Below, piece after piece: positions 1 through 62,538 of a DNA stretch of 62,538 nt. The first letter of the stretch is position 1, and each line of letters opens with the position of its first letter. The DNA comes from Deltaproteobacteria bacterium (GTDB lineage: Bacteria; Desulfobacterota; DSM-4660; Desulfatiglandales; B25-G16), in assembly GCA_020351915.1 (NCBI GenBank), contig CP070673.1, forward strand, positions 4,083,917 through 4,146,454, read 5' to 3'. The position numbers and the translations under genes were made by a program. The notes beneath the pieces are model-generated. The model was not told the origin of the DNA. It did not search any database and worked only from the letters and a program-made list of their open reading frames with translations.

Positions 1-293
1 CGCCTGCGGTGAAGGCAGGCCCATTTTTCCACATCATGAAGCTATTTTACCGGTATTTCGAGGGGCATGGCGGCGCCTTTCCAAGCAGCCATGTGGCCGT
101 CGCCATTTGCACCCTCTATTTCTCGTGGCGCTACCTCCCCCGTTTCCGCCATCTGCATATAGTCGCAGTCATCCTCATCTGCTTTTCGACCGTGTACTGC
201 CGGTACCACTATGCAGTGGACGTGCTTGCCGGCCTGGTGACCGCAGTCCTTCTGCTGCCGCTGGGGGAGTTTCTTTACCGCAGGCTGCAGTAG
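1..293 (+). CDS. PAP2-family phosphatase, C-terminal part (5' end outside window)
   Basis: The reading frame is open to the left edge, so the true start lies outside the window. The visible ~96 residues carry the last two parts of the PAP2 (phosphatidic acid phosphatase / bacitracin-resistance) signature: a PSSH motif and, about 40 residues on, an R-x-H-x3-D type motif (CRYHYAVDVLAG). Both lie beside hydrophobic segments typical of this polytopic membrane family. Such enzymes dephosphorylate lipid phosphates or undecaprenyl pyrophosphate at the membrane. Substrate cannot be decided from the fragment. The frame ends cleanly with TAG after an LYRRLQ tail. Confidence 0.82.
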   Translation, partial: PAVKAGPFFHIMKLFYRYFEGHGGAFPSSHVAVAICTLYFSWRYLPRFRHLHIVAVILICFSTVYCRYHYAVDVLAGLVTAVLLLPLGEFLYRRLQ

Positions 294-379
294 ATGACGG
301 AGCCAGAGCCAAGTTGAAATTCCGGTGACACCATACTAATTTCTTGGCATAGTGGCAGTACAAGTATGATTTTTATTCT

Positions 380-610
380 ATGGCAAGAATCGCACGAGTG
401 GTGGCCCTAGGATTTCCCCACCATAGAGAATGATACCTGGAGCAGTGCATTGGAGCGCATGTCCGGTCATGATGACAAACTTGTACAGGCTGTTGCCCCA
501 TTGCTTGAGATAACGGGAGATGAATGGGAAGCTTCATAGAGAACCTGGAGAATATGCTTTGTTGCATTTTGAAACCAAAAAACGCAGGCAGAAAACCAAA
601 AAGCAAATAG
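380..610 (+). pseudogene. Remnant of an IS200-like / TnpA_REP transposase
   Basis: The segment opens with MARIARVVALGFPHH, the usual N-terminus of IS200-like (Y1_Tnp) transposases, and then hits a stop. About 100 bases on, a different frame resumes with a typical C-terminal stretch (GDEWEAS, then after a frameshift IENLENMLCCILKPKNAGRKPKSK, ending at TAG 608-610). The catalytic middle with the HxH and Tyr motifs is gone. The two ends belong to the same family, so an internal deletion plus frameshift is the simplest reading. It sits just left of an intact relative at 762-1733. Confidence 0.6.
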
Positions 611-692
611 AAATAAGTATGCTGCTCCTAGATTCAAATATACTGAAATATCAGAGAATTCCACCTCTAAGGGTAGCGGAGAATCTATTATA

Positions 693-717
693 GGGGACGT
701 TGTTGACTATATTGAAT
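693..717 (+). repeat. Left 25-bp inverted repeat of the RAYT element
   Basis: This 25-base sequence begins GGGGACGTTGTTGACTATAT and is the exact reverse complement of 1736-1760. The pair brackets the transposase gene at 762-1733 with only 44 bases on the left and 2 on the right, so together they define a compact element of about 1.07 kb. No target duplication was evident next to the repeats. Confidence 0.85.
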
Positions 718-761
718 AACTTTGATATGCTGGGTTATATTGATCATTGGGAGCAAGCGCT

Positions 762-1733
762 ATGCCCAGACAGGCAAGACTTGATGCCCCGGGTACTTTG
801 CACCATGTCATGGTCAGAGGGATAGAAACGGGCAAGATTGTTGATGACAACAAGGATCGGCATAATTTTATCTCTCGGATGGGCAAGATTGCCTCTGAGA
901 GCAGCACGGTGATCTATGCCTGGGCATTAATGAACAATCACGCCCACATCCTTTTACGGAGTGGGCCCGATGGTTTGTCACAGTACATGCGACGCTTTCT
1001 CACCGGCTATGCCATCACCTATAATCGCCGTCATGGCCGGTACGGGCATCTTTTTGAGAATCGGTATAAATCAATACTCTGTGATGAGGATACCTATTTT
1101 CAGGAGTTAGTTCGCTACATTCACCTGAATCCTCTCAGGGCAGAAGTGGTGAAGGATATGGGTGAACTTGAAGGATACCGTTGGTGTGGTCACGGTGTCA
1201 TAATGGGCAGGATGAAATATGAATGGCAGGATCGTGATTATGTCCTGTCCTGGTTTGGCAAGAAAGAGGGAGACGCTCGGAGGGCATACCGCAAATATGT
1301 TCAAGGAGGGATTGTTCAGGGGAGGCGTCCGGATTTAGTGGGAGGGGGGTTAATCCGTTCCGTAGGAGGTTGGTCTGAGGTGTTATCTCTGCGCAGGAAT
1401 AAAGAGCGGGTGCTGGCTGATGAGAGGATATTGGGTAGTGGGGATTTTGTCAAACGGGTTTACAGAGAAGCTGATGAACGAATGAAATATCAGCTCTCTG
1501 ATGGCGAGCGCGGAAAAAAGGTCGAGGAGTTAATTGAGCGAGTCTGCAGAAAAGAGGCAGTTAATAGTAATGAGTTGCGGATGGGCAGCCGGAGAGGTAA
1601 TATCTCTCAAGTGAGGTCGCACCTGGCGTTTCAATTGGTTGAGGATTATGGTCTTTCTTTAGCAGAAGCTGCCCGCCAACTTGGCGTATCGACATCTGCT
1701 ATATCCAAAGCGCTCCGGAGAGCAATAAAATAG
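762..1733 (+). CDS. REP-associated tyrosine (Y1/HUH) transposase, RAYT-like
   Basis: A 323-residue single-strand DNA transposase of the Y1_Tnp fold. The HUH pair is visible as NNHAHILL (His60, His62), and the catalytic tyrosine lies in ELVRYIHLNPLRAE (Tyr119). The C-terminal third ends in a helix-turn-helix (LSLAEAARQLGVSTSAISKALRR), as in longer RAYT proteins. The ATG at 762 is chosen over an upstream TTG because MPRQARLDAPG is the family's normal N-terminus and a GGGAG lies ~10 bases upstream. All motifs are intact, so the protein could be active. It is flanked by perfect 25-bp inverted repeats, which is unusual for a Y1 enzyme. Confidence 0.9.
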   Translation: MPRQARLDAPGTLHHVMVRGIETGKIVDDNKDRHNFISRMGKIASESSTVIYAWALMNNHAHILLRSGPDGLSQYMRRFLTGYAITYNRRHGRYGHLFENRYKSILCDEDTYFQELVRYIHLNPLRAEVVKDMGELEGYRWCGHGVIMGRMKYEWQDRDYVLSWFGKKEGDARRAYRKYVQGGIVQGRRPDLVGGGLIRSVGGWSEVLSLRRNKERVLADERILGSGDFVKRVYREADERMKYQLSDGERGKKVEELIERVCRKEAVNSNELRMGSRRGNISQVRSHLAFQLVEDYGLSLAEAARQLGVSTSAISKALRRAIK

Positions 1734-1735
1734 TA

Positions 1736-1760
1736 ATTCAATATAGTCAACAACGTCCCC
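1736..1760 (-). repeat. Right 25-bp inverted repeat of the RAYT element
   Basis: Exact reverse complement of 693-717. It starts two bases after the TAG stop of the transposase. Extending either arm by one base breaks the match, so the repeat is sharply bounded. Confidence 0.85.
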
Positions 1761-1785
1761 CATACAAAAAGGAGCTGCCTACCAG

Positions 1786-3141
1786 ATGACTAGCAGATCG
1801 GCCTGGAAATATGGGATGCTCTTCCCCTTCCTACTGGTTTTGTTCGCACTGAATAGCAACGCCGGAGAAAAACAAGGGAGTCTTCACAGAATACACAAAA
1901 CCAAAAAGATAACCGTCATAACCAGAAACAACGCCCACTGTTACTATATTTATCGTGAAGAGCCTATGGGGTTTGAATACAACCTGGCCAGAGCTTTTGC
2001 CAACTATTTGGGGGTAGGCTTAACCGTAAAAACGTTTCCTTGGGCGGATATGATCAAGGCCCTCAACGAGGGCAGAGGTGATTTTATCGCCGCCAGCAAA
2101 ACCATTACCCCATCCCGCAAGAAACTGGTAGATTTTTCCAACGGGTATTTATCGGTTCGGCAGAGGGTGGTGATACACGAGGATAACCGCACCATTAATA
2201 AGCTAGTGGACCTGAACGGCAAGGTCATCCATATCCGCAGGGCCACTTCCTATGAGGAACGGCTATCCGAACTAAAGAAGCAGGGCCTGGATTTTACCCT
2301 TGCACTTCATGATGACGTTCCCACCGAGGAACTGATTAGGCAGGTAGCTGACAAACAGATTGAGGTAACCGTAGCCGATTCCAATATTGCCCAATTAAAC
2401 CGTCGTTATTACCCCAACATTAAGATCGGCATTCCCATTGCAGAAAGAGAGTCCCTAGGCTGGGCGGTAAAAAAGCAAGACAAGGCTCTCCTGAGTGCAA
2501 TAAACACCTTTTTTGAAAAGATAAAGACTGATGGAACATTCGACGATATTTACCGGGACTACTATGCCAACGTGCAAATCTTTGACCGATTTGATTTGAA
2601 GAAATTCCACCAGAGGATCAACCTCAGACTGCCCAAATATGAGACGATCATTAAGAAGGCTGCAAAACAATACGGTTTCGATTGGAGGTTGATTGCTGCT
2701 ATAATATATCAGGAATCCCATTTCAACCCGAGAGCCAGAAGTCACCGTGGGGTAAGGGGGCTCATGCAACTTACCAAGCCAACCGCTCAAGAGATGGGCG
2801 TTACCAACCGGCTCGACCCTGAGCAGAGCGTAATGGGCGGGGTTAGGTACCTAAGAAGGCTTTACCAACGATATGACGAGGCACAGGGTTTCGACCGGAT
2901 CCTCATTACGCTAGCCAGTTACAATGTCGGCCCCAGGCATATTACGAGCGCTCAAAGGATTGCCCGCGAAAAAGGGCTTGACTCCCACAAATGGTCCTCC
3001 CTTGAGCAGACCCTTCCCCTTTTGTGTTACGAAAAATACATAAGAATGAGTAAACACGGCTATTGCCGCGGGAGCGAACCGGTCCGATTCGTAAATCGAA
3101 TCCTAGCCTACTTTGACATCCTGAGAAGACAGGCCATATGA
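1786..3141 (+). CDS. mltF: MltF-like membrane-bound lytic murein transglycosylase
   Basis: A 451-residue protein with an N-terminal hydrophobic signal/anchor (residues 9-26). A periplasmic solute-binding (SBP_bac_3) domain follows at about 40-265, then a C-terminal SLT lytic transglycosylase domain at about 285-420. The catalytic glutamate is Glu310 in IIYQESHFNP, followed by the family landmarks GLMQLTKPTA and ASYNVGPRHI. This domain order is that of MltF, which cleaves peptidoglycan glycan strands to 1,6-anhydromuramyl ends at the envelope. An AAGGAG lies about 11 bases before the ATG. It is transcribed away from the upstream transposase element and looks monocistronic. Confidence 0.9.
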   Translation: MTSRSAWKYGMLFPFLLVLFALNSNAGEKQGSLHRIHKTKKITVITRNNAHCYYIYREEPMGFEYNLARAFANYLGVGLTVKTFPWADMIKALNEGRGDFIAASKTITPSRKKLVDFSNGYLSVRQRVVIHEDNRTINKLVDLNGKVIHIRRATSYEERLSELKKQGLDFTLALHDDVPTEELIRQVADKQIEVTVADSNIAQLNRRYYPNIKIGIPIAERESLGWAVKKQDKALLSAINTFFEKIKTDGTFDDIYRDYYANVQIFDRFDLKKFHQRINLRLPKYETIIKKAAKQYGFDWRLIAAIIYQESHFNPRARSHRGVRGLMQLTKPTAQEMGVTNRLDPEQSVMGGVRYLRRLYQRYDEAQGFDRILITLASYNVGPRHITSAQRIAREKGLDSHKWSSLEQTLPLLCYEKYIRMSKHGYCRGSEPVRFVNRILAYFDILRRQAI

Positions 3142-3629
3142 GCACTTCGGGGATATTGCCGTTCATAAACCCATTCAATCCTAATGTAGCTCGGCTTGAT
3201 CATAAAACCTCGCTACACGGCTTTGGTGTCGCCTTACAGCACGTTATCAAGTCAGCTTTCGAGCCTTTACTAATCTGCACCTGCTTTTCATCAACCGCGA
3301 CAGGCAACCTGTCGATAGCTATTTCAACGACTGGTCCGGGCTTTCCACCACTGGGCGATGGGGCCAGCAATTGCGGCGGAGTTGTATACTCCAACTCAAG
3401 TGAGATCGGGGTTCTGGGATAATTCTTCAGCAAACTCCAAGACTCCGTTACGAATGATCAGTGCAAAATCACCACTGTTGTTCCCCGAGATACTCGCACC
3501 AAGCTCGATATTGGCTGTTGCTGTCTTTTGAACGTCCAGTTTGAAACGCAAACTTTCCAGAATTCGTCCGGTGGGGAACACGCGAACCAGATCGGGCGCC
3601 TGTAGGTCAATGGCCTTATCGGAACGAAA
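3142..3629. other. Unassigned spacer with a possible decayed minus-strand gene
   Basis: Nothing here matches a family I recognise. On the minus strand an open frame reads down from about 3674 to a stop at 3396, containing the plausible protein-like stretch LVRVFPTGRILESLRFKL. A second minus-strand frame continues from about 3433 to 3200 with no natural start. The two may be halves of one frameshifted gene, but the evidence is only frame openness and composition. Confidence 0.25.
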
Positions 3630-4022
3630 ATGGGGATTTACGCCAGGGAGCTTTTGGATGCCCCAAGAAGAAAAATGAAAACAGTATCTGAATGCGGAGG
3701 CGGGAAATATCCTGTCAAATGCATCAATGATGGGATAGTTGTGTCCACTTTGTGTTCCCCTGTTTATGGAAGGCTGACAATCGATAGATCAAAAGGCAAT
3801 TATGCCGCGGTATTCAGCTATGGGGGCAAAACTGTCCGCCTTGGATTAAAGCAAAGCTACCGTTCCCAATTGGAGGCCAGAATAGATGATGCGGTGAAAA
3901 AATACAGGAAAGAAGGAAAGTTTACTCCGCCGTATTGGGAAGAGGTTAGGAAAATGACATGGTGGGCATGGGAGGAATGGGATAGGAAGGTGGTTTTTGA
4001 TGTTCAGTGGATTGAAAAGTAG
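3630..4022 (+). CDS. Hypothetical small protein (~115-130 aa)
   Basis: I do not recognise the family. The frame encodes a soluble protein rich in Lys, Tyr and Trp, with a short beta-rich centre (GRLTIDRSKGNYAAVFSYGG), then a helical basic segment and a Trp-rich end (MTWWAWEEWDRKVVF). There is no signal peptide or membrane segment. The ATG at 3675 (MKTVSECGGG) is an alternative start, and neither has a strong ribosome site. It stops 13 bases before one of the direct repeats that bracket the following ATPase gene. Its codon usage looks like a real gene. Confidence 0.5.
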   Translation: MGIYARELLDAPRRKMKTVSECGGGKYPVKCINDGIVVSTLCSPVYGRLTIDRSKGNYAAVFSYGGKTVRLGLKQSYRSQLEARIDDAVKKYRKEGKFTPPYWEEVRKMTWWAWEEWDRKVVFDVQWIEK

Positions 4023-4034
4023 ATCATAAACAGC

Positions 4035-4090
4035 TCCATTCTGCTCTTGATTCAATGGGGTCGTATGCAACAACTCTGGAATAGGGATCT
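4035..4090. repeat. Left copy of ~56-bp imperfect direct repeat flanking the ATPase gene
   Basis: The block begins TCCATTCTGCTCTTG and continues through a GTATGCAACAACTCTGGAA core. The same order of words recurs in the same orientation at 5543-5598 with scattered substitutions. The two copies bracket the AAA/DUF4143 gene and its palindrome. Confidence 0.7.
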
Positions 4091-4222
4091 TTCAATAAAA
4101 GCCAAAAAGCACCCTCTGTTCTTTTAAGATTATCTGGGTCATACACTTAACACGTGGCACATGTGTTGGCGAAGCAATTTCAATTTTCAGATTCCTCTGT
4201 TCCTTGTAAGGCTCAAGTGGAA

Positions 4223-5443
4223 CTAAGGCAACTGGGAGAGCCACGCGTATGCTGGAGCAATAAGAATAGATTGGTCATTGTTCGAAAAGATTCGATATCC
4301 CTCATCCTCAGCTATGAGCTGAACTGCTGGTATGTTCAGCGCATTTTGAAATTTTCTGAGCGCGGAAGAAGGTTGGATCTCTGAAGTTTTGGCCTCTATC
4401 AGGACAATCGGTTTGCGCCCGTTTGCGATCAAAAAATCTACTTCCTGCTGTTCTTTGTTCTTTATGAAATGCAAAGAGAACTGGCCATAGCCCAAATCAT
4501 TCCAGTTTGTAACCGCCCGCCACAACTCCATGGCGATCATATTTTCAAACCGGGCAGTAGGCTCTTCTATGCGGGGTGCATCCCACAGATAGACCTTGCG
4601 TTCTTTTTGGATAGCCCGAGCAATTCTTTCTGTCCATGGGGCAATACTAAAAATCAAGAAAAATCTTTCAAAAACTGATAGCCAGCCTCGAACTGAGTTA
4701 TAGGATACTTTTAAGTCAGTGGCGAGGGATGGGATCGAGAGAGGACTGCCCACCTTAGAGGGTAGCAAAAGATAGAGCGTCTCCATATCTGCTACAGATT
4801 TGATCCCGGTGAGATCGCGAATATCCTCACGAATGAGTTGAGCGGAATAGCTGCTTGACCATCGACGGTATGTCGCCATCCGGTTAGCTAAATAGGGTTC
4901 AGGAAAACCACTGAGCGTAGATAGCCGTGACCACTCTTCTTTGAGCATTTCGCTACGTTCCATACTGATTTGCACCGGATTTTCCAAAAAGTTTTCGATT
5001 GTGAGGTTACTCTCTCCCAATTCTCCCATTGTAAAAGGCCATAGATGAAAGAGAAAATAACGACCAGCCAGAGAGTCTCCGCCTTTTTGATAGATGTCTA
5101 GCCTGCCACTTCCTGATACGAGGAATTGATATCTGTCATGAAATTGGTCGTAAGCACCTTTGAGATAGTTCTTCCAGTCTTTGTATTTGTGGATCTCATC
5201 AAATATGATTAGAGGTGTTGATGGATCTCGGCGCTTGATTTCTTGGAAAAATGTGGGATTCTCCATAAGTCTGGTCCTGTGCTGCGGAATATCCCAGTTG
5301 AAATAGAGGTTATTCGGAAAACACCGGGAAATAATCTGGGTGAGTGTGGTCTTGCCCACCTGCCGCGGTCCGACAAGAAATACCATGTTTTTTTCTCTGG
5401 CTAGTTCCTGCCAGATTTTCAAATAAGGGTCTCTCGTTTCCAT
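4223..5443 (-). CDS. AAA-family ATPase with DUF4143 domain
   Basis: A 406-residue P-loop ATPase of the AAA_14/DUF4143 group. It has Walker A GPRQVGKTT (residues 25-33), Walker B PLIIFDEIHK (77-86) and an SGSGRLD sensor-like strand at about 109-117. The C-terminal half carries a DUF4143 region with a nuclease-like segment (EVDFLIANGRKPIVLIEAKTS), the E-x-K spacing seen in PD-(D/E)XK folds. Members are widespread, often horizontally spread, and of poorly defined function. The gene stands alone between direct repeats (4035-4090 and 5543-5598). A perfect 30-bp palindrome 19 bases before its ATG could be its operator. It reads convergent with the small gene at 3630-4022. Confidence 0.85.
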   Translation of the reverse strand: METRDPYLKIWQELAREKNMVFLVGPRQVGKTTLTQIISRCFPNNLYFNWDIPQHRTRLMENPTFFQEIKRRDPSTPLIIFDEIHKYKDWKNYLKGAYDQFHDRYQFLVSGSGRLDIYQKGGDSLAGRYFLFHLWPFTMGELGESNLTIENFLENPVQISMERSEMLKEEWSRLSTLSGFPEPYLANRMATYRRWSSSYSAQLIREDIRDLTGIKSVADMETLYLLLPSKVGSPLSIPSLATDLKVSYNSVRGWLSVFERFFLIFSIAPWTERIARAIQKERKVYLWDAPRIEEPTARFENMIAMELWRAVTNWNDLGYGQFSLHFIKNKEQQEVDFLIANGRKPIVLIEAKTSEIQPSSALRKFQNALNIPAVQLIAEDEGYRIFSNNDQSILIAPAYAWLSQLP

Positions 5444-5462
5444 AATGGCTATTATTCAGTAA

Positions 5463-5492
5463 AATGAAAAATAGTCAAGACTATTTTTCATT
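5463..5492 (-). promoter_or_regulatory. Perfect 30-bp palindrome upstream of the ATPase gene (operator-like)
   Basis: Two 14-base arms (AATGAAAAATAGTC and its exact complement) are separated by two bases. The site lies 19 bases upstream of the ATPase start codon at 5443. This position and symmetry suit a dimeric repressor site; it could also fold as a hairpin in the leader. The arms are AT-rich and no protein is known to bind here. Confidence 0.55.
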
Positions 5493-5542
5493 ACGGTGAA
5501 AACTTGGCAAAAATAGCTAATTCCAAAACTCGGAAGAACGGT

Positions 5543-5598
5543 TCCATTCTGCTCTTGGTTCACATAGATAGTATGCAGCAACTCTGGAACGGGGGCTC
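5543..5598. repeat. Right copy of ~56-bp imperfect direct repeat
   Basis: Same orientation and word order as 4035-4090: an identical 15-base opening TCCATTCTGCTCTTG, then GTATGCAGCAACTCTGGAA and a purine-rich end. The spacing of about 1.5 kb is just enough to contain the ATPase gene and its palindrome. Confidence 0.7.
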
Positions 5599-5622
5599 TG
5601 AATCAAAAGGGGTTAGCTGATT

Positions 5623-5660
5623 TGGCGTCCCCAATCCCGCCCTGATGGCGGGATGTCTTG
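5623..5660 (-). pseudogene. tRNA-Glu relic 3 (3' acceptor end plus GC hairpin)
   Basis: Read on the minus strand, this keeps TTGGGGACGCCA, the acceptor 3' end with CCA seen in the intact tRNA-Glu at 5851-5928. The T-arm is replaced by a GC hairpin (TCCCGCC, 5-base loop, GGCGGGA on the plus strand, 5635-5653), after which a GACA-like fragment follows. It cannot fold as a tRNA. Confidence 0.5.
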
Positions 5661-5671
5661 CACCAACATAC

Positions 5672-5699
5672 AAAAAAGGTTAGCAATAATGAGCTAACC
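5672..5699 (-). terminator. Rho-independent terminator after tRNA relic 2
   Basis: On the minus strand a 7-bp stem (GGTTAGC with GCTAACC, arms at 5678-5684 and 5693-5699) is followed directly by TTTTTT. It lies 15 bases past the 3' end of the relic at 5714-5785. Confidence 0.65.
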
Positions 5700-5713
5700 C
5701 TTCGAAAGTATAC

Positions 5714-5785
5714 TGGCGTCCCCAACCGGATTTGAACCGGAATGTTGTCCCGCTCAAAGAGCGGGGTGTCCTGGACCTAAGGTTT
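5714..5785 (-). pseudogene. tRNA-Glu relic 2 (3' half, aberrant anticodon arm)
   Basis: The minus strand keeps an intact T-arm (CCGGTTCAAATCCGG) and acceptor 3' end with CCA, matching the functional tRNA-Glu next to it. The anticodon arm is a GC palindrome (CCCGCTCTTTGAGCGGG) with C instead of U at position 33, and the arm interval is two bases longer than in the intact gene. Upstream of the D-arm the sequence diverges, so the 5' acceptor strand is missing. A 34-base block (5745-5778) is identical to 5993-6026 in relic 1. Confidence 0.6.
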
Positions 5786-5801
5786 CATTCTATGGCTAAT
5801 C

Positions 5802-5840
5802 AAAAAAAAAAGAGATTAACCCACATCTCAGGTAATCTCT
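5802..5840 (-). terminator. Rho-independent terminator of tRNA-Glu
   Basis: On the minus strand an 8-bp stem (AGAGATTA with TAATCTCT, arms 5833-5840 and 5811-5818) is followed by a run of ten T. It starts 11 bases after the CCA end of the tRNA at 5851-5928. Confidence 0.75.
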
Positions 5841-5850
5841 CAAAGTTAAC

Positions 5851-5928
5851 TGGCGTCCCCAACCGGATTTGAACCGGTGTTGTCGGCGTGAAAGGCCGAT
5901 GTCCTGGACCTGACTAGACGATGGGGAC
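5851..5928 (-). tRNA. tRNA-Glu (anticodon UUC), CCA encoded
   Basis: The minus strand folds as a complete cloverleaf. It has a 7-bp acceptor (GTCCCCA with TGGGGAC), discriminator G and encoded CCA. The anticodon stem is TCGGC/GCCGA with loop CTTTCAC, giving anticodon TTC at plus positions 5890-5892, and the T-arm is ACCGG/CCGGT. It is the only intact tRNA in a locus that also holds three relics of the same gene. A single promoter at 6088-6115 and a terminator at 5802-5840 fit this transcription unit. Confidence 0.95.
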
Positions 5929-5984
5929 GCGAATTGTCCTTTTTCTTTAGACTCCGTCTTTATTCACCCCTCTCGCCTATTTCA

Positions 5985-6043
5985 GGACCCGGTTGTCCCG
6001 CTCAAAGAGCGGGGTGTCCTGGACCTGGCTAGACGATGGGGAC
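5985..6043 (-). pseudogene. tRNA-Glu relic 1 (5' half, aberrant anticodon arm)
   Basis: On the minus strand the acceptor 5' strand and D-arm are intact (GTCCCCATCGTCTAG, then CCAGGTCCAGGAC). They are followed by the same GC palindrome found in relic 2. The T-arm and 3' acceptor are absent and the sequence runs into CGGGTCCTG, which can pair back with CCAGGAC. It is the first gene-like segment after the promoter at 6088-6115, where a first tRNA-Glu copy would be expected. Confidence 0.6.
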
Positions 6044-6087
6044 GCTACTAATCTCTGGTTATCTCTATTACTTTGCCGGGTTCGATT

Positions 6088-6115
6088 ATTATAGGCATAT
6101 CCGGTCAATAGTCAA
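6088..6115 (-). promoter_or_regulatory. Sigma-70-type promoter of the tRNA-Glu locus
   Basis: Minus-strand -35 TTGACT (6110-6115) and a perfect -10 TATAAT (6088-6093) with a 16-base spacer. The predicted start near 6080 lies about 37 bases before the first tRNA-like segment. Confidence 0.75.
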
Positions 6116-6517
6116 CAGGGAAAGGTACCTTTTGGTTTGTCATGTCAGATCAAAGTTAATTTTCTCACATGATATGGGACACCGACACAAACCGTAACAA
6201 CGTCTTAAAGGGATGGGCGCCATAAAGATATCAAAGGGGAATGCTGGTGCTCCCCCTTTCTTGCCATACCGTGAGCTGCCTTTTCCGTTGACACGCAGAC
6301 CCCTTTACTCAATGCTTCTCTCGCCCATAAGGGAACTTATGTTCTTCTCTTTCAAGCATGGGCGGGACTACTCTGTAATCCTCATTGCCGGGCTCTTTAA
6401 AGGTCTAGATCACCTTTCGGGCATTCAGATGAGGGTGAGCAGGGTTATGAGTAACTGAGGAAAGGAGAACTGGAATCCATGCTTGGCGAAAAGGATTGTT
6501 CTAGGAGGTAGGGAAAT
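6116..6517. other. Spacer without recognised gene
   Basis: About 400 bases between the tRNA promoter and the broken UspA gene. A plus-strand open frame at 6213-6458 encodes an Arg/Pro/Phe-rich product with no family resemblance and no ribosome site, so I treat it as non-coding. A clear AGGAGG ribosome site for the following gene lies at about 6501-6508. Confidence 0.4.
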
Positions 6518-7394
6518 ATGTACAAACAGATACTGGTTCCCCTGGATGGTTTAGAATTGGCTGAGAAGATAATTCCTCACGTGGAAGAATTGGCTAACAA
6601 GTTTGATAGTGAGGTTATTTTACTTACGGTGTGTCCGTCAGGGGATTATCCAGAGCTCCCCTTGAGGGCATACTTAGACAAGGCTGCCCGAGACCTCCAG
6701 TCTGCAGGGGTGTGAGGACGAGTACAATAGTTGCCTAGGGCAATGCTGCCGTTGAAATCCTCAGTTTTGCTGAGAAGAACCGTACCGACCTGATTCTCAT
6801 TTCTACCCATGGCCGTTCTGGCACCGGCGATTGGACTTTGGGAAGTATAGCTAATAAGGTTCTGCAGCGGGCGCACGTTCCCATACTCCTCGTGAGGTCA
6901 CATAAATTAGAAGCTCGGACTGCAAACAAGGCGCCGTGGAGGATTCTCGTGCTTCTAGACGGTTCGGACTGTGCCGAAAGAGTGATTCCCCATGTGGAGG
7001 GTTTAACCAAGGAGACGGATAATGAGGTCTTCTCCTCAGGATTACTGAGCCTTTAACGACACCGCACTTTGTGGTTCACTCGGGTGGATTTGACTGGGAA
7101 AAGTATGAAAAAGACGTGCTAGCTAGGCTGGAGACAGAAGCAAAACACTACTTGGGCAGGAGAGAGCATAGCTTGCAACGTAAGGGAGTAAAGGCTACCT
7201 CAGTATCCCTTGTGGGGAGGCCAGCTCGGACTATACTCCAGTATGCGGAGGATGACGCCATTAACCTGATAGCATTATCAAGTCATGGTCTTTCAGGAGT
7301 AACCAAGTGGGTCCTTGGGAGCGTGGTCTCCAAGATTATTCAGCATTCCTCACAGTCGATTTTGCTCGTTCGACCTCCATTATCCGTCGGTTAG
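6518..7394 (+). pseudogene. Tandem-domain universal stress protein (UspA), frameshifted
   Basis: The start MYKQILVPLDGLELAEKIIP is a typical UspA N-terminus behind a good AGGAGG. The frame breaks at about 6713. The continuation in another frame contains an in-frame TAG (6736-6738), then STHGRSGTGDWTLGS with the ATP-binding G-2x-G-9x-G(S/T) pattern and VPILLVR. A second Usp domain starts (ILVLLDGSDCAERVIPHVEG) and breaks again at about 7030. It resumes to a normal end with SSHGLSGVTKWVLGSVVSKI at 7394. Two frameshifts plus one stop make a functional full-length protein unlikely. Intact relatives are cytoplasmic nucleotide-binding stress proteins. Confidence 0.85.
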
Positions 7395-7542
7395 GCTCAT
7401 TCATAGCCTGCCGTGGTGTTCCCCTGCCAGGTTCCTTCCGCCAGCATGACCAACTGGCTCACCCAAAGGGTAAGCAAGAATTTGATGGCATCGGGAAATA
7501 CAGGAATAGCTTAAACTGTGCCAGGTACAGTTAGATACAAAG

Positions 7543-7576
7543 AGGGTGAAGAGAGCTGTTCTCCTCACCCTTTTTT
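7543..7576 (+). terminator. Terminator hairpin between the UspA relic and the symporter
   Basis: Arms GGGTGA-A-GAG and CTC-C-TCACCC surround a 7-base loop and are followed by TTTTTT on the plus strand. It lies about 150 bases past the UspA relic and just before the stop of the convergent symporter gene. Confidence 0.65.
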
Positions 7577-7607
7577 CTATGAACTGCGAAAGGAAATGCC
7601 AATGAAA

Positions 7608-8804
7608 TTAACCAGCAGCTGCTGCTTCGCCAAATTTCTTATTGACGATCATTGCTATGGTAGCATCACCAGTGATATTTGCCGCTGTTCCAAAAGAATC
7701 CTGAATCATAAAAAGCGCAAACATCAATCCCATGGCTTCATCGCCGAACCCGAGAACCCCCACCAGTACGGGCCACGCAGCCATGATCGATCCACCCGGA
7801 ACTCCTACTGCACCGACTTCAATAACGCTGAGAATCAAGAAGAACAGAATCAGACTGAGGAGCCCCGGAATTACTTGGTCTGTAAGCATTGAAACAGTAA
7901 TCGCGCTGATGGTTATCGTCATGGCAGACCCTGAGAGATGGGTTTGGGAACACAAGGGGAAAACAAAATCCGCAATGTCTTCCTTCATGAAAGGAATCAT
8001 CTTCCCCCTTGCAAGGGAGACCGGCATGGTGACCGCACTGGACATAGTACCCCAGGCCGTCAAGTAAGCGGGAAAAACGATCTTGAATACGGAAAACGGG
8101 TTCTCTTTGACGTGAGATCCTGCAATCGTGTACTGAATGAAGAGCCATATCCACTGCAAGATAACGATGATAATGAGCATGATTCCCAAAACTTTCATTT
8201 TTGGCCAGATATCTCCCTTATAAGCTAATTGCGCAAATACGCATGCGATGTAGAAAGGAATGATAGGAATGATTACCCGGCGGATCATTGTACTGCTTAT
8301 ATCCCTCAGTTCTCGGAGCACGTTCATGAGGCCTTCCGCCTTGGTCCACGTCATTCCGATTCCAAGAACAAAACCCAGCACGATGGATGTAATAAGAGAA
8401 GCTGAGAATGGGTAAGGAATCTTGATGTTAACGATATTAGGAGGAAGCTTACGGGGTTTTATCTCCCCCATGGCAATGTCCGTAATGGCGGGAAAAAGCT
8501 TAAAGAAAGCGATAATGACCGCTGCTCCCAATGCGCAGGCAATAACCGTGTAGATGTAAGAAAGACCTACCGTGAATCTTAACATCTTGCCTGCCCGCAG
8601 ACCGAGGTCGGCAATTCCCACGGCAAGAAAGCTGATCATAATGAATGGCAAGAAAAACTGTATAAGGTCTTTTAATATTGATCGTCCAAAAACAACGATA
8701 TACATTAACCACTTCATGCCTGCCAACTGACCTAACCATGCTCCAACAAGTAAGCCCAATATTATCCCAACAACCAGTTTTGTTATTAAAGCGTATTGTT
8801 TCAT
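7608..8804 (-). CDS. Dicarboxylate/amino acid:cation symporter (DAACS/SDF family)
   Basis: A 398-residue integral membrane protein with about 8-10 hydrophobic segments. It carries the hallmark Ser-rich re-entrant region (AWGTMSSAVTMPVS) and the later GVPGGSIMAA and DSFGTAANITGDA motifs of GltP/DctA-like symporters, which bind Na+ or H+ and an acidic substrate. The ATG at 8804 is preferred over a GTG two codons upstream because GGGAGGGG lies right before it. Likely substrates are glutamate, aspartate or C4-dicarboxylates; the exact one cannot be read. It lies 52 bases downstream of the threonine aldolase gene on the same strand, so amino-acid uptake and degradation may be co-transcribed. Confidence 0.88.
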   Translation of the reverse strand: MKQYALITKLVVGIILGLLVGAWLGQLAGMKWLMYIVVFGRSILKDLIQFFLPFIMISFLAVGIADLGLRAGKMLRFTVGLSYIYTVIACALGAAVIIAFFKLFPAITDIAMGEIKPRKLPPNIVNIKIPYPFSASLITSIVLGFVLGIGMTWTKAEGLMNVLRELRDISSTMIRRVIIPIIPFYIACVFAQLAYKGDIWPKMKVLGIMLIIIVILQWIWLFIQYTIAGSHVKENPFSVFKIVFPAYLTAWGTMSSAVTMPVSLARGKMIPFMKEDIADFVFPLCSQTHLSGSAMTITISAITVSMLTDQVIPGLLSLILFFLILSVIEVGAVGVPGGSIMAAWPVLVGVLGFGDEAMGLMFALFMIQDSFGTAANITGDATIAMIVNKKFGEAAAAG

Positions 8805-8856
8805 AACCACCCCTCCCTTTTTGATAACACTTATTGTTGTTTGTTATTCCCTTGTT

Positions 8857-9897
8857 TTATTGGACTCGTTGAATGATCTTTCCAATTCTCTCCAAGACAA
8901 AATCAATGTCTTTCGGTTCAATATCATTATGTAGAACCATGCGCATCGTGTCTTTTGAGCACACCTTGGCCTTAATATTAGATTGATTCAATTTTTCTGC
9001 CAAAGATAAAGATTCCCAACCCACTGGTGAAACATCTAAATTGATTATATTTGTTAGGATCCCTCCTCGATCAACTCTTATCCCTAAAGCTTCAAGACCC
9101 AATCTCATTGTTTCCGCGTTTTCATGATCTTCATCTAGCCTTTCAACCATCTTTGTTAGGCCAATAATAGCGGGCGCTGCAATGACGCCGGCCTGTCTCA
9201 TTCCTCCACCGAGACGCTGCTTGATTCTTCTGGCTTCTTCAATAAAACCTCTGCTTCCCGCAAGTATTGATCCAAGAGGGGCGGCCAACCCCTTGCTGAG
9301 GCATACGGCAACCGAATCGCAGAAATTGACCAATTCCTTTACCTCTAGATTTAAGGCCGCCGCAGCATTGAAAATACGAGCCCCATCCATGAATAGCGGA
9401 ATATCCTTCTCCTTGGCAATTTCTATTGTCTCCTCATAATCCTGCCTTTTAACTGCTAGACCCCGATCAAGATGAAAGCTGTTTTCCAAACAAATCAAAC
9501 GCGTCCTCGCTCTTTGGACTCCATCAGGCATAATGGCTTGCTTGAGAAGTCCTGCTTCATAAATTCCGTTTTCGGTTTTTACCGGCCGTGGTTGAACCCC
9601 AGAGATGGCTGAAAGTGCTCCGGTTTCAAGATTGTAGATATGTGAGTCAGAAAAGACAACGATTTCATCGCCCGGCCTTGTGTAGACCATTACGGCAATC
9701 TCGTTGCTCATTGTTCCGGAAATTGTGAAGAGCGAGGCTTCCTTTCCAAAGATTTCGGCAGCTAGCTCCTCAAGTTCGATCACCGTGGGATCATCTCTCA
9801 GGATATCATCTCCAACGATTGCATTCTTCATGGCCTCTCGCATTTCGGGGGTAGGCTTGGTTACCGTGTCGCTTCTTAGATCAATAACCTTCTCCAT
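8857..9897 (-). CDS. ltaE: Low-specificity L-threonine aldolase
   Basis: A 346-residue PLP enzyme of fold type I that cleaves L-threonine or allo-threonine to glycine and acetaldehyde. The N-terminal IDLRSDTVTKPT and GDDILRDDPTV are diagnostic. The PLP lysine is Lys202 in CLSKGLAAPLGS, and MDGARIFNAA holds the cofactor-binding Asp. Length fits the family (330-350). The following gene on the same strand is an amino-acid/dicarboxylate symporter. Glycine produced here could feed a glycine-cleavage or lipoyl-carrier route, since a GcvH-like gene lies 2.6 kb away, but that link is inference. Confidence 0.92.
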   Translation of the reverse strand: MEKVIDLRSDTVTKPTPEMREAMKNAIVGDDILRDDPTVIELEELAAEIFGKEASLFTISGTMSNEIAVMVYTRPGDEIVVFSDSHIYNLETGALSAISGVQPRPVKTENGIYEAGLLKQAIMPDGVQRARTRLICLENSFHLDRGLAVKRQDYEETIEIAKEKDIPLFMDGARIFNAAAALNLEVKELVNFCDSVAVCLSKGLAAPLGSILAGSRGFIEEARRIKQRLGGGMRQAGVIAAPAIIGLTKMVERLDEDHENAETMRLGLEALGIRVDRGGILTNIINLDVSPVGWESLSLAEKLNQSNIKAKVCSKDTMRMVLHNDIEPKDIDFVLERIGKIIQRVQ

Positions 9898-10271
9898 TCC
9901 TTTGTCCGCTTGTTATGAGTTATTGTGCTGTTCTTGATGGGTTCTTTGAAAGGTGATGCTTAGTACTATTAGGCTGAGAAATGATATAAATAACGACTTC
10001 TTGATGTTTACTACCTGGGTGAATTTGGAAAGTCAAGAACATTATTTTGTTACCCAGCGTTTAGCAAGAAAAGAATTGCCACCCATGATAAAGGGCATCT
10101 TAGGCAACACTCAAAAGGACAGGCAGCGGAGCCGTCTTTTGTGCATGGCCATATATGAACGGATAACATTAAGGACCGACGGGGAGCGGTAGAAAGCCTC
10201 CTGCTGGCATCCTAAGCAGTTGAAAGGAAGCGGGGTTTAACCAACCTGGCTAAACCCCTTGATACTATTGA
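9898..10271. other. Spacer with one hairpin near tRNA-Lys
   Basis: About 370 bases without a convincing gene. A plus-strand frame at 9953-10192 has no ribosome site or family match. A stem of 8 bp (GGGGTTTA/TAAACCCC, 10232-10258) lies just past the 3' end of the minus-strand tRNA-Lys. It may act as its terminator, though no T-run follows on that strand. Confidence 0.4.
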
Positions 10272-10345
10272 TGGGCCGTGCGTGAATCGAACACGCGACC
10301 AACGGATTAAAAGTCCGCTGCTCTACCTGACTGAGCTAACGGCCC
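10272..10345 (-). tRNA. tRNA-Lys (anticodon UUU)
   Basis: The minus strand gives a full cloverleaf: acceptor GGGCCGT/ACGGCCC, D-arm GCTC...GAGC, anticodon arm CGGAC-TTTTAAT-CCG with anticodon TTT, and T-arm CGTG-TTCGATT-CACG. The discriminator base is A and CCA is not encoded. Confidence 0.95.
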
Positions 10346-10422
10346 ATACATGCTGTGCCTAGGTTTTTTAGTAACACTATTGGGATAGTGTGTCAAAAAA
10401 ATTATACACGGTTATATGAAGT

Positions 10423-11475
10423 TCAATTTGGACCTATGGTAAAGATGTGGCTTTGAATCAGATTTAATTCCTCTTTATTGGGGGGGTAAGGATAATTCCA
10501 TTGTTTTTCTCCGGGCAGGCTGTTACCAAAAGGCCTGTTGCAGGCAACTTCGCCATCCTCATCCAGACATCCACCGGTCATAAACGGGGTGCCCAGGTTG
10601 ATGATTTGGATCAAATCATCTTTTGGTAGACCAAAGTCCGTAATGTGTCCATCTTTATCGAAATCCATGTCGGATGCCGAGATAGAGCGTTCTTCTAATA
10701 GATAGCGTGCAAGCTGAATTCTCAGATAGGTGGGCCACGGTGGCTGTTTTCTATTCTCCAGTTTGGAATTGGGTTCAGCAAAAAATGAAAAGAGATGATT
10801 TACAACCCCCATGTTCCAAAGCCTTTCCATAACGGTAACCATCTCCTTTTCAGTCTCACCCATGCCTACCATGAGATGACTTCCAACATTACGTTCACCA
10901 AAGATCTCAAGGCCATCGCCCACGGTCTGCCAGTATTTCTCCCATTTGTGAGGTCCTGACACCCCCTTTCCCCGGTAGAGATTGAAAAGCTCCGGGGTGG
11001 CCAGATCAAGAGCGACACCAATCTTGTCTGCACCGCTTTCTTTCATTGCTCTGAGATCATCAATGTTCAATACTGTTGGGCTTATAAGGATGGAGATCGG
11101 GATTGCAGTCTCCTTTTTGAGTCGCTGAGTCATGGCGATCGTATCTTTTCGGCATCTGCCATTGGTGATCATGGAAATACAGGTCCGTTTGACATATTCA
11201 GGACCACCGTTGATAGCTTCAATAATGGCGTCCATAGAGAAGAGAGGCCATTGAACCATAATAAAGCTCTTTTCCCTATACGAACCCGTTCTTTTTTTTG
11301 CGAGGCCGCAGTACGCACAATTCGCTGCACATCCTTCGTTGTAATGAACAAGAAGATTTGCGCATCGATTTTTAGCCCCTCGGTAAAAGCGTCCGTGAGA
11401 CAGACCGAGGGACATAGCAGTGGCACTACTTATCCTTGCATAGTCGGGGCTCTGTTTTGGACGCTTAGCAACCAT
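10423..11475 (-). CDS. Radical SAM protein of the BioB/LipS type, candidate lipoyl synthase subunit
   Basis: A 350-residue radical SAM protein with the CxxxCxxC cluster motif at Cys49, Cys53 and Cys56 (NEGCAANCAYCGLA) and a SAM-binding-like GMGETEKEM. A C-terminal pair of cysteines lies in GGCLDEDGEVACNRPFGN and could ligate a second, sacrificial or auxiliary Fe-S cluster. It is the third gene of a compact unit: GcvH-like carrier, lipoate ligase (12 bases upstream), then this gene. In organisms using the LipS1/LipS2 route, two such proteins insert sulfur into octanoyl groups. Only one is present here, and no classical lipA or lipB is in the window. The role in lipoate assembly is therefore a context-based inference; a biotin-synthase-like activity is the main alternative. 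Confidence 0.7.
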   Translation of the reverse strand: MVAKRPKQSPDYARISSATAMSLGLSHGRFYRGAKNRCANLLVHYNEGCAANCAYCGLAKKRTGSYREKSFIMVQWPLFSMDAIIEAINGGPEYVKRTCISMITNGRCRKDTIAMTQRLKKETAIPISILISPTVLNIDDLRAMKESGADKIGVALDLATPELFNLYRGKGVSGPHKWEKYWQTVGDGLEIFGERNVGSHLMVGMGETEKEMVTVMERLWNMGVVNHLFSFFAEPNSKLENRKQPPWPTYLRIQLARYLLEERSISASDMDFDKDGHITDFGLPKDDLIQIINLGTPFMTGGCLDEDGEVACNRPFGNSLPGEKQWNYPYPPNKEELNLIQSHIFTIGPN

Positions 11476-11487
11476 CTGTTCTCTTTT

Positions 11488-12552
11488 TCACGTGGCTACT
11501 AGACTTTCCTTGGCCTGTAGGATTGCCTCAGTCAACGTGTCGAAACTGACTCCATAAATGATCTCGTTTCTCCACACCTCAGAGAGGTGTTCCTCAATCT
11601 TTTCCCTTTTTGCTGATGTCCACTTGAGGGAGGACTCCAGAAGATTGATATTTTTGGTCGTGGAAAAAAAGTCCCCGGTGATCATGATATGCTCAATGGT
11701 GTTGCCTGCGAGAGCGAGGTATATCTCCAGAAGGCCGCCTGGTGTTTTGACTGCACTTACGCCCATGCTCGATCTGGGATGTTTGTGGGAAAAGATCCAA
11801 TCGGGATTTGTATACCGAGTGGCAGTAAACTCCCGTATGGTCTTTTTCTCCCACGTGTCAGGCTCATCCACCTCAAAGGAAACATCAAATTTTTGGATGA
11901 AGGCCTTTTCTATGGCGGCAACAACAGTGTCCATATCTATATCACAGCCCAATTGTTCTCTGATGGTGGTTATCCTCTGGCTGAAACAGCTATAGCCTTT
12001 ATCAGACAGTTTCAGGGGAGGTTGATGCATAATGTCCAGCATCAGAGGGATATCGAAATCCACCAGCAGGCTTGCATGAAATAAAATCGCCTTTTCTGTC
12101 TCCAGAGATGCAGAGAGGCCTGCTATCTTTCTACCGTGTACCTCAAGGTCATTCTTGGGTCTGAACCCGGCCTTTATGCCAAGGTCTTGCAATGCTTCCA
12201 TCAAGACAGTGCTCAGGGATTCAAATATGCCATTAATTCCTCCTTTTAAACCAGGGTGGTCGAGGGTAATACCCAGACCCAGGGCAACTACCTTCGGACC
12301 CATTATTACTGTTCCACCACCGGTACTCCTGCGGTTGTATTCAATTTCCCTATGCCTGCATCTATCAAGCCGCAGAGCAGCATTTATGTCCTGGTATTTT
12401 CCAACAATGGCTGAAGGTTTGAAAATGTAAAGGTGAAGAATTGGCGGTGAACCATGTTGGGATAAGGATAGGGGAAGGGTATCATCAATGGACAGACCCA
12501 AGGCTGTTGAAACAGGATTTACAGTATCCTTGAAAAGCCTCCATGAAGTCAT
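11488..12552 (-). CDS. lplA: Lipoate-protein ligase (LplA family) with C-terminal accessory domain
   Basis: A 354-residue biotin/lipoyl ligase-fold protein. Diagnostic motifs are RRSTGGGTVIMG near residue 75, a KNDLEVHGRKIAG segment with the catalytic-type lysine, and a C-terminal ~90-residue region resembling the LplB accessory domain. LplA enzymes activate lipoate or octanoate with ATP and transfer it to a carrier lysine. The ATG overlaps the stop of the GcvH-like gene (ATGA), and the radical SAM gene begins 12 bases after its stop. The unit therefore places carrier, ligase and possible sulfur-insertion enzyme on one transcript. Confidence 0.88.
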   Translation of the reverse strand: MTSWRLFKDTVNPVSTALGLSIDDTLPLSLSQHGSPPILHLYIFKPSAIVGKYQDINAALRLDRCRHREIEYNRRSTGGGTVIMGPKVVALGLGITLDHPGLKGGINGIFESLSTVLMEALQDLGIKAGFRPKNDLEVHGRKIAGLSASLETEKAILFHASLLVDFDIPLMLDIMHQPPLKLSDKGYSCFSQRITTIREQLGCDIDMDTVVAAIEKAFIQKFDVSFEVDEPDTWEKKTIREFTATRYTNPDWIFSHKHPRSSMGVSAVKTPGGLLEIYLALAGNTIEHIMITGDFFSTTKNINLLESSLKWTSAKREKIEEHLSEVWRNEIIYGVSFDTLTEAILQAKESLVAT

Positions 12553-12989
12553 CAGGCCTTTGCCCTTTCTTCCTCAGTCCGTTTTATCTCTTGATCGACA
12601 AAGGGAATAACAGCGTCTCCATGCATGAGATTTCCGAGCTCACTTTCCAGATCGCTCGGTTCAATAACCAGGATCCATCCTTTTCCGTAAGGATCTTCAT
12701 TGATGAGGGAGGTATCATCCTCTAACTCTTCATTTATCTCGACAATCTCTCCAGAGACCGGTGCGCAGAGTTTTCCGATCCATTTTCGTGATTGAATCTT
12801 GCCGCATACCTCGTTCTGCTCGACCTCATCTTCCTCATCAGGGAGGTCTACAAACACGATATCACCTGCCTCCTTTTGGAACATATCGTCCATGCCCACC
12901 GTAACCTTTCCGTCTTCTACCCTGGCCCAACTGTGCTCCTCATGATAGTAGAGTTCATCTGGCATGTTATAACCCTTAATAGTAGCCAT
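12552..12989 (-). CDS. GcvH-like lipoyl carrier protein
   Basis: A 145-residue acidic protein of the glycine cleavage H family. The family frame is clear: MPDELYYHEEHSWARVEDGKVTVGMDD, then APVSGEIVEINEEL and DPYGKGWILVIEP. The lipoyl lysine is Lys69 in IQSRKWIGK. Normal GcvH has ESVKAAS there, so Val-Lys-Ala has become Arg-Lys-Trp, and the C-terminus is longer and highly acidic. No gcvT or gcvP is in the window. It may serve as a dedicated lipoyl carrier for the ligase and radical SAM protein that follow, as LbpA-type carriers do elsewhere, or as an ordinary H protein. The order in the operon and the start codon overlap are certain. Confidence 0.85.
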   Translation of the reverse strand: MATIKGYNMPDELYYHEEHSWARVEDGKVTVGMDDMFQKEAGDIVFVDLPDEEDEVEQNEVCGKIQSRKWIGKLCAPVSGEIVEINEELEDDTSLINEDPYGKGWILVIEPSDLESELGNLMHGDAVIPFVDQEIKRTEEERAKA

Positions 12990-13078
12990 ATCCTACCTCC
13001 TTAGAATTGTTTGTGATTGTGTTTCACGATCCAATCATTTATTAAAGAAATGCCCAGAATTCAATAAAAAAGTAAAGA

Positions 13079-14374
13079 TCATCCGAATCTTTCCAGTATT
13101 GCCTGTGCGTGAAGAGGAAGTCCTTCTGCTTCCGCTAAGGTAACGACCGCATCTCTTAACAGTGAAAGCCCTTCCTTGCTTAAATGCTGAAAGGTTGGTT
13201 TCTTTATGAAATCATCGATGGATAACCCGGAAAACATTCGTGCTGACTGGCCGGTGGGCAGGACGTGATTTGTCCCAGAGGCATAATCACCTGCTGATAT
13301 GGGTGAGAATGGCCCCAGAAATATGGAGCCCGCATTTCTGATCATTTTGAGGGTAGTGTAAGGGTCTTCAGTCATGATCTCCAGGTGTTCAGGTGCATAC
13401 TCGTTAACAAAATCAATGGCTTGGTCCATATCCCTGGCGATCAGAATACAGGAGTATCTTGCAAGGGAGGAATCAAGGATTTCTTTCCGAGGAAGTCCGG
13501 GGAGCCTTTTGTTGATACTCTCCGCAACACCGGCTGCAAGGTCATCTGAAGGGGTTACCAAGATAGCTGCTGAGTCTGGATCATGCTCTGCCTGGGATAA
13601 GAGATCTATGGCAATCAGATCTGCATTTCCTGTTTTGTCAGCCAGAACCATTCCCTCACTTGGCCCTGCAGGCGAGTCTATATCTACCTCTCCAAACACG
13701 ATAGTCTTTGCTGCGGTCACATATTTGTTTCCAGGCCCGACTATTTTGTCTACCCTGGGAATCGTCTTGGTGCCATAGGCCATCGAGGCAATTGCCCAGG
13801 GACCCCCCACTTTAAAGATCCTTACCGGCCCAGCTATATGTGCAGCTACGAGGGTAGCGGGAGCTATGGCCATGCCTTTCCCAGGAGGGGAGCACGCAAT
13901 AATCTCCTTCACTCCGGCTACTTTTCCAGGCAAGAGGGTCATTAAGACAGTGCTGGGATACGAAGCCCTTCCGCCAGGTATGTAGGCACCAACCTTTTCC
14001 AAGGGCGTGGTCATCCGTCCAGCCAAGATGCCGTTTGCTATGTCAACAGACCACATCTCTCTTTCCACCTGTGCCTGATGAAACTTGGTTATGTTTTGGG
14101 CAGCAAGGTTGAGGGCATCGATCACCTTTGAATCAACATGACGATAGGCTTCCGCTACCTCTTCCTTGCTGACCTCCAGGTCTTTTGGGGTCAGATCCGA
14201 TTTATATTCCTTTCTATAGTAATCAAGGAACACCTGTTCACCATTTTCTCTGACATCTCTGACGATCTCTCTTACATCGTCAAGAATTGAGGTAACATCT
14301 GTGCGTGATCTTGTCAGGATGTCCCGATACTGGTCAGGCCTTAAGTTATTGATCCTCTCTGGGTGTAACGTCAT
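13079..14374 (-). CDS. hisD: Histidinol dehydrogenase
   Basis: A 431-residue enzyme converting L-histidinol to L-histidine with two NAD+ and a zinc ion. Conserved blocks include YIPGGRASYPSTVLM, the DSPAGPSEG loop, LSQAEHDPDS and SAGDYASGTNHVLPTG. The ATG at 14374 is preferred over the first ATG eleven codons upstream because AGGAGA stands 7 bases before it and length then matches HisD. No other his gene is nearby. HisD paralogs acting on sulfonates or other alcohols exist, so the histidine role is likely but not proven by context. It lies 90 bases upstream of the lipoylation unit on the same strand. Confidence 0.88.
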   Translation of the reverse strand: MTLHPERINNLRPDQYRDILTRSRTDVTSILDDVREIVRDVRENGEQVFLDYYRKEYKSDLTPKDLEVSKEEVAEAYRHVDSKVIDALNLAAQNITKFHQAQVEREMWSVDIANGILAGRMTTPLEKVGAYIPGGRASYPSTVLMTLLPGKVAGVKEIIACSPPGKGMAIAPATLVAAHIAGPVRIFKVGGPWAIASMAYGTKTIPRVDKIVGPGNKYVTAAKTIVFGEVDIDSPAGPSEGMVLADKTGNADLIAIDLLSQAEHDPDSAAILVTPSDDLAAGVAESINKRLPGLPRKEILDSSLARYSCILIARDMDQAIDFVNEYAPEHLEIMTEDPYTTLKMIRNAGSIFLGPFSPISAGDYASGTNHVLPTGQSARMFSGLSIDDFIKKPTFQHLSKEGLSLLRDAVVTLAEAEGLPLHAQAILERFG

Positions 14375-14678
14375 CTTTGAATCTCCTGATATGGTTCCCT
14401 TCATCAATCAAAATGACCAGTTAGTTTCTAATATATTTTTCCGTGGAATACTAAGAAAATTTCTTTGGTACCCACAATTTTAAAAATTATAGTATATTAA
14501 TATACAATAGGTTGGCATGGTTCAAAGGTGTTTTCATAAAAATAGTGGGTGATCATTCGGGCTCTAGGGAGGTCATGAGGTTCCCATAGGCAAAGAGTGT
14601 TTTGGCTCCTCACAATACCTCAGCACGTGCCAATTGGCAACTGGCAATAAGCGGTACCTTCATGTATGGGATTGAACA
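14375..14678. other. Divergent spacer between hisD and uvrC
   Basis: About 300 AT-rich bases separate the divergent hisD and uvrC genes and should hold both promoters. A 14-base palindrome GTATATTAATATAC (14492-14505) is the only clear symmetric element; no convincing -35/-10 pair was picked. Confidence 0.4.
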
Positions 14679-16514
14679 ATGCTGAGTAGTGATAGCATCA
14701 AAGAATTCCCTCAAAAACCAGGAGTGTATCTCTTCAAGGATAAGTCTGGAAAGATAATCTATATTGGCAAGGCCAAAAACTTACAGAAACGCATCAATTC
14801 CTATTTCACCCAGGGCAGTAATCAGTCCCGTAAGTTAGCGTACATTATCAGGAATGCCCAAACAATAGATCATATCATAACTGGTACCGAAACCGAGGCC
14901 TTGATACTTGAAGGGAATCTCATAAAGAAATACCGGCCCAGGTATAACGTAGATTTAAAGGATGATGCCAATTATCCTTTCGTTAAGCTGGATATCAATA
15001 ACAGGTATCCTCGCTTGACTATTGTACGAAGGATGAGAAATGACGGGGCTCTCTATTTCGGCCCGTTTCCATCTGTGTCAGAGGTACGTTCCACTCTGCA
15101 TTTGATAGGCCCTATCTTTCCTTTGAGAAAATGTACTACCAAGGAGATCCCCAAGCGGTCAAGACCTTGTCTGAATTATCAGCTCGGCAGGTGTCTGGCA
15201 CCCTGTTGTATGGATGTGAGCGGAGAGGGTTATCAGGAGTTAGTTGATCAGGTAAGGTTATTTTTGGAGGGACGGAACAAGGAATTAATCTCGAAACTGA
15301 AGAAGGTGATGGAAAATGCCTCGAGGGAGCTCAATTTTGAAAAGGCTGCCATGGTAAGAGATCAAATCAGGGCTATAGAAAAAACCGTGGAAAAGCAAAC
15401 AGTAGTTTCCAGCAAGATGAAAGATCAAGACATTATCGGACTATCTTACTCTGGTAAAGAAGCAGAGGTGGTGATTCTCTTGGTGCGGGGTGGTTCCATC
15501 GTTGGAACCAGAAGTTATTCTATACGTGGAGCATGGGAGCATTCAAGTGAAATACTGGAGGCCTTCCTCAAACAATATTACCGAGAGAAACAATTTTTTC
15601 CCCCTGACATAATCCTATCAGATGCAATAGATGACAGAAAACTGATCTCTGAATGGTTGACGGGGATGGCTGGGAAAAAGGTATCTATTTCGGTTCCCTC
15701 CAAGGGAGATAAGAGACGGCTTGCCCACATGGCTGCGGTGAACGCTGACAATATACTGTTAAGACGACAAAAAACTCATGAGTCTGCTCTTCTTGAGGAA
15801 GCAAAATCGTTATTGCACTTAACAAGCAAGCCAGTACACATAGAGGCGATAGATGTATCTAATCTCAAAGGTGATCTTGCCGTAGCCTCCATAGTCGCCT
15901 TTGTCAGAGGGCTGCCGCAAAAATCCGGCTATCGTAACTACCGGATAAAAGAGGTGGAGAGGATAGATGATTATGCCATGATTGCAGAGGGAATGAAAAG
16001 AAGACTGAAACAGGGCAAACCGCCTGACCTTTTTGTCATAGATGGTGGAAAGGGTCATCTGGCGGTAGCCTTAAAAACGTTGGGTGCTCTTGGCCTTGAG
16101 AACCCACCTGATGTTATCTCCATTGCGAAAGCTGATCGAGGAAGACCGGGGGCTTTGGACAAAATATATCTTCCAAACAGGAAAAACCCCCTTAACCTTG
16201 CGCGCAATCACCCAGTCCTGTCTCTTTTTATGCGTATAAGAGATGAGACGCACCGGAGGGCTGTGAGTTATTACCGAAAAAGAAGGAAGAAAAAGTTAAC
16301 TAGGTCCGAGCTGGATAGAATTCCCGGGATCGGGCCAAAGAGAAAAAAGTTACTGCTCAAACATTTTGGAGACCTTCAGTCTGTAGTAAGCGCGGCGTTT
16401 ACAGAGTTAACGGAAGTGCCCGGGATCAATCAATCAGTTGCGAAAAATATCCTCAATTACTTCCACAGCGAGCCTCAAGACAAAGCTGGCCAGCATGGCG
16501 GAGCCCCACTCTGA
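14679..16514 (+). CDS. uvrC: Excinuclease ABC subunit C
   Basis: A 611-residue nucleotide-excision-repair nuclease that makes the 3' and 5' incisions at UvrAB-marked lesions. Domains in order are GIY-YIG (GVYLFKDKSGKIIYIGKAKN, residues ~15-35), a Cys-containing region (CLNYQLGRCLAPCC), a UVR motif (LNFEKAAMVRDQI), an RNase H-like half with IEAIDVSNLKGD and FVIDGGKG, and C-terminal helix-hairpin-helix motifs (IPGIGPKRKKLLLKHF). Length and order are normal. It is monocistronic here and followed by the sigma-54 promoter of the NifX cluster. Confidence 0.96.
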   Translation: MLSSDSIKEFPQKPGVYLFKDKSGKIIYIGKAKNLQKRINSYFTQGSNQSRKLAYIIRNAQTIDHIITGTETEALILEGNLIKKYRPRYNVDLKDDANYPFVKLDINNRYPRLTIVRRMRNDGALYFGPFPSVSEVRSTLHLIGPIFPLRKCTTKEIPKRSRPCLNYQLGRCLAPCCMDVSGEGYQELVDQVRLFLEGRNKELISKLKKVMENASRELNFEKAAMVRDQIRAIEKTVEKQTVVSSKMKDQDIIGLSYSGKEAEVVILLVRGGSIVGTRSYSIRGAWEHSSEILEAFLKQYYREKQFFPPDIILSDAIDDRKLISEWLTGMAGKKVSISVPSKGDKRRLAHMAAVNADNILLRRQKTHESALLEEAKSLLHLTSKPVHIEAIDVSNLKGDLAVASIVAFVRGLPQKSGYRNYRIKEVERIDDYAMIAEGMKRRLKQGKPPDLFVIDGGKGHLAVALKTLGALGLENPPDVISIAKADRGRPGALDKIYLPNRKNPLNLARNHPVLSLFMRIRDETHRRAVSYYRKRRKKKLTRSELDRIPGIGPKRKKLLLKHFGDLQSVVSAAFTELTEVPGINQSVAKNILNYFHSEPQDKAGQHGGAPL

Positions 16515-16658
16515 TGTTCCAAAATTAGAACATTTCCTCTGAATATGTTATAATACTGTTACATCTTTTCTATCCTATTTTTATATAAGGTTTTGCACGA
16601 ATCAAATATTTATTTAAATATCAATGTGTTATACTCTCGCAAGAAAATAACCTGACTG

Positions 16659-16674
16659 TGGCACGGGAAATGCA
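16659..16674 (+). promoter_or_regulatory. Sigma-54 (-24/-12) promoter
   Basis: TGGCACG-GGAA-ATGCA matches the sigma-54 consensus (TGGCACG-N4-TTGCA) in all but one base, with the invariant GG and GC exactly 12 bases apart. It lies 49 bases upstream of the first NifX-like gene. Sigma-54 control implies an enhancer-binding activator, which is not encoded in this window. The ORP operons of Desulfovibrio are also sigma-54 dependent. Confidence 0.85.
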
Positions 16675-16722
16675 CTGGTTAGGAAGTGAAGATTCAATAA
16701 CAACTTAAGAAGAGTTGAAATT

Positions 16723-17322
16723 ATGAAAATAGCTGTGAGTTCAACGGGAACGGATCTTGACTCAGAGATAGATCCAAGATTTGGTAGATGCGCGTATTTT
16801 TTAATCGTTAACCCAGATGATATGACTTTCGAGGCATTTGAAAACGAGAGTATGTCTCTCGGCGGGGGAGCAGGCATTCAGTCAGGTCAATTTATCGCCT
16901 CCAAAGGCGCTAGTGTGGTTATAACAGGAAATGTTGGCCCCAATGCTAGTAGAACTCTTGGTGCTGCGGGCCTTAAGGTAATTGTTGGTGTTAGTGGCTC
17001 CATTAGAGAGGCGATTGATAGATACAAAAAGGGCGAGCTATTACCCACTGACCAAGCTAATGTCCCCGATCACTACGGAATGGGTAGGGGTGGCGGCCAA
17101 AGTTCCTTTCCCGGCGGAGGAATGGGCCGTGGCATGGGCATGGGCAGAGGAATGGGCGGAGGAATGGGCCGTGGCACGGGCATGCAAGCAGGATATGGCC
17201 CAAATCAGACTGCCCCTCCCGCATCTCCTGATCAAGAGCTTGGCACACTTAAGGAAGAGGCAAAGGCTCTCCGGGATCAGCTTAATTCGATCCTGTCCCG
17301 TATAAAGGATCTGGAAAAATAG
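16723..17322 (+). CDS. NifX/ORP-like protein with Met-Gly-rich linker and coiled-coil tail
   Basis: 199 residues. The first ~110 form a NifX/dinitrogenase Fe-Mo cofactor-type domain (MKIAVSSTG, DPRFGRCAYFLIV, GASVVITGNVGPNA), the fold of NifX, NafY and the Mo-Cu-binding orange protein. A low-complexity stretch at residues 118-155 repeats GMGRGMGMGRGMGGG. A charged helix (residues ~168-199, ending SRIKDLEK) follows and closely resembles the C-terminus of the DUF5320-like protein at 18328-18615. It is the first gene after the sigma-54 promoter. Methionine-rich runs can bind Cu(I), which would suit a Mo-Cu cluster protein, but this is inference. Confidence 0.82.
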   Translation: MKIAVSSTGTDLDSEIDPRFGRCAYFLIVNPDDMTFEAFENESMSLGGGAGIQSGQFIASKGASVVITGNVGPNASRTLGAAGLKVIVGVSGSIREAIDRYKKGELLPTDQANVPDHYGMGRGGGQSSFPGGGMGRGMGMGRGMGGGMGRGTGMQAGYGPNQTAPPASPDQELGTLKEEAKALRDQLNSILSRIKDLEK

Positions 17323-17355
17323 ATTCCTCCATTGCCAAGAGACATAAAGGCAAGA

Positions 17356-17760
17356 ATGAAAATTGCCATACCAACGTGGAATGGGAGGGTGTCGCCTGTT
17401 TTTGATACGGCATCAAGATTACTAGTGGTGGAGATAGAAGAGGGAGGGGAATATTCCCGATTTGAGACGGATATCAGTGAGCATTTTCCTCCCAGTAAGA
17501 CCATGACACTTACCGGGTTGGGAGTTGATACACTCATCTGTGGAGCTATTTCAAGACCTCTTGCTTACATGATAACTTCCGCAGGTATCACTCTTATTCC
17601 CTGGATATCTGGATCGGTAGAGGATGTTTTGCAGGCCTTTTTGAAGGGGAATTTGTTTGATATTCAATTTCTGATGCCTGGTCGCCCCGGCCATTGGGGT
17701 AAAGGCCCCGGAGGAGGACACGGCCGAGGTAGGAGAAGACGAGGTACCCGCTTTCCATAA
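17356..17760 (+). CDS. NifX/ORP-like protein with Gly/Arg/His tail
   Basis: A ~134-residue NifX-fold protein (MKIAIPTWNGRVSPVFDTAS, then GVDTLICGAISRPLAYMI and GSVEDVLQAFLKGNL). After the domain comes a basic low-complexity tail rich in Gly, Arg and His (HWGKGPGGGHGRGRRRRG). The ATG at 17356 is chosen over an upstream in-frame ATG at 17332 because the family begins MKIAIP and an AAGG lies just before. It is the second of three NifX-like proteins in this cluster, 33 bases after the first. A role in carrying or assembling a metal cluster is known for the family; the cargo here is not known. Confidence 0.85.
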   Translation: MKIAIPTWNGRVSPVFDTASRLLVVEIEEGGEYSRFETDISEHFPPSKTMTLTGLGVDTLICGAISRPLAYMITSAGITLIPWISGSVEDVLQAFLKGNLFDIQFLMPGRPGHWGKGPGGGHGRGRRRRGTRFP

Positions 17761-17787
17761 TCAGGAGATAGAAAGGAGGTGAATGAG

Positions 17788-18039
17788 ATGCCAGGATTCG
17801 ATGGAACCGGACCCCGAAGAATGGGTCCTATGACCGGAGGTGGCAGGGGATGGTGTAACCCCTATTATGCCGGAGCAAGACAACCCTTTATGGGAGCTTA
17901 TCCTTATGGCAGCCGTTACGGTTACATGCCGCCTTATGGAGCCGGTTATTATCCTCCATACGGGGCGTCTCCTTACGGTGCTTATGGATTTGGTAGAGGA
18001 TTTGGAAGAGGATTTGGCAGAGGCAGAGGATCGTGGTAA
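17788..18039 (+). CDS. DUF5320-like Gly/Tyr-rich small protein
   Basis: An 83-residue protein beginning MPGFDGTGPRRMGPMTGGGR, the recognisable DUF5320 opening. It continues as a Tyr/Pro/Gly-rich sequence (YGYMPPYGAGYYPPYG) and ends in a GFGRGFGRGFGRGRG repeat. AAAGGAGGT stands 8 bases before the ATG at 17788, deciding the start over a GTG three codons upstream. One cysteine (WCNPYY) is present. It is low-complexity, probably disordered and strongly aromatic. Such proteins recur beside NifX-like and MinD genes in anaerobes; their function is unknown. Confidence 0.75.
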   Translation: MPGFDGTGPRRMGPMTGGGRGWCNPYYAGARQPFMGAYPYGSRYGYMPPYGAGYYPPYGASPYGAYGFGRGFGRGFGRGRGSW

Positions 18040-18130
18040 ATTCTGTGACTAGGCCTTGAGAGCAGTCTTGGATTATCTGCAAAGACTGCTCAACTGGAAT
18101 CATCGTTTAAGGTGTAGAGGAAGTGTTGTT

Positions 18131-18298
18131 ATGCCTTACGGCAGAGGATTAGGCCTTTGGGGATTTTCACACCTGTGTCCCTGTGCAGGTTAGGAAGAAG
18201 GAGGCCTACCCAGGTGCTGGGCCTATGGGGCACTAGCATCTATCCCTCCTGCTCCTTATGGCATGGAGAGAGGATACCAGTATGGCTATCCCTATTAA
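18131..18298 (+). pseudogene. DUF5320-like gene with one in-frame UAG
   Basis: The frame starts MPYGRGLGLWGFSHLCPCAG and meets TAG at 18191-18193. It then continues in the same frame as EEGGLPRCWAYGALASIPPA and ends YGYPY-TAA at 18298. The part after the stop (GGLPRCWAYG) is the conserved core of this small-protein family, so the stop interrupts an otherwise intact 55-codon gene. No ribosome site suggests restart. It lies between two intact members. Nonsense mutation, sequencing error or suppression are all possible. Confidence 0.6.
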
Positions 18299-18327
18299 TA
18301 GACAGTAATTGAAAAAAGGAGAATGAT

Positions 18328-18615
18328 ATGTATTACGGATCTTATCCACATGCGGGATGGTTTTCTCCTTGGGGACCGCCCATGGGAATGGGTTATCCTA
18401 TGGCAAGTGGCTGGGGTTATCCCTACGGAGGGATGCCGCAGATGCCCTATTACCCCCCTCTGGGAGGATTTGGAGGGCCAGGAATGTCACCATTCGGCCC
18501 ACTTATGGCGCCAGAGCAAGAGATAGCATTTTTAAGGGAACAAGCCCAGATGCTCAAGGAGCAGATGGACCAGATCGATGCAAGGATCAAGGAGTTAGAG
18601 AAAGCGACCAAGTAG
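18328..18615 (+). CDS. DUF5320-like protein with C-terminal coiled coil
   Basis: 95 residues: an N-terminal Tyr/Pro/Gly/Met-rich region (MYYGSYPHAGWFSPWGPPMG) and a C-terminal charged helix (residues ~61-95, PEQEIAFLREQAQML then DARIKELEKATK). The helix is the same module found at the end of the NifX-like protein at 16723-17322. An AAAGGAG precedes the ATG. The helix probably mediates oligomerisation among proteins of this cluster, which is an inference from the shared tail. Confidence 0.78.
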   Translation: MYYGSYPHAGWFSPWGPPMGMGYPMASGWGYPYGGMPQMPYYPPLGGFGGPGMSPFGPLMAPEQEIAFLREQAQMLKEQMDQIDARIKELEKATK

Positions 18616-18658
18616 CTGCCTGCCAAGTACAGCGATCTGTTGGCCTGATAAAAAGACC

Positions 18659-18686
18659 TTGACATTTCTAAGGAAAGGATTATCTG
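18659..18686 (+). promoter_or_regulatory. Possible sigma-70 promoter of the ferredoxin gene
   Basis: A perfect -35 TTGACA (18659-18664), a 16-base spacer and a partial -10 TATCTG (18681-18686), about 40 bases before the ferredoxin ATG. The -10 is weak. Confidence 0.4.
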
Positions 18687-18726
18687 TTACTCGTCATTAC
18701 ACACCAAATGGAGAAAGAGTTGGGAT

Positions 18727-18915
18727 ATGTACAAGGTAGAGGTTGATGAAGAAAAATGCATAGGCTGCGATGAGTGCGTGGATGTCTGTCCTGTAGAAGT
18801 CTTTGAAATGCAGGATGAAAAATCGGTTCCTGTTAATGCAGAGGAGTGTATTGGGTGCGAAAGCTGTGTAGAGGTCTGTGAACAGGAGGCGATCACCGTT
18901 ACTGAAGTTGACTGA
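18727..18915 (+). CDS. 2[4Fe-4S] ferredoxin
   Basis: A 62-residue acidic ferredoxin with two complete CxxCxxCxxxC motifs (Cys11-14-17-21 and Cys41-44-47-51; CIGCDECVDVC and CIGCESCVEVC). The second cluster is followed by E rather than the usual P. It would carry two low-potential clusters and serve the MinD-ferredoxin or Rnf enzymes. A near-identical paralog lies at 36312-36503. It may have its own promoter at 18659-18686. Confidence 0.93.
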   Translation: MYKVEVDEEKCIGCDECVDVCPVEVFEMQDEKSVPVNAEECIGCESCVEVCEQEAITVTEVD

Positions 18916-19214
18916 TAATTGTTAGGCAAGGCATAGAGGTTCAGGAGAGATATTCACCACAGAGCTGAACGCTTGAGTGGTGATCATGATCCTTACCTTG
19001 AGATTAACAACCCCCCCAAATAAGTTAGCCAGTAAGCTGATGCCGAGCCTTAAAGAGCCGATAAAAACTCCCTCAAAGAGTTTTGAACGGGTGAGTTGTT
19101 TCGGCGAGTTGAGACATCGCCTTTCGGAAACAGGCGCAGTACCTATGGTAGGAAGACTATTTCAATTTTTTCGTTTTTTGAACGAAAAATCTGGGAAGAG
19201 GAGAAAGTATCATA

Positions 19215-20066
19215 ATGGCACAACAAGAAAAAGCAAGAGGTGAAACACTGGAAGGTCGAAAGGTTATGATGGAGGCCCAGGATACAGAGATAAGGGAAAA
19301 GCTTAAGGGGTTCAAAAACAAGCTATTGATATTGAGCGGAAAAGGTGGTGTTGGCAAGAGCACTATCGCTGCCTATCTTGCTGCTGGGCTGGCCAAAAAG
19401 GGTTCCCAGGTCGGACTAATGGATGTGGATTTACACGGTCCAAGCATTCCTCGGCTCCTCGGCCTTACAGGACAGATACTGTCGGCTGGTCAAAGTAACA
19501 AAGGGATTCCTCTGAAGTATTTGCCCAATATGGAGGTTATGTCAATAGAGTCCCTCCTTGGAGACAAGGATACTGCAACGATCTGGAGAGGACCCTTGAA
19601 AATAGGGGTGATTAAGCAGTTTATCTCCGACATTGCCTGGAGTAATTCGGATTATCTTATCATCGATTCACCTCCTGGCACAGGAGATGAACCCTTAACG
19701 GTTGCCCAAGTCATACCAGACACCAAAGCAATCATTGTAACCACACCCCAGGAGATTTCCCTTGCCGACGTTCGAAAATCAATAAATTTCTGTCATCAGG
19801 TTAATATGGAGATCCTCGGTTTGATTGAAAATATGAGTGGATTAAGATGTCCTCACTGTGGGAAAACTATTGATCTCTTTAAGACAGATGGTGGAGCTAT
19901 AACTGCCAAAAAGGCAGGGCTAACATTGCTGGGAAGCCTTCCTCTGGAACCAGATATTGTTCTGGAAGGTGATAGGGGGAGCATGGCATGGATGGATAAG
20001 AAGGATCTGCCCTATACTAAAATGTTTAGTGAGATTGTAGATAATGTTGCTAATCTTTCGAAGTGA
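19215..20066 (+). CDS. mrp: Mrp/NBP35-family Fe-S carrier ATPase
   Basis: A 283-residue MinD/ParA-type P-loop ATPase with deviant Walker A SGKGGVGKST (residues 41-50), DVDLHGPSIPRLLG, DSPPGTGDEP and a CPHC motif (residues 212-215) that binds a bridging [4Fe-4S] cluster. These marks define ApbC/Mrp Fe-S carriers. The start has AGAGGAGAAAG about 8 bases upstream. It lies between the ferredoxin and the two MinD-ferredoxin ATPases, as in the ORP clusters of sulfate reducers, and close to IscU/NifS. Confidence 0.92.
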   Translation: MAQQEKARGETLEGRKVMMEAQDTEIREKLKGFKNKLLILSGKGGVGKSTIAAYLAAGLAKKGSQVGLMDVDLHGPSIPRLLGLTGQILSAGQSNKGIPLKYLPNMEVMSIESLLGDKDTATIWRGPLKIGVIKQFISDIAWSNSDYLIIDSPPGTGDEPLTVAQVIPDTKAIIVTTPQEISLADVRKSINFCHQVNMEILGLIENMSGLRCPHCGKTIDLFKTDGGAITAKKAGLTLLGSLPLEPDIVLEGDRGSMAWMDKKDLPYTKMFSEIVDNVANLSK

Positions 20067-20089
20067 CGATTATCTGCTAGGCAGTAAGA

Positions 20090-20180
20090 AGTGAGCAGTA
20101 GGCACTTATAACTTTAGGCCTGCCCGCACCGCTCTCGCTTGCGATGCGGGCGGACACTTTAGTTCACTTTAGGCACTCAA
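20090..20180. repeat. Dispersed palindromic repeat (TTTAGGCACT family) with GC hairpin
   Basis: Contains a GC hairpin GCCCGCA/TGCGGGC (20122-20128 and 20145-20151) between two TTTAGGC words, and ends ACTTTAGTTCACTTTAGGCA (20156-20175). The last string recurs at 44206-44226 and, with substitutions and in inverted orientation, at 45001-45116. It fills the space between mrp and the first MinD gene. Confidence 0.65.
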
Positions 20181-20182
20181 AA

Positions 20183-21025
20183 ATGATTATAAGCATTGCA
20201 AGCGGAAAGGGTGGAACCGGAAAAACAACAATAGCTACCAACTTGGCAGTGGCCCTGGGTCCTGGTGTAAACCTTCTGGATTGTGATGTAGAAGAGCCAA
20301 ATGACCATATTTTCATTCAACCAGAGGTTACATACACTGAAAGGGTGAGCCTAAAAGTGCCCCAGGTGGATATGGATAAATGTACCCTGTGTGGGCGATG
20401 TCAGGATATCTGTCAGTTCCAGGCCATTGTTGTTGTGGGCAAATCTGTCTTAACCTTTCATGAATTGTGCCACAGTTGTGGCGGATGTGTGGAGGTGTGC
20501 CCCGAAGATGCAATTACTGAAATAGACAGACAAATGGGGGTCTTTGAGGGTGGTCACAGGGATAGTCTCGAATTTTCCCATGGTCGCCTCTTTGTTGGCC
20601 AGGTGATGGCGGTTCCCGTGATTGAAAGGGTCAGGGTTGCTGTTCAACCGGACAAGATAAACATAATCGATGCCCCGCCGGGGACCTCATGCCCGGTGAT
20701 CAGCTCAGTAAAGGGCACCGATTTTGTGATCCTGGTAACCGAACCTACCCCATTCGGCCTCAATGATCTGAAGCTCGCCGTTGGCATGGTTAAGATCCTC
20801 AACGTCCCTCATGGGATCATAATAAATCGCTCAGATCTGGGTGATACTAAGGTTACTGAATATGCCGAGCAAGAGAATATTCCTATTCTTATGGAGATAC
20901 CCTTTGACCGCCTCATAGCGCAGATCTACTCTAACGGAAAACTTCTAGTGGAAGAGCTGCCTGACTGGAAGGACAAATTCGTTCAGCTTTACGAGGAAGT
21001 TAGAAAACATGCAGGGGAATCGTGA
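20183..21025 (+). CDS. MinD-family ATPase with inserted ferredoxin domain (1)
   Basis: 280 residues from the ATG at 20183 (MIISIASGKGGTGKTT). The P-loop is at residues 8-16 and the switch regions read NLLDCDVEEPN and DAPPGTSCPV. A 2[4Fe-4S] ferredoxin is inserted at residues 67-106 (Cys67-70-73-77 and 96-99-102-106). This architecture is shared by the paired MinD proteins of the ORP complex in Desulfovibrio. The next gene starts inside its last 17 bases, so the two are translationally coupled and probably form a heterodimer. The likely role is ATP-driven delivery of electrons or clusters to the NifX-like proteins, by family inference. Confidence 0.9.
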   Translation: MIISIASGKGGTGKTTIATNLAVALGPGVNLLDCDVEEPNDHIFIQPEVTYTERVSLKVPQVDMDKCTLCGRCQDICQFQAIVVVGKSVLTFHELCHSCGGCVEVCPEDAITEIDRQMGVFEGGHRDSLEFSHGRLFVGQVMAVPVIERVRVAVQPDKINIIDAPPGTSCPVISSVKGTDFVILVTEPTPFGLNDLKLAVGMVKILNVPHGIIINRSDLGDTKVTEYAEQENIPILMEIPFDRLIAQIYSNGKLLVEELPDWKDKFVQLYEEVRKHAGES

Positions 21026-21911
21026 CATCAAAGAGCTTATTGTCGTAAGCGGCAAGGGTGGAACCGGCAAGACCAGTTTGCTGGGTGGCTTTGCATCTCT
21101 GGCCAACGATAAGGTCCTCTGTGACGCTGATGTAGACGCCGCCGATCTGTATCTCATCCTGGAGCCGAAGATAAGAAAGCGGCAGGATTTTCAAGAGGGG
21201 CATAGGGCTGTAATAAATCCGGATAAGTGCACTGAGTGCGGTCTGTGTAGGGACCTGTGCCGCTTTAATGCCATTAGCCCGGAGTATAAGGTAGATCCTA
21301 TTGACTGTGAAGGATGTGGGGTGTGTGTCTATTTCTGTCCGGAAGATGCAATAGATTTTCCCATTAAGACCTGTGGTGAATTGTTCATATCCGATACCCG
21401 CTGTGGACCCATGGTACATGCCAGACTCGGCATTGCCGAGGATAATTCCGGGAAGCTGGTGACGCTCACCCGGAAGGAGGCCAGAGAGCTCGCAAAGAAA
21501 AGGGGCCTCAACCTCATCCTCACTGATGGGCCCCCGGGGCTGGCCTGTCCGGTTATTGCATCAATAGCAGGTGCTACCGCGGTACTCATTGTGACCGAGC
21601 CGACCCTCTCTGGTCACCACGATATGGACAGGGTGGTTGAGTTAGCCAACCATTTTGAGATCCCGGCCAGCATTTGTATCAACAAATACGATCTTAATCC
21701 GGATATGACTGGGGTAATCGAACAATACGCACAGGAACGGGGGTTGCCCATTTTGGGGAAGATTCCCTTTGATCCCATATTCACGAAGGCCATGGTCCAA
21801 AAGCAGACCATTATAGAGTACGATGGAAACTCCCAGGCCGTCCAGGCGGTTGTGGAGATATGGGGAAAGCTGGCTGCTCGATTTGACCTGGATACAGGGC
21901 AGGCAATGTAA
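21009..21911 (+). CDS. MinD-family ATPase with inserted ferredoxin domain (2)
   Basis: A 300-residue paralog of the preceding gene with the same order. P-loop SGKGGTGKTS (residues 14-23), DADVDAADLYLIL, a 2[4Fe-4S] insert with Cys74-77-80-84 and Cys100-103-106-110, and TDGPPGLACPVIAS. It overlaps the upstream gene by 17 bases. The pairing of two non-identical MinD-ferredoxin subunits matches ORP operons. A third NifX-like gene follows 67 bases downstream. Confidence 0.9.
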   Translation: MQGNRDIKELIVVSGKGGTGKTSLLGGFASLANDKVLCDADVDAADLYLILEPKIRKRQDFQEGHRAVINPDKCTECGLCRDLCRFNAISPEYKVDPIDCEGCGVCVYFCPEDAIDFPIKTCGELFISDTRCGPMVHARLGIAEDNSGKLVTLTRKEARELAKKRGLNLILTDGPPGLACPVIASIAGATAVLIVTEPTLSGHHDMDRVVELANHFEIPASICINKYDLNPDMTGVIEQYAQERGLPILGKIPFDPIFTKAMVQKQTIIEYDGNSQAVQAVVEIWGKLAARFDLDTGQAM

Positions 21912-21978
21912 AGGGGGGCCAGGCATTAGAATGCAGGGAAGGGCACAAAAAATAAACTAGTGAAAGAGGTGTGAAGAA

Positions 21979-22359
21979 ATGAGAAGGATAGCGCTAGCAA
22001 CTGAAGATAATCAGGGACTCAGTGGTCAGATCAGCCAGCACTTTGGCCGTTGCCCTTACTATCTCATTGTAGATGTTGAGGGCGACGAAATTGTCAAGAC
22101 CGACAGCGTAACAAACCCCTATTATCATAACCATGTTCCCGGGATGGTTCCGAAATTCATCAATGAACAGGGAGCAGATGTGATGATTGCCGGGGGCATC
22201 GGGCCGAGGGCAATCGAATTGTTTGCGAGTCTGGGAATAGAGGTTGTCAGTGGAGCAGCGGGTAATGCCGGAGATACTCTTCAGGCCTATCTAAGAGGAG
22301 AGATAAGTGGAGTAGAGGCATGCCAACACGATCACCCGGGAGGCCACGATCACTGTTGA
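21979..22359 (+). CDS. NifX/ORP-like protein with His-rich C-terminus
   Basis: A 126-residue NifX-fold protein (RRIALATEDNQG, SQHFGRCPYYLIVD, GADVMIAGGIGPRAIELF) ending in CQHDHPGGHDHC, a short His/Cys-rich tail well suited to bind Ni, Zn or Cu. GGTGTGAAGAA upstream is a moderate ribosome site. It is the third NifX-like protein of the block, each with a different metal-ligand tail. It directly follows the MinD-ferredoxin pair, the usual place for the ORP-type partner. Confidence 0.88.
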   Translation: MRRIALATEDNQGLSGQISQHFGRCPYYLIVDVEGDEIVKTDSVTNPYYHNHVPGMVPKFINEQGADVMIAGGIGPRAIELFASLGIEVVSGAAGNAGDTLQAYLRGEISGVEACQHDHPGGHDHC

Positions 22360-22404
22360 GAGAAGTGCCTTCGATACCGAGAGACAGGTTAGACAAGGTG
22401 GCCT

Positions 22405-22653
22405 CTGGCGACCTACGAATACCACTGTGGCAACTGTGGGAAAGTGTCGGATTCTATGGTGGGAGTCGGTCGCCGAAGTGACCGCTTGTGATGTAAACAT
22501 TGCGATAGCACCGCATTGCATAAACTTCCCGCCGTTGCTTCAATTGTCTCACCGCTCCTTAGCGACCGAGCGGTAGAACCTGCTGTGGTAAACTACCCTG
22601 TCCGGGTGAAGGAACGCGCAGCGGGCATTGAAACGCCAGGACAGCAATGCTAA
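22405..22653 (+). pseudogene. FmdB-like zinc-ribbon gene with one in-frame UGA
   Basis: The frame reads ATYEYHCGNCGKVSDSMVGV, then RRSDRL, a TGA at 22489-22491, and continues in frame with CKHCDSTALHKLPAV to TAA at 22653. The two CxxC knuckles on either side of the stop make one zinc ribbon like FmdB-family regulators, which begin PTYEY. The first codon is CTG where ATG would be expected, a possible second lesion. UGA immediately before the second CxxC could in principle encode selenocysteine, but decay is simpler. Confidence 0.55.
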
Positions 22654-23082
22654 AAGCGAAAATTGAAACCTGTACCAATTGTTTTTCCTGGCTTTGGTAA
22701 AGTGAGTGCAGCCTCAGCGACGGTGGATCTTTACTCGACTCTAGACCCAGGATTTATTGGGTCATCTTGCTGTAGATTACACAATGTGGAATTAAATACT
22801 GCTTACCCATTCTGCCAAGGAGATTCCCAGTAAGGGGCATAACACTCAAGATTCCTTGGCTTTTGCCAATATCCACTCAGGACAATGCATTACGATCCCT
22901 GGACAAGCAGATAAAGAATGCAGATGTTTTTGCCCTGACCATTCTCAGCTGTTCTCGGGGAGGTATTCTCTCAGTTCTAGTTAGATACCGGAAATATGTA
23001 ATGGAAAAGACCTCTTTGATGGTATCGGTTTTGATGGATAAGGGATGATCTATCCCACGGCGAGATGAGAGGAGAAGTTGTA
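22654..23082. other. Spacer before the IscU-like gene; possible coding remnant
   Basis: The frame of the zinc-ribbon relic reopens after its stop and runs to TAA at 22831-22833 with a Cys-containing, ribosome-site-less stretch (ending LNTAYPFCQGDSQ). Another open frame at 22863-23048 has no family match. I see no confident gene; degradation of the cluster's 3' part is likely. Confidence 0.35.
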
Positions 23083-23535
23083 ATGACCGAAGAGTCTTCC
23101 AAAGATTTGCCTGAAAAACCTCCAGCGCCTGGTTCACCCCCTGCGGGGCCCATACTCTTCTACAACGAGATCGTCATTGCGCACTTCACGAATCCCCGCA
23201 ATGTAGGTGAATTGGAAAACCCCGATGGTGAGGCAGTTGTGGGAGACCCTACCTGCGGCGACCAGATGAAGGTTCATATAAGAGTCGATAGCAATATAAT
23301 CGTTGACATAAAATTCAAGTCATATGGTTGCCCGGGTGCCATTGCCACCAGCAGTATGGTGACAGAACTGGCTAAGGGGAAAAGCACGGATGAGGCACTG
23401 ATGATAACAGACGATGATGTCGTTTTATCCGTGGGTGGCATACCGGAGCGAAAAAAGCACTGTTCACTGTTAGGTATCAAGGCGTTGCAGGAGGCCATAA
23501 ATGACTATTTGAGGAAAGCAAAAGACCTAGGCTGA
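23083..23535 (+). CDS. IscU/NifU-type Fe-S scaffold protein
   Basis: 150 residues from the ATG at 23083, chosen over an ATG six codons upstream because AGAGGAGA lies 7 bases before it. After a Pro-rich N-terminal extension (~25 residues) comes the scaffold domain. The three ligand cysteines are Cys58 (DPTCGD), Cys83 (YGCPGA) and Cys127 (KKHCSLL), with the Asp after the first conserved. It assembles transient [2Fe-2S]/[4Fe-4S] clusters with sulfur from the desulfurase encoded 8 bases downstream. The His of the classical HSCA-binding LPPVK-like segment region is not evident. Confidence 0.92.
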   Translation: MTEESSKDLPEKPPAPGSPPAGPILFYNEIVIAHFTNPRNVGELENPDGEAVVGDPTCGDQMKVHIRVDSNIIVDIKFKSYGCPGAIATSSMVTELAKGKSTDEALMITDDDVVLSVGGIPERKKHCSLLGIKALQEAINDYLRKAKDLG

Positions 23536-23543
23536 GCGAATTC

Positions 23544-24689
23544 ATGAGAAGGGTATATCTTGATCACAATGCCACTACTCCCTTGGATCCTAGAGTTTTT
23601 GAGGCTATGAAACCTTATCTAACGGACGCATTCGGTAATGCTTCGAGCCCTCATCACTACGGTCGACTCGCAAAGCAGGCGCTGGAACGGTCGCGGGTAA
23701 TAGCAGCCGAAGCCATAGCTGCTAGGCCAGAGGAGATCATTTTTACGAGCGGTGGAACAGAATCTGACAATCTCGCAATCCGCGGAATCGCCTATCACAG
23801 GGGTAAAGGCCATATTATCACCTCATCTGTCGAGCACCATGCTGTATTGAAGACATGCCAGGCCTTAGAAAGAGCTGGCTTCAGAACAACCTACCTTTCG
23901 GTAGATCGTCAGGGGAGAGTTGACCCCGATGAGGTCAAGAGGTCCATTCGAAAAGACACCGTCCTTATCAGCCTGATGTTTGCCAATAATGAAACTGGTG
24001 TTATGCAGCCGGTTGCAGAAATAAGCGGTATTGCTCGAGAAAATGGGATTCTATTTCATTGCGATGCTGTTCAGGGGATTGGAAAAAGCGCAATAGATGT
24101 AAGGGAAATGTGCATCGACCTGCTTTCGGTTTCCTCGCACAAAATATATGGCCCTCAAGGCATCGGTGGGCTCTACGTGAGGGATAGAACTGAGCTTTCT
24201 CCTATCATCGCAGGTGGTCATCATGAGAGGGGATTAAGGCCAGGTACTGAGAATATTGCGGCAATTGTGGGTTTCGCTCAGGCCTTAAAGATAGCGGTTG
24301 ATGAAATTGATACCTATCGGGTAACGGTTTCCTGTTTGCGTGACAAACTGGAATCGGAACTCTTAGATCGGATTGATCGGGTTGAGATCCATGGCGCTCA
24401 GGCCGAAAGGCTTCCTCACACCAGCTCGGTTGGCTTTTCCTCGGTTGAAGCCGAATCAATTCTCCTTCATTTAGACCTCAAAGGCATTGCAGCCTCTTCG
24501 GGTTCGGCTTGCACGACCGGTGATCCGGAACCTTCTCACGTATTATCGGCAATGGGAATCTCACCGGAACTTGCGCGTGGATCCATAAGGATCTCCTTAG
24601 GCAGAGAGAATACAGCGGAAGAAGTAGATTACACGGTTGGTGTTTTGGAAGCCGCGATAGCCCAGTTGAGAAGGATTTCTTCTCAATGA
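23544..24689 (+). CDS. nifS: Cysteine desulfurase (NifS/IscS)
   Basis: A 381-residue PLP enzyme giving persulfide sulfur from L-cysteine. The start MRRVYLDHNATTPLDPRV is diagnostic, the PLP lysine is Lys200 in SSHKIYGPQG, and the active cysteine is Cys323 in SSGSACTTGDPEPSHVL. The short loop around the cysteine and the length fit group I. It is coupled to the IscU-like scaffold. Together with Mrp they form a local Fe-S supply beside proteins that hold many clusters. Confidence 0.95.
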   Translation: MRRVYLDHNATTPLDPRVFEAMKPYLTDAFGNASSPHHYGRLAKQALERSRVIAAEAIAARPEEIIFTSGGTESDNLAIRGIAYHRGKGHIITSSVEHHAVLKTCQALERAGFRTTYLSVDRQGRVDPDEVKRSIRKDTVLISLMFANNETGVMQPVAEISGIARENGILFHCDAVQGIGKSAIDVREMCIDLLSVSSHKIYGPQGIGGLYVRDRTELSPIIAGGHHERGLRPGTENIAAIVGFAQALKIAVDEIDTYRVTVSCLRDKLESELLDRIDRVEIHGAQAERLPHTSSVGFSSVEAESILLHLDLKGIAASSGSACTTGDPEPSHVLSAMGISPELARGSIRISLGRENTAEEVDYTVGVLEAAIAQLRRISSQ

Positions 24690-24762
24690 AACGCGGCACT
24701 GAAAGAAGGCAGAAAGGAGCTGTCGAAGGATGAACATTGCACAATGGCTCTCAGACGAATAA

Positions 24763-25707
24763 TTAGGACCTTCCTGGCGGTTTTCTTAGATAGAAATTCT
24801 CGCCCTGATATTCGATTTGCACGAGAGTACCTTTTTTTAGGAGACTGGTTATTACGCCCCAATCTGCCCCCGCCTTTTTCAGGTATTCCTTGACAGCATG
24901 TTCTCTCATGGGGTGAACCGAGGTGATGCCAAGCAGATCCTCTTCGATATTACCACTGAAACCGAATTCACTTCCCCCGGCCCCGATGAGATATTCCACG
25001 TGAGGTAAGGTCTCCTTGAAGATCTGGTAAGCTTGATTAAGGACGCGGTCGCTCGCAGGCGTCACGCCCTTTACTGCCGGTGGTCTGGTCGGGATGGCAA
25101 TGTAGGATTTCTCTGGACGTAGTGAGGTCAAGAACTTAGCAATCCCTCTTATTTCCTCAACGCTGTCATTTTTTCCTTTAAGCAGCATGGTCTCGGTGAT
25201 TAACTCACCGCCAAAGTTGGCCCTGAATTCCAGCATTCCCTGTAGTATTGAGTTCAGATCCAGTGATCTGTGCGGCCTGTCAGATCTGATCCAGGCTTTC
25301 CTGCTGGCAGCATCAACTTTCAATGAAACAAGATCAGCCTTTTGCAGGTCTGCTCTCACATCCTCGATGGTGATGAGAGAGCCGTTCGTGATAACCGCGA
25401 TCTTTATGTTGAGTGGCTTGAGACGTTCAATATGCTCACCTAGGTTGATATCCAGGGTCGGCTCCCCATCAGGGACAAAACTCAAATAATCTATCTTTGT
25501 CTGCCTTTTTCTGAGCTGAGTAACCTTTTCTGCGACTTCCTGTGCCAAATCATCTGGGTGAAAAAATGCCCGTCGCTCACAGTTCAAGTGTTGTGTTTTC
25601 CCAATTTGGCAGTAGACACAGGAGTAGGTGCAAACCTTGGGGGGTATGTTGTTTATCCCCAAACTTTGACCCAATCGCCTTGAAGGAACTGGTCCGAATG
25701 CCCTCAT
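24763..25707 (-). CDS. Radical SAM protein (COG0731-like)
   Basis: A 314-residue radical SAM enzyme beginning MRAFGPVPSRRLGQSLGINN with the cluster motif CTYSCVYCQ (CxxxCxxC). A following segment, SFVPDGEPTLDINL, is the GExT-like SAM-binding motif, and ITNGSL follows. The N-terminus GPVPSRRLG is typical of the COG0731 Fe-S oxidoreductase group related to wyosine-forming enzymes but of unknown substrate in bacteria. The ATG at 25707 is preferred over an upstream in-frame start because the family begins there. The C-terminus adds a helix-turn-helix-like ~60 residues. It is convergent with nifS and divergent from the Fur gene. Confidence 0.85.
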   Translation of the reverse strand: MRAFGPVPSRRLGQSLGINNIPPKVCTYSCVYCQIGKTQHLNCERRAFFHPDDLAQEVAEKVTQLRKRQTKIDYLSFVPDGEPTLDINLGEHIERLKPLNIKIAVITNGSLITIEDVRADLQKADLVSLKVDAASRKAWIRSDRPHRSLDLNSILQGMLEFRANFGGELITETMLLKGKNDSVEEIRGIAKFLTSLRPEKSYIAIPTRPPAVKGVTPASDRVLNQAYQIFKETLPHVEYLIGAGGSEFGFSGNIEEDLLGITSVHPMREHAVKEYLKKAGADWGVITSLLKKGTLVQIEYQGENFYLRKPPGRS

Positions 25708-25918
25708 AATCTCTATCCATACATTGAGAATCAGTGGTAATCGTGTATGCCACAGATAACAGAGATACATGGCTCTGTCAATGGTAACACGTGCTAACGG
25801 ATGGTATGTTTTTGTTGATCAAGGAGATCCGTTTCCTCCTTGCAAATAATATCCTTAAGCTTAATAAATTTACTGAAAATAGTTGACAGTGGGAGAGAAA
25901 AGTGGTTTGGGTTTTGAT

Positions 25919-26356
25919 ATGAGAATGAGAAACATTCGCAAAAACAAGAAAGAATTTTCAGGTAGGCCAGTAACATCTCAGCGCAAGTTACTCTTAAGCC
26001 TAATTAAGAAAGCAGGTGGACATATCAGCGCCAAGGAACTGTATGGGCGGGCCAGCAGGAAAAATGAGTCTATAAGCCTGGCTACAGTGTATCGCACCCT
26101 GCAACTGTTCAAGGAGTTGGGTCTGGTCCAGGAGAGGAGACTAGGGCAGGTATACTGTCATTATGAGGTGAAGGAATCGACTGATCATCAGCATCTGGTG
26201 TGCAGGTCTTGCGGTAAGGTTACAGAGTTTGAGAGCCTGCCAATTCGAAAACTCGTGGAGAGGGTAGGTCGGGATCATGGCTTTAATATTTCAAAAATTG
26301 AGTTATATATGGAGGGAAATTGCCAACAGTGCAACAGAGAACAAGACCAGTTCTAA
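25919..26356 (+). CDS. Fur-family metalloregulator (Fur/PerR/Zur)
   Basis: A ~145-residue regulator with a winged helix (SAKELYGRASRKNESISLATVYRTLQ, where SLATVYRTL is diagnostic) and a metal-binding C-terminal domain. It has HxHxVC-type ligands (DHQHLVCRSCGK) and a second CxxC (GNCQQCN) that form the structural zinc site. Whether it senses Fe, Zn or peroxide is not clear. Start candidates are ATG 25919 or 25925; a TTG at 25883 is less likely. It stands upstream of a zinc-ribbon protein and a 10-TM metal exporter, so control of metal homeostasis is a fair inference. Confidence 0.92.
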   Translation: MRMRNIRKNKKEFSGRPVTSQRKLLLSLIKKAGGHISAKELYGRASRKNESISLATVYRTLQLFKELGLVQERRLGQVYCHYEVKESTDHQHLVCRSCGKVTEFESLPIRKLVERVGRDHGFNISKIELYMEGNCQQCNREQDQF

Positions 26357-26543
26357 AACCGCTTGGAAAAGAAGTGGAAGCATTATCGCAGAGGATTGGG
26401 GGGGGGGTCTTAAGAAGAATCTATAGTTTTTGTTGAAGAAAAGGGAGATCAGAGAAACCCGGCAATCTTGTCTGGGTTGACACATCTCCTGTTCATAATT
26501 ACATAATAACTGTTGTACAATAATCGGAGAGGAGGCGATTAGG

Positions 26544-26741
26544 ATGCCGAGAGGAGATGGCACGGGACCTGCCGGAAGGGGCCCGGGAACCAGAAGAGGC
26601 CTTGGACGCGGTGGTAGCCGTGGACTCGGAGCAGGGGGAGAATGCGCTTGCCCAAATTGTGGTTTCAAGGTTGCCCATCAGCAGGGCTCTCCGTGTTATG
26701 AGGTTCAGTGCCCCAAATGTGGGACACCAATGACCAGGTAA
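26544..26741 (+). CDS. DUF5320-like protein with C-terminal zinc ribbon
   Basis: 65 residues. The opening MPRGDGTGPAGRGPGTRRGL is DUF5320-like and a Gly/Arg-rich stretch follows. The end forms a zinc ribbon with CACPNCG and CPKCGTPMTR knuckles. GGAGAGGAGGCGAT upstream of the ATG is a strong ribosome site. This links the Gly-rich small proteins of the sigma-54 cluster to a metal-binding ribbon. The hairpin at 26764-26798 terminates the transcript just after it. Confidence 0.78.
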   Translation: MPRGDGTGPAGRGPGTRRGLGRGGSRGLGAGGECACPNCGFKVAHQQGSPCYEVQCPKCGTPMTR

Positions 26742-26763
26742 TGACAAATATCCGGAACAAATC

Positions 26764-26798
26764 GGCCGTTCCATTTTTGATTCAAGGAATGGCCTTTT
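26764..26798 (+). terminator. Rho-independent terminator after the zinc-ribbon gene
   Basis: Arms GGCCGTTCC (26764-26772) and GGAATGGCC (26786-26794) pair over 9 bp with one G-T, followed by TTTTC. It lies 23 bases after the stop at 26741. Confidence 0.7.
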
Positions 26799-26815
26799 CA
26801 TAGAAGAGGCTTGAC

Positions 26816-26992
26816 ATGGGCAAAGTGGTACTTGAAATCTTACATGAAGAGATTATGAAGATGGAGGCCATACTCATGGACGATGATGCTGAGGAGGCAC
26901 TACGGTTTTTTAAAGAAGTCCTAGAGCCAAAGATCAGGGCGAGAAGATTAAACGAACTGGATATGGGCAAATCCATGAGTATTATGACATGA
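26816..26992 (+). CDS. Small hypothetical protein, 58 aa
   Basis: An uninterrupted frame of 58 codons (MGKVVLEILHEEIMKMEAIL to MGKSMSIMT). It is predicted fully helical, with acidic DDDAEEALRFF followed by a basic segment. I do not recognise a family. It starts 22 bases after a terminator hairpin and is followed by a coiled-coil protein and a metal exporter on the same strand. It may be the first gene of that transcript. Confidence 0.5.
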   Translation: MGKVVLEILHEEIMKMEAILMDDDAEEALRFFKEVLEPKIRARRLNELDMGKSMSIMT

Positions 26993-27055
26993 GGGGTATA
27001 AGGGTGGATGCAGGAGAAGAACACGACCCTTTTTCGTTTGAAGGGTCTCTTGGCT

Positions 27056-27247
27056 ATGGGCAAAGAGGAAGATCTAGAAAGAGAGATAGATGAGCTTAAG
27101 GCAGAATTGAAGGATCGAGAAGATTCCCTTCCAGCTCATTCTGTCCGTCCAGAACAGATGTTAGTCATTGAGGATTTAGAGGCAGTTATCGAGGATAAAG
27201 AGAAGGAACTGAACAAGCTGCGAAAAAGAAGTCGAGATCCCAAATAG
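27056..27247 (+). CDS. Small acidic coiled-coil protein
   Basis: 63 residues from ATG 27056 (MGKEEDLEREIDELKAELKD), with a heptad-rich start. A turn containing LPAHSVRPEQM follows, then a second helix (DLEAVIEDKEKELNKLRKR). This two-helix pattern with the LPAHS-x-(K/R)P motif occurs in many small proteins annotated only as hypothetical. An alternative ATG at 27008 adds 16 residues and has a closer AGGGTGG ribosome site, but lies in a region that can form a GACCCTT/AAGGGTC hairpin. It precedes the exporter gene by 14 bases. Confidence 0.65.
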   Translation: MGKEEDLEREIDELKAELKDREDSLPAHSVRPEQMLVIEDLEAVIEDKEKELNKLRKRSRDPK

Positions 27248-27261
27248 ACCAGGGAGTGCAG

Positions 27262-28290
27262 ATGATCATAGAAACCCTTCAACACGCCTTAATGATTACC
27301 GGTTTTGTCTTTGTAATGATGCTCATAATAGAGTATGTCAATGTTCAGACCAAAGGGGATTGGCAAAATTCACTACAAAAGTCAAGATGGAGTCAATATC
27401 TTTTGTCAGCCTTCCTTGGTGCCACACCTGGTTGTCTCGGTGCATTCACGGTTGTTGCCCTCTATTCCCACAATGTAGTAAAGTTTGGTGCATTGGTGAC
27501 CGTGATGATCGCAACCAGTGGGGATGAGGCCTATGTAATGCTCTCGATGTTTCCGGGAAAGGCACTTCTTATATTTGTAATTCTATTTGTATTCGGAATC
27601 GTGGCGGGCTTTGTAACCGATATCCTATTCAAACCTGACTCTGTTCTGATAGCAAAGCTGAATCGTCAGTTGCAATTTCATGATGAGAATGAGTGCACCT
27701 GTTTTCCACGGCATGAGATAGTAAGTCAACTGAAGAATCTTACCCTCCAGCGCGGACTGTTAATAATCGTCTTGGTGTTATTTATTACTGGGTTAACGTT
27801 TAATCGATTAGGGCCAACAGAATGGAACTGGATCAAGATAACGCTGCTCATAGCCTCTCTGTTTGCTCTTTTTATAGTCTCCACTGTTCCGGAACATTTC
27901 CTGGAAAAGCATCTCTGGGAACATATAGTGAAGGTTCATATCCCAAGGGTATTTCTGTGGACATTTGGCGCTTTGTTGGTAATGCATCTTTTAATAAGTT
28001 ACTTAGAGTTGGGCAGCTGGATTAAGGCAAATTATCTGACAGTTATGTTGATTGCGTGTCTTATCGGACTTATTCCGGAATCTGGCCCACATATGATATT
28101 TGTAACCCTGTTTGCACAAGGGGCAATCCCCTTTGGTATTCTTTTGGCTAGCTCTGTTGTTCAGGATGGTCATGGAATGCTCCCATTACTGGCAGAATCA
28201 AAGAGAAGTTTTGTTTTCGTGAAGATTATTAAATTTGCCGTGGGACTACTGGTAGGACTGGTCTTTTATTTGGCAGGGATCTGGCGATAG
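27262..28290 (+). CDS. 10-TM heavy-metal/manganese exporter-like protein (ArsP_2 family)
   Basis: A 342-residue polytopic membrane protein with about ten hydrophobic segments in two halves. Signature motifs are GATPGCLGAFTVVALYSHNV in the first half and GLIPESGPHMIFVTLFAQGA in the second, an inverted-repeat pair typical of the putative heavy-metal exporter group. A cytoplasmic loop holds ENECTCFPRHE, a possible metal ligand. The ATG at 27262 is supported by GGGAG 5 bases upstream. Substrate is not known. The Fur-family gene upstream and the zinc-ribbon protein suggest a divalent metal. Confidence 0.75.
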   Translation: MIIETLQHALMITGFVFVMMLIIEYVNVQTKGDWQNSLQKSRWSQYLLSAFLGATPGCLGAFTVVALYSHNVVKFGALVTVMIATSGDEAYVMLSMFPGKALLIFVILFVFGIVAGFVTDILFKPDSVLIAKLNRQLQFHDENECTCFPRHEIVSQLKNLTLQRGLLIIVLVLFITGLTFNRLGPTEWNWIKITLLIASLFALFIVSTVPEHFLEKHLWEHIVKVHIPRVFLWTFGALLVMHLLISYLELGSWIKANYLTVMLIACLIGLIPESGPHMIFVTLFAQGAIPFGILLASSVVQDGHGMLPLLAESKRSFVFVKIIKFAVGLLVGLVFYLAGIWR

Positions 28291-28375
28291 ATAGCGCCTT
28301 GTGATAACCAACTGAAAGCGGAAACGGATTGATAATCCTTTACTCATGGTAGCCCCTTGATACACTGATTCTTAA

Positions 28376-28508
28376 CAGGCTGTTGCCGAAATCCCTTTTC
28401 ACTTGGTCTAAAAGGTTTTTTTCCCGACTTGTCGGGATTCGCCAAGATTTCTTGGGAAAACACTTTTTAATGACCGCTCAAAGGAATTTCCGTTTGGGCA
28501 ACGGCCTG
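28376..28508. repeat. MITE-like palindromic element, family 1 copy A
   Basis: 133 bases with imperfect terminal inverted repeats: CAGGCTGTTGCCGAAATCCC at the left, matched by a GGAATTTC...GGGCAACGGCCTG right end. Both sides are flanked by TTAA (28372-28375 and 28509-28512), which may be a target duplication or an extension of the repeats. The interior contains TCCCGACTTGTCGGGA. Both ends closely match copy B at 39250-39445. No coding capacity. Confidence 0.75.
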
Positions 28509-28540
28509 TTAAGTTGCAATAACTCAAGAGAGCTGATTTT

Positions 28541-29512
28541 ATGAAGACTTTAGCTCTTTTTTCGGGTGGCCTGGATAGCATTTTGGCTGTTAAACTCATC
28601 CAGGAGCAAGGGCTTGATGTTGTTGGCATCTGTTTTGAGTCCCCTTTTTTCTCCTCAGACAAGGCTGCCCGGTCTGCACCCTATATTGGGCTTTCTCTCA
28701 AGGTCGTGGACATCACGGATAGGCTCATCCAGATAGTGCTTAACCCAAGGCACGGCTATGGAAAAGGCTTAAATCCGTGTATCGATTGCCATGAGCTGAT
28801 GTTCAAGATAGTGGGTGAGATGTTGAAAGATGAAAAGGCGGATTTTATCATAAGTGGAGAGGTCGTAGGCCAACGCCCTATGTCGCAGAACCTACGATCC
28901 CTTTCCACTATCTCTCATGGGTCGGGGTTCAAAGATCTTATCCTCAGGCCCCTTTCAGCAAAACGATTGCCGGAAACCCTTCCTGAAAGGAAAGGCTGGG
29001 TGATGAGAGAGAGGCTATTAGGGCTTTCAGGGCGTTCTCGGCAGCCGCAGATTGAATTGGCCAAGAAATTTGGTATAGAAGACTACCCGGCTCCTGCTGG
29101 GGGATGTCTTCTAACTGAAAAGGTGTTTTCCCGCCGTCTCAAAGACCTCCTATCTTCAAACCCGGATTTCTCAAGGGGAGATGTAGAACTTCTGAAGTGG
29201 GGAAGACATTTTAGGCTGAGCGAAAACGCGAAGATCGTGGTGGGCCGAAACCAGAAAGAAAATGAGGTGATTAGCTCCTTGAGAAAGGAAGCAGATACGA
29301 TGTTTCGAGTTGAGTCATTTCCCGGACCCACCGTTGTGGCAACCGGGAATCTCTCTATGGAAGGCATAGAGTTGGCTGCCGCCATAACGGTGGCTTACAG
29401 TGATACCCCTTCTGATCAATCAGAAAGTGTCCGGGTAACAAGAGGTTGTAATGACTGGTCTGTTTTGGCAATAAAGAGAGGAAAGACTGATTTCTATCGC
29501 TTCATGATATGA
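28541..29512 (+). CDS. PP-loop tRNA-thiolation-like protein (MnmA/ThiI-related)
   Basis: 323 residues. The N-terminal adenylation domain carries the PP-loop SGGLDSILA (residues 8-16). NPCIDCHE (Cys80, Cys83) follows, and a conserved AGGCLLTEK holds Cys189, together the cysteines used for sulfur transfer or a cluster in tRNA thiolases. The C-terminal ~100 residues (FPGPTVVATG, VTRGCNDWSVLAIK) form a separate domain. Proteins of this type are annotated as MnmA-like or ThiI-like; the modified nucleotide is not established. It begins 33 bases after a mobile repeat. Confidence 0.78.
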   Translation: MKTLALFSGGLDSILAVKLIQEQGLDVVGICFESPFFSSDKAARSAPYIGLSLKVVDITDRLIQIVLNPRHGYGKGLNPCIDCHELMFKIVGEMLKDEKADFIISGEVVGQRPMSQNLRSLSTISHGSGFKDLILRPLSAKRLPETLPERKGWVMRERLLGLSGRSRQPQIELAKKFGIEDYPAPAGGCLLTEKVFSRRLKDLLSSNPDFSRGDVELLKWGRHFRLSENAKIVVGRNQKENEVISSLRKEADTMFRVESFPGPTVVATGNLSMEGIELAAAITVAYSDTPSDQSESVRVTRGCNDWSVLAIKRGKTDFYRFMI

Positions 29513-29571
29513 GGTAATAGTTGTCGATTATCTGTTGTTGTGACTCTAAAATCTGCAGTTTTAGCTCTCCC

Positions 29572-30423
29572 CTACTTCTTCAATAACTTGTGAAAGAATG
29601 ATTTTTTTTGGAGCTCTTCTAACCTTTTATTTTTTCCCGCCAACTCTGTTTCTCTTTTTTCTATTGAAACCGCAGTCTTTTCAATGAATTCCGCGATTTT
29701 CCGTTCCTCCACCGATAGGCTGAGCAATTTGATTTTATCCTTCCTATTCAGATTTTGTTTATCAAGGATCTTAATATCTGCCTTGATCTCCCTATGTTCC
29801 TGCGTTTTCGCGGAAAGCGCCTTTTTTTGCGTTTGCAGGAAGGCAACATCATCTCTGATGCTCTGAATCAAGGCATCTTCCGATTCCATGGTAAAGAAAA
29901 GATAGCCAAAACCGATAAGAGCGACCGTTAGCGCCGCGAGAATAACCTTCCGTGGAACGGGGGCGAAAGGGGAAAGGTAATAGAGCGCTGATGCTACTTT
30001 CCCTCCCTGGCCTGCAATTCTGTCAGTAATTGAGTATCCCGAAACCTTACCACTAACAGTCTGCGAGATATCTTGGACACTAGTTCTTAACTCGATGATT
30101 TCTGTGGTTAATTCACGACCCAGATCTCCGCCTCGGCATTTTTCTTGAACATCACTTTTACCTCTTCTGAGCGTTTTAGCAATACCTTTAATCCTTGATA
30201 ACGAACTATCCAGTTCTGGTGTTTCTGGGAACTTTCCTGGAAATTTCTTCTTAAGGGAGACGATATCTGTTTCGAGTTTCTTGAGATAGGCTCCTATATA
30301 CCCTGAAAATCTCCTAAGCACCCCTTCTTCACATACAAATTCACTGGCACCATCGAGCATAATACCAATGTTCTGGATTGCCTTGATTGTCTTTTCAATA
30401 TTCTGGAGGTCACTATCTGGCAT
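29572..30423 (-). CDS. Hypothetical coiled-coil membrane protein
   Basis: 283 residues, family not recognised. An N-terminal helical domain (residues 1-165) is followed by a single transmembrane segment at ~167-186 (KVILAALTVALIGFGYLFF). A long charged C-terminal coiled coil follows (KTQEHREIKADIKILDKQ, KRETELAGKNKRLEELQKK). The layout suggests a membrane-anchored scaffold or sensor-like adaptor. It lies 8 bases downstream of the UDP-glucose pyrophosphorylase gene on the same strand and is almost certainly co-transcribed with it, which hints at an envelope-polysaccharide context. Confidence 0.65.
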   Translation of the reverse strand: MPDSDLQNIEKTIKAIQNIGIMLDGASEFVCEEGVLRRFSGYIGAYLKKLETDIVSLKKKFPGKFPETPELDSSLSRIKGIAKTLRRGKSDVQEKCRGGDLGRELTTEIIELRTSVQDISQTVSGKVSGYSITDRIAGQGGKVASALYYLSPFAPVPRKVILAALTVALIGFGYLFFTMESEDALIQSIRDDVAFLQTQKKALSAKTQEHREIKADIKILDKQNLNRKDKIKLLSLSVEERKIAEFIEKTAVSIEKRETELAGKNKRLEELQKKSFFHKLLKK

Positions 30424-30431
30424 GATGTATT

Positions 30432-31880
30432 TTATGTCAAATTTTGGTCAAAAAGTAAATCTTTATCAATTAGTGTGCCTTCAGGGATTGAAACCCGTTT
30501 TGACAAAGGATTGGTAATAGTCACATCTCCCTTTATCATAATTCCCCTCCCAAAGTAAACATTTCCCTCCACTTTAAGCGACTTGCAGTCAACCAGTGAG
30601 GGGACACCATGGGGAAATCTTTCCTGCAATTGGTCTATCTTTCTGTAGTACCTATCATCGAGATCGATCTTTATATCCCCAAGTCGCCTTTGAGGGTTTT
30701 GTATAACCCTGCTGTCTTCTGTCATCACATAGCAATCCGACATGAGTGCAACAAGGTCTTGGCACCTTTTGACGGGAGCAAATCGTGTCTTTGGTACCTT
30801 TACAGCTGCGGCCCTTTCAAAAATCGAGATAGCAGATCCCATAGCCGTTTCAATTTGGTAAACCTCGGGGGATGAGTCATCTCTAGGATTAATTCTCTTC
30901 GGATTGACAATGACCGGTAGTTTAAAAATGTTTCCAGGTTCTTTTAACTGGTCTTTTAGAAATACGAGATTGACCCATATATTATTTGTATTGAAATACT
31001 TATACACCTGTATGTCCTGAAACTCCTCTATCTCTTCCTCAGGACACTGGGCTATCTCTCTGAGAACGAGTCCGCCAGTCTGCCGCAGCCGGGCTATGTG
31101 CCCGCCCTTGATGTCTGCTTTTGTTTTCTCCGCAACCTCCATCATAAAAGGAAAGTCCTTGGAGACTAGGTAGCCGAGTGCTGCTACATTCATTGTGCCC
31201 CCGAGGTTGTCGGAGTTGGAGATAAAGGCGTATTGATAGCCTCTCATAATCAGCTTGTTCAGCATGCCAGAGGTGATCAATGCACAATAGATGTCCCCGT
31301 GCCCAGGGGGATTCCACTCCAAATCTGGGTCCATAGGCCAAACTACAGGGCTGAGGTCATGTTTGAGGACCTTTGGAAATTTATCCTGCAGAAAGGACAG
31401 GGGAATGTCAGAGCTTAGTTCGGGGTATCTCTCAAGAAATTTTGTGCTATCCTCATCAGTACTAAAACTGTTCATGAGTACCAGAGGTATGTCTGTTTCA
31501 TGTTCTTTTCTGAGGCTCAAAACCTGTCTCGCAATAATGTCGAGAAAGTTGTATTCATCCTTTACCTTAATAAGGGACTTGGCCTTTGACAGGCCCATAC
31601 TCGTTCCCAAGCCCCCGTTTAGTTTGATTATTACCGCCTCCTTAAGTGCCCGAACTCCCTCTTCGGTGAACCTGCCTAGCGTCTCCAAATCAGCTATCTC
31701 ATCTTTTCCAACCGGAGCAATGTCGTCTCTGGATATGAACCCCCTTTCGCCACTCAGAAGCTTCCCATAGTAAAACTTAAAGGTATCGATAATGAGAAGA
31801 GGTATACCCTCATCTGACATCTTTCTTGCAAAAGGGAGAAATCTTTTCTCCAGCTCTGGCTGGCTCATTTCGGCTTGCAT
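30432..31880 (-). CDS. UTP-glucose-1-phosphate uridylyltransferase, eukaryotic-type (UDPGP family)
   Basis: 482 residues of the UGP2-like UDPGP family, not the short bacterial GalU type. The nucleotide-binding loop is IIKLNGGLGTSMGLSKAKSL, with MNSFSTDEDS, WNPPGHGDIY, SNSDNLGG and NTNNIWVNL following in family order, and a C-terminal left-handed beta-helix-like region. It makes UDP-glucose from UTP and glucose-1-phosphate for glycans. The ATG at 31880 is used; a TTG five codons upstream and an ATG four codons downstream are alternatives, none with a strong ribosome site. Confidence 0.9.
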   Translation of the reverse strand: MQAEMSQPELEKRFLPFARKMSDEGIPLLIIDTFKFYYGKLLSGERGFISRDDIAPVGKDEIADLETLGRFTEEGVRALKEAVIIKLNGGLGTSMGLSKAKSLIKVKDEYNFLDIIARQVLSLRKEHETDIPLVLMNSFSTDEDSTKFLERYPELSSDIPLSFLQDKFPKVLKHDLSPVVWPMDPDLEWNPPGHGDIYCALITSGMLNKLIMRGYQYAFISNSDNLGGTMNVAALGYLVSKDFPFMMEVAEKTKADIKGGHIARLRQTGGLVLREIAQCPEEEIEEFQDIQVYKYFNTNNIWVNLVFLKDQLKEPGNIFKLPVIVNPKRINPRDDSSPEVYQIETAMGSAISIFERAAAVKVPKTRFAPVKRCQDLVALMSDCYVMTEDSRVIQNPQRRLGDIKIDLDDRYYRKIDQLQERFPHGVPSLVDCKSLKVEGNVYFGRGIMIKGDVTITNPLSKRVSIPEGTLIDKDLLFDQNLT

Positions 31881-32196
31881 ATTCTTTGTTATCAAACAAA
31901 ATTTTCTAAGACCTTATAAGAAACAAAAGTCAATATCAATAGTAAATAATCTGGAGCTCATAAATTCTTTGGTGAGTCTATCAGTTCCAGGCAGTGAGGG
32001 GTATTGGGCTATCAAGTAGGCGCAAAAAAGGTTTTGGATGACATGGATCAATATGAGCCCAAGAATAACGATTCCATAGTATCTTATCGGATCAATCGTC
32101 CAGGAGCATAATTGTTTTGACAACCATGCATCATTTAGCTATCTTTCCACAAGTAGTACAAAATCTGTTTGCGAGGAAAAGAGTAGCCAGGAGACC
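31881..32196. other. Divergent spacer with a possible small hydrophobic ORF
   Basis: Between the divergent pyrophosphorylase and polyprenyl synthase genes. A minus-strand frame (31914-32123) encodes 69 residues with one hydrophobic segment (YYGIVILGLILIHVIQNLF) but lacks a ribosome site and family match. I do not call it a gene. Promoters for both flanking genes should lie here. Confidence 0.35.
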
Positions 32197-33174
32197 ATGA
32201 GCGAGGAACCCACAGTTTTAAGACAATTCTCCCCCTACTTTGAGCGGATCGATGAAGAGCTGGGTAAGGTGCTCACCTCTAATGTGTCGCTCATAGAAGA
32301 GGTTGCACAGTATAGCTTGCTCGGTACCGGCAAACGACTCAGGCCCCTGTTTTTTGTCCTCTCCTGTGAGCTCTGCAACTACACTGACCGTGACAGGTAC
32401 ACGCTTTCCACCATCTTTGAGTGTCTGCATGCGGCGAGCCTCCTGCACGACGATGTCATTGACAATGCCCAGATGCGTCGGGGAAGGGCATCAGCCAATA
32501 AGGTGTGGGGAAGCCCCATGGCGATCCTGGTGGGTGATTTTCTCTTTTCGAAATTTTCCCGGATGGTTATTGAAAAAAAGCACATTGAACTCTTAAAGAT
32601 CCTCGCTGATACGGCCACGAGGATGACCGAGGGCCAGGTCCTGGAGCTCGTGAATACCCATAATTGGGACCTAACTAGAAAAGAATATATGGGTATCATT
32701 ACGGCCAAGACAGCGGCACTCATGTCGGCTGCCTGCGCTGGTGGGGGTATCGTGGCCGGGGCAGAGCAGGCCGATATTCAATCGCTTAAGGACTTCGGGC
32801 TCAATATGGGAATTGCCTTTCAGATTATCGACGATGTGTTTGATTATACCGCTACGGTAGAAGAGACCGGAAAACCCATGGGCAGCGACCTCAGAGAGGG
32901 TAAGATTACCCTTCCGCTGATCTATTCCCTCACCTGCCTCCCGCAACAGGAGCGAGAGAGGCTAGAAAATCTATTTAAAGGCGGAGATGCCTTAGAGCAC
33001 GACTACCGGGAGGTAACTGAACTGGTACGGGGTAATGGTGCCATTGCGAGATGCCGTTACGATGCCCGAGAGTATGTAGATCGTGCAGCCCGGTGCCTCA
33101 ACCTCTTTCCTGACTCGCCAATAAAGGAGTGTCTCCTCAAGTTAAATCAATTTGTCATCACGAGGAGTAACTAG
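32197..33174 (+). CDS. ispB: Polyprenyl diphosphate synthase (octaprenyl/heptaprenyl type)
   Basis: A 325-residue trans-isoprenyl diphosphate synthase. The first Asp-rich motif is LLHDDVIDNA (residues 82-91), the second is FQIIDDVFDYT (~207-217), and GKRLRP binds isopentenyl diphosphate. Length and the small residues before the first motif fit long-chain synthases that make menaquinone or ubiquinone side chains. TAGCCAGGAGACC upstream gives a good ribosome site. Monocistronic here. Quinone use agrees with the respiratory genes in the window. Confidence 0.92.
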   Translation: MSEEPTVLRQFSPYFERIDEELGKVLTSNVSLIEEVAQYSLLGTGKRLRPLFFVLSCELCNYTDRDRYTLSTIFECLHAASLLHDDVIDNAQMRRGRASANKVWGSPMAILVGDFLFSKFSRMVIEKKHIELLKILADTATRMTEGQVLELVNTHNWDLTRKEYMGIITAKTAALMSAACAGGGIVAGAEQADIQSLKDFGLNMGIAFQIIDDVFDYTATVEETGKPMGSDLREGKITLPLIYSLTCLPQQERERLENLFKGGDALEHDYREVTELVRGNGAIARCRYDAREYVDRAARCLNLFPDSPIKECLLKLNQFVITRSN

Positions 33175-33323
33175 CACCCACCATAGCTTCTGTTTTTTCT
33201 GTCCTTGAGAAGATCCAGTATATATTGAGTCTTGAGGACGTGTTGGAATCTAAAGGCAGGAGAGGGTCTCTTTTGAGAACGCCACAATGCAGGTAAAGCA
33301 CCGGGAGGAATTATTCAGGGAGA

Positions 33324-34358
33324 TCATACAATCTCGAAGGCTACCTTTCCACAAGGGATCCAATCGTCGGAGATAATTTCTTTTATCACGCCTCCTGTCA
33401 TAGCTTCGATTTGCCTGATACCGCTCTTTTTGTGACCCCTGATTAATGGTATCTCCCTTTTAGGCGCATACAGTACAATACTCGTTGGCTTTTCCATGGT
33501 GGGTAGGTAGGGTTTCACTTTTGCAAGGTGAATGGCAGATCGAACCAGAAATCCTAAGGATGGATGCCATGGTCCCGCAACTATCTCCCCTTTCTTGAGC
33601 AGGGATGGGGAAGACATGAGCCCGATTCTGATAACAGGAATCCCGGCACTTTCTAATCGTATACAGGCCTCTTTGCAGAGACTAATGGTATCGTCAAGTC
33701 CCATTGGTGCATATTTTCCTTGATTGTACCATTGTGCCAGTTTTGTTCCCCTTATGACGAGTGTTGGATAAAGCCTGGCCATATCAGGTTTTAGGGCAAT
33801 AACCTTGTCAATGGTTTCCAGGAATAGATCTTGAGAGTCTCCTGGCAAGCCAGGCATCAGTTGTGTCCCGACATTGAATCCTCTATTTCTCAGTGCTCTG
33901 AACGCATCAACGGTTTCACGTGATGTATGCCCTCGATTAGAAAGGAGCAAAACCTCGTCGTCCATGGATTGTACGCCAAGCTCTACCGTTGATACACCAT
34001 AAGATTCAAGGATATTGAGCTTGTCTTCATCCAGAGCGTCTGGCCTTGTAGAGAGACGGATAGATTGTATGACGCCTTTTTCCAAAAAAGGCCTCACAGC
34101 ATTTAGCATTTTCTCCATGGAGGCAGTGGGCAGAGATGTAAACGTACCACCATAAAAGGCGATCTCTCTCGGCTTTTGATTATGAAAGTGTTTTGACTGT
34201 ACAGCTCGCTCGATTAGATTTCTAATATCATCTGCTGTGCAAATGCTTTCTGAGCGATTGGTTATGGTTTTTTGTTGACAGAAAACACATCTATGGGGGC
34301 AGCCCTGGTGTGGGATAAATATGGGTATGATAAAGTGGCCTTTTATTTTCTTAGACAA
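33324..34358 (-). CDS. Elp3-like radical SAM protein
   Basis: 344 residues with cluster motif GCPHRCVFCQ (Cys20, Cys24, Cys27), followed by REIAFYGGTFTSLP (SAM-binding GGTFT), RLSTRPD and ELGVQSMDDEVL, the order of the short bacterial Elp3-like/COG1243 group. The GNAT acetyltransferase domain of true Elp3 is absent. The start is a TTG at 34358 inside the end of the RNase III gene, with AAAGGAGG 7 bases upstream, so the two overlap by 16 bases and are coupled. Homologs next to rnc are common, and a tRNA or RNA modification role is plausible but unproven. Confidence 0.85.
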   Translation of the reverse strand: MSKKIKGHFIIPIFIPHQGCPHRCVFCQQKTITNRSESICTADDIRNLIERAVQSKHFHNQKPREIAFYGGTFTSLPTASMEKMLNAVRPFLEKGVIQSIRLSTRPDALDEDKLNILESYGVSTVELGVQSMDDEVLLLSNRGHTSRETVDAFRALRNRGFNVGTQLMPGLPGDSQDLFLETIDKVIALKPDMARLYPTLVIRGTKLAQWYNQGKYAPMGLDDTISLCKEACIRLESAGIPVIRIGLMSSPSLLKKGEIVAGPWHPSLGFLVRSAIHLAKVKPYLPTMEKPTSIVLYAPKREIPLIRGHKKSGIRQIEAMTGGVIKEIISDDWIPCGKVAFEIV

Positions 34359-35050
34359 GCCAAGGCCTCCTTTGCTGCTTCCCGTTCAGCTTCCTTTTTG
34401 CTCTTTCCTTTTCCTTTACCCATTAACTTTCCTCTCAGGTACACTGCTACATAGAAGGTCTTATTGTGGTCTGGACCAGTTTCCTTTTCAAGCTGGTATT
34501 CTGGAGTTGACTGAACAGCCTCTTGTGAGTATTCCTGCAGGTCTGTTTTATAGTCAATAAATGAGTTACCAAGGCTGATTTTATCCAATACAGGGCTAAA
34601 GAGTTTTGCTATTACCCTGAGAGCAACACTAAAACCGCCATCAAGATAAACTGCTCCTATAAGGGCCTCAAGGGCATCGGTTAGGATAGATGGTTTTTTT
34701 CTGCCCTGGGTTTGTTCCTCTCCCTTTCCCAGGAGGAGATAATCTCCTATCCGCAACTCACAGGCGATAGGATAGAGACCGCTTTCACTTACCAGAGAAG
34801 CCCTATATTTGGACAGCTCCCCTTCCTTCATTTCAGGAAAGGATTCCATGAGCAGATGGCTGACAGCAAGGTTGATAACTGCATCGCCAAGAAACTCCAG
34901 TCTCTGATTATCGGACACTCTTGGATCATCCTTTTCATAAACGTAAGAAGGGTGGCGGAAGGCCTGAGACAGTAATTCTTGGTCTTCAAAGGAATAATCG
35001 AGAATTGGAGCTAAGTCTCCAGGATTTTTTGGTAATTTAGGTTCGTTCAT
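34343..35050 (-). CDS. rnc: Ribonuclease III
   Basis: A 235-residue double-strand-specific endoribonuclease. The catalytic signature is NQRLEFLGDAVINL with the metal-binding acidic residues, plus DALEALIGAVYLDGG. A C-terminal double-stranded RNA-binding domain (DYKTDLQEYSQEAVQS, KGKGKSKKEAEREAAKEALACL) completes the normal length. It processes rRNA and structured RNAs. It is coupled to the radical SAM gene through a 16-base overlap. Confidence 0.95.
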   Translation of the reverse strand: MNEPKLPKNPGDLAPILDYSFEDQELLSQAFRHPSYVYEKDDPRVSDNQRLEFLGDAVINLAVSHLLMESFPEMKEGELSKYRASLVSESGLYPIACELRIGDYLLLGKGEEQTQGRKKPSILTDALEALIGAVYLDGGFSVALRVIAKLFSPVLDKISLGNSFIDYKTDLQEYSQEAVQSTPEYQLEKETGPDHNKTFYVAVYLRGKLMGKGKGKSKKEAEREAAKEALACLRK

Positions 35051-35245
35051 TAGTACGGCATACTAAGATCAAAACCTTCTAAAGTCAAGGCAATCAATAA
35101 GTTACCACGACCTCCTCATAGTTAAGCATAACTGTTGATTTTTAAGCATGCTGAACTGTGACGTTACCCTGCAACTTGGATAAAACTATTTGACCTTTGA
35201 TTGTTCTTTGATATATAAAAAATTTTTCAGAGAAGAGAAAAAGCA

Positions 35246-35812
35246 ATGACTGTGAAGGGGAATAAGAAGGTTATACTTGATCAAAAGGAGATAAAACAAG
35301 CCCTGAAAGGGATCGCGAAGCAGATAAATTCCAGACATAAGTCTTTAAAGGATATCTGTTTAATTGGGATCAGGACTGGAGGAGCTTTCTTGGCTCAGCG
35401 CTTGCGCCGGGAGGTTACCAAGGGACATGAAGAGGAAATACCAACCGGTGTGCTAGATATTAATCTATATCGGGATGACTGGACGAGGATCGGCCCTAAC
35501 CCAAAACTTGGGAGCACGGAGATTCCTTTTTCCATAGATGATAAAATAATTATCTTAGTAGACGATGTCCTGTTTACCGGCAGGACAACAAGGGCGGCCA
35601 TGGATGCGTTGATAGATTTCGGTAGGCCACAGAAGATTGAGCTGGCTGTGCTTGTGGACAGGGGAGAGAAGCAACGAGAGCTACCGATAAAGGCTAATTA
35701 TGTGGCGAAGGAATGGGAGACGTCGGGCAACGAGACAATTACTGTGTATTTCAAGGAAGAAGGATTCCGTGACCAGGTTGTAGTCGAGGAAAAGAAGGAG
35801 AACTTGTCATAA
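35246..35812 (+). CDS. pyrR: PyrR bifunctional regulator / uracil phosphoribosyltransferase
   Basis: 188 residues with the PRPP-binding loop VDDVLFTGRTTRA (residues 105-117) and the PyrR-specific DINLYRDDWTRIG and GIRTGGAFLAQRL. In Gram-positive bacteria PyrR binds pyr mRNA for attenuation and has UPRT activity. Here no pyr gene or obvious anti-antiterminator is adjacent, so the phosphoribosyltransferase role may dominate. It is followed by yjbQ after 10 bases, with an AAGGAG ribosome site between them. Confidence 0.92.
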   Translation: MTVKGNKKVILDQKEIKQALKGIAKQINSRHKSLKDICLIGIRTGGAFLAQRLRREVTKGHEEEIPTGVLDINLYRDDWTRIGPNPKLGSTEIPFSIDDKIIILVDDVLFTGRTTRAAMDALIDFGRPQKIELAVLVDRGEKQRELPIKANYVAKEWETSGNETITVYFKEEGFRDQVVVEEKKENLS

Positions 35813-35822
35813 GGAGCGTTTC

Positions 35823-36215
35823 ATGGTTTCAACAATAGGGATCAAGACAAGAGATCGCTCGGAAATGATAGATATTACCTCCAAGGTAGAGGAGGAGTTA
35901 CAGCGGTCAGGTCTGAAGGATGGGGTGTGCTTTCTCTATGTGCCTCACACTACAGCTGGAATAACAATCAATGAGAGTGCTGATCCAAGTGTGGTTGTTG
36001 ATATCCAGACAACATTGGATAAACTGGTGCCCTGGGAGGCCGCCTACCGACATCGAGAAGGGAATTCCGCTGCCCATATCAAAAGTAGCCTAGTGGGGAA
36101 TTCAGCAATGGTTTTGGCTGAATCCGGACACCTCAAATTAGGTACGTGGCAGGGGATTTTCTTTTGTGAGTTTGATGGACCTCGATCCAGAAAACTCTAC
36201 ATGAAATTTCAGTAG
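35823..36215 (+). CDS. yjbQ: YjbQ/UPF0047 family protein
   Basis: 130 residues with the family signatures YVPHTTAGITINE, HREGNSAAHIKSSLVG and LGTWQGIFFCEFDGPR, which carry the conserved His/Glu/Asp residues of this trimeric fold. Members have weak thiamin-phosphate synthase activity in vitro, but their physiological role is unsettled. It is co-transcribed with pyrR. A thiD-thiN salvage operon lies at the other end of the window, so a thiamin link is conceivable only as speculation. Confidence 0.92.
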   Translation: MVSTIGIKTRDRSEMIDITSKVEEELQRSGLKDGVCFLYVPHTTAGITINESADPSVVVDIQTTLDKLVPWEAAYRHREGNSAAHIKSSLVGNSAMVLAESGHLKLGTWQGIFFCEFDGPRSRKLYMKFQ

Positions 36216-36234
36216 ACAACCCTTAGTTTTTCCC

Positions 36235-36262
36235 TTGACACCTCTGTATTGCTTTGTTAAAT
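36235..36262 (+). promoter_or_regulatory. Probable sigma-70 promoter of the second ferredoxin
   Basis: TTGACA (36235-36240), a 16-base spacer and TTAAAT, about 50 bases before the ferredoxin ATG at 36312. The -35 is perfect; the -10 matches four of six bases. Confidence 0.5.
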
Positions 36263-36311
36263 AGCCTGCAAAAAAAGCGATTTAACCCATTTAACCAAGG
36301 AGGATTAGGCT

Positions 36312-36503
36312 ATGTATAAGGTAGAAGTCGATAACGAGAAATGCGTTGGTTGCGAGGAGTGTGTCGATGTTTGCCCATCAGACGTGTTTGAGATGCAGGA
36401 TGAAAAATCTGTGCCCGTCAATGAAGAGGAATGCATTGGATGTGAGAGCTGTGTAGAGGTGTGTGAGTCCGAGGCTATTACTGTAACAGAAGTTGAGGAC
36501 TAA
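36312..36503 (+). CDS. 2[4Fe-4S] ferredoxin (paralog)
   Basis: 63 residues with two CxxCxxCxxxC motifs (CVGCEECVDVCP and CIGCESCVEVC). It differs from the ferredoxin at 18727-18915 at only about ten positions and is one residue longer. AAGGAGGATTAGGCT precedes the ATG. With its own promoter and a strong terminator it is an independent unit. It lies right before the cytochrome c3 and Rnf genes (opposite strand), so it is a candidate soluble donor to Rnf. Confidence 0.94.
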   Translation: MYKVEVDNEKCVGCEECVDVCPSDVFEMQDEKSVPVNEEECIGCESCVEVCESEAITVTEVED

Positions 36504-36514
36504 CGGCTAAGGAT

Positions 36515-36564
36515 TAGACAAAACGCCGCTCTTGAGGATTACCTAAAGAGCGGCGTTTTGTCTA
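36515..36564. terminator. Strong bidirectional terminator
   Basis: A perfect 19-bp stem (TAGACAAAACGCCGCTCTT and its complement at 36546-36564) with a 12-base loop. The stem is flanked by A- and T-tracts on its lower part, so it can terminate both the ferredoxin transcript and the convergent cytochrome transcript. Confidence 0.88.
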
Positions 36565-36667
36565 CCCTATGAGAAGGCGGCCCTTGGGAAGCACTCACAC
36601 GATACTCAAACGACTGGCTACCTCTTTTTCAGATGGATATCATGCCCCTTTTGAAGCCTCGAAGGGA

Positions 36668-37084
36668 TTACTTTTTCTTAGCGTGGCAATCGTTACATTT
36701 CGTGGTAGGTCCGGTTTTCTTGGCAGCCTTCTTCAAATCCTTGTGACAACCCTGACAGTTCCCATGAAAAGCCAGCATGAGTTTCTTTTGTTTACCAACT
36801 GATTTCACGGCATCATGACACGCTTCGCACTTCTGCACAGGGTCTCCCTCTTTATAGACATTCTTGCCACCTTCATACACGTGGTGACACTCTGTACAGG
36901 CAATCTTGTAGTCCACATTGTGTTTCTTGTGGGTCAGGTTGACCGGTCCTTTCTTGTGTGTCTTAATCGTATCTGCATAGATAGAGACCTCATCCGGGAC
37001 ATCCGTGGCTTTTAGGATGCCGACACCCACAAACAATACTATAGACACGATAACTCCGAGTAGAACAACAACACTTTTTCTCAT
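36668..37084 (-). CDS. Class III (c3-type) tetrahaem cytochrome c
   Basis: 138 residues with an N-terminal signal/anchor (residues 1-27) and four CxxCH haem motifs at 63-67, 86-90, 110-114 and 130-134. Several extra histidines (51-55, 68, 107) suit bis-His ligation. It would be periplasmic or anchored and shuttle low-potential electrons. The ribosome site AGGAGGAGGAAAAG is excellent. It is the last gene of the Rnf block, 87 bases past rnfB-gltD. A cytochrome c next to rnf is known in several sulfate reducers and acetogens. Confidence 0.92.
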   Translation of the reverse strand: MRKSVVVLLGVIVSIVLFVGVGILKATDVPDEVSIYADTIKTHKKGPVNLTHKKHNVDYKIACTECHHVYEGGKNVYKEGDPVQKCEACHDAVKSVGKQKKLMLAFHGNCQGCHKDLKKAAKKTGPTTKCNDCHAKKK

Positions 37085-37171
37085 GAGCTTTTCCTCCTCC
37101 TTTCATTTCAACATGGCACTTATACCTGAAAATTCTTTCATTTGCAAGGGTAAATCCACAAAACTAGTATT

Positions 37172-39220
37172 CTACCCCTCCTTCCGGTAACAGATCAGCC
37201 CACACCTGAGACACCGTGCTGCCTCTTGGGTAGCCAACTGCTCATCTAGCCCCCGTTCAACCTCATCAAAGCTCTCCCGTCGCTCATCGACACTCAGCTC
37301 AGGCATCTTGACTCTTTCACTCGCTGGTACCCCGATGAGCTCCTCTACATCAGGCAGGTCCGCCTCTTTGGTAATAGCCGGCTCGGGAGCTTTTACCCTC
37401 TCCCCACTCAGGTACTGGTGGATAGAGCGGGCCGCACGTCTTCCAGCCCCAATTGCCTCAATGGCAATGGATGCCCCACTGACTGCATCCCCCCCGGCAA
37501 ACACCCCCTCAAGGTTGGTCTCACCAGTTGCCTCATTCACCAGCTCAATGGTATCCCACCGGGTAAGGGCCACCTCCTCATCTTTCAAAAAGGAAGTCAC
37601 CGGAAACTGACCGATAGCAGCAATAACATTATCTACCTTGATGATCTTCTCACTTCCCTCCTTTGGTACCGGTCTCCTCCTGCCCGACTCATCAGGCTCA
37701 CCCAGTTCCATCTCGATATACTCCAACTCGGTGAGTTTCCCATTATTACCCATGAGCTTGGTAGGGGCTGCCAGGTAGTGGAAGAGCACCCCTTCACGCT
37801 CTGCCTCCTCAATCTCGATATCATTGGCAGGCATCTCAACCCGAGAGCGCCGATAGAGAATCGTTACCTCCTTGGCCCCCAGACGCCAGCTGGTTCTGGC
37901 TGCATCGAGGGCGGTATTGCCACCACCAATTATAGCCACCTTATCACCCACCGGGGTCTCCTTTCCCAGGCCCCGATCGATGAGAAAGTGGGTGCCGGGC
38001 AAAACCCCCTCTAGATCTTCCCCATCAACCCCGAGGCCGCGGCTATCCCAGGCCCCGGTTCCCAGAAAGATGGCATCAAAGCCCTCATCTTTGAGCCCTT
38101 TGAGGGTAAAATCCTCTCCCATGGTAACACCGGTCTTGAAGTCTACACCGAGCGTGAGGATTCCCTCGATCTCCCAGTCCAGGATCTTCTTGGGGAGCCG
38201 GTATTCGGGGATCCCGTATCTGAGCATACCCCCCAGCTCCGGCATGGCCTCAAAGATGGTGGGGCTATGGCCAAAGCGTGCCAGATAAAAGGCACAGGTG
38301 AGCCCTGCAGGGCCACCCCCGATGATGGCGACCTGCTTTCCGGTCTTTGGTGCCATATAGGGGCTGATACGGCTTTCTGAGTGCATCTCCATATCTGCCA
38401 CAAAGCGCTTGAGGTGGTTGATATTGACTGGCTCAGTCACTTTGCCTAACCGACACATCTGCTCACAGGGGTGGGGGCAGACCCGGCCGCAGGTCAGCGG
38501 AAAGGGGTTAGTCTCCTTAATCACCGAGATGGCCTCCCGGTATCTTCCTTGGGTGATAAGGTGAATATAGTGGGGGATATCGATTCCTGTGGGACAGGTC
38601 CTCTGACACGGTGCTGTGCACTCATCGGTGAGGTAGGTGTGCTGGGTTCTTCTCGTCTCAGAGCTCAAGCGGATGATGTGTTTGGGGCAGATCTGCTCAC
38701 AACTCCCACAGCCGGTGCACAGGAACTCATTCACCTCAGGCAGTCCCCCATCACCAATGGTGAGTGCACCAAAGGGGCAGGCTGCCACACAACTCCCCAG
38801 GCTCATGCACCCGATCTCACAGAGCTTACTGCCACCAAAGAGCATCAACGCTGCCCGGCAGTCGGTGACCCCATCATAGGTAAACCTGGTGTCGGCCTCT
38901 TCAGGGGTGTACCAGCACCCGAGCCGGGCAATATCCGGTTCTCTGACCTCAATGGTGACTCCCATGAGCTCTGCAACCGATAAGCTCACCTCAGGGCCTC
39001 CGGCCAGACACGCATCAGGGGTGGCTCTTCCCTTGGCAATGGCTTTGGCACAACTGGAGCATCCGGCAAACCCACAGGCCCCACAGTTGGCCCCGGGCAG
39101 GGCCTCGGCAATAGAGAGTACCATCGGATCCACCGCCACATAGAATACCTTTGAGGCGATGCCTAAAAGAAAAGAGGCCACCAGACCGATTCCTGCAATG
39201 GCAAGCATTCCTGAGAGCAT
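37172..39220 (-). CDS. rnfB: RnfB fused to GltD/NfnB-like NAD(P)H flavoprotein
   Basis: 682 residues. Residues 1-~185 are RnfB: a membrane anchor (5-25), the four-Cys NCGACGFAGCSSC cluster (Cys46-57) and two ferredoxin-type motifs (CEIGCMSLGSCVAACP, CTGCGSCEQICP). From ~195 a GltD-like module follows with N-terminal cluster cysteines (CTAPCQRTCP, CGRVCPHPCEQMC), FAD fold IIGGGPAGLTC (~296) and a second Rossmann motif KVAIIGGGNTALDAA. The C-terminus has a CLRCGLICY tail. The fusion could pass electrons between ferredoxin, RnfC and pyridine nucleotide in one polypeptide. It is separated from rnfA by a mobile repeat but reads in the same direction. Confidence 0.93.
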   Translation of the reverse strand: MLSGMLAIAGIGLVASFLLGIASKVFYVAVDPMVLSIAEALPGANCGACGFAGCSSCAKAIAKGRATPDACLAGGPEVSLSVAELMGVTIEVREPDIARLGCWYTPEEADTRFTYDGVTDCRAALMLFGGSKLCEIGCMSLGSCVAACPFGALTIGDGGLPEVNEFLCTGCGSCEQICPKHIIRLSSETRRTQHTYLTDECTAPCQRTCPTGIDIPHYIHLITQGRYREAISVIKETNPFPLTCGRVCPHPCEQMCRLGKVTEPVNINHLKRFVADMEMHSESRISPYMAPKTGKQVAIIGGGPAGLTCAFYLARFGHSPTIFEAMPELGGMLRYGIPEYRLPKKILDWEIEGILTLGVDFKTGVTMGEDFTLKGLKDEGFDAIFLGTGAWDSRGLGVDGEDLEGVLPGTHFLIDRGLGKETPVGDKVAIIGGGNTALDAARTSWRLGAKEVTILYRRSRVEMPANDIEIEEAEREGVLFHYLAAPTKLMGNNGKLTELEYIEMELGEPDESGRRRPVPKEGSEKIIKVDNVIAAIGQFPVTSFLKDEEVALTRWDTIELVNEATGETNLEGVFAGGDAVSGASIAIEAIGAGRRAARSIHQYLSGERVKAPEPAITKEADLPDVEELIGVPASERVKMPELSVDERRESFDEVERGLDEQLATQEAARCLRCGLICYRKEG

Positions 39221-39249
39221 GTAATACCTCGTGTTTTATTGGTTCTATT

Positions 39250-39445
39250 CAGGCTGTTGCCGAAATCCCTTTTCACTTGGTCTAAAACGTTTTCTGATAA
39301 ATCTAAGGCTCGCTCCAGGCGATGTCAAAACTCGCCTTTAGGGCTCAAACAGTTGACATCGCTTATCTTCCACTTCGCCAAAGGTTTTTTGGCAAAAAAC
39401 GTTTTAATGACCGCTCAAAGGGATTTGCGTTTGGGCAATAGCCTG
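39250..39445. mobile_element. MITE-like palindromic element, family 1 copy B, with 13-bp direct repeats
   Basis: 196 bases whose ends match copy A at 28376-28508 (left CAGGCTGTTGCCGAAATCCC; right a GGGATTTGCG...GGGCAATAGCCTG end), with a different, longer middle. The element is immediately flanked on both sides by the 13-base sequence TATTGGTTCTATT (39237-39249 and 39446-39458), a likely target-site duplication. It splits the rnf gene set between rnfA and rnfB. Confidence 0.78.
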
Positions 39446-39499
39446 TATTGGTTCTATTGGTTTCACTGGTTGGAGCGGGTGGCTGGATCGGTGAGGCCA

Positions 39500-39562
39500 A
39501 CCAATCAAACTAATGAAACTAATAAAACCAGTAAAACCAATTAAACGAATTGAACGAATCAC
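39500..39562. repeat. 9-bp imperfect tandem repeat (7 units)
   Basis: Seven consecutive 9-base units of the form AC(C/T)AATNAA run from 39500 to 39562 and sit between the mobile repeat and the end of rnfA. A related TTGGTTTCA-type pattern on the other strand lies at 39446-39474, so the region can also fold back. Confidence 0.6.
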
Positions 39563-39599
39563 CTCGGTGTCTTCTCTCCCCGTAACCCAATAAACTCAC

Positions 39600-40175
39600 C
39601 TACCCCAACCCCACAAACCCGGAGAATGCCAGGGCAATCAAACCTGCGGTAATGAGCCCGATGGCAGTACCTTCAAAGGCCTTGGGGATACCTACCAGGG
39701 CAAAGCGCTCCCGCATCCCTGCCATGAGCACCAAGGCGAGGGCAAACCCGCAGGCAGAGGCAAAGGAGAAAAAAATGGAGGTGATGAGATCGTAGCCCTC
39801 CTCGATATTGATGATGGCCACCCCCAGCACCGCACAGTTGGTGGTGATCAGGGGTAAATAGATCCCCAAGGCCTCATAGAGGGGTGGGGCGGTCTTCTGG
39901 ATCACCATCTCCACAAACTGCACCAAGGTGGCGATCACCAGGATAAAGGCAATGGTCCTGAGGTATTCGAGCTCAAGGGGAGTGAGCACGTAGGTGTGCA
40001 CGATCCAGGTGATCATCCCTGCCAGGGTGAGCACAAAGATCACGGCCATACCCATGCCCGTGGCGGTATCCATGCTCTTTGAGACCCCCAGGAAGGGGCA
40101 GTTTCCCAGAAACCGGATCAGGAGGATATTGTTGACCAGAATGGCACTGACCATGAGCAGTAAGAACTCACCCAT
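39600..40175 (-). CDS. rnfA: Rnf complex subunit RnfA
   Basis: A 191-residue membrane protein with six hydrophobic segments, homologous to RnfE/NqrE. Diagnostic stretches are NNILLIRFLGNCPFLGVSK and TTNCAVLGVAI, which carry the conserved cysteines that hold the intramembrane [2Fe-2S] cluster with RnfE. It takes part in ion translocation. Its ATG directly follows the stop of rnfE. It is the last gene of the rnfCDGEA run before the mobile repeat. Confidence 0.95.
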   Translation of the reverse strand: MGEFLLLMVSAILVNNILLIRFLGNCPFLGVSKSMDTATGMGMAVIFVLTLAGMITWIVHTYVLTPLELEYLRTIAFILVIATLVQFVEMVIQKTAPPLYEALGIYLPLITTNCAVLGVAIINIEEGYDLITSIFFSFASACGFALALVLMAGMRERFALVGIPKAFEGTAIGLITAGLIALAFSGFVGLG

Positions 40176-40790
40176 TTACCGTCCCCCTCCCTTCTGTGCC
40201 TGGAGCTGTGTGATGAGGTTCATAAAGGCCAAGAGGATCCCCAGGGCCACAAAGGCCCCCGGGGGCTTGAGCATAAAAGAGAAGGGCTCAAAGCTCGCCC
40301 ACATCACCGGGATATCCAACAGGGTCCCGGCACCCAGAAACTCCCTGATTAACCCCAGGATAAAGAGCGATATGGTAAACCCCAGACCAATACCCAACCC
40401 ATCGGCCAGGGACATGAGAGGGGTATTTTTAGAGGCAAAGGCCTCTGCCCTGCCCAAGATGATGCAATTGACCACAATCAGGGGGATAAAGATCCCCAAG
40501 ACCTTGAAGAGCTGATAGAAGTAGGCCTGCATCACCAGCTCCACAATCACCACGAATGAGGCGATGATCACGATAAAAGAGGCGATCCTGACCTGGGTGG
40601 GGATAAATCGCCTCAAAAGAGACACAAAGAGGTTAGAGAAGATCAGCACAAAGGTGGTGGCCAGACCCATGCCCATGCCGTTGATCCCCGAGGTGGTGAC
40701 TGCCAGGGTGGGACACAGACCCAGAACCAGGCGAAACGGTGCAATCGTCTTCCACAGCCCCTTGGTAAACTCAGCCTGGAGCGTTGCCAT
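40176..40790 (-). CDS. rnfE: Rnf complex subunit RnfE
   Basis: A 204-residue six-TM paralog of RnfA. NPVFRLVLGLCPTLAVTTSG-like (here APFRLVLGLCPTLAVTTSG) and VNCIILGRAEAFAS provide the conserved Cys residues. It overlaps the rnfG stop by one base (TAATG). Its function is as a partner of RnfA in the transmembrane electron and ion path. Confidence 0.95.
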   Translation of the reverse strand: MATLQAEFTKGLWKTIAPFRLVLGLCPTLAVTTSGINGMGMGLATTFVLIFSNLFVSLLRRFIPTQVRIASFIVIIASFVVIVELVMQAYFYQLFKVLGIFIPLIVVNCIILGRAEAFASKNTPLMSLADGLGIGLGFTISLFILGLIREFLGAGTLLDIPVMWASFEPFSFMLKPPGAFVALGILLAFMNLITQLQAQKGGGR

Positions 40791-41350
40791 TAAAACATCT
40801 CCTCTCTAAACTTTGCCACATAGCCCAGTGCTTGGGTGACCGCACTCATCACGCCTTTGCTGGAGTAGGTTGCACCGCTGATGCCATCGACTTTGAGCTC
40901 ACCGGTTGCGGGCAGACCCTGGAACTGGGTGGTAAACGTGGGCTCGGTGACCTTTGAGCCGATCCCCGGGGTCTCTGAGTGGCTGGTGATACCGATATCG
41001 GTGAGGCTTCCCTGCTTACTCACCCCCACCATGACCCCGATGGTGCCGTGAAAGCCCTTGCCTCTGCCCTCTATGGCAACCGCAAAGGTCTCACCCTGCC
41101 GTTTTGCCGGAAAGATCGTGAGTTCAATGGGTCTTCCCCGCTCATCGGTACCGATCACGATCTTTTTCCGATCTAAGATCGGGTCATTATCGTAGCCGGT
41201 GAGCACCTTTTTCACCGCCGGCTCTTTGACGAACTTAATGGTCTGGTAGTCGATGGGTGCCTCGGTGACCCGGTAGATGACCGATAAGGTCAGCCCTGAT
41301 GCGGCACAGATAAGGGTCAAGACCACCACCATCCTGATAATATCACGCAC
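40790..41350 (-). CDS. rnfG: Rnf complex subunit RnfG (covalent FMN)
   Basis: A 186-residue protein with one N-terminal transmembrane helix and a periplasmic FMN-binding domain. The FMN is attached to the threonine of SGATYSS (near residue 165). The preceding SHSETPGIGSKV is also characteristic. It starts 2 bases after rnfD ends. Confidence 0.95.
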   Translation of the reverse strand: MRDIIRMVVVLTLICAASGLTLSVIYRVTEAPIDYQTIKFVKEPAVKKVLTGYDNDPILDRKKIVIGTDERGRPIELTIFPAKRQGETFAVAIEGRGKGFHGTIGVMVGVSKQGSLTDIGITSHSETPGIGSKVTEPTFTTQFQGLPATGELKVDGISGATYSSKGVMSAVTQALGYVAKFREEMF

Positions 41351-41352
41351 AC

Positions 41353-42294
41353 CTACCTCCTGCCCACGGGTTTGGGTTTGAGTTTGTTAAAAAGGGGAGT
41401 GGCTGCATTCATCACTAAGATGGCATAGAAGCTTCCATCAGGGTAGCCCCCCCACATCCGGATGATCATGGTGAGGATGCCGGCCAGAAACCCAAAGGTG
41501 AGCATCCCGGTGGGGGTAACCGGGGAGGTGACAGGCTCTGGGGCCAGAAACAGGGCAGCGAAGAGGGTGCCCCCGGTGATGAGATGGAAGGCCACCGGTG
41601 GGTAGATATCGGGGTTTATGACCCGCAGAATTGCAGCCCCTAAGGCAATCCCACAGAGAAAGGAGATGGGGATGTGCCAGCGGATGATTGTGGTTGTGAG
41701 CATAAAGAGACCACCGATAAGGATAGCCACCCCGCACACACACCCGATGGCACCGGGTTGGGTGCCCACAAACAAATCCATGAGCTCATAGGAGTAGAAG
41801 AGCGCGGGGTCCTCCTTGATGGCCATCAGGGGGGTTAAGACCTGCTCGGTGGTGTGGGGTGAAAAAAAGATGCTCATCCGATCCCCCCAGCTAAGCGTGA
41901 GCACCACCCAGGCCACCAGAACCGGGTTAAACGGATAGTTCCCCAAGCCCCCAAACACCATCTTCCCTAAGATAATGGCTACGCCAGCACCAGTTACCGG
42001 GATCCACCAGGGTACACTGGGCGGCAGGATCAGGGCAAAAAGGAGCCCTATGAGCGCTGCATGATAGTCCCGGTAGGTGAGTTTTTGGTGGGTGAGGGAT
42101 TCAATCACGGTTTCAACCACCACCGCAGTGACTACAGCGAGCAGGATAGTGATGAGGGCCCTGATACCGAATAGATACAGTGCTGCCAGTGCAGCAGGGG
42201 CGAGGGAGATGAGAAATATGAGCATCATGCGCTCAACCGTGATTTTTCCCCTGAGGTGGGGTGACATGGAGACGATGAGCGTGGTGGTATCCAT
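41353..42294 (-). CDS. rnfD: Rnf complex subunit RnfD (covalent FMN)
   Basis: 313 residues from ATG 42294 (MDTTTLIVSMSPHLRG). This start is chosen over a much longer open frame because RnfD begins here and AAGGA lies 7 bases upstream. It has about ten membrane segments. The C-terminal NAATPLFNKL holds the likely FMN-linked threonine (usually SGAT in this family, so the flanking residues are changed). GGLGNYPFNPVLVAWV is a family hallmark. Confidence 0.94.
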   Translation of the reverse strand: MDTTTLIVSMSPHLRGKITVERMMLIFLISLAPAALAALYLFGIRALITILLAVVTAVVVETVIESLTHQKLTYRDYHAALIGLLFALILPPSVPWWIPVTGAGVAIILGKMVFGGLGNYPFNPVLVAWVVLTLSWGDRMSIFFSPHTTEQVLTPLMAIKEDPALFYSYELMDLFVGTQPGAIGCVCGVAILIGGLFMLTTTIIRWHIPISFLCGIALGAAILRVINPDIYPPVAFHLITGGTLFAALFLAPEPVTSPVTPTGMLTFGFLAGILTMIIRMWGGYPDGSFYAILVMNAATPLFNKLKPKPVGRR

Positions 42295-42337
42295 AGATAT
42301 ATCCTTTTGTACGGCTTGCTCCTTCACAATGCTCCTT

Positions 42338-43696
42338 TCACTGCCTTGCTTCCATGAGCTGGTGTTTTGCGTGCCGGAAAAGATGCACCAGGGGTCTTCT
42401 GGACGGACACACGTAGTCACAGCACCCACACTCGATACAGGTAAAAAGATCCTCCCCCTCTGCCCGCTCAAACTGATCCTTGGCACAGTAGAGGGAGAGC
42501 ATCCCCGGCACGAGGTTCACCGGGCACACCATCACACATCGCCCGCAGTTGATACACTCCCGGTAGCCGGTGGTGAGCGCAATCTCATCAGAGGATAAGG
42601 CAAAAAGGCCACTTACCTCCTTAGTGAGCGGGATGGTGAGATCATACTGGGCCATGCCCATAAGCGGTCCCCCGGTAATGATCTTGGCAGCAGGCTCCCT
42701 AAACCCTCCCACTGCTTCGATGATATCACTGAGAGCGGTTCCGATCCTTACCCGTACAATCCCCCCCTGGTTCAGGGCAGTGCCACCAACGGTAATGAGC
42801 ATTTCTACCGGGGGGCGGTTACTCACTACACTGGCTCCGAGGGAGATGGCGGTATCGAGATCGCACAGGGTAACCCCCACATCCCGGGGGTGTCCGTAGG
42901 GAAGGGGGACTTCTCTGCCCAGGACTGCCTTGATGAGCAGAGCCGGTAGTGAGATGGGATAAGAGGTGCCATTGATGGCGGTGATGGTGGTCATCTCCTC
43001 TTCATCACCGGCCACGAGGCTCATAAGCTGGGGGAAAGGGCCACGGTGTTTGTCCACCACAAAGATGGTGTGGGTGGCACCGGTGAGGGTCTTGAGCACA
43101 GAAAGAGCGGTGGGGAGCTCATGGTGATCTCCCCGTGCCTGAAAGCGGTTGACTTCTAACAGTGGTTCGGTATCGAGGGCAGTGATCATGAGGGTGTCGA
43201 TTCTTTGCACTACCCGTCTGCCATCTACGCTCAGGTGGGTCTTGGGCTGATCCACCGGTACCAGGTCACTTCTCAGGGGAACGGGAGCGGGACCTCTGGT
43301 GATCAGGCCTGCCTGGTGGATGCGCTTCAGGATCTCAGAAGGTTTCAGAGCGCTTGTGTCAGGGTTTGGCTTGGGGAGCTTTGTCCAGGTATCCTTACCG
43401 TCCCCGTCAATGGTGATGGCAGGAACCAGGGTGCCCCTGAAGGTCAACTGCTCACCGATTGCCCGAACGGTGCCAGATATGGTTGCATGCAGAGGCAGGA
43501 TGTGTGCTCCCTCACCAGTGGCGATGATCTCTCCTACCTTTACCGTATCACCTACTGCTACCGTGGGGGTGGCAGGCTCACCGAGGTACTGCTGTACCGG
43601 CAGGATGACCTTTTTGGGCAGGGGGGTATCGATAAGCTCAAGGCTCAGCTGGGTTCTTTTCTGTGGGAGTGTTATTCCTTTGGTGAAGAATCCCAT
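42338..43696 (-). CDS. rnfC: Rnf complex subunit RnfC
   Basis: A 452-residue peripheral NADH-binding subunit. It has an N-terminal barrel-sandwich region (VAVGDTVKVGEIIATG), an FMN/NADH domain like the 51-kDa subunit of complex I, and two [4Fe-4S] motifs near the C-terminus (CINCGRCVMVCP and CIECGCCDYVCP). It is the first gene of the operon in the order C-D-G-E-A. A TATAAT lies on the minus strand at about 43723-43729, upstream of the ATG, without a clear -35. Confidence 0.95.
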   Translation of the reverse strand: MGFFTKGITLPQKRTQLSLELIDTPLPKKVILPVQQYLGEPATPTVAVGDTVKVGEIIATGEGAHILPLHATISGTVRAIGEQLTFRGTLVPAITIDGDGKDTWTKLPKPNPDTSALKPSEILKRIHQAGLITRGPAPVPLRSDLVPVDQPKTHLSVDGRRVVQRIDTLMITALDTEPLLEVNRFQARGDHHELPTALSVLKTLTGATHTIFVVDKHRGPFPQLMSLVAGDEEEMTTITAINGTSYPISLPALLIKAVLGREVPLPYGHPRDVGVTLCDLDTAISLGASVVSNRPPVEMLITVGGTALNQGGIVRVRIGTALSDIIEAVGGFREPAAKIITGGPLMGMAQYDLTIPLTKEVSGLFALSSDEIALTTGYRECINCGRCVMVCPVNLVPGMLSLYCAKDQFERAEGEDLFTCIECGCCDYVCPSRRPLVHLFRHAKHQLMEARQ

Positions 43697-44235
43697 GGTC
43701 TATCTCTGTTTGAGGTTTGGGTATTATAGTATCATATAAGCGATCAGGGATCAGTCTGCCGCAACTGCACTGTCAGCGAAATGGCCGACCAAAGGTCATA
43801 ATCTCCATATCGGAGATCTACGAATTAAGAACACGCCATCTGTGTCTTAGTTATTCCTGAAAGTCAAAACGAGATGGGTGTGCGCCGGCGAAAATTTGCC
43901 CCTTCATACATTAATGAACCTTTATTTGTCAAACAGATTTTAGAGAAAAATGAGGTATTTTATAAGGCCGGCCAAATCAACTTGACCTGGAAAGAGAGGT
44001 GTGATTGAATTCCTTAGATTGCGATCTGAGATCCGGGAAATGCGGATTCTAAATTTTGAATTGTGGATTTAGGGATTTAGGAATGATTACTATAGGCACT
44101 CATAACCCTGGCCCAGTCCTGGCATAAAGGCTTGCTCTGCTGATTCGAGAACCTACTGGCTTATAGACTCAGCAGGCTGACGAGAGCGTATAGCACCAGG
44201 GCGGGCTTTAGTTCACTTTAGGCACTTTAGTTACT
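43697..44235. other. Divergent spacer between rnfC and larB with a dispersed repeat
   Basis: About 540 bases without a gene. It should hold the rnf promoter (a TATAAT on the minus strand near 43725). At 44092-44226 it contains a member of the TTTAGGCACT repeat family, whose string CTTTAGTTCACTTTAGGCAC (44206-44225) also occurs at 20156-20175. The repeat ends 10 bases before the larB ATG. Confidence 0.55.
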
Positions 44236-44985
44236 ATGGATGTTGGACTTCTTAGAGATCTGTTACAGAAGCTAAAAGAGGGCACCATAGAAGTAGATGA
44301 AGCCCTTGAGAAACTCAGGAGCCTTCCTTTTGAAGATATTGGTTTTGCCTCAATCGATCATCATCGGCATTTAAGAAAGGGATTCCCAGAGGTTATCTAT
44401 GGGCGGAGAAAGAAGACAGAGCACATTATAGCAATAATCGAAAAGATGGTCGAAAAAGGGGAAAACGTTCTGGTTACCAGACTTACTAAGAGCAAGGCCG
44501 AAGCTGTTAAGAAACGGTTCCCTGCAAGTGACTACCACCCTGATGCAAGGATTCTCACCTTAGCAACGAGATCTATAGAGAAGAGGGGGAAGGGCATCAT
44601 CCTCGTAATCAGTGCTGGAACTGCTGATATACCTGTTGCTGAAGAGGCAGTAATTACAGCCCAGTTTATGGGAAATGAGGTCAAAACCCTTTTTGATGTG
44701 GGGGTTTCTGGTTTGCACAGGCTTCTTGAAAATATGGAGACTATTATGGAGGCCTCTGTGATTGTTGTTGTTGCTGGCATGGAAGGAGCGTTGCCAAGCA
44801 TTGTTGGCGGTCTTGTAGATAAGCCGGTTGTTGCAGTCCCAACAAGTGCTGGATATGGTGCCAGCTTCGAAGGCATATCCGCGCTTCTGGGGATGTTGAA
44901 TAGCTGTGCCTCAGGGGTAACTGTAGTAAATATTGATAATGGTTTCGGTGCCGGGTATGCTGCCAGCCTGATTAATCGTCTTTAG
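44236..44985 (+). CDS. larB: LarB, nickel-pincer cofactor biosynthesis carboxylase
   Basis: A 249-residue member of the PurE-like LarB family. The C-terminal half has VISAGTADIPVAEEA, FDVGVSGLHR, VAGMEGALPSIVGGL and VPTSAGYG, the AIR-carboxylase-like core. LarB carboxylates and hydrolyses nicotinic acid adenine dinucleotide as the first step to the NPN cofactor used by lactate racemase and related enzymes. No larC, larE or larA is in the window, so it is an orphan here. The start lies directly after a dispersed repeat and has no clear ribosome site. Confidence 0.92.
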   Translation: MDVGLLRDLLQKLKEGTIEVDEALEKLRSLPFEDIGFASIDHHRHLRKGFPEVIYGRRKKTEHIIAIIEKMVEKGENVLVTRLTKSKAEAVKKRFPASDYHPDARILTLATRSIEKRGKGIILVISAGTADIPVAEEAVITAQFMGNEVKTLFDVGVSGLHRLLENMETIMEASVIVVVAGMEGALPSIVGGLVDKPVVAVPTSAGYGASFEGISALLGMLNSCASGVTVVNIDNGFGAGYAASLINRL

Positions 44986-45000
44986 ACAATAAGTGTCTAA

Positions 45001-45116
45001 AGTGCCTAAAGTTAAAAGTGAACTAAAGTTACTGTAACTACCTGTTCTTCACAGGTGTTCTTAGTATTCTCCAGGGCCGATTGGGTACACAAGGACTTTA
45101 GTTCGGTTTAGGCACT
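45001..45116. repeat. Inverted pair of TTTAGGCACT-family repeats (hairpin)
   Basis: AGTGCCTAAAG...GTGAACTAAAGT (45001-45029) and ACTTTAGTTCGGTTTAGGCA (45095-45114) are inverted copies of the dispersed string found at 20156 and 44206. They can pair across a ~65-base loop. The element lies between the convergent larB and radical SAM genes and may serve as a terminator. Confidence 0.65.
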
Positions 45117-45123
45117 TGTAATT

Positions 45124-46494
45124 TTAGTCACTTCTCAGTGCTTCTCTTCTGATATCCTGAACCATACTTTTTAGCCTGCTCGCCTTTTCAAAGACCTCCC
45201 CATCCCAACAGGGAATAATACTGTTATTGTGGAAAAGGGGATCAGAGACTAGATCAAATCGTGAAACCGCCACTGCCTCTTTCCACATCTCTGTATGAGG
45301 TATAGGCGAGTATTCACTTAAATAGGGCAGGGTTCCTATTCTTCCAGCATATGTTATGGTTTCAGCAACCTGATCACCGGTTTGGCCAGGGAGGCCAATC
45401 AAGACATATGAACCTATCTGATCCGTGGTAAATCCTGCTCTTTTGAGGTGCGCTACGGCCTGCTCAAACTCCTCCTCCGAAAACTTTTTCCCCAGTCTTC
45501 TCTGGAGCTCGGTATCAGAGGTTTCCAGGCCCAACCTGATCGATTTAAAACCTGTCTTATAGAGCAGGTCTGCTATTTCTTGGTCAATACAGGTAATGTG
45601 AAGGCCATTAGGACAGTGAAATCTGAGGTTGAGGTTGTTCCGTACTACCTCTTCTAGAAACACACAGATATGGGTGTCGGCGTGTACAAGAAGGGCATCA
45701 TCATAGAAGGCAAAATCTATGACGTTATATCCCCTATGCCAAAAGATGACCTCTTCAAATAACTCGAGGGGCTCCCTTTTCGTGTAGTGAGGATGTAAGT
45801 AGTGGGAGGCACAGTAGGGACACCGAAAAGGACATCCGGAAGAGCCCAAGAGACAGACATAATCTATCTTGGTGAGCAAATCAAATGCTGGATAGGGCAA
45901 GAAAGCTTCGAGCTTTTCTTCAGGGGTAAAATCTGGTATATTTTCTTTTAATAACCGGGCTAACTCTCCAGGCCAGAACTGGCGAGGGGAAGAGACAACG
46001 AAATCGGCACCGGAATAAGTGCTGGCATGCCCTGGGCATAGGGTGGCATAAATACCACCGAGTATTACTGGTGCGTCTGGATAAACATCTTTGGCAAGGT
46101 GGATAGCCTCAAAGACTCCTGGGTACCAGTAGGTCATGAGGGAGGTAATAAGTATTGCCTCTGGTTTTCTTGCCTGTTTTAATGCTCTTGTAAATGCCTG
46201 TGGAGTTATGCCGTACCGACTGTAGGCCCTTGGAATAGTTGATAGCTGCGGAGGCTTGGGAACATTCTGTTTCCAGAATTTCCCGGTTCCATATCGACGC
46301 CGAACCGGTTTCTTTATGTTACCTGTTTCCTTCATGAGTGGGTGGTGGATATCGAGGCAATCTATGAGATGTACTGTAAAACCTGATTTCCGTAATCTGC
46401 CAGCCAGATAGAGCAAACCTAATGGTTTTGCCCATAGATCATAGGCCGCAAAATCATACACCCAGGGATTGATCAGTATTACTGTTGGTTTCAT
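45124..46494 (-). CDS. B12-binding-type radical SAM protein
   Basis: 456 residues. The N-terminal ~190 residues form a Rossmann-like, cobalamin-type domain (VILINPWVYDFAAYDLWAKP, ITSLMTYWYPG, LGGIYATL), followed by a radical SAM core with GSSGCPFRCPYCASHYLHP (CxxxCxxC). The second half has GLETSDTELQRRLGKKFSEE and YVLIGLPGQT. This layout is that of the large B12-dependent radical SAM class, many of which methylate or rearrange unreactive carbons. The usual DxHxxG cobalamin motif is not obvious, so B12 binding is uncertain. It is divergent from dtd. Confidence 0.85.
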   Translation of the reverse strand: MKPTVILINPWVYDFAAYDLWAKPLGLLYLAGRLRKSGFTVHLIDCLDIHHPLMKETGNIKKPVRRRYGTGKFWKQNVPKPPQLSTIPRAYSRYGITPQAFTRALKQARKPEAILITSLMTYWYPGVFEAIHLAKDVYPDAPVILGGIYATLCPGHASTYSGADFVVSSPRQFWPGELARLLKENIPDFTPEEKLEAFLPYPAFDLLTKIDYVCLLGSSGCPFRCPYCASHYLHPHYTKREPLELFEEVIFWHRGYNVIDFAFYDDALLVHADTHICVFLEEVVRNNLNLRFHCPNGLHITCIDQEIADLLYKTGFKSIRLGLETSDTELQRRLGKKFSEEEFEQAVAHLKRAGFTTDQIGSYVLIGLPGQTGDQVAETITYAGRIGTLPYLSEYSPIPHTEMWKEAVAVSRFDLVSDPLFHNNSIIPCWDGEVFEKASRLKSMVQDIRREALRSD

Positions 46495-46598
46495 AGAGGA
46501 TTTGATGTTTATTGGGTTTTAGCATAAGAAAGATAAGAAACTCAAGAAACACAACAAGCCATGATCAACGAACATTGCCTACTATCGAGGAGGACTCT

Positions 46599-47048
46599 GT
46601 GAGAGCTGTGGTGCAGCGGGTCAAGATGGCTCAGGTACGCATTGGCAATGAGGTTGTGGGCGAGATTGGTCACGGTCTCTTAATCTTTCTGGGCGTAGGT
46701 ACAGAGGATAACAGTGACAATGCAGATTACCTGGCATCGAAAATAGCTCACCTGAGAATCTTTGGCGATGATAAGGGAAAGATGAATCTATCGCTTTTGG
46801 AGACAGGTGGCGCGGCACTGGTTGTATCACAATTCACCCTCTGGGGAAACTGCACAAAGGGAAGGAGACCTTCTTTTATTGGGGCGGCTGATCCTGGTGT
46901 TGCAAATGGTCTATATCAGCAATTCATCTCCTCTTTGAAGGACACGGGTATTCATGCGGCCTAGGGAAGATTTCAGGAGATGATGGATGTCCACCTTGTG
47001 AATGATGGACCGGTCACCATGTTACTTGATAGTGCCAAAACTTTTTAG
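46599..47048 (+). pseudogene. dtd: D-aminoacyl-tRNA deacylase with an in-frame UAG
   Basis: The GTG at 46599 has GAGGAGGAC 6 bases upstream and gives the normal start (RAVVQRVKMAQVRIG). LRIFGDDKGKMNLSLLETGG and the active-site SQFTLWG are intact. At codon 122 a TAG (46962-46964) stands where Dtd has the Thr of a TGxF motif. The same frame then continues without any lesion through GRFQEMMDVHLVNDGPVTML to TAG at 47046. Read through, the length is 149, exactly the family's. The truncated product would lack the essential Gly-cisPro (NDGPVT) loop, so it should be inactive unless the UAG is suppressed. Dtd normally clears D-amino acids and glycine from mischarged tRNA. Confidence 0.85.
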
Positions 47049-47065
47049 ACAGGGAAGGTTTTATC

Positions 47066-47785
47066 ATGGATTACAGAGGTGAGGAGTTTTCAGAAAAAAC
47101 TGATGAACTGGGGCTTCCGGAAACAACGGATAAGAAGAAGAAAAGACGGGGGGTTTCTATTCTTAGATGGGTTATTATATTTCTTGTTATTATTTATTTC
47201 CTCTTGTCATCTTATCGTGTTCCTCTGTTAATCCAGATGGGTAAGTACCTTATTGTGGAACATGAGCCAAGGAAAGCTGATCTCATTGTCTGTGTTGCCG
47301 GGGGGGATGTAGAGAGGGCCCTTGCGGTGGTTGATGTCTTTCGGCAGGGTCTTGGACCCTACATTTTTAGAGCAAAAGAGGAGAAGCCAGATGGTTTCGA
47401 TTACCTTAAGAGACAGGTCAAGAACTATCCTGCTGGATTTGATTTATTTAAATTGATCACGGAGGGCTTCGAAATCCCGGAGAAGGTGATTCTCTCACCG
47501 GACGAGAGGGTTGATAGCACCATAGATGAAGTCAGATTGGTACGGAAATTGGTGCTGGATAAGGGATTTAAGTCAGTGATCGTAATCACCTCACTCACCC
47601 ATTCTCGGAGGGCCTGGTTGACCTTCAAAAAGGTCTTTAAGGATGATGATGTCGAGATAATCTCGCTCCCATCCCACTACCAGCTTTTCAATCCAAAGGA
47701 TTGGTGGAAAAAGAGAAAATATGCCCGAGAGGTTATTATTGAATACCAAAAGTTGATCTATTATAAGATTGCGTATCTTATTTGA
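47066..47785 (+). CDS. DUF218/YdcF-like membrane-anchored protein
   Basis: 239 residues with a charged N-terminus, one transmembrane segment (residues ~34-50, WVIIFLVIIYFLLSSY) and a DUF218 domain. The domain shows ADLIVCVAGGDVERALAVVD, the VDSTIDEVRLVRKLV turn (usually ST-x-EN) and SVIVITSLTHSRRAW. The family includes YdcF and SanA-like envelope proteins of unclear enzymatic role. It follows dtd by 17 bases with GGGAAGG before its ATG and is probably co-transcribed. Confidence 0.85.
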   Translation: MDYRGEEFSEKTDELGLPETTDKKKKRRGVSILRWVIIFLVIIYFLLSSYRVPLLIQMGKYLIVEHEPRKADLIVCVAGGDVERALAVVDVFRQGLGPYIFRAKEEKPDGFDYLKRQVKNYPAGFDLFKLITEGFEIPEKVILSPDERVDSTIDEVRLVRKLVLDKGFKSVIVITSLTHSRRAWLTFKKVFKDDDVEIISLPSHYQLFNPKDWWKKRKYAREVIIEYQKLIYYKIAYLI

Positions 47786-48587
47786 TGCTGTCCGTTGCTT
47801 GTTGTCCGTTGGAAGGGATCACCATCCTGAGCCTAACAGGCAGGCATGTTTCGATTTCACTCTCGCTGGCACTGGCCAAATCTTCAAGGGTTCACTAGCC
47901 GTCTATATAGCGCAAGATCTTAATCCCGCTAAGCAGGATATCAAATTTTTGTAATACCACTAAGGTGCAAATGATAATTAGGATCGGAGAACGGTTGCGG
48001 TTGCCTGCCCGCTCGTGCCTTGCAATGGCAGGCGGGTCGCTTTCGCTCAGGCGTTAGCAGGCGGGCGCAGCTCGAAACGGTTAACGGTTAATTCCGACCT
48101 GTCGGGAAAACCAGCCCGCCATAAGTCTGGCGGGCCAGCAGCGCAACCGTATAACTTTAGACGAGACCAACATCGCTTCGCCTCTGAAGCTGCTTGAAAA
48201 TCTTTACAATATCAGGGTATATCTAAGATTCCAGTTCCGTGAGCACTTCTCATTTGTCTCAGAATCATTGGCCAAACCCTAGTTAGAGAAAAGGGGCTTT
48301 TTTCAATCCTTCCAAAGTTGACCCAAAATATTACATACAATACGCTCTCCTGAAACGACAGGATGTTTACTCTGGCCTTGACAAAAGAGTGCCGAGTTGC
48401 TAGCTACCCGTATGGTATGATTTCTAAGGGAGAAGATAGCGTATTTCGAATGGCTTCTGACAGTGTTTCTTTAGTTTCCGTGCCCATTTTAAGAATCAGG
48501 TTCTTGGTTTCACAGCTTATCCTGTAAACCTCCGATCTCTCATTCAATAGAGATTATGAGGGACAAAAAGGAGGAGATATTAAGAAC
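47786..48587. other. 800-base spacer with GC-rich hairpins
   Basis: No gene recognised. Between 48004 and 48136 it carries several GC-rich palindromes: CCTGCC/GGCAGG (48004-48009 and 48027-48032), CCGACCTGTCGG (48094-48105) and GCCCGCC/GGCGGGC (48114-48120 and 48129-48135). The repeated words CAGGCGGG and GCAGGCGGGC add to this. These resemble the hairpins in the tRNA-Glu relics. The promoter of the following YfaZ-like gene should be near 48500. Confidence 0.6.
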
Positions 48588-49178
48588 ATGAAAAAGATTA
48601 TAGGACAAATTGTTTTCATTACAATAATCATGTCAAATGTTTCCTTTGCAGGCATATATGATCTTGAGGTCAATGCAGGCAGCTCAACTCTAGAAGCGAG
48701 ATTTAATGCTACGCTGCCTCTTGAGAAAGGCTTTTTATCAACTGGTCTCGGTGCGACTTACAACGATGATGATTACAAAATAGCCGATGTGAAATTGACC
48801 AGAGGTAATGAAATATTGTTACCTGCATTAAGGTTCAACTTGGGTTTTAAGGGTTTGTGGGGAAATATAGAGAAGGATCATAAGGATGGTGATCTGATGG
48901 CGATAGGCTTTCTATTTTCAGGAAAATATACTATTCCCGAAACCATTTCGCTCATACCCATAGAGGTTTCAGTAGGTTTCTCTTTAGCCCCAGATCCTGT
49001 CTGTTTTTTGGATTCGGATAGGTACCTGGAATTCAGAACCAGCCTCGGTTTTTGTATTGTTAAGAATGGAGCAATTATCCTTGGATATAGATACATCAAG
49101 GTTGGTTTTGATGACGACCACGGAGAGTGGGAAATGTCAGACGAAACTTTCTTTGTCGGTTACCAGCTAAGGTATTAG
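48588..49178 (+). CDS. YfaZ-like outer membrane beta-barrel protein
   Basis: 196 residues with a clear signal peptide (KKIIGQIVFITIIMSNVSFA, cleavage after residue ~21). A mature part with alternating hydrophobic strands follows: GSSTLEARFNATLP, GFLSTGLGATYNDDDYKIADV, and a terminal FFVGYQLRY with the C-terminal aromatic residue of outer membrane barrels. The pattern resembles YfaZ-type small porin-like proteins. AAAAAGGAGGAG precedes the ATG by ~11 bases. Function unknown; the next genes concern outer-membrane lipid traffic. Confidence 0.75.
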   Translation: MKKIIGQIVFITIIMSNVSFAGIYDLEVNAGSSTLEARFNATLPLEKGFLSTGLGATYNDDDYKIADVKLTRGNEILLPALRFNLGFKGLWGNIEKDHKDGDLMAIGFLFSGKYTIPETISLIPIEVSVGFSLAPDPVCFLDSDRYLEFRTSLGFCIVKNGAIILGYRYIKVGFDDDHGEWEMSDETFFVGYQLRY

Positions 49179-49284
49179 TAACATTCAAAAGTTGAGGCAC
49201 AGGCGTTTCTTGGACTAATGCAACCGTATTCAGAGAATGTTGCCAGTGCCCATGGAGGAACGCACCTCGCCCTATAAGGATTCG

Positions 49285-49944
49285 TTATTTTTTCTGCTCG
49301 GTGAGTTCTGTTTGCTGCTTGGATTTCAGTTTGGCAATAAGTTCCTTGAATGATGAGTTGGCAAGTATTTCATTGAACTGTGCCCGGTAGTTTTTAGCAA
49401 TGCTCACCCCTTCAATCGCTACATCACAGACAAGCCAGTTGCCCTGTTTGTTTTTAAAAAGGTACAATACGGGAATTTCAGTATCTTCATTTGTTATGAT
49501 CTTGGTGGCCACCACCACATAACTCCCTTTCACAGTCTCATTGAGGTAGAGGATGTTCTTTTCGGAAAAACTGCCAGCTTTTGCCAGATAAGCATCAATT
49601 TTATCTAAATATGTGCGCTCCAGAAGGTCACTGAAGATTTTGACAAACTCCTGTTTTTCTTCTTGGGTCCTTTTTTGCCAATGAGCCCCTAATGCCCTTC
49701 TGGCAAATTCCTCCTCATCAAATCTTTCTTTAATCAATTTGAGGAGGATGTCTTTTTTCTCATTCTGCTTGTCGGGTGTTTTAAAAGACGGATCATTAAG
49801 GACCTCGATCATCTGATCGAGGGTTTCTTTAAGATAATCAGTGACCGGTCTAGGCCCCGCCCAGTTCGGAGACGATAGCAATACCGTCAGCACCAAAGGC
49901 ACTATTGCATAGACATTAAAGGATTTGTTCCGTTGTATTTTCAT
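49285..49944 (-). CDS. MlaC/Ttg2D-like periplasmic lipid carrier (HpnM-like)
   Basis: 219 residues from ATG 49944 (AGGA 6 bases upstream), with a signal peptide (MKIQRNKSFNVYAIVPLV to ~28). An MlaC fold follows (YLKETLDQMIEVLNDP, ERFDEEEFARRALGAHW, YLFKNKQGNWLVCDVAIEGV, then NYRAQFNEILANSSFKELI). MlaC shuttles phospholipid between MlaA at the outer membrane and an inner-membrane transporter. HpnM, a close relative, works with the RND protein HpnN in hopanoid transport. The neighbouring gene here is an RND/MMPL transporter rather than MlaFEDB, which favours an HpnM/N-like pairing. Confidence 0.88.
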   Translation of the reverse strand: MKIQRNKSFNVYAIVPLVLTVLLSSPNWAGPRPVTDYLKETLDQMIEVLNDPSFKTPDKQNEKKDILLKLIKERFDEEEFARRALGAHWQKRTQEEKQEFVKIFSDLLERTYLDKIDAYLAKAGSFSEKNILYLNETVKGSYVVVATKIITNEDTEIPVLYLFKNKQGNWLVCDVAIEGVSIAKNYRAQFNEILANSSFKELIAKLKSKQQTELTEQKK

Positions 49945-50109
49945 TGTTTTTCCTGACTTCAAATGCATGTTAAAATATCCTTCTTAATACATTCGGATTA
50001 TTTCCCCTAAGCCAGACGATGGGGTTTTTTTGATTTGTTCTTACCATTCGAAGGTCTTTTCAGCCAGTGGCAAAAAACGTTTTTCCATAAGCTACACAAG
50101 GTTCATGAC

Positions 50110-52608
50110 TTAGGAGCTGTGAGTTTTAAATGGTCTCCACACTATGATTAGTTTTGGCAATAACGCTAGAACAGATAACAGTGCAATAGCCATGGCCAGT
50201 CCAGTAAAAATGCCAAAGTAGATAGTCGGAAGGAAATTGGACAAAACCAGTATGGAAAAGCCGAATATAATTGTTACTGAAGTATTAAGGATAGCCCTCC
50301 CTACGGTTCCATGACAGAGATGAAGGGTTTCGGCATATCCGTCATTTTTGGCAAACTCTTCTCTAAATCTATAGATATAGTGTATGCTGTTATCGATCGC
50401 TATTCCCATTGTAATGGCAGCAATTGTTATGGTCATTATATCCAGGGATATGTCCATCAAGCCCATAATTCCAAGCACTATGCCTATTGCAAGCAGATTA
50501 GGAATAATACCGATTATCGAGAGGACGATGGATCTGAACAGAATGAGTAACATGATCGCTATGCCCAGTAAAACAATACCCAATGTTAGGATTTGGGATC
50601 TAAATAGACTTTGCAACATATTGTTGTATATAACGAGCATTCCGGCAACCGTTACCCTGCTCTCTGAAAGTCCAAAATTATTGCTGAGATCACTGCTGAT
50701 TTTTTCCAGAAGATCTTTTCTTCTTATATCCTCCAAAGAGTCTATGATTCTAAGAGAGATCCGAGCTTCATTATTATCAACAGAGACATAAGGATCGACA
50801 ATCTCAGATCTAATTCGTTCGGGAATCTTCTTATTCAACACTCCCAGTTCAAGGCCACCAAATTCTTTTCCCTCATAGAGCTGCTCGGCAACCCTAATAA
50901 TAGAGGCAAGGGAGAGAACTTTTCCGATCTCGGGCAAGCCGGATAGATAATCATGAACCTCTTTAATCTTCTCAACCTTATAGGGCGTAAGCCAGTAATC
51001 TCGCGGGTCATGTTCCCCAGCCCAGTCATCCTGTTCGAGGAAATCGTGATCAGTCCCAACAGATGTATCATCTGCTGCGCTGTTGCTCTGATGCTCACCG
51101 AAGTGAAGTATAACGTCAAGTGGCATTGTGCCACCGAGCTTGTCATCTATTAATTTCATCCCCTGGTATATTTCAGTTTTCCTGCTGAAGTAATTTATGA
51201 AGCTATTTTCCACCTCAAGCTTGCTAATACCGATCACGCTTATAACAGCAAGCACGATTGATAAAATGATTACTTTGCCCCCGTGAGATTCCGCAATTGA
51301 TGCGAGTCTGGAGGTGATTGGGGATTTTCTTTTATACGTTATCGAGGAGCTTGATTTCTTGAGTAACATCAAAACAGCAGGGAACAATAGAAATGAAGTT
51401 AAAAAGGTTACACACAGCCCTATCGCCATCATCCATCCAAAATCAATGACAGGTCTAATGCCGCTGAACACCAATGAGCTGAAAGCTAAGATTGTTGTTA
51501 AGGCTGCATAGAGGCATGGCCGCACCATTTTCTGAGCGGTGGTAGACACAATGTCAGTCTGACTCTCCAACGACATATCGTTACAAAGCTGCCTGTAACG
51601 AACAGCCAGGTGAATGTTCATTGACATTGTGAGTATCAACATCAAAGAAATGAAGTTTGACGATATGACGGTCACTTTCCAGTTTAGAAACCCAAGCACT
51701 CCAATCATTATTGAAACTGCAAAAAAACAGCTCAGCAATGGCAAAATCACCCATCGTATTTCACGGAATAAAATGGCCAGCGTTGCTACTATGAAAATGA
51801 GGACACCAAAACCGAATACCACCAGATCATTACTAATGAATGTAATCATGTCATCGGCGACCATTGGAACTCCACCTAGATGCACTTCCGCATATTTCTT
51901 ATACGGTCGTATAATCGAGCGAATCTTATCGACGTCCTGATGTCGCTGCTTAGTATAAGCGGCATAGTGATCTTCGTACTCAGCCATATATTTTTCTAAT
52001 TGAGATTGCTCACTCTGACTGAGTGTTGCAGAGCTTTTTTTTGATAGAAGTTGATTCCTTTTTTCAGAGAGTTCCGAGAAATAGGTGTCTTGTTTTAGGT
52101 AGATTACCAAGGCGGTAGTTTGACCGTCGGCGCTAAGAACTAAATCTTTATATACGGGGCTTTCCAGTATTTCTCTTTTTGCCCTTTCAATATCAACACC
52201 AGGACCTTCCAGGGTCTTAATATTCTCCTGTGTAATTTTTGAAAGTTCTACGCCGGAAGTTTGTAAAAGGGGAATATCAAGTAGGGTTACTACCGAATCA
52301 GCTCTTTCTAATGACCTTAATTCTTCTCTTAATTCTTTTAGATGCTTTAATGATCCCTCAGAAAACAAATCTTCATAGGGAGCAAATGTTACCATAAAGA
52401 ATTCTTTGATATCGTACCGGGCAATAGTTTCACGAAATATTTTTAGGTCTTTATCATCCTCTAGTAATAGGGTATCGGGAGAGGCATCAAGTTTAAAGTC
52501 TTTCGCATGATACGAAAAAAACGAAAGCAACAATAAAAGCACTATGAGTACAACTTTGGGATGCCCTAAGACAATTCTGTTATAGGCCCTTGAAAAACCG
52601 TTCATCAT
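50110..52608 (-). CDS. RND/MMPL-family lipid transporter (HpnN-like)
   Basis: 832 residues from ATG 52608. Two repeats each have one TM helix, a large periplasmic loop and a 5-6 TM bundle, as in MMPL/HpnN exporters. N-terminal FKLDASPDTLLLEDDKD and later TMSMNIHLAVRYRQ and MGIAIDNSIHYIYRFREE are family hallmarks. The periplasmic loops are ~190 and ~220 residues and have coiled-coil character. Likely substrates are hopanoids, phospholipids or other bulky lipids. It lies 165 bases upstream of the MlaC-like gene on the same strand and is divergent from mlaA. The first ATG of the open frame (52701) is rejected because the family begins near MNGFSRAYNR. Confidence 0.88.
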   Translation of the reverse strand: MMNGFSRAYNRIVLGHPKVVLIVLLLLLSFFSYHAKDFKLDASPDTLLLEDDKDLKIFRETIARYDIKEFFMVTFAPYEDLFSEGSLKHLKELREELRSLERADSVVTLLDIPLLQTSGVELSKITQENIKTLEGPGVDIERAKREILESPVYKDLVLSADGQTTALVIYLKQDTYFSELSEKRNQLLSKKSSATLSQSEQSQLEKYMAEYEDHYAAYTKQRHQDVDKIRSIIRPYKKYAEVHLGGVPMVADDMITFISNDLVVFGFGVLIFIVATLAILFREIRWVILPLLSCFFAVSIMIGVLGFLNWKVTVISSNFISLMLILTMSMNIHLAVRYRQLCNDMSLESQTDIVSTTAQKMVRPCLYAALTTILAFSSLVFSGIRPVIDFGWMMAIGLCVTFLTSFLLFPAVLMLLKKSSSSITYKRKSPITSRLASIAESHGGKVIILSIVLAVISVIGISKLEVENSFINYFSRKTEIYQGMKLIDDKLGGTMPLDVILHFGEHQSNSAADDTSVGTDHDFLEQDDWAGEHDPRDYWLTPYKVEKIKEVHDYLSGLPEIGKVLSLASIIRVAEQLYEGKEFGGLELGVLNKKIPERIRSEIVDPYVSVDNNEARISLRIIDSLEDIRRKDLLEKISSDLSNNFGLSESRVTVAGMLVIYNNMLQSLFRSQILTLGIVLLGIAIMLLILFRSIVLSIIGIIPNLLAIGIVLGIMGLMDISLDIMTITIAAITMGIAIDNSIHYIYRFREEFAKNDGYAETLHLCHGTVGRAILNTSVTIIFGFSILVLSNFLPTIYFGIFTGLAMAIALLSVLALLPKLIIVWRPFKTHSS

Positions 52609-52972
52609 GTTTGATTGATTTTGTGATTTAATGTGACTCAGGGAATATATCTTCTCATGCCAGATTAAGAACTTGGTGCTCGAGCCCTTGCAGTGGAGCA
52701 AGGCTTTCCCGCTTAGCCCTTTGATAGGAACTGGCTTCTATCTGGGGGAAGTATAGGGTGAAGACCTTTGTGAGTCAACAGAAAAGGTACCACTGCTCCG
52801 AAAACTTGCCCCGAAGCAGTTTGACAAAAGGTTTGCAACCACAACATCATACGTGTGATTTGAACTTGACACACAACCATCAATTCCCTATCCTCCTTAC
52901 CCCAAGAAGCGTGTTCTTATCATTTCATTTAGGGGCCAGCGCACAATAGGTAGCTGCCTGCACTGCAGAGAG

Positions 52973-53818
52973 ATGACAAAAGGAGCAGAAAATCAATTGA
53001 AACATCTAATATTTGTTCTCCTCATTCTTGCCCTTTCTTCAGTTGGGTGCGCACACAGACACGTTGCCAACCCTTCCTACACCTCGCCCGACGCATCATT
53101 TCATGACAACAAGGAACCGACCCTATCCACATTAGACCAAACCCCATCGAACCACGGGGAAGTTAAAGATGACAATCTGGATCTTTTTGACGAAGAGACC
53201 GAAAAAGAAGTGGTGCAAGTGGCAGACCCTCTATCCCCTTGGAACCGGGCCATGTTCCACTTCAACGACAAGTTCTACTTCTGGGTACTGAAGCCCCTTA
53301 CAAGGGGATACAGTGCTGTGATACCTCCGCCTGCCAGGGGTGGGGTAAAAAATTTCTTCCATAACCTCACCATGCCCATTCGGATGGTTAGCTGCATCCT
53401 GCAGGGAAAGGGGCGCGCAGCTAGTGGAGAATTAACCAGGTTTCTGATAAACAGCACTGTGGGAGTCCTTGGGTTTGGAAACCCCGCCAAAAGGTGGTCT
53501 GAGTTGAATCCCGGGGCCGAAGACCTGGGCCAGACCCTTGCTACGTATGGGATCGGCGATGGGTTTTACATTGTGTGGCCTATTCTGGGCCCATCTACCC
53601 TGCGTGACTCCGTGGGGATGATCGGAGATTGGTTCTTGAATCCTGTCTCATATGTGCATCCCACCGAAGCATACCTGGGAATTAGGGCCGTCGATACTGT
53701 AAACAAGACTTCATTTCGGATCGGGGATTATGAATCTCTCAAGGAATCAGCGATCGACCCATACGTGGCGTTCCGCAACGCCTATATCCAGCAGCGTAAA
53801 AAGAAGGTGAAAGAATAG
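52973..53818 (+). CDS. mlaA: MlaA/VacJ outer-membrane lipoprotein
   Basis: 281 residues with a lipoprotein signal ending in a lipobox-like LSSVGC (Cys26). A ~55-residue acidic, Pro-rich spacer precedes the MlaA domain: DPLSPWNRAMFHFNDKFYFW, PPPARGGVKNFFHNL, LTRFLINSTVGVLGFGNPA and ATYGIGDGFYIVWPILGPST. MlaA removes phospholipids from the outer leaflet of the outer membrane and passes them to MlaC. It is divergent from the RND transporter, and the three genes likely form one lipid-trafficking module. Confidence 0.93.
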   Translation: MTKGAENQLKHLIFVLLILALSSVGCAHRHVANPSYTSPDASFHDNKEPTLSTLDQTPSNHGEVKDDNLDLFDEETEKEVVQVADPLSPWNRAMFHFNDKFYFWVLKPLTRGYSAVIPPPARGGVKNFFHNLTMPIRMVSCILQGKGRAASGELTRFLINSTVGVLGFGNPAKRWSELNPGAEDLGQTLATYGIGDGFYIVWPILGPSTLRDSVGMIGDWFLNPVSYVHPTEAYLGIRAVDTVNKTSFRIGDYESLKESAIDPYVAFRNAYIQQRKKKVKE

Positions 53819-54088
53819 GGGAAATGGACACGGGTCTGCCTCGGATCACCAATACAGCCATGGATGGCTTTACACCAAGAAATCATGACCAACTTTTTTA
53901 ACAGGTGAGTCTGCCAAAAAAAGAGTGGTGGAATAGAGAACTTAGATACGCTTCGCTCCGCAGTTGGAATACTGGACCTTCTACCTTTGCTGCTCAATAT
54001 TGCCTTGTTCCAGCATTCCATGGGGCGATATAAATAGATTGTCGCAAAAACTCCTTACTTTCAATACGTTGTAGAAATTCCGATACCC

Positions 54089-56341
54089 TTATTTGCTTGT
54101 CATGACGTATACCCCATCCCAGTCTGCAGGCGGAGGACTCTTTTTGAAATTGTTGCACCTTTCAATATATAGCTGTGCCGCATAGAGGTCGGGGTCCAGA
54201 GCAGCAACATTTTCAAAAATCTGGATTGCTTCATCCCATTTTCTCTCTTTGTATACGGTAACTGCCTCATTGAACTGAATTACAATTTCTTCGGGAATTC
54301 CAGGGAGATCTTTATATCCTATCAGGTTATAGATCTTGACGGGCTGTTTCTTTCCCTTTACCCTGACGGAGTCCAGCTCCATGCAAACAAATTCATTTTT
54401 TACGCTCTCATAGGTAAGCTCACCAATTATTATACTGGTCTTATAGCTCTTATTTGCGCCTTCCAGCCTGGAGCCAAGATTAACCGAGTCACCCATTGCG
54501 GTAAAATCAAACCGCTGTTTTGATCCCATATTGCCGACCATCATGGGACCGGTGTTTATCCCAATACGGATATCAAAGGCCTGCCTGCCTTCACCAATCC
54601 ACTTTTCATTAAGCCTCTCGAGCTCCTCAACCATCTCGAGTGCAGACTGACATGCCTTATATGGATGATCCGGCAAATCCAGCGGTGCACCGTAGACGGC
54701 CATAATAGCATCACCAATATATTTATCCAGGGTGCCGTCATATTTGAAGACAACATCGGTCATAACCGTAAGATATTCGTTTAATAGATTCACTAATTCT
54801 TCAGGTGTTAGTCCTTCAGCAATGGTGGTAAAACCCTTAATATCTGAAAAGAGTACCGTAAGTTCCTTTCTCTCTCCACCGAGTTTCAATTTCTCAGGAT
54901 GTTTCAACATCTCATTAACCACAGAAGATGATACGTAATAGGTGAAGGCTCCCTTGATTTTCTTTCGCTCCCGTTCCTCGGTCAAATATTTGTATATGGT
55001 GTGGGACACGTAGAGGACAATCAAAGCTGCTAGGGGGTATGTGATATTAAGCCAAAGGCCATGGTTGACGAAAAAGAGCCTGCTCAGCAATATATGTGCT
55101 GTAAAAACACATATGGCAAACAGAATTCCTTTGACTGCATCCAACCGGGGAATAACAAGTCCAATAACTACTCCCATAAGGATTATAGCGAGAAGATCAA
55201 AGATTTCGATCCAGTCAGGCCGGATCAAGAAATTTTGTTCCAAGATGTTATCGATTATTGTGGCGTGTACTTCCACGCCAGGATATTCCGATGAAAAGGG
55301 GGTGTTCCTCATATCATATATGGCTAAGGCCGTGGCCCCCACAAGAACTATTTTGTCTTTAAACGTTCCCTTAGGGATCATATCATTAATGATGTCGGTA
55401 ATGGGATAATGAGTGAAGGTTTTGGGTGGGCCCAGGTAATTTATCATCATCTGCCCCTTTTCATCCGTTGGAATAGAGATATCTCCCATCTGAATCCGTG
55501 CTACTCCGTAACTGGCTGTCTTGAGGATCAGGGGAGGGCGGTCCAGGTAATGCCATACACACTGGATTGAAAGGGGTGAAAGCTTTGCCTGTCTACATCT
55601 AATCACCAAGGGGAACCACCTGACTGCTCCATCTAAGTCAGGGATCATGTTAAAATAACCTGATGAATCAGCACTTCGGTTTACTATTGGAAGATCAACC
55701 TCAGGGGAATAAGCATCGATGAGGAGGCCGATATTAGCGTCCGGAAACTGAATAATGGGGTATTTGGATTTACTGACCTGGAAAATTCTGTCATCGATCA
55801 CCTGACTTTCAATTTCATAGCCAAGGCTCTTCTGGTCCATATGTAGGAAATAACCCAGTATCACCTTGGCTTTTGACTGTTTTATTGAATGAGCCAGGAT
55901 ACGGTCGTTATCGGCCAACCTCTTGGATTCACTAAGGAATCTCTCCAACTCTTTGTTGTTTAGTCTGAGGCTTCCTATCTTGGATTCAAGCTGTTGGATG
56001 AAGGAAAGGTTATTGTTTTCATCGGGCTCAAGAAAACCGATATCAAACCCTATAACCTTTGCCTCATCATCTGAGAGATAATCAACAAGCCGTGCGATCT
56101 TAGAGCGTGGCCATGGCCATCTTCCCTCCTTGTCGAGACTTTTCTCATCTATGACAGCAAGAACAATGGCATCATTGGCCTGCATAAGTCCCCTGGATTT
56201 GAACCTTAGATCAAGGGTCTTAAGCTCAACAATCGCGAGAAATGAAGGGCGCACAAGGAATACCACAACGACCAAGAGGGTGAGATAAATAGTAATAGAA
56301 AGGGGATTGATGGTAGTTAAAGATCGGACTGTTTTATTCAT
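54089..56341 (-). CDS. CHASE2-domain adenylate/guanylate cyclase
   Basis: 750 residues. An N-terminal TM helix (residues ~14-34), an extracytoplasmic CHASE2 sensor domain (~45-355, DLRFKSRG, VLAVIDEKSLDKEGRWPWPR), and three TM helices follow. A class III cyclase domain (~490-660) has LFSDIKGFTTIAEGLTPEEL with the metal Asp, GDAIMAVYGAP, and INTGPMMVGNMGS. A C-terminal ~70-residue helical repeat region resembles a TPR. It would make a cyclic nucleotide in response to a periplasmic signal. It is monocistronic, convergent with mlaA. Confidence 0.92.
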   Translation of the reverse strand: MNKTVRSLTTINPLSITIYLTLLVVVVFLVRPSFLAIVELKTLDLRFKSRGLMQANDAIVLAVIDEKSLDKEGRWPWPRSKIARLVDYLSDDEAKVIGFDIGFLEPDENNNLSFIQQLESKIGSLRLNNKELERFLSESKRLADNDRILAHSIKQSKAKVILGYFLHMDQKSLGYEIESQVIDDRIFQVSKSKYPIIQFPDANIGLLIDAYSPEVDLPIVNRSADSSGYFNMIPDLDGAVRWFPLVIRCRQAKLSPLSIQCVWHYLDRPPLILKTASYGVARIQMGDISIPTDEKGQMMINYLGPPKTFTHYPITDIINDMIPKGTFKDKIVLVGATALAIYDMRNTPFSSEYPGVEVHATIIDNILEQNFLIRPDWIEIFDLLAIILMGVVIGLVIPRLDAVKGILFAICVFTAHILLSRLFFVNHGLWLNITYPLAALIVLYVSHTIYKYLTEERERKKIKGAFTYYVSSSVVNEMLKHPEKLKLGGERKELTVLFSDIKGFTTIAEGLTPEELVNLLNEYLTVMTDVVFKYDGTLDKYIGDAIMAVYGAPLDLPDHPYKACQSALEMVEELERLNEKWIGEGRQAFDIRIGINTGPMMVGNMGSKQRFDFTAMGDSVNLGSRLEGANKSYKTSIIIGELTYESVKNEFVCMELDSVRVKGKKQPVKIYNLIGYKDLPGIPEEIVIQFNEAVTVYKERKWDEAIQIFENVAALDPDLYAAQLYIERCNNFKKSPPPADWDGVYVMTSK

Positions 56342-56490
56342 TGTATATCCCTTTGAAAGGGCGTTCCGTTTTTGATACTATGTGTTTTAGATCAGGGAAT
56401 CTTCTAAATTTCCGTAACGTTAAGCATATAGGGCAAATAGCTATCAAAGTCAAGCAGACAAGCAGCAGACACAGGGTAACGTCAAAGTCC

Positions 56491-56671
56491 AGGGTATGGG
56501 TATCTTTTTTTGGTAATGCCCTACAACATGGCCCCCTTACTGGGTCGTTTCAAAATGGTTTATTGCGCCCTAAGCCTTAGAATCATAGGGTCCATCTATA
56601 TAAACCATTTTGAAACTCCCACTAATCTAAACTATGTGGGGCATAATCCAAAAAAAAGACACCCATACCCT
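56491..56671. mobile_element. MITE-like palindromic element, family 2 copy A
   Basis: 181 bases. Ends are long imperfect inverted repeats (AGGGTATGGGTATCTTTTTT at the left, AAAAAGACACCCATACCCT at the right). A second inverted pair lies inside (TCGTTTCAAAATGGTTTA and TAAACCATTTTGAAAC). Copy B lies at 62245 to the window end. Similarity extends some 15 bases left of the terminal repeat. There is no coding capacity. Confidence 0.78.
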
Positions 56672-57062
56672 GCAAGAAGCTTAAAAATCAATAGGTCAGG
56701 TTTCACTATCACGTGACCCTGGCAGCAGAGGGGCAAGCAGGGAGTAGACTTCGATTGACAAAATTGTACACAGATTGATACACAATAATACCATAGCCTT
56801 TCAGGCCATTTCTGTTAGTGCACATAGCTTGACCCTGCCTCGCGATAGTTGGTAGTCACATCTTGGTAGGATACAATTGGTTTCGACAGGCCATAAGTCC
56901 TGGCAGGGTGAATCTGATGAGGGTCAATATCAGGCGGTGATGGATAAGCAGGGATTCGGGCAAATTTCAGGACAGTCGGTATTTTGGGTGCCTGCATCAG
57001 AGAAACAGATGTGGTCCAAATGAGACAAATCTTCCACACTGAAGCAGTGGGGTGATAATTCA
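56672..57062. other. Spacer before the HAD phosphatase gene
   Basis: About 390 bases with no recognised gene. Open frames on the minus strand (56815-57063 and 56930-57124) are rich in Pro, His and Thr, without ribosome sites or family matches. GGGGTGA just before 57063 is the ribosome site of the next gene. Confidence 0.4.
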
Positions 57063-57899
57063 ATGGCTGAGCGATTACGAAGGACTCGATCCCCTATCAT
57101 AATATTTACCGACTTAGATGGCACATTGTTAGACAGTCAAACCTACGATTTCACGCCGGCGCTGCCAGCCCTTAAGCGTATTCACTCGCTACAGATTGCC
57201 CTTATCTTGGTGAGCAGTAAGACCCGAGCGGAAATTGAGGTTTTGAGGAAAAAACTATCGCTTGATAGCCCCTTTATATCCGAAAACGGTGGGGGAATAT
57301 TCTTTCCACGTACCTTTACCCTGCCGAAGGATATTGCCTGGCAAAGGATTGGCGGTTATAAGACGATACTTAGCGGAAGACCGATCAAGGAGGTTCTCGG
57401 TAGGATCAGTGAGCTCAAGAAAGAATTCCGGTTCAAGGGTTTTTCAGAGATGTCTGGCAAGGAGATCGCGGCAATAACCGACTTGGAATTAGAAGAGGCT
57501 ATCCTTGCCTCAAGGCGAGAGTTTGACGAACCGATAGTGTTGGAATATTCCGGTGATGATGGGGAGATATTTTGCAGGAAAGCGGCAGAACTTGGCCTCG
57601 AATGTGTGGCAGGGGGCCGATTCATTCATCTCTATATTGGCGGAAATAAGGGGCGTGCTGTAGAGATGGTGCTCAATATTTATAGACAACTAAAGGGCCC
57701 TGTTTTTTCTATTGCCCTGGGAGACAGCCCTAATGATATTCCCATGTTAGAGGTGGTGGACAAGGCTGTGGTGATGCTAGGGAAAGGTGGTGTCTCCATA
57801 AAGGGGCTGGTTCATCCGGATCTCATCAGAGCTGAAGGAGATGGCCCTAAGGTGTGGAATAGGGTGGTATTAGATATCCTCGAAGATTTATCTCCATAG
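57063..57899 (+). CDS. HAD-superfamily phosphatase, mannosyl-3-phosphoglycerate phosphatase-like
   Basis: A 278-residue HAD-IIB enzyme. Motif I IFTDLDGTLLDSQTYDF carries the nucleophile Asp, motif II is LVSSKTRAEI, SENGGGIFFP follows, and motif IV is ALGDSPNDIPMLEVVD. This set matches the MpgP/YedP group, which makes mannosylglycerate from its 3-phosphate. No mannosyl-3-phosphoglycerate synthase is present in the window, so the exact substrate is not secure. It is followed 25 bases on by mtnA, and the two are probably co-transcribed. Confidence 0.82.
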   Translation: MAERLRRTRSPIIIFTDLDGTLLDSQTYDFTPALPALKRIHSLQIALILVSSKTRAEIEVLRKKLSLDSPFISENGGGIFFPRTFTLPKDIAWQRIGGYKTILSGRPIKEVLGRISELKKEFRFKGFSEMSGKEIAAITDLELEEAILASRREFDEPIVLEYSGDDGEIFCRKAAELGLECVAGGRFIHLYIGGNKGRAVEMVLNIYRQLKGPVFSIALGDSPNDIPMLEVVDKAVVMLGKGGVSIKGLVHPDLIRAEGDGPKVWNRVVLDILEDLSP

Positions 57900-57924
57900 C
57901 CTGAGGTTTTGTAAGGTTTTTGTC

Positions 57925-58965
57925 ATGATTCCTACAATAAAATGGGAAGGGAATTACATCTATCTGATTGACCAGAGAAGGCTCCCCAACAGGAAGGAAT
58001 GGTTTGTCTGCCGCAGTTTTCAGGATGTTATCGCTGCCATACGAGAAATGGCCATAAGGGGCGCGCCGGCTATTGGCGTGGTAGCAGGTATGGGCCTTTC
58101 AATAGGTGCCCAATCCATAGAGACAGAGAACTACGGGGTATTCAGAAAGAGATTTTTGGAAATGGCCGAGCAAATGAAATCGGCACGGCCCACCGCAGTT
58201 AACCTGAAATGGGCGGTTGAGAGGATGATCAAGATTGTTGAAGGGATGCATGGTCATCAGGTGGAGGAGATTAAAGAGACAATCAGAAAGGAATCGCAGA
58301 TGATCCTAGAGAGAGATATTGAGATCAATCGCAAGATCGGTCAGTGTGGACTGGCGCTCATCCCGGATACGGCAACCATCCTTACCCATTGTAATGCCGG
58401 GGCCTTAGCTACGGGCGGTTATGGCACTGCATTGGGTGTGATCAGGGCGGCTTCTGAGGCTGGGAAGGATATTCACGTGTTTGTTGATGAGACAAGACCA
58501 TTGCTTCAGGGTATGCGTCTTACGGCATTTGAACTGAGAGAGGATAACATCCCTGCCACCGTGATAGTAGATAGTGCCGCCGGTTATCTTATGAGGAAAA
58601 AGAGGATAGATCTGGTAATAACAGGGGCTGATAGGATAGCCTCAAACGGGGATATGGCAAATAAGATCGGTTCCTACCAATTGGCCGTGTTAGCAAAGGA
58701 GAATAAGATCCCATTTTACGTTGCAGCGCCGCTTTCGAGCTTTGATCTTGATCTAGAAAATGGTGACCTTATCCCTATTGAGGAGAGGGAGCCTGAAGAG
58801 ATACTGTCCTTTGCCGGTCATCTGGTAGGCCCGGAGAGTGTTAATGCCTATAATCCTGCCTTTGACATAACTCCGGCTCAATACATCTCTGCTCTTATAA
58901 CCGAAAAGGGGGTTCTTGCGCCACCGTATAGGAGCAGCATCAAGGATCTGTTGAAAGACCCATAG
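57925..58965 (+). CDS. mtnA: S-methyl-5-thioribose-1-phosphate isomerase
   Basis: A 346-residue aldose-ketose isomerase of the methionine salvage and MTA utilisation route. Diagnostic blocks are IREMAIRGAPAIGVVAGMG, NLKWAVERM, TILTHCNAGALATGGYGTALGV with the catalytic Cys, DETRPLLQGMRLTAFEL and VITGADRIASNGDMANKIGS. Length is typical. It shares a transcript with the HAD phosphatase; no other mtn gene is in the window. Confidence 0.96.
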   Translation: MIPTIKWEGNYIYLIDQRRLPNRKEWFVCRSFQDVIAAIREMAIRGAPAIGVVAGMGLSIGAQSIETENYGVFRKRFLEMAEQMKSARPTAVNLKWAVERMIKIVEGMHGHQVEEIKETIRKESQMILERDIEINRKIGQCGLALIPDTATILTHCNAGALATGGYGTALGVIRAASEAGKDIHVFVDETRPLLQGMRLTAFELREDNIPATVIVDSAAGYLMRKKRIDLVITGADRIASNGDMANKIGSYQLAVLAKENKIPFYVAAPLSSFDLDLENGDLIPIEEREPEEILSFAGHLVGPESVNAYNPAFDITPAQYISALITEKGVLAPPYRSSIKDLLKDP

Positions 58966-58973
58966 ATCTGAAA

Positions 58974-60248
58974 CTAGGGATTCTGCTGTTCTCCAAAGCC
59001 CTTCTTTACGATAAGGTATAGAACGGCAGCTACGATGAAGCTGGGAATAGCTCCTCCAATCTGCCAGCCCCTTCCTAACTTGAATAGCACGGCTCCGAGT
59101 GCCCAGCACCCGATGGCGGTCCAATGGATCCCACTAGTATACCAGTACGCACCCCTGACAAAAAGCTCATCGGTTAGGATAATTCGTTTCCGAATGAAAA
59201 AGTAATCCGCCAGCACAACCCCGAATAAGGGACAGAAAACATAGCCAATGATCTCCAGGAAATGCGTATAGGTCTCAGGATACTCGCCAAAGATAAGGGC
59301 GAGTATCGTACCACAAGCACCGCCCAAAATGACTCCCTTTTTCTCTCCAAGCCTCGAATAGATATTCGAGGCAGACACAGCCGTGGAATAGATGTCCAGA
59401 AATGTAGTGGTAAAGGTGGAAAAGAGCACGATAACCATGGCAGGTATAACCAGTCCGAAGGAGACCATCAGTTTGAGCACCATGGCTTCAGGAGTGGGTG
59501 ACTTGGTGGCTAATGCTGCACTCAATCCAATGAGATACATCCAGGAGCTGACCAGAAAATATCCGATCCATGTGCCCCAGAAGCTGCCGCGATCGGTTTG
59601 TGCATACCGGGAATAGTCGCAGACCAAAGGGAGCCATGAAATGGGCATAACTATGACGTAATCGAGCCCCAGCATAAAGGGGAGACCGCCGTTTGCTCTT
59701 GCTTGTAATAGACTGCGGATACCATACTCCTTGAAGACCACATAGGTCATAACGAGGCACAGGATAACCAAAGCCGTTACCGCTATTCGATGCAGCCATT
59801 TCCAAAATCTGTATCCAACAAGGGCCCACAGGGTTGTCACCACCCCAAGGAGAAGAATCCAAAACTTGGCTGTGTAAAGCGAAGGTCCCTGAGTAAAGGT
59901 AGCAGCAGTTTGCCCACCAATCCAAACCATAACCGCGGTCCACCCGATGAGTTGAAAGATATTCAGCGAGGCGGGGATATAGGATCCGCGGACACCAAAC
60001 GCAGGTCTGGTGCTCACCATGGTGGGAATGCCCCACTTGCTGCCAACAAGCCCACCCAGGGCGAGTGGCGTGTTTCCAATGACATGACCTAAAAGGATAA
60101 CGACTAACCCCGTAATATACCCCATTGGGACGAGGATTCCTCCTGCCCATATCTCTGCCAGAGAGACAGCCGCCCCGGCCCATAAGAGAAAGAAGTCGAA
60201 ACCTTTCCAGGTCCTTTGGTTACTTGGAATTGGTTTAATACCGTTCAT
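58974..60248 (-). CDS. cytX: NCS1 permease, CytX-like (probable hydroxymethylpyrimidine transporter)
   Basis: A 424-residue NCS1-family transporter with ~12 membrane segments. The start FFLLWAGAAVSLAEIWAGGI and the RPAFGVRGSYIPASLNIFQLIGWTAVM stretch place it with cytosine/purine-like permeases. CytX members are regularly found behind TPP riboswitches with thiD. Here it follows thiD-thiN by 134 bases on the same strand, so uptake of HMP or a related thiamin precursor is the best inference. AAGGGG stands 8 bases before the ATG. Confidence 0.85.
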   Translation of the reverse strand: MNGIKPIPSNQRTWKGFDFFLLWAGAAVSLAEIWAGGILVPMGYITGLVVILLGHVIGNTPLALGGLVGSKWGIPTMVSTRPAFGVRGSYIPASLNIFQLIGWTAVMVWIGGQTAATFTQGPSLYTAKFWILLLGVVTTLWALVGYRFWKWLHRIAVTALVILCLVMTYVVFKEYGIRSLLQARANGGLPFMLGLDYVIVMPISWLPLVCDYSRYAQTDRGSFWGTWIGYFLVSSWMYLIGLSAALATKSPTPEAMVLKLMVSFGLVIPAMVIVLFSTFTTTFLDIYSTAVSASNIYSRLGEKKGVILGGACGTILALIFGEYPETYTHFLEIIGYVFCPLFGVVLADYFFIRKRIILTDELFVRGAYWYTSGIHWTAIGCWALGAVLFKLGRGWQIGGAIPSFIVAAVLYLIVKKGFGEQQNP

Positions 60249-60280
60249 GGTTTGTCCCCTTTCGCTTTAACTTGATAATT

Positions 60281-60310
60281 CCCTGTCCCGCTGAGAGCGG
60301 GACCACAGGG
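60281..60310. repeat. GC-rich hairpin between thiD-thiN and cytX
   Basis: GTCCCGCT-GAG-AGCGGGAC (60285-60303) lies inside outer arms CCCTG/CAGGG. The core is nearly the same as the hairpin in the tRNA-Glu relics (GTCCCGCTCAAAGAGCGGG at 5747-5765). It may attenuate transcription between the two thiamin genes, though no T-run follows. Confidence 0.6.
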
Positions 60311-60382
60311 TGGTTCATTATCGGAAACCCGGTCTTCTAGGCCTGGATTCGTTGCTTTTTGAAGAGCGAGTATTTTGAGCTT

Positions 60383-61720
60383 CTAAACCTTCAACTCTCT
60401 CTTCACTTTAAGCGCCTTTCGAACCACCTCATCCGGGTTTTTTCCAATAACCCTAACCATAGGCTCCTTGCCCACGTCCCCCCGATCGAAAATAATGTCC
60501 GGGACTCCGCCGGTTTTTAGCACCTGCTCTGTGCCCCATTCCAGTGATGATCCCTCGTGTTCTTTGATTCGTTTTGGTTCATCAGCCCTGTCAAAGCTGC
60601 GGACTTGGAAGCCAGCGCTTTTGCACGCTCGAATAATTTCCTCTGAGAACCGGATGTTCATCACCGATCGAAAACGGACATCGTGTTTCATCAGGGTAAG
60701 GATGATGTTGGCAACGTGCCTCGAGGCCCCAAACTCTGGACCTGAAACGGTAGCAATGGAGTCATTCAGTCTGGTGATTCGCCCCGGAAAAGCGGCCACA
60801 TGATCGAAGGTTTCCGCATAGGGAAGTGCATAACCGAGGTTGGATTGAACCTCAGGAATGAGAGAGCCCACAGTCTTTTTTCTCAGTTTTTCCAAGGCCG
60901 CTTTCAAATCGGCCAATACCGGAAGACGCTCTGTTTCCCTGGCGATCATGGCATAAGGGTTGGTTGGGCCATGCCCTTTTCCGAGGGGCAAAGAGAATCG
61001 AATGGCCGTAGTCATAAAATCCTTAGCCCGTTTGACTGCCGCTTGAACGGTATTGCCTTTGGCGAGCTCCGTGGCAATTGCTGAGGCAAAGGTGCAACCG
61101 GTACCATGCGTATTTCTGGTGGGAATATGCGGCCCCGGGTATTCGTAATAGTCTTTTCCATCAAAAAGGAGATCCACGATAGCTCCTTCAAGGTGTCCTC
61201 CTTTGACCAAGACGTTCTGGGGGCCCAATTCATAGATGTAACGGGCAGCCTCTTTCATTGTCCTCAGATCCTTAACGGTAAAACTGCAGAGCGCAGTGGC
61301 CTCTGGGAGGTTTGGGGTCACCAGGAAGGCGAGGGGGATTAGCTCTTCTCGCAGGGTTTTCTGAGCTTCCTCCTTGAGCAAGGGATCACCACTTTTTGCC
61401 ACCATTACGGGGTCCACAATAACCAGTTTAAGGCGATATTCTTTCACTTTCCTTGCTACCAGACGTACGATTGGTGAGCTGGAAAGCATACCCGTCTTGA
61501 CCGCGTCTACCCCAATATCTTCAATCACCGAATCGATCTGTTTTTCTATGAAGTCAAGGGGCAGCTCAAAGACCGCGTGAACACCCATTGTGTTCTGGGC
61601 AGTGAGTGCGGTGATCACGCTCATACCATATCCACCCAACACCGTGATTGTCTTTAGATCTGTTTGAATTCCCGCCCCACCTCCGGAATCTGAGCCAGCA
61701 ATGGTTAAAATTCTCTTCAT
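60383..61720 (-). CDS. thiD: Bifunctional HMP(-P) kinase ThiD fused to thiamin-phosphate synthase ThiN
   Basis: 445 residues from ATG 61720 (GAGAGAGGT upstream). Residues 1-~260 are ThiD: RILTIAGSDSGGGAGIQTDL, TVLGGYGMSVITALTAQNT, DPVMVAKSG, and the kinase catalytic GTGCTFASAIATELA. Residues ~275-445 form a ThiN-type domain (PEVQSNLGYALP, FPGRITRLND, FGASRHVANIILTLM, ADEPKRIKEHEGSSLEWG, PDIIFDRGDVGKEPMVRVIG), which replaces ThiE in archaea and some bacteria. One protein thus phosphorylates HMP and couples it to the thiazole. It is controlled by the TPP riboswitch at 61990-62110. Confidence 0.93.
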   Translation of the reverse strand: MKRILTIAGSDSGGGAGIQTDLKTITVLGGYGMSVITALTAQNTMGVHAVFELPLDFIEKQIDSVIEDIGVDAVKTGMLSSSPIVRLVARKVKEYRLKLVIVDPVMVAKSGDPLLKEEAQKTLREELIPLAFLVTPNLPEATALCSFTVKDLRTMKEAARYIYELGPQNVLVKGGHLEGAIVDLLFDGKDYYEYPGPHIPTRNTHGTGCTFASAIATELAKGNTVQAAVKRAKDFMTTAIRFSLPLGKGHGPTNPYAMIARETERLPVLADLKAALEKLRKKTVGSLIPEVQSNLGYALPYAETFDHVAAFPGRITRLNDSIATVSGPEFGASRHVANIILTLMKHDVRFRSVMNIRFSEEIIRACKSAGFQVRSFDRADEPKRIKEHEGSSLEWGTEQVLKTGGVPDIIFDRGDVGKEPMVRVIGKNPDEVVRKALKVKRELKV

Positions 61721-61989
61721 AGTTACCTCTCTCATAATTGAAGCACAAAAACTGCTGGGCCCGCTGTGGTGCTACCTGCCGACAATACGTTTGTGTCGCT
61801 GCACTGTTTCGGAACGAGCTTTACAACAGGCCAGGTCTGAGTCCCGGTTGTGCAAAGGTCTCTATCGGTATTGGACCATGTGTCTGGTTCTATTGAATCG
61901 GTCAATGTGGGGGACTGGTGGCAGGAAACGAAGAGAAGGAAGGAGAGGCCGTAATTACAGACTTCAGAATTACGGCTTCATGTCTGTTT
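61721..61989 (-). other. Long leader between TPP riboswitch and thiD
   Basis: About 270 bases separate the aptamer from the start codon, long for a TPP-controlled leader. No T-tract terminator hairpin was found by eye. The stretch has no gene. The expression platform may act on the ribosome site or involve a distant pairing. Confidence 0.45.
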
Positions 61990-62110
61990 CGTAGCCGCTT
62001 TCCCTACGCCGGAATTACCCGTACAGGTTCAAGGGGTCGTTCCGCTCACTCAGTCAACATGTCTAAGAGTGAGTTTGGAAATTCTCAGCCTATCAGCTCC
62101 CCCAGCACTT
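61990..62110 (-). promoter_or_regulatory. TPP (THI-box) riboswitch
   Basis: On the minus strand the aptamer reads GCTGGGGGAGC, then GGCTGAGA (pyrimidine-binding CUGAGA). A variable P3 arm follows (ACTCACTC...GAGTGAG), then ACCCCTTGAACCTGTACGGG and TAATTCCGGCGTAGGGAAAGC, the strongly conserved second half. All core elements are present in order. It lies upstream of thiD-thiN and the CytX-like permease, so both are likely repressed when thiamin diphosphate is plentiful. Confidence 0.95.
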
Positions 62111-62244
62111 GGTTTATTGGTAACCCAAATTGAGTTGGGCTGTCAATAGGAATTTAGCAGAACCTTAGCGGAATTTCATAGGGCACCCTTCGGTGCGTGG
62201 CAGAGGAACCTTGTGGGCAGGGGTCAGGATAACATCAAAGTCCC

Positions 62245-62538
62245 GGGTATGGGTGTCTTTTTTTTGGTTATTCCCCTGGCCCAGACCTGGCATGCAAAGC
62301 ATCAGTACAAAGAGCTTACTTACGAAATACTGTAACGACCACACTGTATCCAGAAGTGTCGCGCCTCCCGATCCCGTCCCGGTTTCGGGACGGGGAGGGC
62401 AGGCCTATGACATGGCCCCTTACTGGGTCGTTTCAAAATGGTTTATTGCGCCCTAAGCCTTAGAATCATAGGCTCCATCTATATAAACCATTTTGAAACG
62501 CCCACTCATCTAAACTATGTGAGAGCATAATCCAAAAA
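62245..62538. mobile_element. MITE-like element, family 2 copy B (cut by window end)
   Basis: It starts GGGTATGGGTGTCTTTTTTT, like copy A at 56491. From about 62407 it matches the interior of copy A almost base for base (TGGGTCGTTTCAAAATGGTT, the central palindrome, then CTAAACTATGTG). It ends at the window edge within the right repeat. Between the left end and the common interior it has about 120 extra bases, including a GC hairpin CCCGTCCCGGTTTCGGGACG (62373-62392). Confidence 0.75.

What the first reader, a model, noticed from the sequence alone, without database searches (positions are those of the whole stretch)
5623..6043. tRNA-Glu locus with one intact and three hairpin-interrupted relics
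One promoter and terminator frame a real tRNA-Glu. Around it lie a 5' half (relic 1), a 3' half (relic 2) and a 3' acceptor end (relic 3). In each, a GC palindrome replaces the anticodon or T-arm. Relics 1 and 2 share an identical 34-base block, so they may be halves of one former gene separated by recombination around the intact copy. The relics keep the promoter-proximal place and the CCA ends, so they could still be transcribed and compete for processing.
Basis: seen in the sequence. Interest (0 to 1): 0.75.

Follow-up and report, generated by a model that had tools for sequence, protein, structure and literature searches.

The report
Hairpin-invaded tRNA-Glu copies around intact gene
Beside its only working tRNA-Glu(UUC) gene this bacterium carries three broken copies in which GC-rich hairpins of a kind scattered through its genome stand in for tRNA arms; related bacteria share the pattern, and one broken copy, lying in the tRNA's own transcript, is preserved better than junk should be.

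Summary
An intact tRNA-Glu(UUC) (5928-5851, minus) is flanked by relic 1 (6043-5992), relic 2 (5778-5714) and relic 3 (5665-5623). Relics 1 and 2 share an identical 35-base block. The palindromes are more than a degenerate anticodon arm: TCCCGC(n)GCGGGA hairpins occur 65 times in this genome against 1 in the control. Hairpin-tRNA-Glu chimeras flank the gene in 18 of 62 loci of the order, always in sense orientation, against about 0 in shuffles. In one relative (G015) both the anticodon arm and the T-arm have been exchanged for hairpins. Relics 2 and 3 look like recombination debris at a tRNA used as an island landing site. Relic 1 is different: it lies between promoter and tRNA, and its 63-base non-tRNA part is 78-98% identical in relatives while adjacent flanks are at shuffle level. 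That suggests constraint, possibly a structured leader, but arm covariation was not shown. By-product: a 36-nt leader motif before tRNA-Glu in 31 of 85 genomes, without an Rfam match.

The parts
5851..5928 (-). intact tRNA-Glu (anticodon UUC); the only other tRNA-Glu found in this genome is tRNA-Glu(CUC) at 677 kb
   Evidence: ARAGORN, Rfam 62.5 bits; second Glu gene
6088..6115 (-). sigma70-type promoter TTGACT-16-TATAAT upstream of relic 1
   Evidence: the same promoter stands directly before the tRNA in G002 and before relic 1 in G004
5992..6043 (-). relic 1, tRNA-like part: tRNA-Glu 5' half (28 of 29 bases) plus palindrome in place of the anticodon arm
5929..5991 (-). 3' arm of relic 1, abutting the tRNA 5' end; partly complementary to the tRNA 5' half; conserved in the family
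5997..6013 (-). palindrome CCCGCTCTTTGAGCGGG in relic 1
5802..5840 (-). terminator of the intact tRNA: AGAGATTA, loop, TAATCTCT, 10 T
   Evidence: seen in the sequence; the scanner misses it because the loop is longer than 8
5714..5778 (-). relic 2: D-arm 3' side, palindrome, T-arm, 3' acceptor strand and CCA; lacks the 5' acceptor strand
5749..5765 (-). palindrome CCCGCTCTTTGAGCGGG in relic 2, identical to that of relic 1
5674..5703 (-). terminator after relic 2; homologous to the one that follows the intact tRNA in G002
5623..5665 (-). relic 3: AAGACA, palindrome TCCCGCCATCAGGGCGGGA, then TTGGGGACGCCA
   Evidence: longer two-hairpin form in G002

Best explanation
This is a tRNA-Glu pseudogene cluster built by local recombination and colonised by short GC hairpins. 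(1) Shown: the sole tRNA-Glu(UUC) gene is flanked, in this genome and in relatives of several families, by same-orientation partial copies. (2) Shown: the stem-loops in these copies match a short palindrome (TCCCGC..GCGGGA, often with a 3-nt loop) that is dispersed through the genome and sits in many unrelated intergenic contexts. (3) Inferred: copies arise by tandem duplication or unequal exchange between repeated tRNA ends, helped by island integration at the tRNA 3' end, and hairpins enter or convert the anticodon arm and T-arm of copies that are no longer under selection. Deletions between hairpins then give short forms such as relic 3. (4) Inferred: relics 2 and 3, behind terminators, are non-functional debris. 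Relic 1 is transcribed as the tRNA's 5' leader, folds as a long imperfect hairpin, and is under some constraint in the window's family. Its most likely role, if any, is as a self-contained leader structure that keeps a 5'-half copy from mispairing with the real tRNA's 3' half and leaves the RNase P site free.
For: Intact gene and relic anatomy. Hairpin-tRNA chimeras in 18 of 62 tRNA-Glu(UUC) loci of the order, about 0 in shuffles and 0 in antisense; examples L009, L010, L012 (two tandem relic-1 units), L024, L033, L042, L051, L063, L067, L068. Tandem arrays of the downstream unit in G066/G067 and a complete tRNA skeleton with both arms exchanged in G015. Genome-wide palindromes 65 vs 1 control in G000, 327 vs 4 in G071, in varied contexts. 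Loci judged by eye to carry chimeras come from genomes denser in palindromes, median 15.6 vs 4.7 per Mb, p=0.004, not corrected for phylogeny. Exact gain or loss of the 115-bp relic-1 unit between G004 and G002, which share the promoter. tRNA-Glu as an island landing site: 3'-half repeats from the anticodon loop to CCA in G037, G028, G045, and about 10 kb between tRNA and its repeat in G010. Relic-1 3' arm 98%, 79% and 78% identical in G004, G012 and G010 with 0-4 gaps, flanks at shuffle level; uvrC identity 93%, 79%, 77%.
Against: How a hairpin would replace an arm so exactly is not shown. The relic palindrome could instead descend from the anticodon arm of a former second tRNA-Glu: CCCGC-TTTTCAA-GCGGG in G012 and G033 reads as a proper UUC arm. 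Dispersed-palindrome density does not track the number of Y1/RAYT transposases (Spearman 0.16, p=0.13), so the mobiliser is unknown. Constraint on relic 1 rests on few genomes, and G002 has lost it.
Confidence: 0.6

Rival explanations
1. Plain birth-and-death of tandem tRNA-Glu genes. The palindrome is simply the anticodon arm of an extinct second tRNA-Glu, inherited in all copies, and nothing mobile is involved.
For: The arm CCCGC-TTTTCAA-GCGGG in G012 and G033 is a valid UUC arm; GGACATCCCGCTTNNCAAGCGGGA occurs mostly at tRNA-Glu loci.
Against: Hairpins of the same build occur at dozens of unrelated sites, and replace T-arms as well as anticodon arms (L142, L138, relic 3). Loop sequences vary (TTC, CTC, TCC, ATC, TTT) while the stem stays, and the inserted block is 2 bases longer than a normal arm.
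Confidence: 0.25
2. Scars of genomic islands: relics 2 and 3 are attR-like 3'-end copies left by successive island integrations at the tRNA 3' end.
For: Such 3'-half repeats exist in G037, G028, G045 and G010. Relics 2 and 3 end exactly at the tRNA 3' end.
Against: No island lies between tRNA and relics in the window. The classic repeats begin at the anticodon loop and carry no palindrome, whereas relic 2 begins in the D-arm. Relic 1, a 5' copy, is not explained.
Confidence: 0.3
3. Relic 1 is a functional tRNA-mimicking leader. Its 3' arm, antisense to the tRNA-Glu 5' half, can pair either with its own 5' arm or with the downstream tRNA, giving a switch that controls tRNA-Glu maturation.
For: The 3' arm is conserved while flanks are not. 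Complementarity exceeds shuffles at p<=0.024 in 5 of 10 loci. The predicted duplex of the arm with the tRNA 5' half is -29 kcal/mol.
Against: Own arms do not pair better than swapped arms (p=0.11); the 5' arm hardly varies, so covariation cannot be judged; G002 lacks relic 1; five of ten loci show no excess complementarity.
Confidence: 0.13
4. Split tRNA joined in trans, as in Nanoarchaeum: relic 1 and relic 2 are 5' and 3' halves.
For: One copy has the 5' side and one the 3' side, with a GC palindrome at the joint.
Against: An intact tRNA-Glu(UUC) lies between them, each piece holds the entire hairpin rather than one strand, and relatives have one piece without the other.
Confidence: 0.01

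Closest known systems
tRNA pseudogenes (e.g. survey PMC9858662)
   Same: Degenerate tRNA copies beside functional genes; bacterial tRNA pseudogenes are reported to be longer than functional genes, as insertions are tolerated.
   Different: Here the inserted or replacing pieces are GC hairpins at the arm positions, recurring across families, and one copy is conserved.
REP / short palindromic repeats and mobile hairpin elements (REPs: PMC12306157, PMC3686654; sponge mitochondrial RHEs: PMC2800124; yeast mitochondrial GC clusters: PMC4478555)
   Same: Short, numerous, hypervariable-loop palindromes, mostly intergenic. RHEs have been reported inside rRNA genes.
   Different: No mobiliser identified here. 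Precise exchange of tRNA arms in pseudogene copies is not something found in the papers examined; only a few were read.
Genomic islands in tRNA genes (Islander, PMC4383910)
   Same: The regenerated tRNA and a displaced 3' fragment mark island ends; seen in relatives at this very gene.
   Different: In the window the copies are 70-190 bases from the gene with no island between, start in the D-arm and carry a palindrome; a 5' copy exists as well.

Membership tests
functional tRNA gene (relics 1-3) | scores as tRNA by covariance model or ARAGORN | tested here: not met
   only the intact gene is called, Rfam up to E=10
tRNA-Glu pseudogene | sequence descent from tRNA-Glu | tested here: met
   28/29, 39/39 and 12/12 bases identical at homologous positions; 18 of 62 loci against about 0 in shuffles
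tRNA-Glu pseudogene | loss of selective constraint | tested here: inconclusive
   relics 2 and 3 vary freely between relatives; relic 1 is conserved better than its flanks
REP-like dispersed palindrome | many copies genome-wide, above control | tested here: met
   65 vs 1 in G000
REP-like dispersed palindrome (RAYT-mobilised) | linked to a RAYT/Y1 transposase | tested here: inconclusive
   a Y1_Tnp protein is at 747-1733; palindrome density vs Y1 density Spearman 0.16, p=0.13
genomic-island attachment scar | 3' tRNA fragment separated from the tRNA by an integrase-bearing element | tested here: not met
   relics 2 and 3 lie 70-190 bases from the gene with no gene between; repeats of the classic kind are seen in relatives only
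split (trans-spliced) tRNA | no intact gene; halves carry complementary single strands | tested here: not met
   intact gene present; each relic carries the whole hairpin
structured leader RNA (relic 1) | covarying base pairs | tested here: inconclusive
   excess complementarity in 5 of 10 loci, swap test p=0.11
structured leader RNA (relic 1) | transcribed and processed with the tRNA | not testable with these tools
   promoter placement only

The most novel reading that the evidence does not exclude
Relic 1 is not a relic but a working tRNA-mimicking leader: a hairpin made of the tRNA-Glu 5' half and an antisense arm that can switch pairing to the downstream tRNA, regulating maturation of the cell's only tRNA-Glu(UUC). 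It would be the counterpart of the separate leader motif found before the same gene in sister families.
Probability: 0.12. Interest if true: 0.75.

Novelty: new variant of a known kind. Interest (0 to 1): 0.45.

Why it matters
It shows short palindromes taking the place of tRNA arms in tRNA copies, recurrently over an order of bacteria, which gives a natural record of how hairpin repeats spread and of how tRNA genes duplicate and decay. It warns that such chimeras are miscalled as tRNA genes (tRNA-Gly, tRNA-Asp and tRNA-Glu(CUC) calls in L063, L067, L068). If relic 1 or the sister leader motif is functional, control of a tRNA gene by a structured leader becomes testable.

Tried and rejected
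Strict pattern ATCCCGC..GCGGGAT suggested the palindromes were local; relaxing one base each side showed 65 copies, so 'local only' was dropped. Split tRNA rejected on anatomy. RAYT-driven mobilisation: weak correlation, not claimed. Covariation of relic-1 arms: the alignment of the 3' arms is poor and the arm-swap test is not significant, so compensatory evolution is not claimed even though G026 and G039 looked suggestive by eye. Search for the relic-1 3' arm as a dispersed repeat: hits outside tRNA-Glu loci were mostly short hairpin matches. Rfam matches other than tRNA are chance.

Full report
Observation. The window holds one intact tRNA-Glu(UUC) on the minus strand at 5928-5851. Relic 1 (6043-5992) matches the first 29 tRNA bases with one mismatch and then has CCCGCTCTTTGAGCGGG instead of the anticodon arm. 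Relic 2 (5778-5714) has the D-arm 3' side, the same palindrome, and the last 27 tRNA bases unchanged. Relic 3 (5665-5623) has a different palindrome followed by the last 12 tRNA bases. Relics 1 and 2 are identical over 35 bases. None is called a tRNA. The promoter TTGACT-16-TATAAT at 6115-6088 precedes relic 1; terminators follow the tRNA (5840-5802, seen in the sequence) and relic 2. So relic 1 is in the tRNA's leader, while relics 2 and 3 are behind terminators.

The palindromes. The pattern TCCCGC-N(3-10)-GCGGGA occurs 65 times in this 5.1-Mb genome against 1 for the reversed control, and is similarly abundant in many genomes of the order. The copies lie in unrelated intergenic contexts and inside other repeats, with variable loops. 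The relic hairpins have the same build. They replace T-arms as well as anticodon arms: relic 3; G067 and G066, where the T-arm reads for example GTGGGTTTCCCGCTATGCGGGACTGGGGACG; and G015 (L142), where one tRNA-Glu skeleton at its normal seat after tRNA-Lys has both arms exchanged. A descent of the anticodon hairpin from a former second tRNA-Glu is not excluded, because G012 and G033 read as a valid UUC arm.

Relatives. A relative in the same order (G036; its contig length fits record JAQYVK010000430.1) is a Desulfatiglandales bacterium, so the window is taken to be from that order (inference). In 62 tRNA-Glu(UUC) loci of the order I counted upstream chimeras in 9 and downstream chimeras in 10 to 12 (18 loci with any), with shuffle expectations of 0 to 0.05 and none in antisense. 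Relic-free loci exist (L016, L017). G036 has two tandem relic-1 units, and G066/G067 have tandem arrays of downstream units. G004 and G002 share the promoter, but G004 has the 115-bp relic-1 unit between promoter and tRNA and G002 does not, with a junction exactly at the tRNA 5' end: gain or loss by recombination between the repeated 5' halves. The sequence after relic 2 is 60/66 identical to the sequence after the intact tRNA in G002, while the sequence after the intact tRNA in the window is not (30/66). Relic 2 therefore occupies the ancestral seat. This contradicts 'two halves of one gene' and fits mosaic exchange among repeats.

Integration hot spot. G037, G028 and G045 carry 3'-half copies from the anticodon loop to CCA elsewhere. 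In G010 about 10 kb separates the tRNA from a 3'-end copy and a downstream relic whose outer flank matches that of G012. These are classical island-type arrangements; the palindromic relics are not such junctions themselves.

Is relic 1 more than debris? Its 63-base 3' arm, which is not recognisably tRNA, is 98% identical in G004, 79% in G012 and 78% in G010 with 0-4 gaps (shuffle maximum about 0.70), while 60 bases either side of the unit are at shuffle level. uvrC from the window is 93%, 79% and 77% identical in the same genomes, so the arm evolves about like coding DNA. The whole unit folds as a long imperfect hairpin. The 3' arm adds more pairing energy than shuffles at p<=0.024 in 5 of 10 loci; these loci are not independent. 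Exchanging arms between lineages does not weaken pairing significantly (p=0.11). I read this as constraint without proof of structure.

Leader motif in sister families. In families f4 and f2 the tRNA-Lys to tRNA-Glu spacer holds GGACC-N3-UCUGAGG-N5-CCUCGRCGGUGACCA, with hairpin pairs that change on both sides (A-U 16, G-C 11). A covariance model finds exactly one copy in each of 31 of 85 genomes. The positions I compared with the tRNA table lie just upstream of tRNA-Glu. It is absent from the window's family, was found only in this order in a 395-genome phylum sample, and has no Rfam match at E<=1. In several genomes another palindrome sits in its loop.

Known things. Closest are tRNA pseudogenes (PMC9858662), REPs and mobile hairpin elements (PMC12306157, PMC2800124, PMC4478555) and tRNA-borne islands (PMC4383910). 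The combination seen here is a variant of these. Only a small set of papers was examined, so an earlier description cannot be excluded.

Noticed in passing
L045, L046, L052, L063 and others: spacer between tRNA-Lys and tRNA-Glu: Conserved 36-nt leader motif GGACC-N3-UCUGAGG-N5-CCUCGRCGGUGACCA before tRNA-Glu(UUC); single copy in 31 of 85 genomes of the order, covarying hairpin, no Rfam match.
   Followed up: partly
L020, L034, L051, L062, L066, L068: The loop of that leader motif is occupied by another palindrome CCCCGTGAAAT..ATTTCAC(T/C)GGGG, a motif also next to TCCCGC hairpins in the window's genome (L084, L093).
   Followed up: no
L138, L139 (G067, G066): Tandem arrays of tRNA-Glu 3'-half + hairpin units (about five in G066) separated by short spacers.
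   Followed up: partly
L063 827-901, L067 816-892, L068 538-693: ARAGORN calls chimeric relics as tRNA-Gly(tcc), tRNA-Asp(atc), tRNA-Glu(ctc): likely false tRNA annotations.
   Followed up: no
window 747-1733 (+): Y1_Tnp (IS200-like / RAYT-like) transposase with a C-terminal helix-turn-helix; 18 Y1 matches in the genome.
   Followed up: partly
L137 (G010) 1-11232: About 10 kb segment (by eye: branched-chain amino-acid ABC transporter, glutamine-synthetase-like gene, hydrolase) between tRNA-Glu and a 3'-end copy of the tRNA; possible genomic island with no obvious integrase.
   Followed up: no
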